From positions 5,828,001-5,892,000 of the forward strand of contig CP099850.1 in the NCBI GenBank assembly GCA_030062745.1: DNA of 64,000 nt. Direction: 5' to 3'. The stretch is from Capitulum mitella. Taxonomy: Eukaryota > Arthropoda > Thecostraca > Pollicipedomorpha > Pollicipedidae. Positions 1 through 64,000 of the stretch are shown in pieces. How positions within the stretch are numbered: the stretch's first letter is position 1; every line of letters begins with the position of its first letter. The position numbers and the translations under genes were made by a program. The notes under the pieces are model-generated. The model was given only the letters and a program-made list of their open reading frames with translations. It made no database searches and was not told where the DNA came from.

Positions 1-411
1 CTGACGACGTCGTCACACGACTCGCCACTGGCAGAATATTGCGTCGTTCAGGAGAGCGTGCCAGTTTGAAAGTCTGCCATTGGGCCAACATATTTGGTCC
101 GTCTCTCAGCCATTTTGATGAGCACGTGCCATGAAAGCGTCCTTTCGTCGTATCAAAACATCTAAAAACTAAAAACAACGCATTCGGCCGTTGTCTGTTA
201 CCCAAAATAAGCGAAAGTTATGTTTGATAAGTTGTGAAATGATTCATAAAAAGCAAAATTAAATAATTTGAAAAGACTGACGTGGATGTTTCAGAACAAC
301 GAGTCACCCGGAAAAAATGCAAATAATGGAATGAATAACGTAAAAACAACATTAGATAAGCATGCAAATATATGAAATGTTCACGAACCAGGATTCAAGG
401 ACTATTATCAA
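1..411. other. intergenic, nothing recognised
   Basis: AT-rich single-copy-looking DNA without a convincing open frame, RNA gene or repeat. It ends at the degraded left terminus (TCAA at 408-411) of the transposable element that follows. Confidence 0.5.
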
Positions 412-1144
412 GGCTCTTTCTCGGAGGGCTAGACGGTATGGCCGATTGCCGGCAGGGGAGAGGATCCGCCCCCCCCCCCTAAAATCTCGAGAACCACTAG
501 CCCGATTTTATTGCAACAAATGGCAATCGATTTGCCACGACATCAGCTACATATTTTCGAAGGGGTGGATACAGGGGCGAAAAGGTTAAAATGGGGGATA
601 TTTTTGCACTTCTTATAACTCCGTTGTTTATGGACCGATTTTGATGAAATTGGTATAAATCGAGAGATTATGGATGGGACATTTACCGTTGCTCCATACA
701 TTTCAAATTTTGGGACAATTCATAGGGGTCCACAGGGTTTCGAAAATAGGAGGATTAGTTTTTCAGAATTGATTAAGCAAAAAGTTCATTTCTCTCTTCT
801 ACTAGTCATGCTATGCTGTAGAAGTACAAATCGTATCACAATGTTTGTATAATGTTGCCAAAGATGGTGCCAGGGACATGGAAAAGCGAGAACTGTCATG
901 GTCACTTGTTCTTCAGATCAACTGGCGACCTTTAACATTAAATGGCCTCCAGTTACCTTAGAGTCACTTGGAATGACCTCGTGTGCATTTTACATTATCT
1001 GAAAACGTTTCCAGTCATCTGAATTCACTCTGTTTTTGAAATTCCACTTTATGGTTGTTGCGATATAGAGTATGCGCACTGACATTTTAGGTCATAGCTC
1101 CGTGACCCGGCCTGATATCGAGCTGAAACTTGGTACACAAGTAG

Positions 1145-1159
1145 AGGGCACCCTTCTAC

Positions 1160-1215
<56 letters not shown>

Positions 1216-1228
1216 AAAAGGGTGCCCT
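1145..1228. repeat. 84-bp near-perfect hairpin with (TA)n centre
   Basis: AGGGCACCCTT..CGCCATATAT on the left is mirrored by ATATATGGC..AAAAGGGTGCCCT on the right. The arms are about 28 bp with two mismatches, both transitions. The centre is pure TA. It is followed to about 1345 by more TA-rich sequence with small ATATATGGCCATATAT palindromes. It lies inside family 1 copy 1 and is absent from copy 2, so it is a secondary expansion. Confidence 0.8.
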
Positions 1229-1410
1229 ATACATATATATATATATGGCCATATATATACATACATATATATATGGCCATATATATACATATATATATAT
1301 ATATATTATATATGTATATACCCGGAATATATATATATATATACATTCTGGGTTTGGCATCTGAAAAAAACGGCGCCAAAATATTTGCTATGAAACCAAA
1401 TTTTGACTTT

Positions 1411-1427
1411 TGACCTTGACCTGACCT
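1411..1427. promoter_or_regulatory. TGACCT half-site cluster in family 1 copy 1
   Basis: Seventeen bases, TGACCTTGACCTGACCT, hold three nuclear-receptor half-sites: two spaced by one base and a third overlapping by one base. The position corresponds to a diverged GACCTTGACCTAACC in copy 3 (about 6630). What is seen is the motif; binding is unknown. Confidence 0.3.
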
Positions 1428-1768
1428 CGTTAAAGTGCGCTCAGATGAACAAAATTGTATTTGTATATTGCCTGACTACTTACCTATACATCCACATAAA
1501 GTTTTAAGTTCTCTCTTAAAAGCGCTACTTTTGACAGTCATTTTCCCTTTACCCTCAAAAGGGCCAAAAACGGCCTGAGATGCCTCCCAAAAATGTTGCC
1601 TGGCTCCGCACCTAAGCAAAATAGAATTACGAAATTTTGTCACAGTAAGAAGAAAAAATAGCTAGGAGAAGTTACTAGGTTTAGTGAAGCTTCGTCAAAA
1701 ACCCTGGAACGGGCAAGCAAAAAAAAAGACGGGTGGGATTCATCCCCACCTGCCGGGAATAGGGTTAA

Positions 1769-3085
1769 CGCGCCTTTGACATGCGTCTATAATTACAAAA
1801 ACCATAAACTAAAAACTGTAAACTTGTAGAGTTTCAGTGTGCTTTCGCGTGATTTTCTCTGCCTCTTATTCATCCTTGGATTATCGTCAGTTGTTCATCT
1901 CGATTAAAACAGATGGATTAATATCTGAAAACGGCGGCATTCGACCGTTTTATTTCCACCAGACCTCACTCGCTTCTCCCATTCCTTTCGCCCCACTTCA
2001 TCCTGTAATTTCCGGCGGAAAGTAGTAGCATAGCAGCTCCATCAATGTGTGCCATTTTAGGACAGCATGTCCGCTTCCAGTTTCTGTTTACGTCCTTTCC
2101 GTTTACGTTGCAATGGCTTGAGCCCGTTCCGAATTACCCTTTTGTGTCCAGCCTGGTTTGGCTCTGTTCGGCTTGATTTGGAAGGTTTACTTCATTAACT
2201 GCCAGACTTGGGAAGTCCGCGTGAACGAAACGAGGCTATGTAGTCCGGCCTCATCACAGTGAATGGAAAAAGAGGTAAAGAGGGGTATACGGGAGCGGTT
2301 GGAACAAACGTAAAATTATGACAAAACGTAACCGTGACAAAATGTGGGCCAATATGTTATGCCGATAACAGCACACATATGCACACTCACATATTATGGG
2401 ACTCATAGACAGACTTGGGTCACCTTTCGTTTGACTGCAATGCCTTCCAGAGCTCGGTCAAATGTGCTACCCATACAGTTGGTGATCCTGGTAGCGCTTT
2501 GCGCATGATGGACGACCTAATGGGAAACTGGCACTGATCAATAGAGGTGCAACGGCGGGGAACACACAGCCGATGGTTCTTGTCGGGTGCCGTGCTCTAG
2601 AGCAAAAAGGTTAAAACAGAGCACACCCGAGAAATCCTCAAGCCCCCCGGGGGCAGCATTTTACGAGCAGAGTGTAAAAAGTGACCAGGTTGGAGGTCAA
2701 GAGCCAGCCGAGACTCTGAAGCAGGTCGAGACATGGTCAAACTTGCGTCTCGCAAAGATAATTTTCGCCGGGAAGCTAATGACCTACCGTATTTTCAGAT
2801 ATTTTAACCAGAACACGCACCATAGACAGAGATGGAGCATCTCACCTGCGAGAGAATCAAGACTGGAATGGTAACTGAGGATGTGTCCGGGAGGCTATGG
2901 CGGAAGTAAGATAAGGAGACCAACATAATGAAGCACCTGCAAGTGATCATGAAACGTGAATTTTCAGGAAAGATAGCGATCGAAAGCGAGGCCGAGGTTT
3001 CTGATTTACACCAGATGGCGAGATCGTTGCATCGGAACTGATTTTGATGCCGTCTAGAGAGATACCGCGTAAATTTCGCTGACTA
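1769..3085. other. intergenic, nothing recognised
   Basis: No gene, RNA or clear repeat seen. Short open frames on both strands have no recognisable domain. Confidence 0.45.
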
Positions 3086-4237
3086 CTAAAAAGCATAAAC
3101 CGTTTTTCTGGGGTTTGCTTTCAGCATTTTAATTCTTGTGTTAGTTATTGAGAGTGTTTCATCTGCCGAATGATTTCTTCCAGGACGAGTGCTTGCCGCT
3201 GACAAGCAGCTCAGTGACATCAGCGCACTGTACAACCTCAGCACTGTACATGGAAGGGCTAAGGTCGTCGGCAGGATTTGCCAGACCGCCTCGAGGACCG
3301 AGAGCAGCGCCCGTCTGGTCCGTCGACCCGACTGAGGACGACACCTGGCAGTCAGCAGGCGGCCGGGGACGGACGGTTTCGGCCGCATTTCTTGAATGGC
3401 TAACACGTCGTAGTCTGACCTAAAACTCGAGACAGCTCCAGGATGCAGGATCTCCTGAACAGCGCCTCCGGCAGAGTGGGCTCGGCGAGTGCCCGTTCCG
3501 ACCGCCGCCGGGCACACCCGGCAGGCCACTGAGCGGGTCAGGCGGCCGGCCAAGCCGACGCCAAGAGGGGCGCCGAACGGATCAGGCTGGTAGGGACGGC
3601 ACACGGTGACGTCACGCCAGAGGCGGTCTTCAGCGTGTCGTAACGCGACGTAACGCAACGCAACGTGACGTAACGTGACGAGCGCCACCGGTGTAAGCTG
3701 TACGGCATGCACTCGAGGGCGCAGAGGCCGCTGCCGGGACACAGCAGACGCAGAAGACAGACAGCGATGTCTCGACGCATTGTACTGTTCGGGTGTCACT
3801 CGCCTGTGGTCAAATCTGCAAGACTGCGTTTTGTTTCTGGGGCATACTTCAACAAAGATGGAGATAGGCAAAGAACCCCTGTTCTCAAAGTACGCCCCAT
3901 TCAACTCTCGCACTCCTAACAAGCCGTACTGCTGCGTCCGAGGCATCTGCACGAATTCGGTTTTTCTGCCATTTACGTCACATTGTGTTGTCTTGAAATC
4001 ATCCGCACGCATCTCAAATGCCAAATTAGCAGGGTACTTACGCGCTTCCGGATCTTTAGCCAGACAGAGAGCACAGACAGCTCCACCGATGACGGTGAAA
4101 TTTGCACGCACGACAGGTCTTACCTTCGCGACAATCCACGACATAAATTCATACCGGTCCAACGCCAGTGTCAGCCACAGCGCTCGCGAGAACGGGGCAT
4201 GCTTTCCTACTTTTATCAATACGAAAACCAATAGCAT
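3086..4237 (-). CDS. unrecognised 383-codon open frame, possibly containing short exons
   Basis: This is the longest open frame outside the receptor. I do not recognise the product. The middle (codons about 180-205) is a reading of a short CGTAACG-type tandem repeat at about 3640-3680, which argues that the full frame is fortuitous. The first part is more protein-like. It contains a start (M32, codon at 4142-4144, reading MSWIVAK) followed at once by a consensus splice donor AAG|GTAAGA (intron would begin at 4123 on this strand). A second donor, GC|GTAAGT, would begin at 4041 after a hydrophobic stretch (TVIGGAVCALCLAKDPEA). A small gene on the minus strand with exons here is conceivable. An overlapping + strand frame (3675-4268) is equally unrecognised. 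Confidence 0.15.
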   Translation of the reverse strand: MLLVFVLIKVGKHAPFSRALWLTLALDRYEFMSWIVAKVRPVVRANFTVIGGAVCALCLAKDPEARKYPANLAFEMRADDFKTTQCDVNGRKTEFVQMPRTQQYGLLGVRELNGAYFENRGSLPISIFVEVCPRNKTQSCRFDHRRVTPEQYNASRHRCLSSASAVSRQRPLRPRVHAVQLTPVALVTLRHVALRYVALRHAEDRLWRDVTVCRPYQPDPFGAPLGVGLAGRLTRSVACRVCPAAVGTGTRRAHSAGGAVQEILHPGAVSSFRSDYDVLAIQEMRPKPSVPGRLLTARCRPQSGRRTRRALLSVLEAVWQILPTTLALPCTVLRLYSALMSLSCLSAASTRPGRNHSADETLSITNTRIKMLKANPRKTVYAF

Positions 4238-5539
4238 TTCGCCAGGGCTTCAAAACATTCAGCAATAGCCCGGACAGTGACAGATTTAGGACCCGCAGTT
4301 TCAGCACATGGGTCGTTTACGCCAATAATCCGAGTGAAATCATTTAATTCGTGCAACTGTAATGGTAACACATTAAACGGAGTCGGAAAGACGTATAAAC
4401 ACCAAATAGAATGCAAATTAGAGATGCAGATTATCATCCTGCCCAGGTAACACATTTAACTGGGCTTGACCAGCGGGCTCTTTCCTGGTCTCTGTGTGAA
4501 CGGTTTTCACAGGAAAAAGCGTCGTCTGCCCAAAGGACCTTAACTACAAGTATGTTAGCGCGGTCCAGGTAAAAACAACCAGCCAACATCAGAGAACCAC
4601 ACCCCTTTCACATTCCCTTCTCTCCTCAAAATTACAGGCTCTTCTCTCTATCAATGGCGGCCCCTAAAACATGGAATGAAAGAATTGGTAAAATATTTCC
4701 TGTGATTTCTTGCGTCCCGAGAAATAATGAGCCCTCAAAACAGTTGTCAAAAGTTTATTTTGAAAAAATACAAAAATCGGTTATAAAACAACATACATAG
4801 CTGACCAAGCCAATTAAACTGAATCATACAATTTATGTCTTTTTCACATCGTATTGAGACTTACATACAGTGTCAAAATGTGTTCTGTATGCTCTTCATT
4901 TTCATTTATTTTTCGTTTGTCCGTATTTTTTATTTTTATTTTATTTTTTTGACTAGCCCAAGTTCATAACCGAGCATGGTATTCCTCGCGAAACGGGCAG
5001 CGCTACTAACCTATATATATAGTACATCTGTGTAACCTGCTTGCCCGGTTCGCGAGGCCTGTCACTGACTATTATCGGTGACGGGAGCGGATTTAGAAAG
5101 AAAGAATAACGAGGAGTGGTGTGACGTGAAAGTGATTCTTGAAGCAGTGTAGAAATCATGGTATTTAACGTAATTGGGTCACACGTGCATGGAAGGGCAC
5201 TCATGCCTGCCCATTTACAGGTAGGGGAACTAAAAGTACAAATATACATTAATGGAAAATGGTGAAATGAAACTTTTGTTAAGTTTCAGATCCATTCTTC
5301 TACAAAGAATATCGTTGCCACCGGCACCAAGTGTTGCATTTTCGCGCAGTGAAGCAAGCGGGAGCCGCTTGTTTGATGTAGTTTTGTTTACCAAAAAAAC
5401 GGCTGTTTGATTTTGGGCCTACCAACCCAAGTTTCTTCACCTATGACTGCAGACGACGCAAAACGCCAATCAGATTCCATTTCATTACCGAAAGAACGCG
5501 ACTGAAAACAGTCGCAAAATCACATCGGCTGCGTCTTCT
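4238..5539. other. AT-rich intergenic DNA
   Basis: AT-rich with a T-rich tract at about 4910-4952. No gene or transposon fragment recognised. Confidence 0.45.
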
Positions 5540-5880
5540 CCGCTGGCAAGGCGAAGTCGCTTGAGGTCGGCTGAGCCCGTCGCACGGCCGGCCGCCAGCC
5601 TCTTTTCTGCCGACCCGGCCACCCATCTCGGCACTAGCCAATCTGCCGGGTAACCCCGCGGCCGCCGAGAGTGCCGCGGCGCCCAGCTCGCGGCGCCGCG
5701 TGCCGGCAGCCGCCAGCGCCGCCCGGGGCGTTTTTGCCGGCTCCGCCCGCTCCGACGGCCGAGGCGTGATATTGGCGACACTATCGCCGTAACCGATCGG
5801 CGGTGCTGTCCGGGACACAGCCCGTTATTGGACGCGGCCCGAGCAGCGTTGCCCGGGCTGTGGCGCTCAGTGTTGGCTGT
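5540..5880. promoter_or_regulatory. GC/CpG-rich island, possible promoter
   Basis: An abrupt GC-rich, CpG-dense block between AT-rich flanks. On its right side it contains ATTGG (an inverted CCAAT) at 5825-5829. The minus-strand open frame across it (5441-5818) is Ala/Arg/Gly-rich, as expected of GC-rich sequence read as protein, and has no domain. A promoter or first exon is possible; nothing downstream identifies the gene. Confidence 0.25.
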
Positions 5881-6189
5881 TTGGGATCGCGCGCCATGGC
5901 GGGCATAGTGACTGTACCATAGCTTTGTGTGATGCTAGTAGTCGCAGATCAGGGTGGATCAATTTGATCGATCGATCCAATCGATTAATTGCACGAAACG
6001 AAAGAAACGATTGCACTGAGAATTCGGACGCATTTTAATGTGATTGTTCCGACTGGTACTTCTGAACATACATTACACATACAAACAAATCGCGACACAC
6101 ACAAATACAAATCGCGACACAAACAAATCGCGATTATTCGAATGTTTTTTGGGGCGGGAAAACTGCATAAATATAACAATTTAGAATAA

Positions 6190-6977
6190 CTTTGAAGCTA
6201 TTGTTCGCCATTCCGTATTTAACAAGTACAAATCGTATTGCATTTTTTCGTATAATATTCGCCTCGGCAGCGCCAGGGACAAGAAAAAGGGGACCTGTCA
6301 TGGTCGCATGTTCATCCAGTAAATTTGCGACCTTTTGACCTGAAATGACCGTATATGACATGATGGCTACATGAAATTACCTTGGGTTTATTTCATAGAG
6401 TCTTAGAACGTTCTATTTATTTAAATGGGCTATATTTCTGAAAGTCCTGCCTATGGGCGTCATAATATAGAGTACGCGTGGACGCACATCATAGCTCTTT
6501 AATCCGACCTTACATCAACCTGAAGTTCGAATCACTAGTAGAAAGCAATGAGGTAAGCTACATGTATTCCGGATTTTTTTTTTAATTGGCGTGAGAAATA
6601 TTGACACAAAACAAAATTTCGAATTTGGACCTTGACCTAACCTTGCGAAGTAGTCTAAGGTCAACAGAAAATTTGGGGTATATTTGGTTAGTTATATAGC
6701 TACTCATGTTAAGTTTTAGTTTCTCTGTCTTAAAAATTGTACTTTGGGCAACCACTTTCCTTTGGCCTTCCACATTGCCTAAAACAGCAGGAGGTGTCTC
6801 TTAAAAACGCGGCCTGGCTCCGCCCCTGAGCAGAATAAAGTTATGAAAATTTGGCGTAATACGATGGAAGAAGGGATAGGAAAAGTGGCCATGTTTCGTG
6901 ACGTCTCTTTAAAAGTAATGGAAATGGCGAGCAAAAAACCGAATGAAGCTTCTGACCTCCCGTGTACGGGAACATGG
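6190..6977 (+). mobile_element. TTAA element family 1, copy 3 (5'-truncated)
   Basis: Homologous to about 820-1764, but more diverged. Shared landmarks are the GCGCCAGGGACA block near 6270, the CATAGCTC block near 6490, GGACCTTGACCTAACC near 6630, GCCTGGCTCCGCCCCTGAG near 6820, and a right end that runs into TTAA (6978-6981). The right terminus is decayed (GGGAACATGG instead of GGGAATAGGG) and the left part of the element is missing. Copies 1 and 3 share TTAACGCG across the end, so they may share target-site context as well as body sequence. Confidence 0.65.
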
Positions 6978-6981
6978 TTAA

Positions 6982-9900
6982 CGCGTTATTGAGATTGGAC
7001 TATTTGAGTAAATAACTCTTAAGCAAGAAAGACTGCATGAAGATACTAATACATGACATATTGGGAATCAGTGTATCAAAAACTTATAATATTGTCATTT
7101 CCAAGCAGATCTAATTTTCACACTACAAATCCATTGTATGAACAAATTATGATGTTATACGTAGAAATTATATTATAAAATATTTTGTTGTTTAATATTA
7201 TTTAAGAATTATATAATAAAACAAGTTATACATAGAAAATTAAAGGGTATGTTCTAGTTTAAGATGTGTTTTACGCTGAGATAGCCAAATTGTAACCTGT
7301 ATCCTTAAAAGTCAATATGTGACGTACAGTATGTCTCGAAACACGACGCTTACGGAGGTTCAATGGACATCACGAGCGGGCACAGAGCAATGAACGCTTT
7401 TGTTCCTTGGCCTGTGCAGGCCCGCATTACGTCATACCGGTAGGCGGTTAAAGCATATCTAGTCTGCAGTCTATTACATTGTGCGAAGTTCCTAAACATT
7501 TCTATGAACATGAATACTAAGAACCTTATCAGCGAAGTTTTCAGACTAACCAGGTTTTATGACAGGTCGACAAAGGTGGAGTATGGCATTGCTGCGCTCG
7601 GTCGCGTCGGTTGCCGCAAGTTGCGGCCGGCGCCCACCACCGGGCGGACAGCGGCCGGGCGCCGCTGAGCCGGCGGAACGGCAGACGGCGTCGGTGGAAG
7701 ACGACGCTCTGACTGGCAGGAATCTGTGCTCCTGATCTCCGTTCCCGCATCGATAGATGATACTAGGACAAGGGCTAGATTCCACTTGGTCTTTGATTCC
7801 ACTTGGCCCCTGGTATCCAACGTATCAAGTTATTTGCAGCATCGGTAGCAAAATGTCATGTCTGAGTGGTCTAGGTACACGGTTTATTGCTTGTATTCAG
7901 AGAAAGTAAGCGTTTTACTGGTATCGCTAAGTGCAATATAACCACAGATATTCAGATTTTTAAAGACTGTTCGAATTTCGGGCGCCAGCGACATTATTGT
8001 GAGAGATTTCCTTTGCTGCAGTTTCCAGCTGCGAATGCCGGACCTTCCTTCGAATCCTGGATTTTCTTCCAGAAATGACGGAACTCTACATTTCTGCTTT
8101 ATCCATGACAATGTAACGTACATTTAGCATGGAGAATCAGCACGGGTGCAAAGGCGCATGACACGCACAATTCATTTAACACAAAGAGAGTCCGGTCATT
8201 TCCATACAGTCATTTCAGCGAACGAAAATAAAAGAGACGATGTATGCAAGGTGATATTTACGTTCCAGTACGTTATCCGGCTGGTTCCGACTCGGCGTTT
8301 CCGCCAGCCGTGGCCAGACACAGAACATCAGTTGACGCGCGGGTGCAGGCATTTCGCTACGACATTTGAGCTGCGGATCAATGTCATAGTAGAGACGGAT
8401 GGAGCATGTCTCAGTGTCACTGCCACGTATTGTTTTCATCCATACCGGTGTTGCCTAGCCACACAAACGCTAAGCAGGGTCCTGATTAGCATTCTGCATG
8501 GTTTTGTCTAGTGCGCTTGACACTCTGGCAGCCTCCGACAGAGAACGCATGCAAGATAGCAGAGACTGTTTTAGAGCATGTCACGTCAATATGAGACTTC
8601 TGCGGGATTCCCCCCCCCCGAAAAGAAGTTATTTTTGATTAATTTTAAGCAATTACATTGAACCCACTGAGTCAGAGGAGAATGCAAGGATGCGTTACGT
8701 CAGTGATATCTGTAAGGCTGAGATCATCATTTTCTCCGGCAACGTGCAATCTACTTTAGGCTTCTGCGACGTGAAATGAGGAGCAAATTGTGCACCAGAT
8801 GCCAGTCGAGCACGAATGGCGTAATATTCCGACACAACTTCGTGGAAAGCGTCAGACCTCGACTGTCGTTCGATGCTGAGCAGTGCTCGATCAATTTAGG
8901 GCGTGAACAATCATGTCGTTACGCGTGTACAACAGCACATTACACTTATACGAGGCGTCCGGGCACGCGAAAGTGGATTATGTTTTTCTTCAGAATCTCT
9001 TTCTGTCAGCTATTTCGCCCGACACTCACGAAAATGGAGCTTGTCTTGTTTACCGTTGGAGTGAGTCAACACCGTAAAAGATAGTATCGCGAATTTTCAA
9101 GCCGCTGCGAAGTGTATCTAAAAGCACTGAAACGCTTAAAAGGCTTAAAAGGCTGATATCCGGCTCTGCAACTATAACCAGTTGAACAGAAAAGTTTTTC
9201 ATTACGCAATGCCTTTCAGTCTCCCGTGTGTGTATGATGGCACGCCTTTAATGTTTGTAACTTGTGAACTTACGAGTTATGACCCATTTCGCCGCTGCTT
9301 TTTATGTTTGTGACATATTAGGTAAGATTTGCATTCCGCGTTTTAATGACAGCCTCATTTGCCGTTGATAATAAAACATACGGCATCAGAATAAACTTAA
9401 CTAAACGTCCGAAGCCATAACGTGCACTCCACAGAAGCAGGACAACGTTTTCCCCCGGGCCTTTGCCGCCGACCACGGGCCGTGGAATAGAATGGAGAGA
9501 GGGGCGCGATCAGATGGCTGGAGTTTACGTGGCTTGGTGCCACGGTAGCCTCCGGGGGGTCATTTGCCCGTGAACCAAAAACGACGCGACGGAGCCTAAC
9601 GTGGTGACTATGGTCGGCGAGGTACGTAGCGCCGGAAGCTCAGCTGGTGTTTGCGGAGCGAAAGAAAGACGACGTCTTTAAAGGAGAGCCCAAGGGAGAC
9701 TTGGGCCAAAAAGGCGTGAGGGACAGGCTAAGAACAAAAACAACCTGGATTCTGCTGCATCTGCTTGAGATGGCTGGTGCTAGGCGCACTCAACCATCAG
9801 AAACTTTTTGCGCTCTGATGGCTGGTGATTCATAGTGGTTAACAAACGCAAATGTTTGGAACACAGCGATTTCCCTAGACGCTACTTACCGACTGAAAGT

Positions 9901-10269
9901 CAACATTGCAGAATCAAAGTTTGTCTGATGTGACTAAAAAGGCAATGAAGCGTTGCCTCAAAAAGGCTGCTATGTGGAAGATACTTTGAATACACTATTC
10001 CGTCACGATGTCTAGACGAACGTACTGACGGCAGACGGCGAATGCGGTAAGGTCGTCATAAATGCACTCGGTGATTGTTGGGTGTTTTCGGAGGTTAGGT
10101 CGTCAAAAGGTTTTTCGCTCATATAATGGCGGTGAATTTCCCTTGACAGCTCAGGGCACAGTCCAAGCAACCTCTCAAATAAGTTCTGCACCTCGTAACT
10201 GTCGGCGCATCAACGAGTCACACGTCTCTCATAACTGCCGACGCCTCAACCAAAACTGCCGACATTGAC
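6982..10269. other. intergenic, nothing firmly recognised
   Basis: AT-rich to about 7500, then a small CpG-rich block at 7600-7720, then mixed-composition sequence. Open frames such as 8146-8511 (+) and 8776-9084 (+) encode nothing I recognise and lack flanking splice or promoter evidence. Confidence 0.4.
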
Positions 10270-10690
10270 TCGGCCGATTCTGGTCCGCCGGCTCTGGTCC
10301 GCCAGGTCTAGGCTGCCGGGTTTGGTCTGCTGAATCTGGTTCACCGGGCATGGTTCGCCAGATCTGGGCTGCCGGGTCTGGTATACCAGGTCTGGGTTGC
10401 CGGGTCTGGTCCGCCGGGTCTGGGCTGCCGGGTCTGGTCCGCCGGGTCTGGGCTGCCGGATCTCGTTCGCCAGGTCTGGGCTGCCGGGTCTGGTTCGCCA
10501 GGTCTGGGTTGCCGGGTCAGGTATGCCAGGTCTGGGCTGCTGGGTCTGGTCCGCCAGGTCTGGGTTACCGGGCTTGGTCTGCTGGGTCTGGTCCGCCGTG
10601 TGTGGTTCGCCAGGTCTGGGCTGCCGGGTCTGGCCCACCAGGTCTGGTCGCCAGGTCTGGCCCACCAGACTGGTCCGCCAGCTCAGGTTC
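10270..10690. repeat. GC-rich minisatellite (about 15/30-bp unit)
   Basis: Repeated units of the form GCCGGGTCTGGTCCGCCAGG alternate with a GGTCTGGGCT variant, giving about 15-bp units grouped in about 30-bp pairs. The period is a multiple of three, so several frames stay open on both strands. The resulting Gly/Ser/Pro-rich frames are repeat readings, not genes. Confidence 0.85.
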
Positions 10691-10960
10691 GCCGGTGCCC
10701 GCCCGCCGTCGGCCGAAAGCCGAGGCGGGCATCGTCGCCGACGCGGCGGGGCTCAGTCGACGGGGCGCCGCCGGGCAACAGGCAGCGGCCGCGGCGCTCC
10801 GGACCCGGCGACCTCGGACGGCTCCCGGCCGCGCAGCCAGTGACGGTCTCGTGTCGAACGGCCAGCCTCGTCCCCGAGACAGTCGCCACTCGGCGCCTCA
10901 GGTAGGTCAGTGGACGCCGGCGGCACAACAGGGAGCGCCAACGGCAGATCGGCAGGCCCG
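10690..10960. other. GC-rich island beside minisatellites
   Basis: CpG-dense block between two minisatellites. Open on both strands, with no recognisable domain. Confidence 0.3.
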
Positions 10961-10964
10961 GTGG

Positions 10965-11085
10965 CAGGTTAGTGGGTGCCGGTGGCAGCTCAGGGGGCAC
11001 CGGCGGTAGGTCAGGGGGCGCCGGCGGCAGGTCAGGGGGCGCGGGCGCCAGGTCAGGGGGTGCCGATGGCAGATCAGGAGCACGG
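10965..11085. repeat. 21-bp minisatellite
   Basis: About five units of the form GGTCAGGGGGCGCCGGCGGCA with small differences. The flanks are GC-rich and contain related diverged units. Confidence 0.8.
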
Positions 11086-11089
11086 TCAC

Positions 11090-13845
11090 CGGCTGCCGTG
11101 CTGGCGCTGCGCCTCGTTGACGGACGTGGTGATGTGATAACCGCCGGGCGAGCAACGTCTCACGAAAAAAGTGACAGAAATGTCGAGCAGATTGTTTTGT
11201 TTGGTAGTAAAGGACCAAGCCACGCTGGAGACGCGTTTGTCCAACTTTCCAGGTGCTTAAATTTACGACCGTAGGCCATTACATTCAAAGAAAAACTGAA
11301 CAAAAACAACGAAAACAAGAAGAGCGCAAAAAAAGAATCTGGATATCTCCACCTTCGTTATCTTCTACTGTTTGCCTGTGGCGAGACGAGTTTTTTGGAA
11401 TTATGCGTGACATTTTATCAGTGACAAAGCAATGCGGTAACTTCGCTTGCAGTAAATCACACTTGTCTAATTTTGCGGTAATTATTGCATTATTAGCTCT
11501 AGGACTGTGAGAAATCGACAAATGACCCATTAACTATCGCGGAACCCTTAAGAACAGCACAATACTCGATGTAAGATACACTGCAAATACTCAACAATCC
11601 TCTAAAAGGCACACACAACCACGCAATGTTTTCGAACACATCTAGACAATCATGATGTAAACATTCATGAAGGATGACATGCAATTTAAGTTTGCGCCCT
11701 GCAATTTATTATATGCTAAATCCAGTCTCATCCATCTAGTTGTACAAATTTCCACATGCAGAAGATGGCAAAAAGTAATGGCACGTGCTCTGTAGTTAAA
11801 CTGGGGCTAATTTTTTTCGCTGCAATGTTTGTGTGTACGTAATATGTCTGTATTATATCTAGGAGACGTTCCACTTTGACTTTTACTGTCTCATCAGTTC
11901 ATATACGCCTGCAATGGCAATGGGCAGTTTGTGAGCGTCGCATGACATTGAGAACAAAAAGCATGTGAAAGCACACAGCCTCAGTATACCGAAGCGCACC
12001 TCTGTGCAGTTAGTTGCATATTTACGACATCCACACCATGCTTGATGTACATACAAGGCACACTCGCTTAGACATGTTATCATACTACATTACGAGAAAA
12101 ATATGTGATATCATCCGACTGCTCAAAACACATCTTCAAAGGTTACGTTTTTCAGCAAACATATTCTTCACTTTGGTTTTGAATTTCGGCAAGGTAAACG
12201 AGCTTCTCACATCTTCTCGAAATGCGTTTCACCCAGGGCATCGCCCAAGGAGTTTTGACGGAGGCCAGATCATCCAACCTTGTATTTCAGTAACACCTAC
12301 CTACCATGGTGGCGTAAAAATGAAATTACAAAGGCTCTCATATATCTTAGTGTGGCCCCTAGGACCAAGATTTTACATTTTACGAGTGGTTCTCTACGTG
12401 GACCTAGCCTTTTTCAAACCATGCATTTTGTCCTGAAAATGATCGTCTTTTTAGGATTGTGTTAACCTTCGTATGAGCCATAACTTCATTAAAACCACGC
12501 CAACCCAATGTTTTGACCATTGCCAGTTCAAAATGTGCCTTGCATTTTGCCTCAGATAACCTCACTGACCTCAGGATGCGGTTTTCGGGCCACAGATGTT
12601 TCAGTAGAAACCTTTTTTATAAAAGCGAAGTCAATTCCGTTAGAGCATGTCGATGATGAACAGTTCGGAAGACAAACGTGGATAACACAAAAATGCGCCG
12701 CTATATGTTGCATACAACAACCACATGCGACGTGAAGCAAGAGATGCCGCACAGTCAATATCGTCCATCATTTAATATGGTTAACATTAACAGACACGAT
12801 GCATTAAATGAAAACATGATGTAACTTCTTAACGAAAGCGGCCCAGTAACTAAGGGCGACATAATCGTGTTGTATTTTACCACGTCTTTTTTCATGCAAC
12901 ACTACAGTCGTGAAGCCAACTTTCGCGAAGTTCGGAGGGATGCATCCCAGTTTGGTTGAGCCAATGACCCATGTCACTTCGTTGCTGCAGTGCTTCACTG
13001 GCTGTGTTTCTTGGGACGCAAGGAACATCTGAATGATTCACATGTGCAATTTGGGGTCTTCTGGTGTCATTCCCTCGGTATATATGGGTTCATACAATCT
13101 TTCTTCGCTCCATGGTATGAATTCTGTGACCTGGGCAGTGTGTAGCGACCACGTTCTGAACAGGGGTCGAGGATTTCTGAACAGGGTCGTTACCGACACT
13201 TGGCCTTCAATGTGTAAGAAGAATCCCACCTTCTTTCCCAGGATGGATTTGCAATTATCGGCGGGTGTCTAGGTGAGACTACGCTGCTATGGGTGTTCCT
13301 AGCTTCCCAAGTCACTAGCGTCTGCAAATGCTTACTGTGTGTGAATGGATACGAAAGGTAGAGGCGGTTTTGTGAGAGATGGGATCTTTTGGAATTATAA
13401 TACTGTTATATGCAAAGGTATACGAAACACCGCTACACCAAACACTACTAATTGCAAACACCAGACTGTGACAGTCTGCATTTCACGTCATGACCAATAC
13501 ACTTACATACGCAACAATTGCAGTAAAAATAAATAATGGTAAGGATAAGACATTGAATGAACGAATGGTGATTGCAGGGAAACACTGTGAGACATTTACA
13601 CTTCGCGTCACGGCCAGTAAACTGAATTATGCAAGATTGGAACAAGTGCAGGGAAAAACGTTAGTGGTTAGGACAAGACATTGTGCTAACCGATTTCTTT
13701 CAAGTCGCCTGCGATAATATATGCATTTTATCACGCACGCTCCATTGGTTTCCGGCACGCGTATGTCTTAGAAACTAAGGAGGACACGGTTACCCCACAA
13801 AATGCCGTATGGCTGGGTATCAATGCGAAAATATTGGAAACAAAA
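11090..13845. other. intergenic, nothing recognised
   Basis: Mixed composition, becoming AT-rich. No domain recognised in any frame. The stretch at about 12464-12600 (TTAACC, then ATGAGCCATAACTTCATT and several GACC motifs) resembles the style of the TTAA elements but lacks a matching second end. Confidence 0.4.
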
Positions 13846-13851
13846 TGTCAT

Positions 13852-14015
13852 GAACAAAATATCGAACAGACTAAATGTTGGCAGAGATGAACAGCCAACG
13901 GGAAAACAATGGAGGACAAAATATCGAACATGGATAAAAGACGTATAACAACGTTTATCGGAATGAAAAATATTACAGAACAAAATATTGGACGAACAAA
14001 CAACCAACGTAAGGT
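13852..14015. repeat. diverged tandem repeat, about 63-bp unit
   Basis: The core ACAAAATATCGAAC recurs at about 13854, 13916 and (as ACAAAATATTGGAC) 13980, 62-64 bp apart. Between cores there is further similarity (CAGCCAACGG versus CAACCAACG). Confidence 0.55.
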
Positions 14016-14178
14016 GCAGAGCTGGGGAAATATGGGACTCATTTACCATCAAAACTGTATATAAAATATGTAAAGATACCAGATTTTCGGTGTTATTTTA
14101 GCGCACAAAATGTTATCAGGATATGCCATTGTCATACATTATCGCAGGTGATGGAAGCGTGCGAAAAAAAAATCATAG

Positions 14179-14412
14179 ACAAAGCATTTTTGCAGTGACT
14201 TGGCATTTGGAAAAACCTCATGCCTTTACAGGCAACCCCGTATTTATTGCATTAGCTAGCATACATATTTTTATATGTTTATTTATTATCATTTATAGCC
14301 CTGTATTTGTATATACTACCACTGGCGATACAAGCGTCGCTGAAAAGCTGGAGAACAAGACGTTTCTGCAGTGACTTGACATTTGAAAGAAATCTTACGT
14401 CTCCACAGAAAA
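14179..14412. repeat. two diverged direct repeats of about 57 bp
   Basis: The segment containing GCAGTGACTTGGCATTTG (about 14190) recurs as GCAGTGACTTGACATTTG (about 14367). Similar flanks continue on both sides to a CACAG/ACAGG block. Spacing is about 177 bp. Confidence 0.6.
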
Positions 14413-14831
14413 CCACAGAAACAGAAAAACCACCACTCCACAAAAAACCCTGTATTAGATTTTATGATTTCGAGCATTGCAGTTGGACCCTCCCCCCCCA
14501 GTTATCCAATTTGCCGTGACTGGGGGCTGGCGACTCCATTCGGGGCTGAGTCCCCAATTAATACATTAGACGAGGCCCTAGTTCCACCTCTTCGTGTCTC
14601 TCAATGATTTAGCGCTCTTCCCATTTTGGTGTGTACTTCTGGCAAACGTGCCAGTCATTCTCTCTTGTGTTTAGGCAGTGTATGCTGCTGCTAAACAAAA
14701 ACATCCTTTTCGACTCTGAAGGGTTTTGCGAACTACTGTTTTGTACATAATTTTATTTCGATACTCTGTAAATTCCCCAATATATAGCCAACCCAGTGTT
14801 GTTCTGGCTTCTGAAACGTGATCGTATCTCT

Positions 14832-16950
14832 TCAGGCCAAGGAAAAACACAAGCCGCGAAGTTTTAAGTCTCCTCTAATTCTTTCTTCTTGACTGGAGCG
14901 ATGGAGACTGGGGTGACAGTGACAATAAGGCAATACGTCATGTGTCGAAATACTACTGATGCTACGACGTGTCCTATAACGGCATCGAGAAAAAGACGGC
15001 AATGGTGAACCAGTGTTTTGAGAAGCCCAGTGCAATTTTCCTGCTGCATCTTTAATATGTTCTGCCCACGACTGAGCAGGGTTGCCGGTAATGAGTAACT
15101 AGAATAACAGTGATCAGGATACTGAAACAAGCAGTGCTGTCTTTATGTAGTTGGCTAGAACTTCACTGTATGTGGAAAACAGAAGGGGACCGAGGCAGGA
15201 GCCCAAAAAAACGCCATGGCCACAAGAAAAGGTGCCGTGGTGGTTTTTCGACCACACACGACTTGCATGTGGTCCTTCAGGAAGTTACTAATCCATGGAG
15301 ATGACACGCCGTAGCATTCCAGACGGTTCAGCAGCTTGATGTGCTCACCGCAGTCAAAGGCCTTGGAGAGGTCAAATAGCCACGGCAGTGACGCCTGAGC
15401 GGCATCCATTACCTTGTAGACTACGTCAGAGATGATCAGGAAAGCTTTTATTACCTTGTTAGACTTTTACCTTGTATCCATTACCATTTATCCATTACCT
15501 TGTAGACTTTTATGTCTCCGGCGACAAAAAAGTGGCTTCGGGAGCCATTTTGTGCTGACGACAGAAGATGATTGACCGCAGAACACGTCATCAGCTGGCC
15601 TGTACTTTGATGGGACGCCGGGCTCGCCTGCTTTAAATACCGGCTCCACGTACGCCTTTGCCCCTCTGCGAGGATACGATGCCGGAAATAAAAATGAAGT
15701 TCATGGTGTGCATAAACACGGGCATGAGCACTCGGGGGACAGCTGGATAAGATCAAGTGTCATACCATCGTTTCCTGCATGCGAATTGTTCTTCACTGAG
15801 AACAATTCCTCCTATATTTCGTCCGGAAATACTAGCTGGAGGCTGAATGAAAAGGACCACACTCGAGTTATTCCGCACACGAGCGGTCTGTCTTCATCTG
15901 CATATTATTTGAAGACCGTGTTTGTGGTTTGTCTCCTTACGTTTGCAAAGTAAATATTAGCCTCCTCCATCAGGTCGTCGGGTCGCGTCGGACTGAAGCC
16001 CGCATTCGGCGGTCTAGCTCTTCGTATCGGACCGCGGGGTGGTATGGCGCTCAGCCAAGCGTTGCTTTGTCTTCTCCTCAACCGGTGTGGAGAGTTGTCC
16101 GTGTTTTAACCTTGCATTCAGGTTCGCATTTGTCCAGCAGGGGGTACATGTATAAAGGAACTCCTTTCACAGATCGCTTGGTGATTCCAGTTGGATTATA
16201 TCTGTCCAGTCAGCTCCTGCTAAGCTTTGCAGAAAGGGCTGTCTGTCCATTTGACGATACGATCGGTACCATGTGACCTCTCGCTTAGGCCTACGGTTTT
16301 GCACCGAGACTGACTGCAGAACCAGTTTATGGTCGCTGCAGTGACTTGGTACTACACAGGTGCTCTTCACTTAATTTGCTCGGTTTGTTATGCTTGCATC
16401 CAAAAGTGATTGTGTTTTTACGATCTCCCCAAATGTTGGCCCATTTACAATCTGTGTAAGCTAACATCTTTTCATAATCTGAATCAGTCTCTGTGACCAC
16501 AGATCGCGTGACTTCATCAGGTTCGTGTGCAGGTCTCTGAGAAGTACGACATGCACGTCAGGCAATCATAAAATATGCTCCGGGTCATCATTTATATGTT
16601 CTTAACACTTCAGGATGAAGCACCTGGTGGCCTATATAGAGTACCATTTATTACACTTCGATTTTTGCAGACCGGACATTTAATCCTCATGCTTCGCACC
16701 TTTGACACCGCTGGAGAAGCAGAAGCAAATATTTTCACTGTCGCACACTTGTCTCGCATTGCGATTAGAATGCTCCCTCCTCTTTCACCTCACCTGTCTT
16801 TTCGGTCGATTTGGTAGCCAGGCATCATCACCATTCTTTTGGGCGTGCTTTTTCCTAACCGCCTGTGTCCGCGTTCTGTGCTGTCAAGACATCGCAGGCG
16901 GCGACCAGTTTGGGGAGCGGGGAGTGAACGTTTAAAAGTGCCAGCGTTAC
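14832..16950 (-). mobile_element. decayed LINE: endonuclease and reverse transcriptase remnants
   Basis: Reading the minus strand from right to left, fragments of a non-LTR retrotransposon appear in family order but in shifting frames. An endonuclease N-terminus (LLNVHSPLPK, about 16945) is followed by PGYQIDRKDR (about 16790-16820). The endonuclease C-terminus SDHKLVL with PKREVTWYRSY follows (about 16300-16340), then the RT entry motif VFKAGEPGVPSKYRP (about 15590-15645). The palm segment LFDLSKAFD..LLNRLE..G (15300-15380) comes next, then a C-terminal helical region (14864-15060). The YADD box expected after the palm is not present: the sequence jumps to the HI..A..LHWAS region, so a deletion is likely. 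The order and motifs suit the Jockey/CR1/L2-like group. A short local duplication (TATCCATTACC, about 15400-15510) is a later insertion. The element is dead. Confidence 0.8.
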
Positions 16951-18505
16951 CTGGTCGCGCCCAGCGTTGAAAGTATCCTGGTCCAGCAGAGGGTGGGTCG
17001 ACGGCGGAATCCCAACGGGTGCCTTTACAGTGTGTTTTGTGCATCTTGATTTACAGGCATGCAGCCAAAACTTACTCGCGGGGGGGCAAATGTGAAATGT
17101 TGTCATATGCTACTGGCACATGACGAATTATATATGACGAAATGTATAAATTTGTAAAATATATTTATATAAACTGTAAGATAGCTTATATTTAAACATA
17201 AAGGACAAAATACGTAGGAAAAGCAGCAATTTTATGTAACTAATCTCATATTTAACACACAGGAAAATATAAAATGTTTGGCTTTGCAGCACATGTATGA
17301 TCACTTTTCCGTATTTCTACGAAATCGTTAAACATATGGCGTAAACCGTTTGGCTGACGGAGGAGGGCAAGGTGGGTTAGGGCTGACAGCGATAACGCGA
17401 GGTCAGAATTCAAACACACGTTTTGAGAGATTATTTCCGACTAACTGCATTGTGAATTTTACCTCGCACCGTTTCGGCTGTGACCGTTTCAGGCACACCA
17501 AACGGCTGCGCTCCGTTTGGTATGCCTGAAAAAGTGTTGGCGTAGAAATGCAACTGGTGGGACGTCAACATCATCCAGTGCTAATGGTCAACTCTTACCT
17601 TCCATCTACTGTTCACTGTCTAGAGGCTTCGAAACGCGCGTTTTTAATTTGCATTTATGCTAATAGAATATATTGTCTGAGCTAGCAGCATTTCACCTCC
17701 CAATGAAAAACGCAATACTGTACTTCAGGACTGAGGTATGCTTCAATCCTGTGTCGTATTCAGCCTCCTGCTGCCTCTGCTCATTGCTCCCGATCTGCGC
17801 CCGTTTGGCCTGGTGGCGTCGGTTGGTGGTCCTGGATGTGGTTGAACAGTGCGACCCCACGCGGTGGGCACTTGTCGCAATTTCACGCCGTTTGCAAATC
17901 GTTCGCCGTAGTTGTTCATATTACGTTGCAGCAAGTTATGGTGTCGCATAATTACTTTTATTGCGAAGATATGACATTTTGGAGGAAAACGAACAATTGC
18001 ACGGCACTTGCTGTGCCGTCACACCCGTCTCAGATGAACCAATGGGCGGCGTCAGGCAGCAGCTTCCTCGGTTCTTTTGCGCTTTGCTAGATGGTTATTT
18101 TTATTTATGTGCAGATGGTTATTTGTTACAAATATCCTAGTGATACGAGATTCTGCATGCATTAACTTCGTGCAAAACCTCAACAGTGTTGAGTGATGGT
18201 GTAGGCCAATTCCAATACTTCTGAAATGTATTAGGTGCCGTTTCGTCTGTTCACGAAGTACATATAATAGTGTTTATGCACTTACGATGAAAGGTATAAG
18301 ACCTCACATGTCGGAATTTTGTGCTATTTTTCATATTTTTCATAGAATATGATCGAAACTTGTGTAGTTTTTAGTGTTTGCAAAATGGTTGTGGTTAAAA
18401 ACTGGTTAGCCTTTTTTGAACTAGCATGCGACAGAAATTAATCGTACGCTGCCGAAATTTTTTCCCCCATTTTACCATATTCTGTTCTGTGATGCTTTCT
18501 GTGAA
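16951..18505. other. intergenic, nothing recognised
   Basis: AT-rich. One short inverted repeat stands out at about 17483-17530 (GGCACACCAAACGG...CCGTTTGGTATGCC). No gene recognised. Confidence 0.4.
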
Positions 18506-18509
18506 TTAA

Positions 18510-19743
18510 CCTAGCACCGCCTGGTGATTGTCTTGTGAATAATATCTGAACTCTTAGAATCAGCACAATCAAGCTTGCTGTACCTGTTCACCATATTCTG
18601 TTCATCATATTCTGACATCAAAGTCATTCCCATGCTAGGTCAAGTCATGGAGATATGACGTAAGTGGATTCTTGCATGCATATTTTCGCCTCTTCGGGCG
18701 GTGGTGCGAGCATCCTTCTTTTCTTTGATAATATTCGCGAGTATAATGCACGGATTATTTGGATCTGCGTTGAACATGGCCAGTAAAAGATATACAACCG
18801 TGTCATCTCAGCTTCAGAGGTCATGCTAAGTCACATGATGACATTTGGACATGATTGGCATTGTGGGTGACAGAAGTGATTGCCGCTGACCTTCCTCCTG
18901 GTTCAAGCTAGACAAGCAAATCTATATCAAGCCTTTTTGCAAGGTTTACCAAATGCATCGCGAGGTGATTTCAGATCACGTCATAGGTAGATGTCAAAAC
19001 GAAACGAAATGCAACATTGTCTATGGAAGATCGCCCAGTAGCAGCAGAGAGCAATAATTGTCCCTAGTCAGAAAAAGGTAATGGCGATCTGTCCTCACCT
19101 CGCTTGACCTTGGCCTGATAGAGAGAAGACAGCAGATTTGATCATCAGTAGATGTCATTCCAATGTTGCACTTGTCGCAAAAAAGAATTCCAACGAGTAA
19201 TTATTGCTCTGGCTGGAAGAGCAATGCAACCTTGTCCTACCTCACCTAGACTGGCCCTAACAGGATGAAAAGCAGGTAATGTTAAACTGACCATCAAAAG
19301 GTTTCACTTCAGTCCCTTTTGTGAGGTGAATCAAAACGGCTGTAAGTGTCGATCTTTGGCAGGTAATGCAAGACCAATATTTCACCTGACGCAGGTTGAC
19401 TTTTACCGACATTTTTTCATTTTTGGCATGTTTTTGATGCAGAAGATCGTGGACCTTCGTTTGATACGCAGTGAAAGCCTCTAAGACCAGTTTTGCTGAT
19501 GATATGATGCATGAACCGGAGTCAGTTTTTTCGGCGCCTTGCTATGCGTTTTACGTGTCCTGTGACGTCATCAGTCGCGTGGCTAGGGCTAACATTATAT
19601 TTTCGGAATCGCAAGACCCAGGACTATCGATTGGTGGTAGACCGGTTCAGATCCGACGGTTAGATCCCGAGATAACACGGGCGTACCCTTTGGTCAGTCC
19701 CCCAGGTGGTCACGGGTACGAAAACACGCTACGCGGTGCCGGG
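18510..19743 (+). mobile_element. TTAA element family 2, copy A (piggyBac-like, non-autonomous)
   Basis: Flanked by perfect TTAA on both sides (18506-18509 and 19744-19747). The left end is CCTAGCACCGCCTGG; the right end, reverse-complemented, is CCCGGCACCGCGTAGCGTG. It is inverted relative to copy B at 20709-21883. Landmark blocks shared with B include GTCATGGAGATATGACGT (about 18645), TTCGGGCGGTGG (about 18692) and the terminal region ACCCGTGACCACCTGG. There is no transposase frame. AGGTCA-type motifs are scattered through it (about 18634, 18819, 18886, 19098). Confidence 0.78.
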
Positions 19744-19747
19744 TTAA

Positions 19748-20704
19748 TGCGCGCAGTAGTGGTCATGAATACAGCCATCTTTACCATTTGTATTCCATCT
19801 TATTCGAATTCGCATATCCTTTGTTCGCAGAAATGAGCCGCAATATGACGACATGTCGCTTTACGTGTCATCATGTCAGGAGAATGCATATCATTAGCCC
19901 TTCATCATTAGGTCATCAGAAGTCAAATCTTTTTATTCACATACTTGTGATTGTATGGTGTGAATGTTTTTCATGTTACCTTAATCCGCAACCCATTCTT
20001 GACAAAAAAGACGTATTTTTAGAGATGGTTTAATTTTTTATGTTCAGTTTCACCAAGTCGGTCCATCAGCCCCCCCCCCCCCAAATAACGCGTTGTGGAA
20101 TATTGACCCAATTTAAGCTTGACTCACGACCTAAATCTAAAAAATCGGCATTGTCGATGTGCATCGTACGCCTGAAATATCCGAACTGTTTATGAAAACA
20201 TGTGGCTAAAATTCAGTGGCGTCATTCCTTCGCCCGGCGACCATTACAAATGGTAAGCCGGTGCCACGGCCAGCTATGTTGCCGGATGCCGTCACGCCAC
20301 CACAGCACGATAAGGCGGGCTCGAGCCCCGTCGCTGAGGTCGCTGGGTGCGGTCGCTGGGCTGGCGCGACAGCGGGCCAAACCCTAGGCCGCCGTCACGC
20401 CGTTGCAACACGATGCAACGGAGGGTCACTGAGACAGCCGCAGGACTGGCGCAACTTTTAAGCTTGACCTTGACCTGTGGCCTCATTACAGGCTCGAAAC
20501 TTTACATACTTAGTGCCCTCTTTTTTACCAGAAATCAACTATAATGTATTAACAGCCTTAGCGGCGTTTCCTCAACTTCTGCATGGAATAAGTTAAAAGA
20601 TTTCCCTAGTCGTGTTTCTCGAATGGCGAAATCTGTTCATCTCCTTAAAACCAGTACGGTAAATTTTCGAAATATGAGTGCATTCATTTGAAACACGAGT
20701 TTGT
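19748..20704. other. spacer between inverted TTAA elements, with GC-rich block
   Basis: Contains a C-tract at about 20070 and a GC-rich block at 20210-20460. No gene recognised. Confidence 0.4.
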
Positions 20705-20708
20705 ATTC

Positions 20709-21883
20709 ACCCGGCACCACCTGGCGTGTTTTTGCACCCGCGACCGCCTGGGTGGGTGTCAAAAAGGGCACCCGCTGCTATCTCAGGATCTAATCGTCGA
20801 ATACGAACCGGTCTACCACCAGTCGACAGCCCTGAGTCTTGTGATTCAGAAATACTATGTCAGCCCTGGTCACGTGGCTGATGACGTCACAGGTCACGTA
20901 AAACTCATAACACGACACTGGAAAAACTGGCATCGGTTTGTACCTCATATCATCGGTAATAGTGGTCTTAAAGCCTTCAGTTGGGTATCGAACGAAAGAT
21001 CACGATCTTCTGCGTCCAAAGCATGCAAAATGCTGAAAATTCCAGGTCAAGGCCAACCTAGGTCAGGCGAAACTTTAGTCTTAGTTTACATGTCAAAGAA
21101 CGATACCTACTCGCAGCCGTTTTGATCTACGTGACGAAAGCAATGAAAGTGAAACCTTTTTATAATCAGTTTTGCATTATCTGCATTTCATCCAGCCATC
21201 GTCAGTCTAGGTCAGGTCAGATAAAGTTGCATTACTCTTCCTAACAAAACAAATCTGGCAAGCTGGCCAGCCAAGCAAACAAGCTAACCTAGCAGACGTT
21301 ACTCGCTGCGATTCTTAATCGCGTCAAGTACATAACTGAAATGACATCTCGTGACAATTAAATATGCTTTGTATGCTCTTTAGCGAGTCAGGGTCAGACC
21401 AGGTCAGGACAAACAGTCATTTTTCTTTTTCTGTTCTGACTTGGAACACAAATTGTTGGCTACTGCTACTGAACGATCTCCCACAGACAATGCATTCCAT
21501 TTCGTTCTGACGTCTGCCTATGACGTGACCTGGCCTGACATGACGTCAGATTGCACAGGTGAACTTTGCTGAGAAGTGCATATAGATTTGCTTGTCTGAC
21601 TTGAACGATGGGGAAAGTCAGCGGCATTAGCTTCAGTTGTTTGTTCGCGCCACCGCCCGAACAAGCAAAAACAAGCATGCAAGAGTTCACTCATGACGTC
21701 ATATCTCCATGACCTGACCTAGTTGATGAATGTGAACATAATGAAAATAGTTTTAATGTCAAAATATGTAGAAATGATTGTTGAACAAGTAATGGAAATT
21801 TGATTGGTTTGACTCTAACGGTTCAGAAGTTATAGAAGAAAAACCGAGGGGTGCCCTATTTGACACCCCCAGGCGGTGCCGGG
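20709..21883 (-). mobile_element. TTAA element family 2, copy B
   Basis: Left end CCCGGCACCACCTGGCGTG preceded by TTCA; right end, reverse-complemented, CCCGGCACCGCCTGGGGGTG followed by TTAG. Both TTAA sites are decayed by one base. Subterminal sequences can fold (GGGTG...CACCC near 20750-20775 and GGGGTG...CACCCC near 21849-21870). It is homologous to copy A in inverted orientation. It has several half-sites, including AGGTCAAGGCCA (about 21045), AGGTCAGGTCA (about 21207) and TGACCTGACCT (about 21710). Confidence 0.75.
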
Positions 21884-21887
21884 TTAG

Positions 21888-22849
21888 TAAACATATAAAG
21901 TTGAAAACATATCGTTGCCCATGAACGTTGATGTTTACATTCGTTATGTTTTCCATCAAATAGTTTTTAAAACTGTGATAAGCTAATATACGTTGTCAAA
22001 ATGTGCTTAACGTGCAAATGCGTACATTGGAAGCGGTCTTTTAATCCAGAATTCCAGTATGAATAATGGGTCAGCTCAATGCTTCGAATGAGGTATTAGA
22101 GGAAGAGCAACGTTGATTATGACTTGATAACGCAGTTTATCAATCCACTGCCTGGACGGTGATTGGATAAATGTCGCGATACTGATAGGTTGCGACCATT
22201 GGATAGTAGACAGTTCTTTAATGAAGAGTTTTTTTTCGATTCTCATTTTTAGCCACGAACCCTCGTGGAAAATCCGTACCCCTGCCGTAACTGACCGAAC
22301 TGCCCTAGCGTGAACCATAAACGGAGGCAAGGTATCCGCCTGGATTGCCAACTTTGAGCATAAAGTGAAGCCATATTATGGTCCATCACGTCAGACTGAG
22401 GCCTACACGAGGAGTCAAGGATGTGCCTCAGCTTCAATAAAAAAGTAGCGTACCCCAGCATTCTAACCAATACCAAATAATGGCAGTCATTGACTTCTTG
22501 ACCGTTATTATCATGGCGCCTACTTCTGGTGCGTGGGCGTCGTTGCATTTGTTGAAATGCGTCGCACTAGTTTCTTTCAACTCTACATTGTCGCGAAGAA
22601 TAATGTTTGCGATTATACTCTCTTCTATTTTATTACATTTCTTGCCGTAGCTTTGATAAACAGCATGTTCTAAAAGCATTGCAAAATGTCATGTCATTAC
22701 TGATGAAGACGTCATCACTCACTTATGCCAAAAGCCCAGACGTAGCGCTCAGACTCGATTTTCAAGAATGCCGTAACAATCAGTCCCGTCAAAAAAGACA
22801 AGAAAAACAGAAAAAGCTATCATCCTGGTGGTTTCTTTGACGTCATTTA
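21888..22849. other. intergenic, nothing recognised
   Basis: AT-rich; no gene, RNA or repeat identified. Confidence 0.4.
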
Positions 22850-23350
22850 CAGCGTCTGACCCAGGTGCAGCGGTGCGTTTCAAACGGCCGGGTGCTCGGC
22901 GGGGCTCATTGCGCCGGCTGAGGGCATCACTACGACACTCCTCGGCAGGGAGCCGCTGTCCAGTGACCGGCTCGATCACACAAGTGTGCCAATCAGCCGC
23001 GCTTCCGTTTATGACCATCTGAGTCGACATCTTTTCAGACCATCCTCGCGCCTCAGCAGGAGGGGCGGGTCTGCGGGCGGGCTGGCGTTGGCTCTGCGGC
23101 GGAGCGGGCCTGTCAGTCAGGCCCTCCCCGTCCGGAAACCAGCCGGAAGACTGCGTGGTGGCGGCGGGCTGCGAGCGGTAGTCATTTCCTGTTCCCCTGG
23201 ACCGCGCTGCGGTCGCCGGCGGCGGCGGCTTTCTGGTGGCTATCGCGGAACAGCATGCACATCTGCCGGTGGTGTCTGAATGCGTCCGCACGTCGCCCAA
23301 CGCGGTGGAACCACCGCATCTCGACGGAGGCGTTTTGAGCGTGAGGGAGC
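22850..23350. promoter_or_regulatory. GC/CpG-rich island, function unknown
   Basis: Sharply bounded CpG-rich block. The minus-strand frame 22749-23366 (205 codons) is low-complexity Pro/Arg/Ala and unrecognised. It could be a promoter or an untranslated first exon; for example, the missing 5' exon of the receptor must lie somewhere upstream of 34191. There is no direct evidence. Confidence 0.2.
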
Positions 23351-24090
23351 CTGCGGCGTCAAGCATTCGAGCTGCCTCATAACGCGTGAGATTTCATCAT
23401 TCATCAAACGGGAGACGAACGATTCTGATCGACGCCCGCCCGCAGTCTGCGCTGCATCCTGGCACCAAAGACTGACGGAACTGGTTTAACATTCAGTAAA
23501 GTCTGCCGACGACAGCTAGAAGGAGCGTCTACCGCCGCCGAATGCTTCCAAAAAGATGTTGCACAGTTCGCGGATTTCTGAGACTGCGTCAGCGATATGT
23601 TACCAACTGGACATGCGATTATGGATTAAGTGCATTTGTCAAACGATCATTAAGGAGCTTAATTACCGTTACGTTCGTCCATTGCCCTCCGATTTAGCGC
23701 CTTATCAGAAAGCAAAGCGAAAACACATTCCGGATCCCAGAAACGAGCCTTCTATTAATTATCCTTAATCAGCCAGACAAACAGAAATTCAGCTCGCTAT
23801 CGACGGAGCAACCCGGCTCTTCACAAACAGAGCTGTGGCTCACATGTCTCCACTAGCAAGAAGACAAAATGGGAAAGGAGTGTGCGAGGAGATGTCAGGG
23901 AAGCAAAAAAGTGCGCCTCAGGGAGAAGCCCTGAGCCAGCGAGCACGGGAGCGAGCCGGGAGGCCGACTGTCCATCGCTCGCCGACCCGCTACTGGGTCA
24001 GCTTAGGGTCGCGTGGTAAAAGATCAGCCAGCCAATGAGGGAGAGGGACAAGTGCGGGAAGAAGAAGCGCATGCCGGCAAAGAAATACCA
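23351..24090. other. intergenic, nothing recognised
   Basis: No gene or repeat recognised; moderately GC-rich near 23830-24030. Confidence 0.4.
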
Positions 24091-24093
24091 CAA

Positions 24094-24158
24094 CTGCAGC
24101 TGGAAATCGAACCAGTCTCAGTCGCATGAGAACCAAGCACTATACCACTCCGCTAACA
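24094..24158 (-). tRNA. tRNA-Met-like pseudogene or tRNA-derived SINE head
   Basis: On the minus strand there is a good box A (TAGCGGAGTGG, 24145-24155) and a near-consensus box B (GGTTCGATTTC, 24103-24113). Between them a 5-bp anticodon stem can form using two kinds of wobble pair, with loop CTCATGC and anticodon CAT. The D stem is poor and no acceptor stem can be formed. It is therefore not a functional tRNA gene. A SINE head or a decayed tRNA copy fits better; no poly(A) or second copy was found. Confidence 0.4.
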
Positions 24159-24159
24159 T

Positions 24160-25904
24160 ATCGCACATGGGCAACGAGCCTCCGATAGACCATGACATTA
24201 CGATAAAACCGGTTTACATGGTGTCTGGAGCTGACTGTGAGTCTTGGCTTATCAAAATTTGCGTGATTTGCATTGCACTTTGTGCAGTGGGCGTGCTGAG
24301 CTAAAATTGTCTGGCGACAAATGTTTTCATCTCGCGCTTAGTAATAAATAGCTTATCATGCTTTAGTCGAGCTTTGCCTGATAATTTGCCTCTGAAAATG
24401 AAAATCTGTAACGATCTTATCCCTCCAAGAAGAATATGCTTGGGATATATCCGAAGAAAAAAAGAAAGAAAAACTCCATGGCACGATACATTGTCTAGTT
24501 GTCATAACGATCAGGCATTTTCTGTTGAACAATATCCTTTTTTGTAATTATGTCCTATGGTATGTTTTCATAACTTTGCACTTAGCTCCATGTTCCTTTG
24601 GGCACTCGGCACCCGAATAAAAGTGCGATGTCAAAGTTGTAAATATTTGGAGACCGGCGACTGAAGTCTTTGCTACAAAACATCGTCATCCCTCTGACTG
24701 ACTCAACCGGGAATCAGAAAAATAAACTACATATCTCGTGCTTTATTCTAAAGATTAAGAGACATCGTGGAACCAAACGCAAAGTTCATATAAACAGGTC
24801 ATAGTGCCACTCTCTGTCCAAATTTTGCAACAGCGCAAGCCGGCGAGCTCACGAAATATACGCTGGACACTGATGCGTTCTTTCAAAATTTAGAAGCTGG
24901 GTACCAATCAATGACGAGGCAGTCCTTACATGTATCTTATGGCAATATTGTGGTATTACACATGCCAGTACATTGAAATTCAGTTGCAAAGAAACTGCAG
25001 TTGCAATGCACTAGCTAACCGGTGGTGAGAAATTATCAGACCTGTCCCAAATGTAAGTGTGGCACTCCAGCAACGAAAAGTGCAAAGCAGACGCATCAAT
25101 GTCCCAGAAATTCTGCATGGACCCAATCTGCGCCGTTTTTGGAAATACGCGCGATATGCGCGTGTTTCCAAAAACGGCGATTAAAAACAAAGACTTTAAG
25201 TCGAATTTCCAATTAACAACAAAGACTTTAAGTCATTCGCAGAGTTCGGATGCAGCTTCATTTTGGTACCATATTGTTCTATGACTGACGCCAATGTATA
25301 GCCTAGTTCCAAACATTAGAAACGAGAATGATGAATAGTTTCCACTCTTTAACAGCTGTTTTTGAATTGCATTTATGAAGTGTTGACGGCATATCGATTG
25401 GACAAATCTGCTGAACAAGTCATCAAAGCCCGGAGAACGCTCATTATTATTCGCGCGTGCATCTGTCAGATGGAAAAGTGAATTGGTCTTATTAGGCAGA
25501 ACTTATCTGCGAGGCATCAGTTATGCCCTGCTAACATTATCAGGGCTGACATCCAATCCTAGGCTTGACGCAGGGCACTGTTCCGACGTAACGTCATCAG
25601 CCCTGGCCAGGTTTCCCGATTCTGACCTGTGCCAAGAACCCTGAACTGATATCACCAGCTCCGGAGCTGATATCCCCGGCTCTGACCCGCGATGGCCAGT
25701 CCTTAATTGATGTCCCAACAATGACTTAATGGCCTCTGCGGGCCTGGTGACTTAGTGGTCTGGAAACGTTATGCATGGTTTTCCTTTTATGTCGCCGATA
25801 ATGACAACTATTGGCTGGTTCTGAGATCAGAGTCTGGAGTGTTCGCCTCTTCAGCAGCGTGAGCTGAGGTAGGATGAGCCTTATCACACTCAGCACCGGC
25901 ACCG
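24160..25904. other. intergenic, nothing recognised
   Basis: AT-rich. Contains one short palindrome (CGTTTTTGGAAATACGCGCG and its partner, about 25133-25175). No gene recognised. Confidence 0.4.
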
Positions 25905-26410
25905 CGCGGTGATCAGTGTCGCGGTCAGTACCGGTACCGGGCGGCAGTCATTGTCGCGGTCAGTACCGGTACTGGGTGGTGGTCATTGTTGCGGCCAGTA
26001 TCGGTACCGGGCGGTGGTCAGTGTCAGGGCCAGTACCGGTACCGGGCGGTGGTCAGTGTCGGGACCAGTGCCGGTACCGGGCGGTGGTCAGTGTCGGGAC
26101 CAGTACCAGTATCGGGAGGTGGTCGGTGTCGCGGCCAGTACCAGTACCGGGCGGTGGTCAGTGTCGGGACCAGTACCGGTACCGAGCGGTGGTCAGTGTC
26201 GGGACCAGTACCGGTACCGGGCGGTGGTCAGTGTCGGGACCAGTACCGGTACCGAGCGGTGGTCAGTGTCGGGACCAGTACCGGTACCGGGCGACAGTCA
26301 GTGTCGCGGCCAGTATCGGTACCGGGCGGCGGTCAGTGTCGCGGCCAGTATCGGTAGCGCGCGGCGGTCAGTGCCGCAGCCGGTACCGGTACCGGGCGGT
26401 GGTCGGTGCC
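25905..26410. repeat. 35-bp minisatellite, about 14 units
   Basis: The unit is built from ACCGGTACCGGGCGGTGGTC plus AGTGTCGGGACCAGT, 35 bp in total, with about 80-95% identity between units. Because 35 is not a multiple of three, the frame rotates with each unit. All three + frames nevertheless remain open, giving long Val/Pro/Gly/Arg-rich frames that should not be called genes. Confidence 0.9.
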
Positions 26411-27010
26411 CGTGACCATCAGTCCCGCCGCCGGGGCCCCGTCGCCGTCGTCTGGAACGAGCCGTCGTCACAATGAGCCCGGCCGGAGAAGGCGATCGAT
26501 GGGCCGAGCGGCCATTTACCACCGCCCGGCAAAAACGCGCCAGGCCCAGACGAAATCGGCGCGCGAAACAGGCGGCGGCCAAGCGGCGCACTCCGACAGT
26601 GACACGGGCGGCGGCGTCGGTATCGGCACCGACACTGACGTAGACACCGGCACTGTTCGCCGGTCGTCGACACCGACACCGACCAACGCGGTACCGGCGC
26701 CGACACTGGCCCAGGGGCCGAGCGGAGGATACGGACACAGACGCCCTGCGACGGGCACAGACACTGACACCGAGCGGCGGTCGGACGCCCGCACCGAGCG
26801 ACGGGCACTGACGCAGACTCACACGCCGACACCGACAGTCGCCGGCGGTCACGGTCACTGGCGCCGACACGGGCAACGGGAGTTGGACGCCGTGTCGTCT
26901 TTCGGTTCCAGCTCCGACTCCGGCCCGGCCCGGTCCCGGCTATGGCTCTGGCCCCGGCACGGGCTCTGGCTTCAGCGCTGGCTTCAGCATTCGGAAGCGC
27001 TAGCAGGGTA
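26411..27010. other. GC-rich, low-complexity block
   Basis: Degenerate short repeats (CACCGACACTGAC-like) and CpG-dense sequence, open on both strands. No domain recognised in the 201- and 214-codon frames. Confidence 0.4.
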
Positions 27011-27979
27011 GCTCCGGCAATTTTACGCTTTGTCGCACCACTACAAAGATGACAGCTTGCCACGTTACTGTGCTCAGTCAGCGAGAAGTTTTTAATCTAA
27101 CTTGGTGATTATCTGTCCTTTTATCCCTACAAAATATTAAATAAAAAACCTACTTCTACGGCAACTACACATTCCCCAATAACGACATAATACCCAAACT
27201 GCACTTGATGCAACCATCATTCAACAATTTATACATTTCAGTGCAGTGAGCCCTTTTGCTAAAACTTTTCATGAAATCTATTTGATTGGGAGGATAATTG
27301 GTGGCCAGGAAGGTTATGAAGGTAAAAATTTTTTTCGTCACTTCAAAGTACCCCCGTGTTAATTCCAATAAAAATAGTGCTCCGAGAGAAATGCTAATAA
27401 AATAGTGTTCCCAAAAAATTAGGCTGTTTGATCTACACAGTTTAAGAACACATCCTACGTACGTATTTGAAGGCCGTGCTAATTGATCGAACTAGTTACA
27501 CAGGAACATTACATTACAATGCACTGCAAAAGATGTATGCCCCCTCGCGCATTTCGGAACCTAAGCGTTCTTAAGAAACCATCTCTGTCCATGGCGTCCA
27601 TATCCTCGCCTGCCCGTACTCTGGTGAAGATATTTCTGTCATCACCTAACTATAACAGGCGTCCCGCCCGCCCGTAACGTCACGTATTAATTATACGGCC
27701 CAGTAGGAAGCCCGCGCCATACCGCCGTGGTGGCTGAGCGCATACAGAGAGGACGAGAAACCTGTTGAAAGCAGACACGGACACGCAGACACACGGACAC
27801 CTACAACCACAGTTCAAAAGTGCGTTGCTTTCGACATAGACCGGCTGGGGGTTAGTTGGTTGCGAATGGACTGTCGTGGAGTTCCACGTTTCGATCAAGT
27901 TGTCTAATGCTGTTTCATTCGGCGCCTGGGGCGACGTTACGTTACTTTTTCTAGCACTTGGCCTGTGGATCAAGGATCT
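27011..27979. other. intergenic, nothing recognised
   Basis: AT-rich; no gene recognised. Confidence 0.4.
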
Positions 27980-28426
27980 TTACAACACGCTTCTCGTGTG
28001 TTGGCTTGGACCCCATCGTTCCAGTGCGTTGTGACTGAATTTACGATTTTTTATTGGAGATGACCACTGATTAACGGCAAGGCACGAACAGCCATTCCTC
28101 AGGTGTTTTTCACGAGCCATTAGATTTAACGGAGCGATCGGCAACACGTGTAGCATATGTTTTTGCAACGGAACAAGAGCGAACATGTTGTTCCAAAGCT
28201 CACCGCAGGCAACATCCATTTTAGATACTGTTGGCGCAGAAATCTTTATAGTGAAAAGAAGCATTGGACACGGAAGCGCTTCGGGATCATTGTTCATGCT
28301 AATAATTATAAAGGTCTTAATTAGGCACACAGATCTGAGAAAGTCAAACGATTCTTCACGCCATCTCAGAACTCCATAACCTCCATGCTGTACCAAACCA
28401 GTTGTAAGTACTTTCACAATTATCAT
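27980..28426 (-). CDS. unrecognised 148-codon open frame
   Basis: A frame of ordinary amino-acid composition with no low-complexity tract. It is followed upstream on the same strand by two more unrecognised frames with protein-like composition (28477-28692 and 29369-29728). Together they could be debris of an unfamiliar transposon or of a dead gene. I recognise no motif, and no consensus splice sites clearly bracket the frames. Chance open frames remain the default explanation. Confidence 0.12.
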   Translation of the reverse strand: MIIVKVLTTGLVQHGGYGVLRWREESFDFLRSVCLIKTFIIISMNNDPEALPCPMLLFTIKISAPTVSKMDVACGELWNNMFALVPLQKHMLHVLPIAPLNLMAREKHLRNGCSCLAVNQWSSPIKNRKFSHNALERWGPSQHTRSVL

Positions 28427-28429
28427 CTT

Positions 28430-30930
28430 GTTGGCAAGGTTCTATGCATGATGAGGAACAACGGCCATTTGGGTTTTTAGACACCCGCAATTCTCATTCG
28501 TAATGTTGCATATTTGGGATGAGATGAAACGACTTCTCCCACCAATTCTTTTCCTTTATTTCTAGCCGAATTATGCCATTCTTTCATGTAACATCTAACA
28601 GTATCAATGATGCAAAGCATCCTGCAGCAAGCCGCAAGCCGACACCAATGGGCCCAAAGCAATGGGCCCAAAGCATTTTTTTCAACTTTCATTTGTGTTC
28701 AAGAAACGCTTTACCCAAATAACTTTAGACTTTCATACTGTGTAGCAGTCCCAGGCAATTTTTTACTGTAAATGTGTTTTTACTGTAATAAACTTTACTG
28801 TAGGCGTTCTTCGGCGTTGTCCGCTTCATTCTACTTTCAACAGAACCTTGACTTGTTCGCTCACTGCTATTTATGTGGCTGACACTAGGCGTATGGCGCG
28901 CTGACATTAAGTATGAAAGTCATGGCAAAACAAGCCCGTCCAGAGGTAGCATAGTACCGTTTCAGGCACGGATTTTGCATTTTGTTTGGATTGCATATCA
29001 TTTGTCGATAGTTGTCGCCAACCCTTGTTGAGATGAATTTATATACCGAAATATTGAACTAGGCCTCGTTCTGAAGTGGAACAGAAATATGCACCTACGA
29101 GCTCATTACAATGCCATCATGTACTGATCCACATGACATTGCACTGTTTTCTCTGGAAATGAGGACCCGGCAATGACATTTCCCTGAACTTGTACGCGAT
29201 GACTGGGCGGACGCGCATGGCTTTGGTCTGTCAGCATGGCGGATGCTGTGCCGCTTTACCGCGGGACCGTCCGGCACAGCATAACGGATGGCTGCAGGGG
29301 ACATCAGTCAGACCTGAGATTCTCGGGCAGCAGGTCAGCAGGTCACGAACGATAAAGGGAGAAGATTTTCAGAGATGATGTAGAGCCTTTGACGCACACT
29401 CGCAATACCAGGCATTCATCCAAAAACGATGGTCGCTAAAAGGCCTGGAAATTAAACCACCGTGAAGCAATCCTTGCCAGAGAAGGCCAAAATACAGGCA
29501 ACACAACTGTATGATTCGTGGACCGAAAGCATCTTTCCATACGGGAAGAGAGTGAAATAAACGAAAGCAATATGTCCAGCACTCATTGGGCCATGGTTGA
29601 AAGTGTCCACCGTCTTCCGTTTTTTCACACTGCACACAATTACGGGGTGAGCTTTTCTCCCCTCTACATATGAATGGTAGCATTTTCATGGATACCAGCA
29701 CGTCTAAAAACATGCGCCTTTCTCTCAAGCTTATTTCTGTTGGCTACGGAGGCAGAAATGCGGCTCCAGCGTCGCCTCGCTGCCTGCCAGGAACATTAAT
29801 GAAACTCCTGGGAGCGATTAACCCACAGACAACGGAACACTCTGACAACCGCCGTTCTTATCTTCTAGTTACAGCCTTATAATCCAGCCACGCTCTGCGC
29901 GGCGTCAGGCGTCAGTTTCCATGCGACCACATGTTCAGCGCTTGGGTCGAGATAGCTGCCAAGCGACGCATCATAAATGGATGCCAGTGTTTGCCGGTAT
30001 CTAGGACATCCCGAGGAATTACGCACGGTTCCTACAGAGCCCGGCCGTCGTCGCTCGGTTTTGTGAGACACGGAATGGCGATGGGGTTCTTTTTACCTTG
30101 TTTTGACCGTGATCTTTACAACTGTGTTAAGTGCGTAAAATTATCGTTAGTCGTACATCTGCGATGGACGTAATTTTTGGGCCACAGTATTTGCACCACA
30201 CCAGCTGCGGGTGTTTTCGCTGTTTGATATAGGTTTTTTCCTGCGACGAGAGCCACTGATGGCAGTAATTTGTCTTTTTTACCGGCACAGCCCTGTGTTA
30301 TTTGGTGGGCAAAGAAGGTCTGGTGGCATGTTTGCGAATCGTTTGCAGATGATACTGACCTATTGTCCCAGTAGGATGAAATCGATTGTTATTCATTGCG
30401 CAAAAAAACATCCTTGTGTGCTGCACCCAAAACAGAAACACATACTGGTGAAATGTTTTCAAAAAACCTACTTGGTTAGACGGTAGGATGAATTTAAAAC
30501 TGTACTGACTCCCACGTAAGTGTATTGATCACCAATCTAAAAAGTCAGGAACCTCAAATTTCAGTACATCCACCAGAACAAAATATCCTCTTTCTCAAAA
30601 CATTTTTGACCAAATCATCATAGGCCAGGTCGTACGACATCATAACATATGTCGTAAATGCTGCCTTCAGGCACTGCTTGGAGTCAAGCGTCCATGTTTT
30701 TCTTGCAATATGGCGTGAAGATGCTAATCAGGGATGAAACAAAGGGCAAGCATATGGTCATGAAAGTCATGTGTGACTTCATTTGACGCCAACCATAGTA
30801 ATTTCTCAACTTCGCCAGTGGCGATTTAGTCTTTCCTGCGACGAATCTGACTCCAGAGGCTGAAACATTGCAAAAAAACAAGACCAGTTTTAGTTTCTCG
30901 TGAGGTTCTACATTCGAAACATGCATAACG
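28430..30930. other. intergenic, nothing recognised
   Basis: AT-rich. The minus-strand frame at 29369-29728 (119 codons, Cys/Trp-rich) is unrecognised. No repeat or RNA identified. Confidence 0.35.
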
Positions 30931-30931
30931 T

Positions 30932-30940
30932 CCAAGGTCA
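30932..30940 (+). promoter_or_regulatory. FTZ-F1-type monomer site (CCAAGGTCA)
   Basis: Matches the published FTZ-F1/NR5A monomer consensus YCAAGGYCR. About 3.3 kb upstream of the receptor's first coding exon. Motif only. Confidence 0.2.
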
Positions 30941-31089
30941 GGGCATGAACTTGCTTGATCCTGTAATCTAGGTTGAACTTGATTTTTTCAAGGACGGGAT
31001 TTTTCTTGGCAACATTATTTCGTGGCAGCAATGCCGAACATTGTACACCAATGTTAGACTTTGATGTGACCGTCATGCTATCAAGGACC

Positions 31090-31098
31090 TCAAGGTCA
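31090..31098 (+). promoter_or_regulatory. FTZ-F1-type monomer site (TCAAGGTCA)
   Basis: Exact match to YCAAGGYCR, just outside the family 3 TTAA element. FTZ-F1 is an established competence factor in the insect ecdysis pathway. Relevance here is inference from position only. Confidence 0.22.
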
Positions 31099-31987
31099 AC
31101 ACATGGACCACTAACGAAGCCTCAGGCTATCGATTTCCGTTTGAATGGATGAAATAGGATCGTCCACCCTCGAAGCAGGCATAATGGGCAAAAACATCCT
31201 TTCTGTAACTGGAAGATAGCGAAATACCTCCGTCAGTGTTGGATTAACCCGCGCACGACCGTCGGTCCGTTACGATCATGCGCGACTGGGGGGCTGTTTC
31301 AGCCCCCCTCTAATTCGCGACCGGTTGGTCACGCAGTAAAAATAAGCACACGGTTGGAAAGCTTGTGACGAATAGAGCTCGACACAGGTCTCTTTTTTAG
31401 TTTTAAATAATATGTAAGCAATTTATGTCCTATATATGTTTTCCCATAGCCGACTGCATGAGACCGAGAAACGGCCTGAATCTCAAGGGCTGTGACTAAT
31501 AACGCATAAATAAACGCACCAGCGCACAAGTAAAGGTCCGCAAATGCCGATACATATCTTATTTCTCACATCTGTTAAATATATACGCGGAAACGTCGAG
31601 TTAAAAACACGGCAATTCTCGCGCCGGCTGTCGGCGTGCATCGCTTTCGTATGCAGTAACAAACTGACGGGAACCAATTTTAGCATTCCTTTATTTTTGC
31701 GAAAAACGCCTATCCATGTAAATTTTATTGATCTTACTGGTTCTTGTGATGGTTTTCCATGCTTAAATTTTGAAAAAAAATCATTAGTTGCCAATGTACA
31801 AAGTTGGTGGAGCTTTATTCGCTAGACCCTGTTTATTTCCAAAATAGGCAATTTTTTCAAACTTTTTGAGGTTCCTGGTGTAACTTCTGCCTGTGCAAGC
31901 TAGTTCTGCCATTTCCTACCCATTCTGAGTAATTCATCGTCGATTTTGACGGTGGTACATTTTGGCTGACTACAGTTATTCGTGGCC

Positions 31988-32000
31988 TGACCTCAGGTCA
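31988..32000. promoter_or_regulatory. everted half-site pair TGACCT-C-AGGTCA
   Basis: Two perfect half-sites in everted orientation spaced by one base, inside the family 3 element. Motif only. Confidence 0.25.
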
Positions 32001-32129
32001 ATGGCTAGAAGTCTACTTTGCCCAATGTAGGTAACTAGATGTCTGCTTCACTCCACACTAAAAGTATTATAAAATGCTCCGTCAATTTCCAAAAAAATGA
32101 CCACATGTCTTAAAAATGAACTTAACCTT

Positions 32130-32142
32130 AGGTCAATGACCC
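32130..32142. promoter_or_regulatory. candidate ecdysone response element (AGGTCAATGACCC)
   Basis: Inverted repeat of AGGTCA half-sites with one-base spacing. All 13 positions fit the Drosophila EcR/USP consensus RGKTCANTGAMCY. With equal base frequencies the expectation is about 0.06 matches per 64 kb, though half-site-rich repeats raise this. It lies inside the family 3 TTAA element, 2.06 kb before the first coding exon of an ETH-receptor-like gene. Receptor expression in insects is known to follow ecdysteroid. Function here is inference. Confidence 0.4.
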
Positions 32143-32281
32143 GGAAAATTCCGAAAAATTTTAGATAGGAGATTTGTTGCATCTATCAGGATCACTAATC
32201 CCTGCAAGTATTATTTAGATATCTTGTTTTCCGAAGAAGTTACAGGGCGCTCAACTTTTTTGGACATAGGTCTGTTTGACT

Positions 32282-32317
32282 TGACCTAGGTCAGGCACCT
32301 GACCTGACCTGAGGTCA
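32282..32317. promoter_or_regulatory. dense AGGTCA/TGACCT cluster
   Basis: TGACCT-AGGTCA (everted, no spacer) at 32282-32293 is followed by overlapping TGACCTGACCT at 32300-32310. AGGTCA follows at 32312-32317, so the last TGACCT and AGGTCA form an everted pair with one-base spacing. Five half-sites lie in 36 bp within the family 3 element. Confidence 0.3.
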
Positions 32318-32456
32318 AAACTTTGACACAACATGTAAAAATAATGAAGGAAAAGGTAAACAAAGTTTCGTGGCTCTGTGTTGTTTTGTTCTCTAGCAGT
32401 CCCAGAAAAACCTCAGGGGGCTGTCAACAGCCCCCCCCCAGTCGGAGGCGGGTTAA

Positions 32457-34190
32457 AATGGGCTGCGTCTGAATCAGAAACCGCCTTACACTTGGATTGT
32501 TCTACAGACTATTGTCTCGACAACCAAGGGTTTCCAAGTACAGACAATGTAGCTCCAGGAACCAATCTAGGAGGCGCTTGAGGATCTTTACCGTACGCCG
32601 CAACTCGCAGTGGTCCCATGGCTTATAACCTTTTCGGCCTCAGGTCCAATGCAAACCTGCGTTCGGCCCAGGAACGGGCAAGTGCGTTCTGGGATCCCAA
32701 CCTAGATCTGCAGGGCAACGTGCTCTATCTTCCGACCGCTTACCTGCCAGGTCATGGACACGGCCATGTGATATCCAACAGCACGCAATATTTTGTCGAG
32801 TAAACATAATGAAGATCAGTGCGTTTCTGGTCGAAATAACTGAGGGGCCGCAAATCACCTGTGGAGGCAGCGCGCGCCCGACCATCATGCTTGCGCTGGA
32901 AGACGGCATTGATCTTGTGGCCTCGTCTATCATTATAACAGCATCATGTGCTTTGTTCATGGACATTACTTTGGGTTTTCACGAAGGCCACAGAAGAGAC
33001 ATACTTTTCACTGTCAACTTGAGGACATGATTCGTCACATGCTTCGCACGTGAAACTGACGGTGCCGAAATGGCTGCACAGTTTATCTGTTACATGTTGG
33101 CCCCATACCAGAGGCAACACGCATAAGAATTTAACAAATTTAACAAAAACAAGTATGCATGTCGTGACAAGACCGTACTGGATATCACGTCGTATTAAAA
33201 GGGATCCATTGCAAATGAGAATCAAGGATAACAATACTAAGCAAACATGCAGAATGTTATTTGGCAGTCACAGCACTGGTAAACTAGGCATGTATTGTAC
33301 GGATACAGCGCGATATTGATGCACTACATTGGTCTATAATAATATAACTAAAAAGCGAAATCGTTGCGATACATGCAAAAAGTGCACAGTAAATGCGACA
33401 CATCATAGGGCATATGACGCAATGTTGACGCATCAAGACCTGAACTTTCTCAAACGACGCCATTAGAATATGTTTTTCGTGCGATATCTTATCGTTTACA
33501 ACATGTACCATTTACAGAGACTGTTCCTTACCTGTGTGCCTCGCAGGTTTGGTTTTCCACATTATTTTGGTTATGCTTTTTGCTATTCCACATTATTTTT
33601 TCACGAAGTTAAGCATTTATCGCGAAGGAGACTTACCGGTTTTAGGCCATTATTCGAAAGCGTCCAGCGCAAAGTATTTTAGGCCTAAGTAAGCAGTCCC
33701 TGCTGCACTGCTGCGTGGATATCGGAGACGCCCATTTATTCTGGCAGAGAAACAGTCAGCCAGAATGGCCCAAACAATCGATCATGGCAATTAACAGAAA
33801 ACAGCTGCACAAAAAAGCCCTCTGTTCCTCCAGACAGGCATCACCACTTGTTAACAATGAGGATTGTTCCCGCTCTCTTTTCCTCCAGACAGGCATCACC
33901 ATTGCGTAATAATGATAGTCGTTTCTATGGAAACGAAAACTGACACGTTGTTTCCCTGTCGGCACAAGAACATTGTCATGACTATGCTTTCTAGGTGTGC
34001 AGAAACAATTAGTGTATACTCGTAGACGTTCTTAGACATGGACCATCGAATACCGACTGACTACAGCTAGCGCTTCTAAAAACAAAATCACAAGACGAAG
34101 TTGCTATGTTATGTTCAAACCAGTGGAATAATTGCTGGTCAGGACTGGGCAGTCTGAGCTAGACTTTGAGTTGTTTTCGTCTCACCGCAG
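32457..34190. other. region upstream of receptor coding exon 1
   Basis: No gene recognised. It must contain the 3' part of the intron that ends at the acceptor TTTTCGTCTCACCGCAG (34174-34190). A tandem CCTCCAGACAGGCATCACCA duplicate occurs at about 33829 and 33881. Confidence 0.45.
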
Positions 34191-34243
34191 GTGCTCATTT
34201 CCGGGTCGGCCCATCTTCGGCTGCTCGACCAGCCGCTGCAGCG
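34191..34243 (+). other. ETHR: 5' untranslated part of receptor coding exon
   Basis: Pyrimidine-rich acceptor ending in CAG at 34190 makes 34191 the likely exon start. An in-frame ATG at 34166 lies in the intron, and the first ATG within the exon is at 34244. At least one non-coding 5' exon is therefore expected upstream. Confidence 0.6.
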
Positions 34244-35275
34244 ATGCAGCCAGCGGCGGCCGCCCTGCTGCTGCTGGCCGCGGCGCAGGCGGCCACGGCC
34301 GACGACATCTTCAGCCTGCTGCCGTCCGACTGTGCCGGAAACGTCTCGACGCGCGCGGAGGGCGCCGGAAATGTCTCGACGCGCGCGGAGGGCGCCGGGA
34401 ACGTCTCGGCGGGCTCGGACGGCGCCGCCGATTTCTGCGGGTGCCTGACGGAGAGCGGGCTCCCGCTGGAGCGCGGCCTGCGGCGGCAGATGCGGCGCAG
34501 CCAGCGCGCCATGATCGTCGCCCTCAACTGCACCAAGCTGCACGCCGACGCCACCGGGCAGCAGCTCAGCTTTCCGATGTATTACTCGCTGCCGTACCGG
34601 GCGGTGGGCGCCGTGTTCCAGGGGGCCGTGTTCGTGGTCGGCTTCCTCGGCAACATCATGGTGGTGCTGGTGGTGCGCCGCTCGCGCAGCATGCACACGC
34701 CGACCAACTGCTACCTCGTCAGCTTGGCCGTAGCCGACATCATCGTGCTGGTGGCCGCCGTGCCCAACGAGATCTCCACCTACTTCCTGGTGGCACAGGC
34801 CTGGATCTGGGGCAACGCCGGCTGCGCCATCCTCATCTTCCTGCAGAACATGGGCATCAACGCGTCGGCGCTGAGCGTGACCGCCTTCACGGTGGAGCGC
34901 TACATCGCCATCTGCCTGCCACTGAAGGCACGCACCATCTGCACCGTGCAGCGCGCCAAGCGCATCATCCTGGCCGTCTGGGCGTTCGCCTTCTGCTACT
35001 GCATCCCCTGGGTGTTCCTCACCAAGGTGGTGCCGGTGCACTACATCGGCGTCAGCGACGTGCAGGACTGCACGTTCAAGCTGTCGCGGCAGGAGTACTT
35101 GGGCTACTTCTTCGCCGACATCGTGCTGTTCTACGTGGTGCCGCTGGCGATCTCCAGCGTGCTTTACACCATGATCGCCGTGGTGGTATTCCGGCCGCCT
35201 CAGATCCTGAAGCAGGCCTGCGACCCTGGGTCCGCCTCACTGGAGGTCCGGACGACCAACAGCGCCCGAGCACAG
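34244..35275 (+). CDS. ETHR: ETH receptor-like GPCR, coding exon 1 (residues 1-344: signal peptide, TM1-TM5)
   Basis: Class A peptide GPCR, expected at the plasma membrane and, by family, to signal through Gq/calcium on binding a neuropeptide. The start (G at -3) gives a signal peptide, residues 1-19. A three-unit AGNVSTRAEG-type repeat with sequons (31-60) and N95CT follow. TM1 has GN137, TM2 LAVAD165 and VPNEI (173-177). Cys194 (start of TM3) and Cys276 (second outer loop) form the usual disulfide pair. The DRY equivalent is E218-R219-Y220; TM4 has W246 and P255, TM5 P300 and Y308. GINASALS, VERYIAIC and CTVQRAKRII are shared by TRH and ETH receptors; VPNEI and CTVQRAKRII favour the arthropod ETH receptor. 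The exon ends at CAG|GTCAG, phase 0, so ARAQ joins VIKML of exon 2. An EFLamide/TRH-type receptor is the main alternative. GPCR call near certain; subtype about 0.7. Confidence 0.93.
34334..34423 (+). repeat. 30-bp coding repeat adding N-glycosylation sequons
   Basis: Three consecutive 30-bp units start at 34334, 34364 and 34394, the third diverging at its end. Each encodes a 10-residue AGNVSTRAEG-like unit with one NVS sequon in the extracellular N-terminus. Confidence 0.9.
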
Positions 35276-35440
35276 GTCAGGGCTCAGAGGAGCGCCAGAG
35301 CACAGATCAGAGTTTATAGCAGCGTCCGAACACAGGTCAGGGCTCATAGCAGCGTCCGAGCACAGGTCAGAGCTCATAGCAGCGGCAGAGCACGGGTCAG
35401 AGCTTACGACAACGCCCAAGATCAGAGCTTACAACAACAT
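35261..35440 (+). repeat. 30-bp minisatellite across the exon 1 splice donor
   Basis: Six units begin at 35261, 35291, 35321, 35351, 35381 and 35411, with the form AGCGYCCGAGCACAGGTCAG plus about 10 bp. The donor CAG|GTCAG used for exon 1 (cut after 35275) lies in unit 1. Equivalent CAG|GTCAG donors exist in unit 3 (after 35335) and unit 4 (after 35365). Unit 2 (CAGATCAG) and unit 5 (CGGGTCAG) have lost the donor or its consensus. The reading frame stays open through all units to a TAG at 35453-35455. Confidence 0.9.
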
Positions 35441-35797
35441 TCGAACACATCCTAGAGTTTACAGCTGCTTTTAGGACACCCATGTTATGAAAATGACGCC
35501 CATGTTATGGAGGCACACCGCATACAAAGGTTCTTATGTTTGGCATTTTCAAAATTTATAGGCCTTGCGACACTTCGTCCTCAATTTCTTTTTTGACGCT
35601 GTAAAATCATTCCTTCTCAAATGAGCGAAATGACTCAGGGTATGTACACGTTAATCCATTCCCCCGTTTTAATAACGCTTTTTAATTATTTTCATGGTGT
35701 GTCATATATGAAGACTACCAATGTCTTACCCATTCTTGAACATTCATGCGAATATTCCGAATATTTATGAAGCCCCAGGTCAAATTATAATTGTATG

Positions 35798-35803
35798 AAT
35801 AAA
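35798..35803 (+). terminator. possible intronic polyadenylation signal AATAAA
   Basis: AATAAA lies 343 bp after the stop codon (35453) that ends the exon 1 frame if the donor is not used. If used, it would give a transcript for a receptor truncated after TM5. Single motif; weak. Confidence 0.2.
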
Positions 35804-37459
35804 TCTGAAAGTGCACTCTTTAAACTTTGCTTTCAGTCCTTGACTAGGAACACAACAAGAAGATACACACTGGTCCGGTTCTGTCTTTGTTTTTCTTTCT
35901 GTTCTCAAGAATCTCAGGTTGCGGAAGTGAAATTCTAATTTTGCCGATAGTTCTGCGTGTTTTTATGCACATTTTTTCTTTCTGAGCGTCGGCCATGACT
36001 TGTTCTTTGGTTCCGTGTTTAAATGCGTTTTGTCCCGGTTTGAAATGAATGCTTTATTAGAAACAATGCCATGGGTCAAGTCACAGCAGAGTTTTCTGCT
36101 TAGCGTGATAGTTTTATTGATGACCTCTTTTGTGCCAATATCTCCCTTTGCTCAGCGCTTCTCTTTCTGCAAGTTCGCCTTGCGAATGAGGTCTTTGTTC
36201 ATTCGTCAGACACACAGTGCTTCCACTTTCATCACCTGTATTCTTGGCGTTAAACACTGACCACTCACAGCACTAGCACTTCACCACGCCACGAGCGTCA
36301 CGTGGTCCACCAGATGTTGAGTCGATAGGTACACAGATAGATATTGAGCGAAAACCGACCCTGCTTATATACGACCTACGAACGGAAATGACGAAAGGGG
36401 ATGGTGCAATTATGATATCATATACAGCCAATCAGGTGGCGTTTTGGAATCCAAATATTCTGGAAAGACTAGGCTTTAGCCAATGAACGAGCATGAGAAC
36501 GCACTGAATTCAAGGAACTGGCTGATGTAAGGCGGATGCAAGAGCTCAAAACTTTCCGCGGGTGTAAGCTATTTTAAGATAAGAAAAAGGAAGTATCGTT
36601 TAACATTACGGGTATGATGCACCTAGCGGCACTGCGGCGCGATTGAAGTACTTGGGGCATTAATAAACTCTCAGACGTCTTTGTCTGATTCCCTTCGGCG
36701 CCGACTCTGGGAACTAGAATTGAAGGCATCTGGAAACCCTAAAAGGTCCTCATAAACCAAAGACTTATAAAGGAAAATCTCTAAGATTGAAGGCCTTCGG
36801 ATACGGGAACTCCAAAGCCATGGCGCGAACATTGTTACACAAGTGAGTATTATTTTAGCTATCAGAAAAAAACTAAACGGTCAGACCCAACCCGGTCAGA
36901 ACACATTCTACAGATTAATGATTATGCAAGTACTGGGTTCCTCGGCAAAGTTTTCATCATAAGATTCCTTAATGATTCAGCTTTTCGGTATCCGCACGTG
37001 CACGTCGATATGCCTTTGGTTTGCAATCTATTTCCGGAGTTTTTGCTCTTAGTCTTAGTTTTTCCTCTTAGACAATTTCCACAAGTGTTTCTGGACCGCT
37101 CAGTAATGCTGGTAAATAATACTATCAGTGCACTTGAGTCGATTTCGAACCAATGCAAATACAGTGTTTTTAACTGGTATAACTGCACATGGTCATTGAA
37201 ATGCGTTTTTCTGCTTACATTTCTTTCGTTACTATTTGTTACTCCAGTATCTGTTAATAAATGCATTCATTATGTGTCTGATCAGTTTTTTAAAGTGACA
37301 GCAAGCGCTAGGAGATGCTGCTAAATGTGATGGAGCTGCTTTATGATTGGCAAAGCACATACGAATCTTGGATGAAATGTTATTTTTTTCTGAATTTGGC
37401 TTTGTAAGCAATCATACGAAATCATAAGAACGAATGCTATTAGTTCTATACGAGTACAT
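35804..37459. other. intron 1, 5' part
   Basis: AT-rich intron with no recognisable gene. A + strand frame 36998-37324 (108 codons) contains one hydrophobic segment and is unrecognised. Confidence 0.4.
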
Positions 37460-37897
37460 TTGCATCTCGTAATGGGTCTGTTTACTAACACCCTCACCAG
37501 CAGACACCATCGTGAAAACACTAAAAAAAAAACTATTCCTGGAGCGCGATTCATGATCCGAAAAAGTGCCTTTGGAAATCGCACTTATCGCATGGTAAGG
37601 TGGCTTATAAAAAATCGACGGACGCTCCACTTTGTTGCTACGTTGTATTACACCTTGCATTGGTATAAATTACTTGCTCCAAGATTCTCTATTGCATTTG
37701 CATTTTATTGGGTTAATTTATATTCTATCACAAATGATGATCATCAAACAGAAATGGAAATTGTAAACGTCACTGGAATTGCTAATGGACTTTCGACCGC
37801 TCTATTGTTAATGAACAATTACTTACCCTTACTGTTCCAGAGAAGACTAGCAGGGGAACAAGAGCGGCGGACGATACAGCGTCGGCGTTCTGACTAA
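37460..37897 (+). CDS. unrecognised 145-codon open frame in intron 1
   Basis: AT-rich frame with normal composition and a hydrophobic C-terminal segment (about residues 108-128, LSTALLLMNNYLPLLF) followed by a basic end. It is in the same reading frame as 36998-37324 but separated from it by several stops. It is not similar to GPCR TM6-TM7, so it is not an alternative receptor exon. No family recognised; chance frame or old pseudogene. Confidence 0.12.
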   Translation: MHLVMGLFTNTLTSRHHRENTKKKTIPGARFMIRKSAFGNRTYRMVRWLIKNRRTLHFVATLYYTLHWYKLLAPRFSIAFAFYWVNLYSITNDDHQTEMEIVNVTGIANGLSTALLLMNNYLPLLFQRRLAGEQERRTIQRRRSD

Positions 37898-40884
37898 TGG
37901 CTAGCGACTTTTCCTTTTTTCGGCCTAGCCAGCTTGCCGGCCTGATAATGATCGTGATAACGATAGTAATGGTGTCCTTTCTCGGTGCACTCAACCACTC
38001 ATCTTGACGTCTTTTCTGACGTGGACATTGCGTCTGTTGAGGGCTGATGTAACGGCGTCCGAATGAAGGGACGAGGGTCCTTGGCCACGTTTCTGATGTT
38101 CGATTACAATGAGGAGATGATCTGGATGGCGTTGAGCCTCAGAGTCCTTACTGCGACGTTTCAAATGAGGCGCACCAACTAAACATACTGGCAGACGTAC
38201 GCACAACATGGTTTACTGATACATACATGACATTAATATGACTGAGATCCGGCTAGGATATGCAGTTTTTGTATTTAATTTGTCGTCAATTTTTTAAGTA
38301 AACAGCAAAACCTGCGAGTGAATCATCTCGGCAGCAGATCGGCCTTGTCCAGCATTTGCCTTGCATTCGCCTGAAACGTACGTATAATAGCAGTGTATTT
38401 TGCATAGATATAAAAGAACATTAAATTTTAAAGTATGGAATTAAAGACTGGGTATTACTGTCAAACTGAACAAATGTACAAAAAATCTTCTTTTCTATTC
38501 ACGGTGTTCTGAGGTTTTGGCACGCAGGGCCATCTGGCGTCTGGAAGTTTCCTTGAACGCGCCATCAAAAATCAGTCAGTGCAGGCCTAATGACATTAAT
38601 GTAGGAACCCTCGTAGAACTGCAAACGCTAATGTTAATCCAGTGGTCTGCAATTATGCCGGTGCGCTCCTACATTTAAGCCTATTCTGCGCGAACGCGCC
38701 TTCAGACGTTCTCACAATGCAGACGGTCATTTTTATATTCCTGCGGGCGGGCTACTCAGGCATTATGAATCGACGTGTGGAAGCTTCTGGCAGGTGTTGA
38801 ATTTCTGATCATTTTCAGGCATATACGATTGTATCTGTTTCCATTTTTTCACTAATGCTTCTTGGCCTTTTGGCAAGTTATGCCAGTTATGAAATAGCAA
38901 CTTTCCCGCACTCCCATCTCGCCATCCCATGACGACGTAACCATGACAACACACCAAAGTTCGGACTTTGCAAGTGTGCTATTCATAGGTCAGTTTTTTT
39001 CAGCTACGTCGGATCCACTGGAATCCATAAATTGAGCTGAAGTATTGTATTAGACCTCAGGTCAAACTGTAAACTTTATAATTTATCATTGGTAGCTGGT
39101 GCTACGAAACTGAACACGTGTGGCAGCAATTGCTCGTTCATCATTTGGCAGATATGCGTCGTGTTTGCACTGAGATATTGCAGGTGGATGGACGCCCATA
39201 TTCTCCACTGACGTCCATTCTGCGAAGAAGATTGCAGAAGCGTCTGCATAGTGTGATCAGACTTTGAGTCTCAGGCTCAGAATAAAAGAAACATAGATAA
39301 AAGCCAGTAAATACCTTATGCGTCTAAGCGATGAACCGCTACCCTCTCATTGGCAAAGGGTCCATGAAGACCTCCCTCCATTTGTCGTTAGCTCCGAACA
39401 AACAGTTGGGGCTAGGAGTGCCAGACATTCCGCAACTGTTCTACAATCAGTTTGTCGTGATATGATGACAACAGGTTCTCAGTCTTTTCAAATGTGACAT
39501 AATTATGCCCGAAAACATCGGGCATAATTTCGTCGCTCAGTGCAGCCGGGCAGCGACGGCCGCCGGACAGCGCGTGGTCAGTTTTTTCTTTTTTTTTTAG
39601 AAACGACAGAACTTACTGAAATATCACAAACTAATGCAGGCTTGTTCCTAATGAAATGAGAAATCGGATGGTGTAACGGGTATCACGTGTTCTGCTACAG
39701 ATTTATAAGTAAAGACCATGTAATACCAAATGTAGACGTGTTCATCACTGATAGTAAAACATAACGGTTTTTACATCGCTGCACTGAAACTAAAAACCGT
39801 CATTATCACCTCGCGCATGATTAGTTACTGTTCCATTACTTGTTCAATGATACCAAAAGCAAAGCAGCCAAAGGAAACTGTGTCTTGTATACAATGATCT
39901 TTTGCTCGCGGACCTCGAAAGCTGGACGTAGCCGCGCGGCTCAGCGCTCCAGCCGACAAATGGTCTTATTTTCTTTAAGCTGAAGACTAAAAAACTTTGA
40001 TGAATGTAATAAGTCAAAAGACCGTTGTGTTGCCACCTACACAGAGAATCGTATGGTGTAGAGACTGGAACGTTTTTTGATATAGGTTCATCGGCAAAAA
40101 TCATTTTAAATCAAAACAAAGATGTATTCATCGTCGCCGGCAAAATACAGTAGTTTTTCACACCACTGTACCAAAACGGGAAGGCAATCATAGTCGTTTC
40201 TTAAGAGTGTGCCGGAGGACGTTTGAGCTGTTTACCAAAACCCGCGCATAGATGCCTCTTTTGTTATGACCAATATTTCATTGCAAAAGTTGTCATATCT
40301 CCAGGTTTTTTGTTGAAATGAGAAGACAGAAACACCTGAGCCATCCCATTCAAAGCATACGCAGCAACAGATCATTAGGATTTCGGGATTTCCTCATACA
40401 GGCTGTAACCAATTAAACCGCGGTTTTCGCGTCGAAAAAAACGCTGCTGTGAACGACTTTGTCAAAAGAGTGCAATACAAGCCAGTGGGCGAAGAAAACA
40501 TCTGTCAGTAAAGGAACACAAGTACAACATGTCCGTCTGGCTAGGACCGACTGAGAATGACATATCTTTCCCGCATTAGTTCGGAACGGCACAGGGAAAC
40601 TCACACAATCAATGCCCTCCGCGAAACAAACCATGCAGTCTTGATTTCCTCATTCTAGCTGGATGAACCATTCCCTGAGACGTTTTCTGCTCCAAACACT
40701 GCACCGTCCGCAATAAAATCACTGTTTTGTATTCCGCAAAAGATAAATAGCAGGCTACACCCAGGTTCTAATGATGGATGGATGTTTACCATTCTGTATT
40801 CTGTCAAAAACAAAAACAAAAACAGCTGGTGACACGCAGCTTTTACTAATCATCATATGGCTATCTCGCTGTGGTATGGGCAAT
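37898..40884. other. intron 1, middle part
   Basis: No gene, RNA or clear repeat recognised; short frames on both strands have no domain. Confidence 0.4.
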
Positions 40885-42034
40885 GGCGTAGCCAAGGGGG
40901 GCCAAAGGGGCCATGCCTTCCCGGTGGCCGAGCGAGACCCCTGGGGCCGAAGGCCCTAGTTCTTTGGATAGTGCGAAGCGCCGACAGGACGCCTCACACG
41001 GTCCGAAATAGATAATTAAAGCGAAATAAGAATATTTTAAACGTAAAAGAATGCTTACGAACCTAAAAAACTTACTCCTGATAAACAAGAGGGCTTTGTG
41101 TGCTATGAAGAGAGGTATGAATAAGCGTTTAGGGGCCCCTGCTAGCTTACAACGGAGCTCACTGCTTGTCTGTGGCGGGCTACTTGTCAGCCCATAAAGG
41201 GCCCTGTCAGCCTCTGGGCGGTTTCAGTCTGGAAGAAGACGATAGGAGGTCCTCTACAGACAGGCAGTGATCCCCCCTCCCAGGTTAACAGGGGTCCCTA
41301 AACGTTCATTTCGGGGCCCTGTTTGCCTGTAAAGATGCCCCTGCCGACCTGTAAGGGGTACCCGCCAGGTCGGCAGAAACGTCTTTATAGGCAAGTTGGG
41401 ACCCGTTTAGAAGCCGGCAGTAATTTTAATCACATGGAGCTCACTAATTACGAGGGCCACGAGCGGATCGAAGGGGAGCGATGGTGTCGACCGCCCCGCT
41501 CCTCGAGGCCTGACAAGGAGCCTCTGTCAGACTTAAAAGAAGCCCCGAAGAGACCCCGTATGAGCTTCACGGGGTCCCTGTAAGAACCTGACGGGCTGTT
41601 GATGCAGTCAGGAGGGCCTTTTGGAGGGTCCGATGGTCCCTGAAACGCATACAGAGCCCCTGAAAATCCCAAAGGGTCCCTGAGGCCGCAAAAGGGCCCA
41701 AATGCGGCAGAGTGCTCCTGTGACCGTCGGAGAGCATATAGGGCCCCTGAGACGACCAAGATGAGAACCGAGTCCGTAGGGGGACCTTGGAATGTCATGG
41801 TGGCCCCGAATAGGTTTCATGGGCTTGTGTGGAAAGCTGAAGGTTCTTGATATAGTCAGAGGGTCTCCGGGAGGGTTAATGAGACCCTGAGACGGTGAGG
41901 TGGTCGCTAAGATGAATAGAAGAACCCCTGAAACTCTCCAAGCGTCCCTGAGACCGCAAGAAGGGCCCAAACACGGTAAAGGGTTCATGCGACCGCTAAA
42001 AGCGCCAGAGGCCCTTGAGACGGAGAGAACTTGA

Positions 42035-43205
42035 CCCTATTCCCGGCAGGGGCTGAATCCGCCCCCCCGGTTTTTTGCTTGCCAATTCCAGGGTTTTTAA
42101 CGCAGCCTCACTGAACTTGGTGACTTTTCCTAACTGTTCTTTCTACGTGCCGTGACAAGATTTCAAAATTCCATTTTGCTCAGGGGCGGAACCAGGCAAC
42201 GTTTTTGGGAGGCACCTCTGGCCATTTTTGGCCATGTTGAGGGTAAAAGGAAAATGTCTGCCAAAAACAGCCGTTTTGAGATAGAACAAAAAAGTTTATA
42301 TGAATGTATAGCTAAATAGTTCAGCAATGTGCAGATATAATTTTGTTCATCTGAGATCACTGTTTTATTGCAATAATTTCGGCGCTGTTTTTTTCAAATG
42401 CCAAACCCGGAATATACATGGTACAGAAAGTTGTCCTGTACTTATATATCAAGTTTCAGCTTGATATCAGGTCGGGTCACGGAGCTATGACCTAAAATGT
42501 CAGTGCGCGTACCCTATATCACAATAGCCGTAAAATGGAATTTTTGAAATAGAGTGAATTCAAATGATTGAAAGCGTTTACAGATAATACTAAATGCAAC
42601 GGAGATCATTCCAAGTGACCCCAAGGTCACTGGAGGTCATTTTAGGTCAAAGGTCACAAGTTGATCTGAGGAGCAGATGACAATGACAGCTCCCCTTTTT
42701 CATGTCGCTGGCACCGCCTATGCTAACATTATACAACCATTGTTATGCGATTTGTACTTATTTAGCATGACGTGACTAGCAGAAGCCAAAAAAGTGTTTT
42801 TCCCTTTTTGCCCATTCAGTTGTTGGAAAACCAATCCTCCTATTTTTGAAACCCTGTGAACGCCCATGAATTTTCTCAAAATTTCAGATGTGTGTGCCCA
42901 TGTTAAAAGTGCTATCTATAATCTCTCGATTCATGCCAGTTTCATCAAAATCGGTCCATAAACAGCGGAGTTATAAGAAGTCCAAAAATACCCCTGATTT
43001 CGACGTTTTTGTCCCCCTGTATCCACACGTTTCAAAATTTTGAAAATTTCTTTTTATAAAAATGTAGTTCACGTCATGTCAAATCGATTGCCGTTTGTTG
43101 CGATGAAATCGGATGCGTAGTTCTCGAGACCCCAGGGGGGCCGAATCCGCCCCCCCCCCCCTCCGCCGGCAATCGACCATACCGTCTAGCCCCCCGGGAA
43201 TAGGG
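42035..43205 (-). mobile_element. TTAA element family 1, copy 2 (most complete)
   Basis: Both ends are intact. The left end is CCCTATTCCCGG preceded by TTGA (42031-42034, one base from TTAA). The right end is CCGGGAATAGGG followed by TTAA (43206-43209). The 12-bp terminal inverted repeats are perfect. Subterminal G/C tracts can fold (GGGGC..GCCCC at about 42049-42065; GGGGGGC..GCCCCCC near 43135-43155). It is 1171 bp long with no transposase frame. It is inverted relative to copies 1 and 3 and interrupts a minisatellite. Confidence 0.82.
42624..42656 (+). promoter_or_regulatory. four tandem AGGTCA half-sites (spacing 4, 4, 1)
   Basis: AGGTCA at 42624-42629, 42634-42639, 42644-42649 and 42651-42656. 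The last pair is a perfect DR1 (AGGTCAAAGGTCA), the type bound by RXR/USP and HNF4 dimers. The first three are spaced as DR4. It lies in intron 1 of the receptor, inside family 1 copy 2. Copies 1 and 3 keep only diverged remnants. Confidence 0.35.
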
Positions 43206-44439
43206 TTAAGTGGGTGTCTAGCACGGCATGAAGGGGCCATGGCCAGCCAGATGGACCCCCTGGACGAGGATTCATTGATGACAACCTCGAGAGGGGCCCC
43301 AAATGGACTACATTGGTCTCTTTGAAAACCTGAGGGATTCTTGATGCTGCCAGGAGGCCCCGGAAGGTCAGGGGTTCCCAAGACGGCAAAATGGGGGATA
43401 GGAGGGTCCCTGCGAGGCAAAGACGATAAGCTGGCCTCTAGGACAGTATGGGGCCCTGGGCAGCCGAAGGGCCAACGAGTGTGTTAGGAGGGCTCCTGCC
43501 AATGGCAAGGTCTCCTGAGACTGTCGGTGAGGCCTCTGGAACGCCAACAAAGGCCCTGCTACGGCTAGAGGGGCCTTAAGACTGCCAGATATACCACCTG
43601 TAACAGAGGAAGACCCCTGATACAGCAATGGGGACGACAGGAGACTCTCAGAAGGCCCATGACACTGTACAGGGGCCCTGAAATTGCCAAAAGTTCTTTT
43701 GTAACTGTCAGATGCCCCTAAGACGGCAAAAATTCCCCATGGACGACAGGAGGGAACCCGAAATGGCTTAAACGTCCTTGGAACTGCCAAATGGGTCCCT
43801 AAAACTATCCGAAGTGAACTATCAAAGGGACGCCTGAGACGGCCCGAGGAACACGTGAAACTGTAAAAGGAACCTGAGACCCTAGAACGTCCTGGCAGGG
43901 CAGATGGCCCGTGACTACCAAAAGTGCCCTTTAACTGCAAGAGGGGACCTAACCTACTCGTAAACTGACAAAAGAGTCCCCAGAAACTACAGGAAGAGGA
44001 AGGGCCGACGGACTCCTAGACCAGATACGGACACGATATTTGAGATGGAGAGCGGGACGGAGCCGCCTATTTTTGTCAGATTTCGGTCACTTTGAATGGC
44101 AACAAAACGCAGAAGTTCCTCAAATAAGGTGACACACTTTATTTTTTCTGGTTATTTTATATGGGAAAAAGTTATGTCCAATATTTCCCCTGGACCTGCG
44201 CGGATCATCGTTTTTTTCATATCTGAAGACCAAAAAATGGCGTGGGGTCCGCGCTAACCATTCGTCTCCATCCCCCGCATTGGCAAAATCCTGGGTCTGC
44301 CCCAGGCGAGGGCTCCCATTGGTTACGAGGGCTCCTTGATCCGATTTGTCCCCCCCCCCTGGTGGAATCCTTGCTACGTCCCTGGGTATAGAGGACCTCC
44401 CTCTAAGACGCTGTATGAAGGCATGAATTTTTTACAATT

Positions 44440-44800
44440 CGTCAGTCCAGCCGCAGAATCTGCAAAGCGCAGCCCTTCTGCAGGAAGCAGGAAGTCCACC
44501 CCGCCAGGCCCGGCGGCCTCCAGCCACCACCAGGCACAATCAGAGCGAACAGCGCCGGCGGCGGAAAACAGAATCCCGCCGGTGCCGGGTACCACAGGGA
44601 CGCGGCAGGCGCCGCAGCCCGTACCGCGTAGAGGCGATCAGCGGCGCGGCCGGGACGTGACCAGCACCATCGCCGAGGCCTGGGGCGGTTTCCGACAGCC
44701 TTCAGCGCTTAAAAAACAGATGCCTGATGAATGCTCGGCTGCTGAACAGGTCCCCCTAGTGTTTGAAACGGAGATCGCCGCCGGTGCCGGCGTTTAGGAG
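44440..44800. other. GC-rich island in intron 1
   Basis: CpG-rich block with a + strand frame (44336-44797) rich in Pro/Ser/Ala/Arg. It is not needed to join receptor exons 1 and 2 and has no recognisable domain. Possible regulatory island; unassigned. Confidence 0.2.
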
Positions 44801-45735
44801 TAGTCTGGGTCATTCAGGAATTACGGGAGCTGAACACCAATCGGAAAACTGCAGAGTGGCTCACGCAGAATTCCGACGGGAGACTTGTTTTCATTGTTAT
44901 TGATAGAAATACTTATTTCTGGAATACAGTCAAACGAATCTGTCGACCATATGGGAAACGATACGGCCAATAAATGTGCTCCTCTGATTTTGTTTTTTAA
45001 GTCGTTTGATGAAACTGAGATTTCTGAAAAGTTTCGGAACATATCCTTTCCATCACTATTCGATAAAACTGGGGCAATGCTTTTTTCCTTTTCGCGTTCA
45101 TTGAAGCGTGCATTGCAAACATGAAGAAATTTCGGCTCAACATGCTGCACAGTCCGTAAAGTGTGGCATGCAAAACATTGGCACATAATTTTCTTGTCTG
45201 CCAGCTCCCTTACAATCACCAGCTAGCGCAGTTTTCCACGACATTGCCACAAGTTTAAACCAGTTGACTTCTACTTGGCGCGGATTCTCATAGCGTACCG
45301 AAAAAAAAACTGAGGCTGGATTTCAAATTGGGTGCGTGTGTTTCGCGTGCTTAGTACCCGTTATTGATTCCAATCAATGGCTTTTTTGAGTCCCACGCAT
45401 GTCGCTAAAGTCGTATCATTTCTCTTCATATATGTTCTTTGGTTCCTTTGCTTTTCCGCGTTTTTTTCTACACTGTTCTGTTTTCCAGTGTTAAGAAGTA
45501 GAAAAGATAACGTTGCCCAGGTTGGAAAAAGTTACTTAGTTTTGCAACGGTGCCTCGAAATCAAAAGTAAAAAAAAAAAAAAACATAACGGAGCTATCAT
45601 TTTTGCCACCAGTGCGGCTTTGAGCTGTCATGGTGCCTCGCAATCATCGCAATCTTTTCCACGTGATAATTTCCAGTAATCTCGTCTAACCACATAGATA
45701 TCAGCTTATCCTGTGCTGCTTTCGTTCTGCGACAG
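44801..45735. other. intron 1, 3' part
   Basis: AT-rich; ends with the acceptor CTGCTTTCGTTCTGCGACAG at 45716-45735. The minus-strand frame 44821-45219 (132 codons) has protein-like composition but is unrecognised. Confidence 0.45.
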
Positions 45736-45893
45736 GTCATCAAGATGCTGGTGATGGTGGTTTCGGTCTTCGCCCTCCTCTGGCTCCCCTACAGGAGCAT
45801 GCTCGTCTACAACTCCTTCGCACCCACGCCTGACCAGAAGTACATGGACCTGTGGTTCCTCATGTTTGCGAAGACATGCGTCTACATCAACAG
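45736..45893 (+). CDS. ETHR: ETH receptor-like GPCR, coding exon 2 (residues 345-397: TM6, ECL3, most of TM7)
   Basis: 158-nt exon between acceptor GACAG (45731-45735) and donor CAG|GTATGT. It begins in phase 0 with VIKML, the conserved entry into TM6. TM6 carries F356 and the W360-x-P362 toggle motif in LLWLPYR; the Tyr-Arg after it (Y363, R364) is conserved with the TRH receptor. ECL3 is PTPDQKYMD, and TM7 begins FLMFAKTCVYIN. The exon ends with two bases of Ser397, phase 2. Human TRH receptor has a ligand-contacting Arg in TM7 where Lys390 stands here, a conservative change. No second copy of this exon, as would encode an A/B isoform, was found in the window. Introns on either side are 10,460 and 4,817 bp. 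Confidence 0.95.
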
Positions 45894-48800
45894 GTATGTA
45901 AAGATATCTCCTTCCTAGTTACAAACTGCATGGATTGTGCGGCAATTCACTTGGAGAGGAAACGATAGGGGTGTGTAATGAAGTTACTATGAGCGGCTTT
46001 TGAGGCGTCAAAGCCATGTCTTCTGCGGAGCTTCACGGGCCACTGAGCCGGAAGGAATACGCGGCGTTCAAAGCCTAAACAAACGTTGATTACGCACTCA
46101 GCGCTGTGCTCGTGAATCACGAAGGCCCAGGCAATCCCAGGTAACCCGTCAGGAATGAACTTCGGCAAGGAGAATCGATTCTGACCTTTCGCCGGTGACA
46201 TCCATGTCGATCGTTTCCTATGCCGACGCGGTGAAACTGATGGCGGTTGCCACCCGTTCTAGTAACTCCGACCAAAATTATAGGATTTTATGAGGATGAC
46301 CAAAATGTTCGAATTTTGCAAGGATGACAGTAACGCCCATTCAGCTGACTCCGACCGAAGTGATACGATTTTATGGGGAAGACAGGATGCCTCCATAGGA
46401 CAAGCTGAGATGCCCTGAGTGGTTGGCTTGTTACCGGAAATGAGTAGTGTTTTACGTCATCGCAACATGTTGGAGTTGCCTATAAAGCGTTGTGGATGGC
46501 GTCGTTGTCCACAAACGTAGCATGAAATGTGGTATATTATTGAAATTTCAAAAGCAAAGGGCGCATAAGAAAATCTCAAGAAGCAAAGGCGACCATTAAC
46601 ATTACTGACTTGAAGATGTCGACCACAGCATTCGTCTTAAAGCGAAGTAAACATTTCGACTTTATATCAAGAAGTTAAAACAAATGACTCATTATCTTGT
46701 GCCGCCTAATAACTACACTGAAGACTTCCGAGTTGCCTCAACACAGCTGTTACCTAAGATGGACAAAACTTGCCTCTCAGTGAGGGTGACAGATATTGAT
46801 TAAAATTATAGCAGACGTGTAACAGATAACCATCATTTGGGGACAATACAAACTCAAGGCATGGAATGTTACAAAACATGTGGAATGGATTGTTGTTTAG
46901 TGTATATACTTCCCTTTCTGTCAATTTTCCATAGTTTGGCCGAACTGGAACTGTGACAGATCTATTTTTTGCATTTGTAGGTGACAGTTTTGAAGTTTTG
47001 TGCACGTCTTACCGTTAATAAATCAATAAAAATACGGAAAGAGTCGCCATAAAAGCCCGATCGCTACCCGGCTACGCGCATTCTCAGTTCCAGGACTTTA
47101 AACGTCATGAAACGAAGTAGGTGATAAATTTTGATGCCCGCAATTTTTTATTTTGTCTTGCGAATGTACGATCATGATTATTTCAAATCCCATCAGCACA
47201 CTCCACGGCGTCTTTGTTAAGGACTAAAAACTTTGTTGTCCAGTTATTAATAAGTCCACTCCAGAAAATACTGGGTCGCTCATTCAAGCACTGGAAACAT
47301 CCTCTCACCAAACTGCCTGTTAACTGTCGCAACACTGTAACTTTTCATGGTAGAGAAATTAAAAGGAACCAAAGTAACGATCATAAGCCCCACTCAGTGC
47401 ACTGTCTCGCCTATCTTTGTTCCGCCCGTCACCGGAAGCGGACGCCGACTCATGTTTGATGCCTCCCGCTGCGCACCAGGAGCACATCACTCAGCACTGT
47501 TTCTATAGACATCCGGATAATAGACATGCGTACAATTTCGCCAGCAGCGTGTATACCCGGCCCACCAGTGGCGCACACAGGATTTCTGTTCCTGGGTTAT
47601 TCGCTGCCTGCTTGATGATGCATCTTCCAGGATTGAAAACGCGCGTCGGGTTCTCCATCAAATGAACAAACACACGCCAAGCGAACCGCGGATAAAGGAT
47701 ACCCACTTAGGAACTCTAGAGCACAATTAGCGCTCCCCTCTGGTAAACAGGCACCGTCATTACCAGCCGACCTCTAAACAGGAATCAGCCATCACCGGAC
47801 ACCGACTGGCCGCAGAGCCAACCCGGAGGGTCTGGACTGACGGCATCACATTGGCGGCCGCCGCCAGCGCTCCGCAACAAAATCGAATCGGATTTACGCA
47901 GGAAGCTGGGCAGCTGCTGGCTTTCACAGAGGATTGTTCGCACTGGTGGCGAAGCGAGCAGTAATCTAAAATATCTGACAGTGTCTTCCCTGCCTGGTAC
48001 TTTTACGTTCACTTTACCGCGACTCTAGAGAAACTTTGAAATGTACTTTTCATTTCACGTGAAATGAATGCGCTCCCAGCTGTATGGTGTCGCTATCGTA
48101 GAGGGTACTGGAGAGGCCTTAGATTTGGTAGGGCAATAGCTGGCAAGACAGTTTACTTTCGCGACGCAGCAACACCGCCAGACCTCCGATGTCCGTCCTG
48201 ATCCTGGAGACCAGTCCGGACGGGTCCGGACTGAAGACCAGTCCGGACCCGCAGAGGGCAGGAGCGCCAGCCGACTGCTAGGGCGCTTTGCCATGGCGCC
48301 ACCGATGGTACGGAAGGCGTGAGGTGATCTCTGGGTCTTTCTGGCCCTTCTTTGACGCCCGATTTCCCGTTTCACATCCCTGAAACAGTTCGTCAGCTAC
48401 TTATCTGGTTGTCTCACTCCCCTAAACGTTAGAGGCGTCCTCTGTTGTTGAGTGCTCGAAACTATAAATTAATGCTGTCTTCGTTTGGGAAACAACTCGG
48501 CTCACCTTTCTCTGCCCGAACGACTAGCAGCGTCGCCGAATGACGCGTCGCTGGCTGGGCCGCCGCCGTTACCGCCTTCTCCGTCGGGCAGCTCTGCTCG
48601 CATCAGTGAACGAACAGCGATGCAGCCGAACGCAGGCTCAGCCAGGCCTCTGTTTCTTCTGCCGCGCGGAGATAAGGCAGAAAAACAGTCACGGCTCGTC
48701 TGCGGTAACATCCGCTCCCAATGCGGGTATCACTCAGCACGCACGAAGTGCGCCGCCTGGGCACGCTCGTGCTACGGAGCCGAACGCGACCGACCCGCTA

Positions 48801-50458
48801 ACCTCACAGGTCAAGGCAAACCGTATGACCTAGTAGATCATGGCCTATATCACTGAATTTTCACACGACCAGAGTTCCAGATGGTTCGTTCTAGCCCTGA
48901 AAATGTAATGTCACAATCTGTTATAATTTTAGAAATTATTCATTTCTTATAATTTTAGAGATTAGAGATACGAGACAAGCATCGCTCCTCCCCTCAACTG
49001 CGTATATTTTTCAGAACCCATCCACTGAACGTGAAGAAGTTGTGCAAAACTGCGGGGACATGTCTTCCGCAGTTTTTCAGAAGTGGCGATTTGCCCCCCC
49101 CCCCCTAGTTTAAGTTAGTTTTTAAGTTTAAGGTATCAGATAGGTATGCCCCATTGGTGACGCAGTTTCTTTGCAATTTGAAGTCGAACAAAAGGAATTT
49201 CAGGCTTAGTTTGTCATCAACGCCCGAAAAATGATTTTCTGCCCCCTGCCCTATCAATTTGCGGTGGATTGCAGGCAGTTCGTCCCCCCCCCGCCGCAAC
49301 TGCTGAACCGTGCCATGGGTTTTCTTTAGGCATTTGAAACGAAAACCCGTGCTTTGGCAAATGGCTTGTTACCTTTTCTCCCTAATTCCTGATAGCAGAC
49401 GCACTGGAGTTTGTGTTGACGGGGCCGTGGTCGGCCCGAGTGTTTCGGCAGTGAGCCAGGAGATAAGAGGGCGACTGACCTATCGGATCACTGAAACGGC
49501 CGAGTTGTTTGTGGATTACTGTCGCAATGAGGCGGCGGGACCCCCGGATGAAAGCTAAGGGGCCGTCCTCGGCTGGGATGGGGTCATTGACGCCTCCCTT
49601 AATGCTCTTAGTCAGACTCCTACTTTGCTCCGTCTGAAAGCTACGAAATGATCCATTCTGGATGAAAGGCCAGCCAATGCGCCAAAGCGCCCGCATAAAC
49701 AAAATACATTTGCTCCGCCGTCGTTGACGCAGTGGGAGATACCCGAAGGTTGCATATACGACAAATGATCGTTATTCAACGTCAGCCGTTGTGTGTTGTG
49801 AAGCGCACTGCTGCGTCTGTGTGTCCAAAGCTGAACTTCAAAGCTAATTTATGCACCTCGCAGATTTTTGTTATGACAACAAAGATTAGCCGGTTATCGT
49901 TTTTTATATCACAGACGGCTGAATCATGACACATTTATTGCTTTGTATTCCCTACGTGCACTTTTGCATGACTGATATCGTATGCATGTCCGGAATCATT
50001 GCATCATTGCAATCATTGCAGTCAATATTAAGAGGGCGAAAGAGTGTCTCTAGAGTTGGATGTGATCTCTTGTTAAAAAGGCCTTGTTCGATCAACGCAG
50101 ATGTAGTGCGCAAAGTGCTGAAGCCGGTTAACGTTCTGCTCAAGCTGATCCGCACTAAAATGTTTCCTGACATCTCAATGTGATGTCAGAGATTAATGGA
50201 CAATGCGAACAAACGTATCACGTACAATGAAAATCAACCCGACGTCCCTAGAAATGCGTTCTGTCTGGTATGATTTGTCCGGTATTCCATCAGTGCTGGC
50301 TTCCCCAGCCCAACAGGATGTTGGGATTGTCTCGAATACCAACACATTATGGGCTCGGCAATTTACGTTGAATGAAGATTAATGTTGACATATGGCTTTC
50401 CTCTATCATTTTAACAGCTAACTGCTGGTCTCCTCCATTATTCAAATAACAAGCTGCT
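45894..50458. other. intron 2
   Basis: 4.8-kb intron in total. No gene recognised. A GC-rich block at about 48480-48830 has open frames on both strands without domains. C-tracts lie at about 49094 and 49284. GGGTCATTGACGC at 49581-49593 is a 12/13 match to the ecdysone-element consensus. Confidence 0.45.
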
Positions 50459-50479
50459 CTCTCTGTCTCCTTCTCTCTC

Positions 50480-50534
<55 letters not shown>
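50459..50534 (+). repeat. (CT)n microsatellite in intron 2
   Basis: A nearly pure CT tract, continuing as CT/CG-rich sequence to a CATGCAG at 50555-50561. It forms a long polypyrimidine tract about 150 bp before the real exon 3 acceptor. Confidence 0.9.
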
Positions 50535-50710
50535 TCTCTCGCTCGCTCGCCGTCGCATGCAGGATCAGATGCTGGCGTTCACTAAGGGCTGTTCGTTCAG
50601 TTCACTCGTCACCGGCCTCTGCTCAGGCTCCTCCTCGCTGACGTTCGTCTCGTCAGCTGGGGGCCGCGTTCCGTTCCGCCGCCGTCTCACCGGCCGCCGT
50701 TCCGTTCCAG

Positions 50711-50793
50711 CGCCATCAACCCGATCCTGTACAACGCCATGTCGGCCAAGTTCCGGCGGGCCTTCCGGCAGGCGTTCCGACTCATCGGCTGCC
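50711..50793 (+). CDS. ETHR: ETH receptor-like GPCR, coding exon 3 (residues 397-425: NPILY and helix 8)
   Basis: 83-nt exon. The acceptor CGTTCCGTTCCAG ends at 50710; the first base completes Ser397 and the exon continues AINPILYNAMSAKFRRAFRQ. It contains N400-P401-I402-L403-Y404 (the NPxxY switch), the amphipathic helix 8 (F411, R412, F415) and Cys424, a typical palmitoylation position. The donor is a perfect GTGAGT at 50794, leaving one base of Arg425 (phase 1). If the donor were ignored, translation would stop two codons later (CGT GAG TAG), giving a very short tail. Splicing to 54547 is preferred because phase, acceptor and tail motif all fit. Confidence 0.93.
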
Positions 50794-51950
50794 GTGAGTA
50801 GCTGCCCGGACGGCCGGAACTCGGCCTGCCTCTGTTTTGGCAGCCTGAAGCGGTATCGGGCTGTGGTGGAGTTGGAGGGCGTTCATCCCGGGCCAGAGTG
50901 GCAGCTGAGAAGTAGTCGGATGATCCCGGTTGAGTTATGCGAGTGGACGAGTGGTTTCTTTTTGTGACCGTTTACGGGTCTTAACCATTATCGGTTAAGT
51001 CTTATCGATCTTAACCATAATAAGGGCTAGGGGTGCTCTTAACCATTATCGGACAGGACATATTATAACTCCGCGCCAGTCGAACGCGTTGTAATTATTG
51101 CTCTTCGCGTTACTACCATTTCCGATGTCGGTTTCAGCTTCTGTCAGCGTGACACTTGGCGTTCCGTAATTTCTGAGACAGTAAGCACAATAATGACTGT
51201 GCGTTGCTGGAATTTCGCAGGTTACCATTTCGGCTCAAGCGCCGGTTTCTGAAAGAGGTTTCGTCAAAATCGGACAACAGATAACAATACTTTCGACAGA
51301 CCTTCAGCGTAAACATAACTCGTCATGGCTCACCACCACGGGATGGAATGCCACCGGTTCAGCGTCCGCACACTGCCGTGAAATGGAGCGGACTGACCGC
51401 ACGTCAGGTCATTTCTGTCGGTACTGCCGGCCGGGGAGGTTGGCTGGCTATAATATCCGCAGAGCACCACGGAACAGAAGCAGCTTGCGACGGAGCCAGA
51501 CAGCAGAAATGCGCTAGAGAGACAGCAAGAATTAAGGAAATGCGGTTAATGAGATAGGGTCACAGACAATCAGGATGACGAGGGAGGAAATGCATGCTAT
51601 GTGGTCGGGACCGGAAGAGAACAAGTTCATCTGAATCATTCCACACTTTGCCTGAGGCTAACGATGTAGGCATAAGCCCGCACCATGCGCGGAGCGATAT
51701 TGGGAAACGCTGGGGCGGTGCAATGGATTTTTGATGCAGGAAAGATGGGATGTAGTTCAAGCGATGTGAATTTGGATGATGTGGAGAATCGCAGGACGTG
51801 GAAAACGTCTCATACGGTGGCTTAGACATGATTTTTGTCCGTTAATTTTACTAATTTAACGCCGTATAAGGCCCTTTGGAGGTGGAACAGTTCCAGCGAC
51901 CTCATTTAATCATGAAAATACCATTGCCATTTTCAAAGCGATTGTCTTGT
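50794..51950. other. intron 3, 5' part
   Basis: No gene recognised. A small repeat, TTAACCATTATCGG or variants, occurs three times at about 50983, 51013 and 51037. Confidence 0.45.
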
Positions 51951-52001
51951 CCAGAATATATCCAAAAGATCCTAAAGCAAAACGTGAGCACATAAGTGTA
52001 T

Positions 52002-52049
<48 letters not shown>

Positions 52050-52100
52050 CAGGAAGGGCTTTACTGCTTTTCTGCCAGGATACATCCGAAAGGCCCTGAA

Positions 52101-52160
<60 letters not shown>
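51951..52160 (+). repeat. duplicated 28-bp sequence with (TA)n tracts
   Basis: CCAGAATATATCCAAAAGAT... (51951-51978) and CCAGGATACATCCGAAAGGC... (52075-52102) are 28-bp direct repeats that differ at six positions, all transitions. They are followed by TA-rich tracts at about 52013-52048 and 52103-52160. The pair immediately precedes the Penelope-like reading frame and looks like duplicated 5' sequence of that element. Confidence 0.6.
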
Positions 52161-52164
<4 letters not shown>

Positions 52165-53968
52165 TGATACTTATGGCGATAACAACATACAAGAGCAACT
52201 ACAAGCCGAAAACACCAAAAAACCGAAGTAGACTACCCAGGACTGCCCTAGAATTGTGTCTACGTAAAGCAGCGAAAGAGCTATGTGACGTCGCTGACAT
52301 AACCGTTCGAAAAGCCGTCAAGTCCCGGTTTTTTTGTTATCATGGACAGTGCTGACTATCATCGTAAGACGCAAGCAATCTTAGATGACAGCGAGAAGTT
52401 CAAGAAGGCCACTTGTAACTTGGTGGAGAAGTTGAAGAAAAAAGGCCAACGATTTGGTATCTGCTCGAACAAGCAATCAACAAACCTGAAGCTCGAGCGC
52501 GTCATCTGCGACTACAACCCCGGTTACTTTTACGGTACCGTGCAGATGCACAAGCCAGATAACCCTCTGCGCCCTAGAATACCCCAGGTATTCCTGCCAA
52601 CGTTCCACGTGGTGAAACAACTAAATGCCATCTGCCGCCATATCTGCCTCTTAACTACTCACTAAAATCATCTTCATAATTTGACTTGCTGAAGAACAGA
52701 GAAAGGCATAAAATCCTGGCGTCGCTGGATTTTTGTAAACCATCAACATCCTTTGTGACTATGCCTATCAACATGGCGCTTTACCATCTCCCGACATCCC
52801 TGACAACATTCTGGCCGCCCTGTTGAGGTTGTGCACAACAAAAGCACCTTTCAGGTGCCCCCAGGGCAAGATGCATTATCAGATTGATGGTGTTGCCATG
52901 GATTTCACTCTGGGCGTGCTTTTTGCTCAAGCGTTTATGACCTCAGTGAAAGAAAGAATTCTGCAAGGTGAAGCAGTAAAGCTCTTCCTGCACTGCAGGT
53001 ATATAGATGACATCCTCGTAGATATCAAGGATCTGGGCAGCTTAAACTTGCTGAGAACCAAACTACAAGCGGATTCCGGCTTGAGCCTTACCACCGAGGA
53101 AGTCGCGCAAATAATTTCGGCTTCCTAGACGTGGCGATTGACGCTCAGACAGGCACTTTGTCACCCGCCTACACCGAAAACCTACCGACGCTGGAAAATG
53201 TCTGAACGGCGACAGCGAGCTCACCGGCCGTTAGAAGGCGAGCTTGATCAGAGCCAATGTCCATTGCGCTCTAAAGCATTGCTCCTCGTGGGTTCTTCTG
53301 CATCAAGAACTCCGAAGAGTCAAGCAGATACTTGTTCAACAACTACCCAATGGGACTCATCGATAACATCAGCAACGAGGCCGAGTCTGAGCATCACAAC
53401 CATGATGCAGCTCCCACGGATCAGACTACAACTACCCACTAGCTCTTCTACAAGAATACCATGTCTTCTAGCCACAAAGTGGCCGAGAAGGTGCTCCAAG
53501 ACATCATTAATCGAAATATAAAGACGCAGAAGATAGACTAAAACTCATCATTTGCTACAAAAGTCCTACGACATCCTCCATCATCCTGAGGAGCAACACG
53601 TCCAAAGATCCTGCTGTTCTTACACAGTCCAACGTTATCCGTTTCTACAACCGTGAAAAAGGAGATTGCGCACTTCTTGAAAACGATGGCTACGTTGGAC
53701 ACACCACGACATGCCCAGCAGACGAGTGATCATGCACTTGCAAAACGGTGGCCCCCATACGCACATTGAACGGTTCCACCAAGAGAAACCAACTAGACCA
53801 GACATGTTTAATAATCTGAGAGTCGCCGCAACTGACAACAACAGACGACGACTCCAAATACTGGAAGCCATTTATATGCACGGCTTGAACCCGACCATCA
53901 GCAGTCAAGTCAATGCCTGGGGCACCCTGCAACTTTCTGACGGTGCTTCGCTGAGACGACGAATTTAG
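52161..53968 (+). mobile_element. decayed Penelope-like retroelement (RT plus GIY-YIG endonuclease)
   Basis: Fragments of one protein appear in order across shifted frames. An N-terminal basic region (52161-52350) is followed by YGTVQMHKP..NPLRPRI, an RT finger motif (about 52530-52600). Palm motif IDGVAM (52883) is DFTLG where the family has GSPLG. Catalytic YIDD lies at 53000-53011, then GFLDV (53119-53133). A C-terminal GIY-YIG-type endonuclease follows (GDCALL, YVG at 53691-53699; MHLQNGGPHTH and LEAIYMHGLNPTI to the stop at 53966). The first palm Asp segment (FDVVSLFTN type) is damaged near 52730 and several frameshifts are present, so it is inactive. It inserted in intron 3 of the receptor, same strand. 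Confidence 0.85.
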
Positions 53969-54327
53969 ATTCTCGCAGGCCAAAAATACGAAGATCTGTG
54001 TGATTTATGCGCGTGTTTGGTCAACGTTTTCATCTAATCGTGAGTCTGAACTATTTCACTACATTCTTGAAAATGTTCTAATGTGGGACGAAACGTTGAA
54101 AAAAGCTAAATATGTACTGGGCTCTGTCTTTTATACTATGAACCATCTACAAGGCCATCCACGAACCATCAGGCCTTGTTTCGAACCCGACCCAATAACG
54201 AAGAAAACTATACGAAATATCGAAAACTTATCCAACAACGTCACCAGTGCCAATCAAGCTGTCGTTTTCCACGAGCAATATTTGAAGAACAGTCTGCTTT
54301 CAAAATGTTCGTATCTGTCTGTCTATC

Positions 54328-54330
<3 letters not shown>
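53969..54330 (+). other. 3' trailer of the Penelope-like element
   Basis: Contains GGGACGAAACGTTG (54084-54097), which resembles the 3' half of the hammerhead-ribozyme core carried by many Penelope-like elements. An open stretch to 54310 follows. It may be the start of a second, truncated copy, since these elements often insert as partial tandems. Confidence 0.3.

Positions 54331-54416
<86 letters not shown>
54331..54416 (+). repeat. (TA)n followed by (AG)n microsatellite
   Basis: Pure AT dinucleotides at 54331-54384, then GTAT and pure AG at 54389-54416. Confidence 0.95.
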
Positions 54417-54420
<4 letters not shown>

Positions 54421-54546
54421 TTAATGTAACATTCCTTCATTCGGAAATGAACTTCGTGGCGCAGAAATCCAAAACGGATAAGGTCCGCACCCGCACTAGC
54501 GGCCAGCGAGTTCAGCCTCCGTAACTCGGACCCTGTTCTGCCGCAG

Positions 54547-54671
54547 GTAAACCGCCGCCCCAGTACAACGGCCTGCCGCTCTGTGGCGCCGAGTATTACA
54601 GGACGGCTGACGGCTGCCACAGCCGCGCCGCCGGCGCCGGCAGGTCGGCCGTGAGGGGCACGCCACTGTAA
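54547..54671 (+). CDS. ETHR: ETH receptor-like GPCR, coding exon 4 (residues 425-465: C-terminal tail)
   Basis: Acceptor CTGTTCTGCCGCAG ends at 54546. The first two bases complete Arg425 from exon 3. The frame then reads KPPPQYNGLPLCGAEYY and continues to TAA at 54669-54671, giving a total of 465 residues, close to insect ETH receptors. Support is by phase, acceptor quality, GC-rich coding composition and the basic/Pro/Tyr start, which resembles the membrane-proximal tail of TRH/ETH receptors; there is no strong domain. The stop codon lies in the first unit of a 28-bp minisatellite, so the last few residues (about 457-465) are repeat-derived. The alternative is that exon 3 is terminal and this is intergenic. 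Confidence 0.7.
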
Positions 54672-54840
54672 ACGGGCAGCGGGAGGCACGCCACTGTAGC
54701 AGGACAACGGGAGACACGCCGATGTAGACGGGCAGTAGGGGACACAGCACAGCAGGCGGACAGCGGGAGACACGTCACTGTAGCCGGGCAGCGGGAGACG
54801 CGCCACTGTAGCCGGGTAGCGGGAGACATGCTACTGTAAC
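54653..54840 (+). repeat. 28-bp minisatellite across the receptor stop codon
   Basis: CGCCACTGTA-type cores start at 54661, 54689, 54717, 54773, 54801 and 54829, all on a 28-bp lattice; the unit at about 54745 is degenerate. Each unit also has GGGCAGCGGGAGACA. TGTAA or TGTAG is present in nearly every unit, so the stop is reinforced whatever the copy number. Confidence 0.85.
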
Positions 54841-55907
54841 CGACAGCTGACGGCAGAGACCGAGCGTGGTCAGAAGAGCAGGTGAGGACGGTGACCACAC
54901 TGTGTTGCTGCTGGCCGAGTACTTGAGAGACTGTCAGACAAATCTGAGTGGTTTTCACGTGGGTATCCACACACGCCATGACGGTTGCTCATTCCAGAGC
55001 GAAGTGGACCGTTTTCGAACTAATATTACGCACTGCAGCTCTGGTTAGGCGTTGGGCTGTCGAAAATCGTTAAGTCCTGGAAACTTGATTTCCAGGTTGA
55101 ACGTTGTGTGCTCTGGAGGAAGTAGCGGCTTGAACGATACTCTGACACGCTTCATGAGTGCGTGACAGAGGGGTCGGGCAGACGGATAGACATTACCGCC
55201 TGCACGCTTGATATGGGCTTTTTGGAGTGCTGAAGAAAGGGCACATTTCTGTTCCGACTAGCTTCGACATTGCCATTTGCGAGAGACACGGCTGGCAGGG
55301 ATCAACATCGCCTCACAACAGTGAGGTTAAGGCGTCTGGAGCAACGATTTATAACGGTCTCGATGCCCCGCATCGAGAGAACATGAATGCTTCATCGGTA
55401 GCCGCTCGGAGCGTTCTGTGCTGCTTTGTCAATAAGGCTATCGGCGACGCGATGTCGGTATTCTGCGTTTCAATCAGCTTTCCCGAGTCATGTCTTCGTC
55501 ATTTATCTCTCATCACAAATATATAACGAGTGTGGTGAATTCATGTGTTGCACGCCTTGTGCGCGACGATACATAACGTGTCGTTTTGGGTAGGAAAAGA
55601 GCGCCGTTATTCGTAAGTGCGTACGTGTTTCGACAGAGCATGCCTGTCGTCTTCATGGTCGGCGTCAACATATCCATGTTAGCGATGTTAAGTGTCATCG
55701 GCCGGACCTGCCGCGAAATTCATCCGCAGATGACGCCTCCGGCAGTTTCGTCCGGCTTGACTTCGCGCTGAAATGCCCATGGTCATCGCTCGGCTTTCGT
55801 GCCCAGGGCTGCCTGCACGTGCCGCACTGCCGCCGGCAGTGCGGGCGCGGGACCGGCGCCATTCGGCGCGCTGCTTGTTTCCATCAGCAGCTTTTCGGTG
55901 TCACTTG
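54841..55907. other. putative receptor 3' untranslated region / downstream DNA
   Basis: No further coding exon recognised. On the minus strand TGAAGA, a 6-bp stem (CGACAG...CTGTCG) and AAAC (55627-55655) resemble a degraded hammerhead core. Confidence 0.3.
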
Positions 55908-55913
55908 AATAAA
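55908..55913 (+). terminator. candidate polyadenylation signal AATAAA
   Basis: First AATAAA found downstream of the receptor stop, 1.24 kb after 54671. Motif only. Confidence 0.25.
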
Positions 55914-57215
55914 TTGAGATACGGCTTCAGCCTTTTGCCCTGGAAAAGGGTTCTGCATTTCAGCGCGGGTGGATTGTGGCAGTTTTCAAAGGATATCACT
56001 GAACAGATGAGAAGAGGAGATGAAGTATTTAATCTAAAAAAAAGATGGTGAAACGAAGAAGAAATTCTGCCGGACATCTCTTGAACTAAAGGACGAATTT
56101 GAATATTTCAGACTATGAATGATACGCCCGTACCGTGTCACCTCGAGATAAAAGGAGAATTGAGCTATCGACAATACTGAGGCAGTAGGTGAAAGCCAAA
56201 GGCAAATGTGTTGTGATGTACTTAAAGAAGAACTTCTATATGTTAACTTTACTTGTGAACTATGATTGCTGGGACAAGGTAAGATGTAGGATACCCTCTC
56301 ATTGAGAGAGTATCTCATAAGATGGGATACCCCAGATTCCAAATTACTTGATACTTCAAGCATATCATGCCTTTGCACAACAACACCGCCATTTTTGGGC
56401 TCAAGCCAAAGGTCAAATGAGGTAAATATCCCACTGTGAGAATATCCTGAGGTCAATATCTCAGAAACCGCAGAACCAACTTGATTAAGTCGAACTTTAA
56501 GCAATAACCCTGTATTACACGACAAAAAAGCAACACAGCCTTCAAATGGCTGTTACAGCTCGTTTCTGGATGGAAGTGTAGCTGCATTTTAAAAAAGTGC
56601 AAATATATAATTGAGTTGTGATGAACTAATACACTTTCAAAAATGTTACAAATTAAACTCCCATGGTATGAGGTCATTACCGCAACATTTGAGTTTGCAA
56701 GGCAAAAAAAGGATAACTCTTTATATGTTATGGAAGCATGCGTATTCCTAAATATATACAAAGCATATTGTGTTCTGGATATCTAACCTAGCAAAGCAGG
56801 TAGAACAGGTATTAACACCAGTTTCGGTTCCCATGCACTTGAAACTGAAGTTCATTTTAGCCTGGTCATTAAACAGAAAGTGATACCGAACGCTTGCACG
56901 TAGCTATCTTCAGAGCATCTGCTAAAACGAACCCCACGATAATAGGTGCGTTGCAATACAAGGTCTTGTTTTGTTTGTATCACAAGCATGTCTTCAGCTG
57001 GACTATGGGCTGGAATATACAAGCGCACTCTGAATGTTGATGCATGATAATGAAGTATTTCCTTGTACATCTCAGTGCAGTGGCCAGAGGGTCGCGTAGG
57101 TCGCATGTTGCGACCCTGTGAAATGGAGGGAACACGCATAAACAAACAGGGTGTCTCCAAATTCATGTTATCTCTTTATAAGCTGAATATCATGAAAAGA
57201 ATGGGCACATGATTC
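55914..57215. other. AT-rich intergenic DNA, probably old repeats
   Basis: AT-rich with a GATACCCTCTC...GAGAGAGTATC inverted repeat near 56284-56312 and further GGGATACCCC variants. Several TGACC/GGTCA motifs recall the TTAA elements, but no matching ends were found. The minus-strand frames 56034-56525 and 56453-56761 are unrecognised. Confidence 0.35.
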
Positions 57216-57219
57216 ATGC

Positions 57220-58205
57220 CTAACCTGTCCATGGACCACCTCCCTGCTGTGTACGAGCCCTCGTGCGGTCCGGTATGCCACATACCGGGCCGTCCAGTGT
57301 CGCGGAGACGATGCCGGACCAGACCCTCCGGAGGCTCCCGATCAGGGTGTTCTCGGACTTTGCCGGCGTCATCTTGTCCAGCTTCTCCTGAACGATTCCC
57401 AGTAGATTTTCAGTCGGGAATAAGTCTGGGCTATTGCCCGTTTTTTGTTTGGAACCCAGGGTAGCGGACCCGACACCATTTTTGGGTCTTTCTGGCGCGA
57501 TGTGCTGCAGTGCCGTGCTGTTGACAAACGGCCCGGGACGTGTCTGGCAGCAGTTCTGTCTTGCACGTAGGACCATTTTTATGTCGCGGTATTTTTTATG
57601 GCGTTTTCCACGTAGCATTCAGCTGTAATGCTTTGCCCTCGGGGATAAGACGCATCTCAGACAGACTGCGATAGCTCATCGTCCCCACACTTGCGTCTTC
57701 AGAAGGTGTTTGGCCGTCCCGGTGACGGGGACTGAGACCTTTTGTGGGCCCAGACGCGATCATTCTGTGGGTTGGGTGGGTGGTGGAGCTGAAAAGGACC
57801 GTTTGTGAAAAGCACGCGCCGCCAGTCTTCAATGGTCCGTCCAAGTTCTTCCTGCCTTGAGCGAACTCTATCCATGTTTCCCTCTGCGTTTGTGTCAGTT
57901 TGGACTACAGGCGTGGTCTGAAGAGCTTCAAGCGCGGAATTCCTTACACACACAGGGTACTTTGTACTACCTTGTGTGATGCGGGATATCCCCCGGCTGT
58001 TACTTTCCGAGCCAACTTTCCTGTCGAGAGGCCTCTTTTTAGCGCTGATTTGGCGATCACGATCCTGGCCTCTCTGCTGCCCGAGCGACCTTCTGCGACC
58101 CGACCGTCTCTTTTCCCGTGGGTCTCCGTCCTTGACACGGGACAACCAGCGCTGCATGATGCAGGCACTGACTCCCAACTGCTCAGCAACCTGATCCTGG
58201 GCCAT
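57220..58205 (-). mobile_element. decayed Tc1/mariner-type transposase
   Basis: Three out-of-frame fragments read in order on the minus strand. The N-terminal HTH (QVAEQLGVSACIMQRWLSR with a following basic GRRR region) and the start of the catalytic domain (DWRRVLFTNG) lie at 58205-57699. A middle piece (MSYRSLSE..LIPEGK) lies at about 57690-57630. The C-terminus (NSPDLFPTENLLGIVQEKLDKM) lies at about 57430-57365. The first catalytic Asp (VLFTDE type) is Asn at 57801-57803, and the second (QDNAPAH type) is unrecognisable (RQNCC). The D and E of PDL...TEN remain. The element is inactive. Terminal inverted repeats were not identified. Confidence 0.82.
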
Positions 58206-59900
58206 TTTGCGATTCAGGGTGCCAGCGGCTCGATAGCAGATTGACTAAGCGGGCTCGTTTACCATATCAAGATCCGTGGTCTGCATTCGCTGGAGACTAG
58301 TTTGGAAATGACCTCTGTCACCCTCACCGCGGTTTGGGTCGGGTCAGTCAATATGGTCACGTGACTTGCACACATGTGGAGCCGCCTCGGGGCGGGTGCT
58401 GCTAAATTTCCAGTTGGTATGCGTCAGCTTCTGGGAAACTTTTCACCGCGGACAATACGACGTCAGTTTAGCAATACTCTGTACATCAGTAGGTGTTCTC
58501 ATTAACAAAACTGCCTCTGAGGTGGAAATTATTCATATGTGTCTTAATTTGATAAAATTCCAAATAGGCGTGCAGGCTGTTATCTACAAGTTAGGGAAGA
58601 AAATCTCGGTCATGCGTCTGACAACCACGCGACCTGCCTAGGGGTTGAAAACATGTTATGTTTAAACAAGTTTAACAGTTTATGTGACGACATGTCACTC
58701 CACTGAGTGGTGCGTTCAAAGTTTCACCATTTACTTCTGCCTTTAGTAGATTTGTTGGTGTTTGCCTGCCTAAGTGCTACATCACTTTTTCCTCCTGCAA
58801 TTGTAAAGTTTTAAAACCATCCGATAGTTATGCTTAATCTAACCCTTACTGTCCGTGGGAAACATTTTGTTTTTGTGCACAAATATGCCCCAAATTTGAT
58901 AATTGTTTTAACTTTTTTGCAAAAATTTGGTGGTTCGAGGGATAACTAGCATCCATTCTGTATCCGTAAATTGTTCCCTTAATTTTCATCCAATTCGCAC
59001 AGTTCTGCAATATGTACAGGTATCCGCACCGACCTGCGCTCCGTGTCACGCTCGGGTCACCACACGTCCAACACGGGTCCCGGCAGGCGCTGTCTAACGG
59101 CCCGCCCGCAGCTCGAGTCGCAGACAACATCCTCCCCTTAAATATTCCAGAAGACCTCGAGCTCAGAGTCGGGTGAGCTGCCCCGGCTCGATCGACTGGC
59201 TATTGGGTATCGATAGTTCCGCCGGGCGGGTCGTCGCGTGCTGCAGCCTCTCACATCGGCCGCCACGGGGCTGAGACGTCAAGACGCTGACGTTAAGTGG
59301 TTTATGCGGGCGGATATAAACCACTGGATGTCTCATACGAACGGACATTGATGTATACAAGTGAAACATGCAAATGGATGTCTATCACGAATAGATGTTG
59401 GAAATCATGTGGTAACTATGGCTTTCTCTTACGATTTCCCTGCTAAGCATATAGATTAAACAGCAACAGGTGGCTTCCGTCAACTTATTTAAGTTCTTGT
59501 TATTTTTTCTCTTATACATGATATCTCGTTTGTTTTTTTTAATTTGTATGGTATTCTTGTTTACTCATGCTAAAAAAAAGTTTGATAATTGAAAAGAAAA
59601 ACAGCAAAATGTTCGTCCGTGAAGAAAAACAAGTCGCGAACGGTCGTAAGGTGGCTGTTTATATGCCAAGCAGCCTGATACAAGGACACCTAATTTATAA
59701 GGACAAACAAGCAGCGCGCATCACCAGTCGGTGAAGACGACAAAGGCCAAAGGACGAATATCTTCGAAATGAAGACCATGGCAGACGACGCGCAGAAAAC
59801 ACCGCAAATGAGTTTCTTTTCATAGAGTCCGAGATTGTTTTGAGGTTGCAGATGTTTACACGGTTGCCATTACGGACTGAATCCGTTGTTGTCTGAATGA
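58206..59900. other. intergenic, nothing recognised
   Basis: AT-rich for the most part, with GC-richer stretches near 59030-59270. No gene or repeat identified. Confidence 0.4.
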
Positions 59901-61030
59901 GTACGGTTGCAATTCAGTCAGACGCTGTCAGGTCGTGAGCTCCGACTCGACGTCGTCCAGCACCACAATGGACCACGCCCTGTGTCGTCAGACCAGACGG
60001 AGTGGCCCAGGATTGACGAGCGGTGCCAGCCGACGCCTCGCCTGCGACGCGGTCATCCGTGCGACGAAAGCATCGTCCACGACACCATCGAGACTGCTGA
60101 GCTCCCCGCAAATCGATTGGCCATCGTCTGGGTCATCGCCGCACAAAAGCCCGGCAGTGGCGCCGCGCCCGAACTGGGCGCACGACCGAGCACAGGATAC
60201 ACGCCGCGGCGGCGCGGCGGTGAATGGCGCAGCGTGTATTTTTCGGATCCACACTGCCAGCAATGGGCAATGGACAGACAGCATTGAGGTGGTCGATGGA
60301 CACGCGTGCCTCCAGGCCGGCGCGTTCTATTGGTCATGCGCTATTCCGCGCAGCGCCGTATTGCGGACGGCGTACTGAATGATCAAACGCCAGTTTACAT
60401 CCAGGCAGTACATCAATCTCACGTTATTGTGCGACAGCATACGGGCCGTTTCGATCAAAGCATACGGCACCGTGTCGCATCTGTTGTTCCTATTAAAACG
60501 GATTAATCTTTGGAGGCTTTGATTACGATGCGTTATGCAGCATTGTGCCAGTCCCCCGCACGTTTGCGTCAGAACTAATTCTACGGCTTCATCCAGATCA
60601 TTTCCCTGAACTTTCAGTTCGTCATAGCACACGCATCAACGGTGTTAAATCGCATACCAGTAGGCTCCCGTTCACTACCACCCTACTCGGGCAGCCCAGC
60701 GCTTCTACAGCCCACTCCACGGCATTGTCCCGCGGTCCCGGATGCACCGCTCCCGGCCGCCGGGCCGGCCGACCCGACCCTCACGGTCCGGCAGGCCGAC
60801 AGCTGCGCCGATTCCGCCGCCGCCGCCCGGAGCCGCCGCTAATTAACGGCGCCCGCTGATGAGCGGAGATCGGACGCGACGACGCCGCCCGACCGGCGGC
60901 TCCCGTTTCAGGGACGGCGACTCAGTTCGATGACCCGGCGGCGGCGGCGGTCCGGACAGGACCGCAGCGCCGTCTGGTCCGCCGCCGGACCGACGGCCGC
61001 GTGGTCCCACGGATCCACGCGCCCTCAGCC
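59901..61030. other. GC/CpG-rich blocks, unassigned
   Basis: Two CpG-dense blocks (59930-60340 and 60660-61030) flank a mixed stretch. Overlapping frames on both strands (up to 147 codons) have no domain I recognise. Possible promoter/first-exon region or decayed transposon. Confidence 0.3.
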
Positions 61031-61249
61031 CCATGCATGGATGTAGTCACGGTTCAGAAATCGTGGGGAAAAGCTAACTGCAGTCCACCAGGTAATAGGT
61101 AGGGCGGGATAAAATCGTCTTTTCCAGGCGTTACATGACCAACTATGGTTGAAACCCTTTTTGTCACATTTCAAAGTTCAACAAATTTAATCGCACACGG
61201 GAAATGCCTATTTAATACCTTAAAAATTGGGGGGAGGGGGGCGGAACCA

Positions 61250-61455
61250 CCATGCCGGGAAGGCTGCGGGGGACTTGTCCCCTGCAGTTCCCACCGAATT
61301 ACACCCATGGCCTCATGGTCCTATGGATCTACGGCATCATGACCTCACGAAGCCACGAATCTCCGGCCTAATAGTCCCACAGGTCCACAGATGCACCGCC
61401 CCATAATCCTTCGGACTCACGGCCTGATGGTCCCACCGTCCACGTTCCACAGCAT
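61250..61455. repeat. short degenerate repeat (CACGGCCTGATGGTCC-like)
   Basis: CATGGCCTCATGGTCC, ACGGCATCATGACC, CCGGCCTAATAGTCC and ACGGCCTGATGGTCC recur at intervals of about 20-65 bp. Confidence 0.5.
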
Positions 61456-61650
61456 TCCCTTTGGCTAAGACTAGAAAATATATTTGCGAAAAAGAACCAA
61501 GAAGGTTATTTAGACTTGACATGAGAAGAACAATAAATCACTTTAACTAAGGACAATGAAAAATATGCACGTTTTATGTCCACTGAAACTTCTGGTTCCC
61601 AAAAGGACATACCATTCGTGCTGCAGACAGGGATGCGAAGGGGCGAAGGT

Positions 61651-61830
61651 ATGAGACGTCGACCACCTCTGAACTGAGGTCTGAGACGTCGACCACCTCT
61701 GAACTGAGGTCTGAGACGTCGACCACCTCTGAACTGAGGTCTGAGACGTCGACCACCTCTGAACTGAGGTCGGAGACGTCGACCACCTCTGAACTGAGGT
61801 CTGAGACGTCGACCACCTCTGAACTGAGGT
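61651..61830. repeat. six near-identical 30-bp tandem units
   Basis: Units of exactly 30 bp (GAGACGTCGACCACCTCTGA followed by ACTGAGGTCT) start at 61651, 61681, 61711, 61741, 61771 and 61801, with only two single-base differences among them. Each unit holds GACGTC and GTCGAC palindromes. All three minus-strand frames read through, giving 10-residue peptide repeats (for example DLSSEVVDVS); only one + frame is open. There are no spacers, so this is not CRISPR. High identity implies recent expansion. Confidence 0.95.
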
Positions 61831-64000
61831 CTGTTCCGAAATCCGCCGACGAGAGGGCCGATGCAAACCGGGCTAATGGAACCAAAAACGGAGCAGCCGT
61901 CAGAGGTGATTGATTGCCCGCGAAAACGTAGCTCGAGGTTACTCTCGCAGCGAAGGAGCTGACAAGCCATTCGCAAACTGAGCACCTCCGCTCAGCGTGC
62001 CAAAAACTAGGGCTGGGAATGCGGGGAGTGTGGGAGGTTGTAGAGCTCTCACTTTTCAGAAATTTCGAAGTTATGCCTGTGGCAATGATTGTAAATAGAT
62101 GGTCTTAAGTCCTATTCAGACCTCAACAATCAATTTCGGAAATCACCAGCCATGTCAGAAACAGTAATGTTTCTGGTGATAGTTTTTTGCGGGGAAATTA
62201 TAAAAGATGGGTAATGTAAGTTGGTGCAGTCCGCATCAGTCCATAAATTGTGTCAACAGCAAAGTACGATTTTATTCCACTTCGGCCTCCTAGAGTCGCC
62301 AGAACCATTACCTCGCAAAAGCCAAGCCGTCTCCTACGCTGACGTCTTGTTAGCAGTCTCGTGGTGTGCTGTAACAATGAATTGTAATTAACGCCGAACG
62401 CTGCGCCGGAGTTACCAGGGCGAATGAAAAGCATTGGAAGTGCTGCTGCTGCTATTTCGAAAAACACTAGAAAACGGTCTCGCTCTGGCGGGCTGGTGAA
62501 GTGCGGGCGTGCGACGACGGACGCTACCGCGCCAGGTTCGTGTTCGCAACTCAGGCATAGCACGTAACTGATAGTTCAAGTCAGTACAGTAACTCTTGTC
62601 ATTGTCTCCCCTAGATCAGTCTTGGGCTTGAAATCGAACGTTCGGGAACTTCAGGGGAAGTAATGTAATTCTTAAAAGGGTTGATAGCCGAGGAGGTAAA
62701 CAGAAATGGAATTAGTTCGGAGAGAGCTGAAGGTTCTCACAACGGAAAATCTCGAACGGCGGGAGGGCGATGCTGAGAAAACTAGACAGCTCAGTCGATG
62801 GAAGAGAACAATACTCGCGTAAGTCCCTTCTCATTCTGAGTGTTAATGGCTTCCGGACCCTTTGAATGATGAGACGTCTTCTGTAACTAGGACTGTGGCC
62901 TTGAAGGCCATAAAAGACAAGCTGAGGGTAGAGTCGAAGGGAGGTGTGTTCGTGTGCCACTGCCTGAGAACCAAAAACGAGTTCTGGCAAAGTTCCAGGA
63001 TCTTGACGGCTGCGGCAATGTCTATGAGCAATGTTTAAGCGAAATTGACACAGAGGGACCAGGTACTGTGGTTCATGAAATCTCACAGACAGACGTGCTG
63101 GTCATGTAAAGGTTTTGGGCGAAATGACACAGCCAAACCAGGTCATTAACTGTCACACACAAAATGGTATACATAATGCCGGCCAGAATCTCCCGTGACA
63201 AAACGTAACTATCAACGTATAAACGCCACTATATATAAGAGATAAGTCCACTAGTAGAGTGACCCCGCCCAGCAATGTTGACGTGCGAACCTGGGGAGAG
63301 TGGGAGCGAAACAGCACACGAGTTTTCTCGGAGGCCTCTGAGTGTGGCAGAGCCGGGCAGCCTCCGGCTGTCGTGGTCAGCACCGCCTGAGAGGCTGCGT
63401 ATTGGTCCACTAGCTCCCTCGCTGGCAGGCGATCGTCGGCTGGCTCCCAATCGACCGTTCTGTGGCGGAAGGCTGTGGTCTCGTGTACCGCTGTCTGCAG
63501 ACAGGCTGCGATGACAGCCGTCAGCACCGTCCGCCAGTCGACGGCAGTTTTTTTTCTTTTGGCAGGAACGGCTGAACGGCAGGCGTAACCCATCAAAACA
63601 CCTGATGAAATATGATGTAGCCATTTTTCCCCTGGAGAGTATCGCCTGGTGTGCGCCAGAACATAAGGTTTAAGATGCATGAATGGCACATTTACTTCAC
63701 TGATATTTCGCATCCAAACAACGTGTCTCTCGGAGTTGCGAGGTTTGCATCTTAGTTGTTAAAGATGAATGCTCGTAAACCTTGAAAGTCGTTAAATCTC
63801 TTTTAATTTCATTTTTACGCCATGGAATTGTATCATATCGCATCCTTCCTAACGTGAAGCACACCATGTGCGGCCAAGATTAGCACTGATCAATGCAAAC
63901 TGCACTATTTTGTACCGAACCGTGCTTGCCATTTTGTCATTTTCCATTCCGCGTACATGCCTGTAACGTCGTCCGCAAACTAAAACTCCAGAGCGGTGGG
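61831..64000. other. intergenic, nothing recognised
   Basis: Mixed composition with a GC-richer block at 63270-63560. The minus-strand frame 63153-63713 (186 codons) and its overlapping neighbours have no recognisable domain. Confidence 0.4.

Follow-up and report, generated by a model that had tools for sequence, protein, structure and literature searches.

A sequence that fits the ecdysone response element (EcRE) consensus at every position lies inside a transposable element of Capitulum mitella, upstream of a gene for a receptor that resembles the ETH receptor (ETHR). Did the transposon deliver a hormone switch to this gene, as a sequence-only reading of the DNA had proposed, or does the motif belong to the transposon and merely adjoin the receptor? 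We analyzed the whole surrounding stretch of 64 kb (hereafter, the window) and searched the genome (477,042,490 bases in 16 contigs), using the reversed sequence as the control.

The 13-mer, its host element and the downstream receptor gene

The 13-mer and the element that contains it comprise the following features.

31244..32456, + strand: non-autonomous piggyBac-like element (MITE), 1213 bp, TTAA at both ends
31988..32000, + strand: everted half-site pair TGACCTCAGGTCA, also the majority sequence of the element family
32130..32142, + strand: IR1 AGGTCAATGACCC, perfect match to the EcR/USP consensus and majority sequence of the element family
32282..32317, + strand: five clustered half-sites, TGACCTAGGTCAGG...TGACCTGACCTGAGGTCA

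The 13-mer AGGTCAATGACCC agreed with RGKTCANTGAMCY at 13 of 13 positions and is therefore a perfect IR1 of the EcR/USP consensus and a candidate site. As had been claimed, the match is perfect, and it was the only one in the window; 100 dinucleotide shuffles of the window gave a mean of 0.03 perfect consensus matches. AGGTCA is the commonest of 180 hexamers of the same composition in the window (79 occurrences versus a median of 25.5). The half-sites of the element cluster at 31983-32317, about 140-470 bp from its right end.

The element begins at 31244 with TTAACCCGC and finishes at 32456 with GCGGGTTAA. It has imperfect terminal inverted repeats of 16 nt (31244-31259/32441-32456, 81% complementary) and subterminal C-rich inverted arms (hairpins) of 22 nt (31288-31309/32415-32436, 77% complementary). 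With TTAA at both ends and a longest stop-free frame of 112 codons, it is the TTAA-flanked, non-autonomous element that had been described around the 13-mer. TTAA was the left end in 31 of 38 aligned copies (window copy counted), and for a copy nested in an older relative (L010), the joined flanks aligned continuously through a single TTAA, at 69% over 1-1210, giving an empty site. The piggyBac transposase profile PF13843 had 118 matches in the genome, the best of which spans the whole 349-position model with no stops, and none in 14 control genomes. The TTAA ends, the empty site, the genomic piggyBac transposases and the high copy number described below indicate that, judged by its sequence, the 1213-bp element is a piggyBac-like MITE, its autonomous partner aside. 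Like MITEs of the piggyBac type, it is TTAA-ended, starts with CCC and has a single TTAA in its empty site; transposase genes are abundant in the genome, yet none is linked to the ends of this element. An Rfam search of the whole window gave no match.

The receptor gene lies downstream on the same strand.

34191..34243, + strand: probable 5' UTR at the front of the first coding exon, following the acceptor-like ttttcgtctcaccgcag (prediction only)
34244..35193, + strand: coding exon of a TRHR/ETHR-like GPCR, with a signal-peptide-like start and TM1-TM5, ATG at 34244, 3' end provisional
45736..45893, + strand: downstream coding exon, TM6 (VIKMLVMVVSVFALLWLPYR...)
50711..50797, + strand: downstream coding exon, TM7 (SAINPILYNAMSAKFRRAF...)

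The gene product is a rhodopsin-family GPCR (Pfam PF00001, E 2.4e-42). When the three exons were joined, the TRH receptor was the best solved relative (E 2.1e-75), and only the two TRHR sequences scored better than 1e-60 in that comparison. The TM6 segment presumably resembles those of insect ETHRs, and it is partly from this likeness that ETHR is a plausible label. The receptor that had been placed near the element thus stands at the TRHR/ETHR-like level, with TRHR closest, as a putative ETHR. The 13-mer lies 2,048 bp from the acceptor-like site and 2,101 bp from the ATG, compared with the 2.06 kb to the first coding exon that had been stated. The splice-acceptor-like site just before 34191 makes an untranslated exon further upstream likely. 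Directly after the TM5-coding part, 30-bp tandem repeats with AGGTCA / cacaggtcag occupy 35244-35417; they are in frame with the receptor exon to a stop at about 35455, and several copies resemble splice donors.

Elsewhere in the window, tandem arrays occur at 10223-10703, 25821-26485 and 61617-61856, with periods of 14, 35 and 30 bp, respectively, and some such arrays yield long but probably meaningless open frames. An open frame at 57702-58205 (- strand) looked like the decayed N-terminus of a Tc1/mariner transposase but had no Pfam match at E 0.01. Apart from the receptor exons, four frames from the window lacked a Pfam match at this threshold.

Copy number and conservation of the 13-mer

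We counted the motif genome-wide. The exact 13-mer occurred 3,666 times (1810 + 1856 on the two strands) versus 17 (10 + 7) in the reversed control, and the full consensus RGKTCANTGAMCY, which is its own reverse complement so that every site is reported on both strands, had 9,096 sites versus 475. The density of the perfect consensus is one per 52 kb. Accordingly, 1.22 consensus sites and 0.49 copies of the exact 13-mer are expected per 64 kb, and the chance expectation of about 0.06 per 64 kb given earlier does not hold; both that figure and the shuffle mean of 0.03 are too low because they ignore repeats. Assuming uniform placement, the chance that a perfect consensus lies within 2.06 kb of any position is 3.9% (about 1 in 25), and for the exact 13-mer it is 1.6%. 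The lesson for method is that a perfect hormone-element match beside a hormone-cascade gene, seemingly at odds of 1 in 30, is to be expected in about 1 in 25 of all 2-kb stretches once the repeats of this genome are counted.

The source of these copies was the element itself. All eight 13-mer loci that were fetched contained the same element, and the 13-mer occupied the homologous position in each. Searching the genome for the element gave 8,359 first-look candidates, 40 of which were scored, yielding 47 matches; the 40 near-full-length matches had 83-87% identity to the window copy (the window copy itself excepted). A flank 19-mer of the element occurred 4,995 times with at most one mismatch, versus 0 in the control. 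Twenty IR1 sites spelled differently from the 13-mer were also fetched: seven matched the window element over more than 1 kb, with the IR1 inside the match in six; four had a shorter match to the element and nine had none. The 13-mer belongs to an element with thousands of copies, and its adjacency to the receptor is therefore most likely a coincidence.

Conservation was analyzed in 29 copies (L010-L038) picked for their similarity to the window element, not for the 13-mer. The column majority at the place of the motif was AGGTCAATGACCC. The presence of the same 13-mer in most copies of the family, with no link to hormone-responsive genes, had been named beforehand as evidence against a hormone switch. 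Our result comes close to this: the 13-mer is the majority sequence, but its exact form was intact in only 11 of the 29 copies. In a second estimate, based on positions alone, the first 17.7 Mb of contig C1 contained 75 exact copies of the flank 19-mer, of which 35 had the 13-mer within 70 bp. It is intact in less than half of the copies sampled regardless of it because the copies have decayed. Mean column identity was 0.936 for the 13-mer versus 0.937 for the entire element. Among all 13-mers of the element, it ranked at the 37th percentile for identity and the 28th for exact keeping; among CpG-free 13-mers, the ranks were the 30th and 22nd percentiles. Thus, within the family, the 29 copies showed no extra conservation of the 13-mer, a result at the level of the family and not of the orthologous insertion.

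The window copy differed from the family majority in 118 of 1214 columns, exceeding 28 of the 29 other copies (4.5-9.9%), and is therefore an aged copy. At this divergence, the probability of retaining 13 given bases is about 0.26. The family majority contains 11 AGGTCA/TGACCT half-sites, which were kept at 0.765 versus 0.692 for all hexamers in the 29 copies, a difference that is not significant (P 0.09); the window copy retains 8 of the 11, versus 54% of all hexamers. These figures lean towards weak constraint on the half-sites, without significance.

Taken together, the 13-mer is very probably inherited transposon sequence that happens to adjoin the receptor. An ancestral piggyBac-like MITE would have borne about eleven AGGTCA/TGACCT half-sites, this IR1 among them; the element would then have spread to thousands of TTAA sites, with one copy, now aged, landing by chance upstream of the receptor gene. 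We infer that the 13-mer has no site-specific role at the receptor. The element may bind nuclear receptors generally, and EcR/USP binding at the 13-mer is possible, making it a candidate site; nothing in the sequence marks out the window copy. Two observations run against the inherited-sequence explanation: half-sites are kept slightly above the level of all hexamers and so may be under weak constraint, and the spacing-specific excess of pairs described below hints that the motifs have some meaning for the elements. The proposal of a transposon-delivered hormone switch was not supported, the 13-mer being the majority sequence of a family of thousands of copies, with ordinary conservation.

Half-site pairs in other repeats and rival explanations

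Inverted pairs (AGGTCA-N0-12-TGACCT) numbered 16,308 genome-wide versus 523 in the control, and direct pairs (AGGTCA-N0-12-AGGTCA) 85,216 versus 2,482. A 5-bp AGGTC satellite accounted for 12 of 100 direct pairs among the matches listed, and it was removed from the spacer counts of direct pairs by admitting only spacers whose first base is not G. Spacer 4 occurred 27,875 times versus 158 in the reversed control, an excess of about 176-fold (an example lies at 42624-42656 of the window), spacer 5 occurred 1,424 times versus 99 (14-fold), and spacer 3 occurred 730 times versus 89 (8-fold). EcR/USP is also able to bind direct repeats with spacer 4. IR1 was rejected as a uniquely favoured inverted spacing: at 78 distinct places among the matches listed, from the start of contig C1, spacings of 11, 1 and 6 were found 26, 17 and 9 times, respectively.

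In the first 100 spacer-4 places listed, CTGG and TTTA spacers together made up 49, and the other 51 showed 38 different spacers. The CTGG and TTTA spacers are adjacent in one repeat family, which is present at 42624 of the window. When 20 short stretches were chosen for diverse spacers, 14 loci fell into six similarity groups and six loci were unlike the others. Several repeat groups have half-site-pair geometry in common; this may stem from common origin, from selection on receptor binding or from a few dominant families. The window itself contains a second half-site-rich repeat family.

748-1147, - strand: copy of the second family, 79% to the copy at 42435-42841
6221-6524, - strand: copy of the second family, 67% to the copy at 42435-42841
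42435-42841, + strand: third copy of the second family

The best copy of this family has AGGTCA at 10-bp steps. Half-site conservation, analyzed with 42435-42841 in eight copies not chosen by motif, was not significant (P 0.12). A third window family, with only two usable copies, gave P 0.01, a value that is uninformative because it depends on a single pair. A further repeat group with half-sites is seen at 18626-19029 and 21328-21722, and the stretch that finishes near 21887 has a terminus (ggggtgccctatttgacacccccaggcggtgccgggtta) similar to that of the piggyBac-like element.

We then weighed what these motifs might do. It is extremely improbable that the inserted IR1 has been co-opted at this locus, recruiting EcR/USP and turning the receptor gene ecdysteroid-responsive. 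The consensus is perfect and is separated from the first coding exon by 2.05 kb, position being all that links it to the gene, and 20E regulates the expression of ETH and ETHR in insects, according to the review PMC10455322. However, the motif is common to its family, its conservation is unremarkable and about 1 position in 25 should have a comparable site nearby; moreover, known EcREs are placed upstream of the ETH gene, not at ETHR, in the passages on ETH of PMC10455322 and PMC9370559. It is doubtful, though by no means far-fetched, that the likeness to nuclear-receptor sites is incidental, the half-sites being instead transposase-binding or structural repeats of the elements, or tandem repeats of the AGGTC type. 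The 5-bp AGGTC satellite and the clustering of half-sites at 31983-32317 of the window element are consistent with such an origin, whereas the half-sites of the window family are internal and on one side only, and the same hexamer occurs in repeats without detectable similarity to the element (nine of the 20 other-spelling IR1 loci).

An effect at the level of the family is also unlikely. Here, binding of EcR/USP or another receptor would have aided the expression or mobility of the element or opened chromatin, seeding thousands of potential hormone-responsive sites. This would fit the roughly eleven half-sites of the family majority, the strong excess of IR1 and spacer-4 direct pairs but not of spacers 3 or 5, and the several unrelated-looking repeat groups that bear such pairs with differing spacers. 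The half-sites, however, have no significant extra conservation in the 29 copies (P 0.09) or in the eight of the second family (P 0.12), and inverted spacings of 11 and 6 are common beside 1 among the 78 pairs, a mixture that would be expected if spacing simply followed a few family consensus sequences. The broader claim that several separate transposon groups carry pairs of specific geometry (spacer-4 direct and IR1) because hormone receptor binding aids transposons is, in our judgment, quite improbable. If true, tens of thousands of potential ecdysteroid-responsive sites would be spread through the genome, the one beside the ETHR-like gene being a single case, and a rewiring of a moulting-hormone network by transposons could be tested. 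Inherited transposon sequence is the explanation we prefer for the 13-mer, and the genome-wide excess of half-site pairs merits more attention than the site at 32130-32142.

Comparison with known systems

The canonical EcRE of PMC3498158, based on dozens of genes of Drosophila, is RGKTCANTGAMCY; canonical EcREs are described there as varying considerably and as hard to find by sequence similarity. The window 13-mer shares the full sequence of this element, and its binding and 20E response are candidate properties. Dispersed motifs of the kind found here warn against naming EcREs by sequence alone in such genomes. In the open-licence literature, judged by titles and the openings of abstracts, we found no report of an ETHR gene with an EcRE carried by a transposon.

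The precedent is the Alu-DR2 motifs of primates, as reported in PMC1785376: 108,582 DR2 motifs, 90% of them in Alu repeats, with RAR binding detected by ChIP for several, and with motif-bearing Alus relatively scarce within 1 kb of gene starts. In both systems, a repeat family has multiplied a nuclear-receptor consensus, and many copies lie near genes by number alone. Unlike Alu, the window family is a TTAA-bounded DNA transposon with an IR1 and half-site clusters. According to the same source, the Alu motif was generated mainly by deamination of CpGs once the repeats had dispersed, whereas the window 13-mer is the majority sequence of its family; binding to Alu-DR2 was seen by ChIP, whereas the window family is known here from sequence. 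Should receptor binding underlie the genome-wide pattern, that pattern would be an arthropod counterpart of the primate Alu-DR2 expansion.
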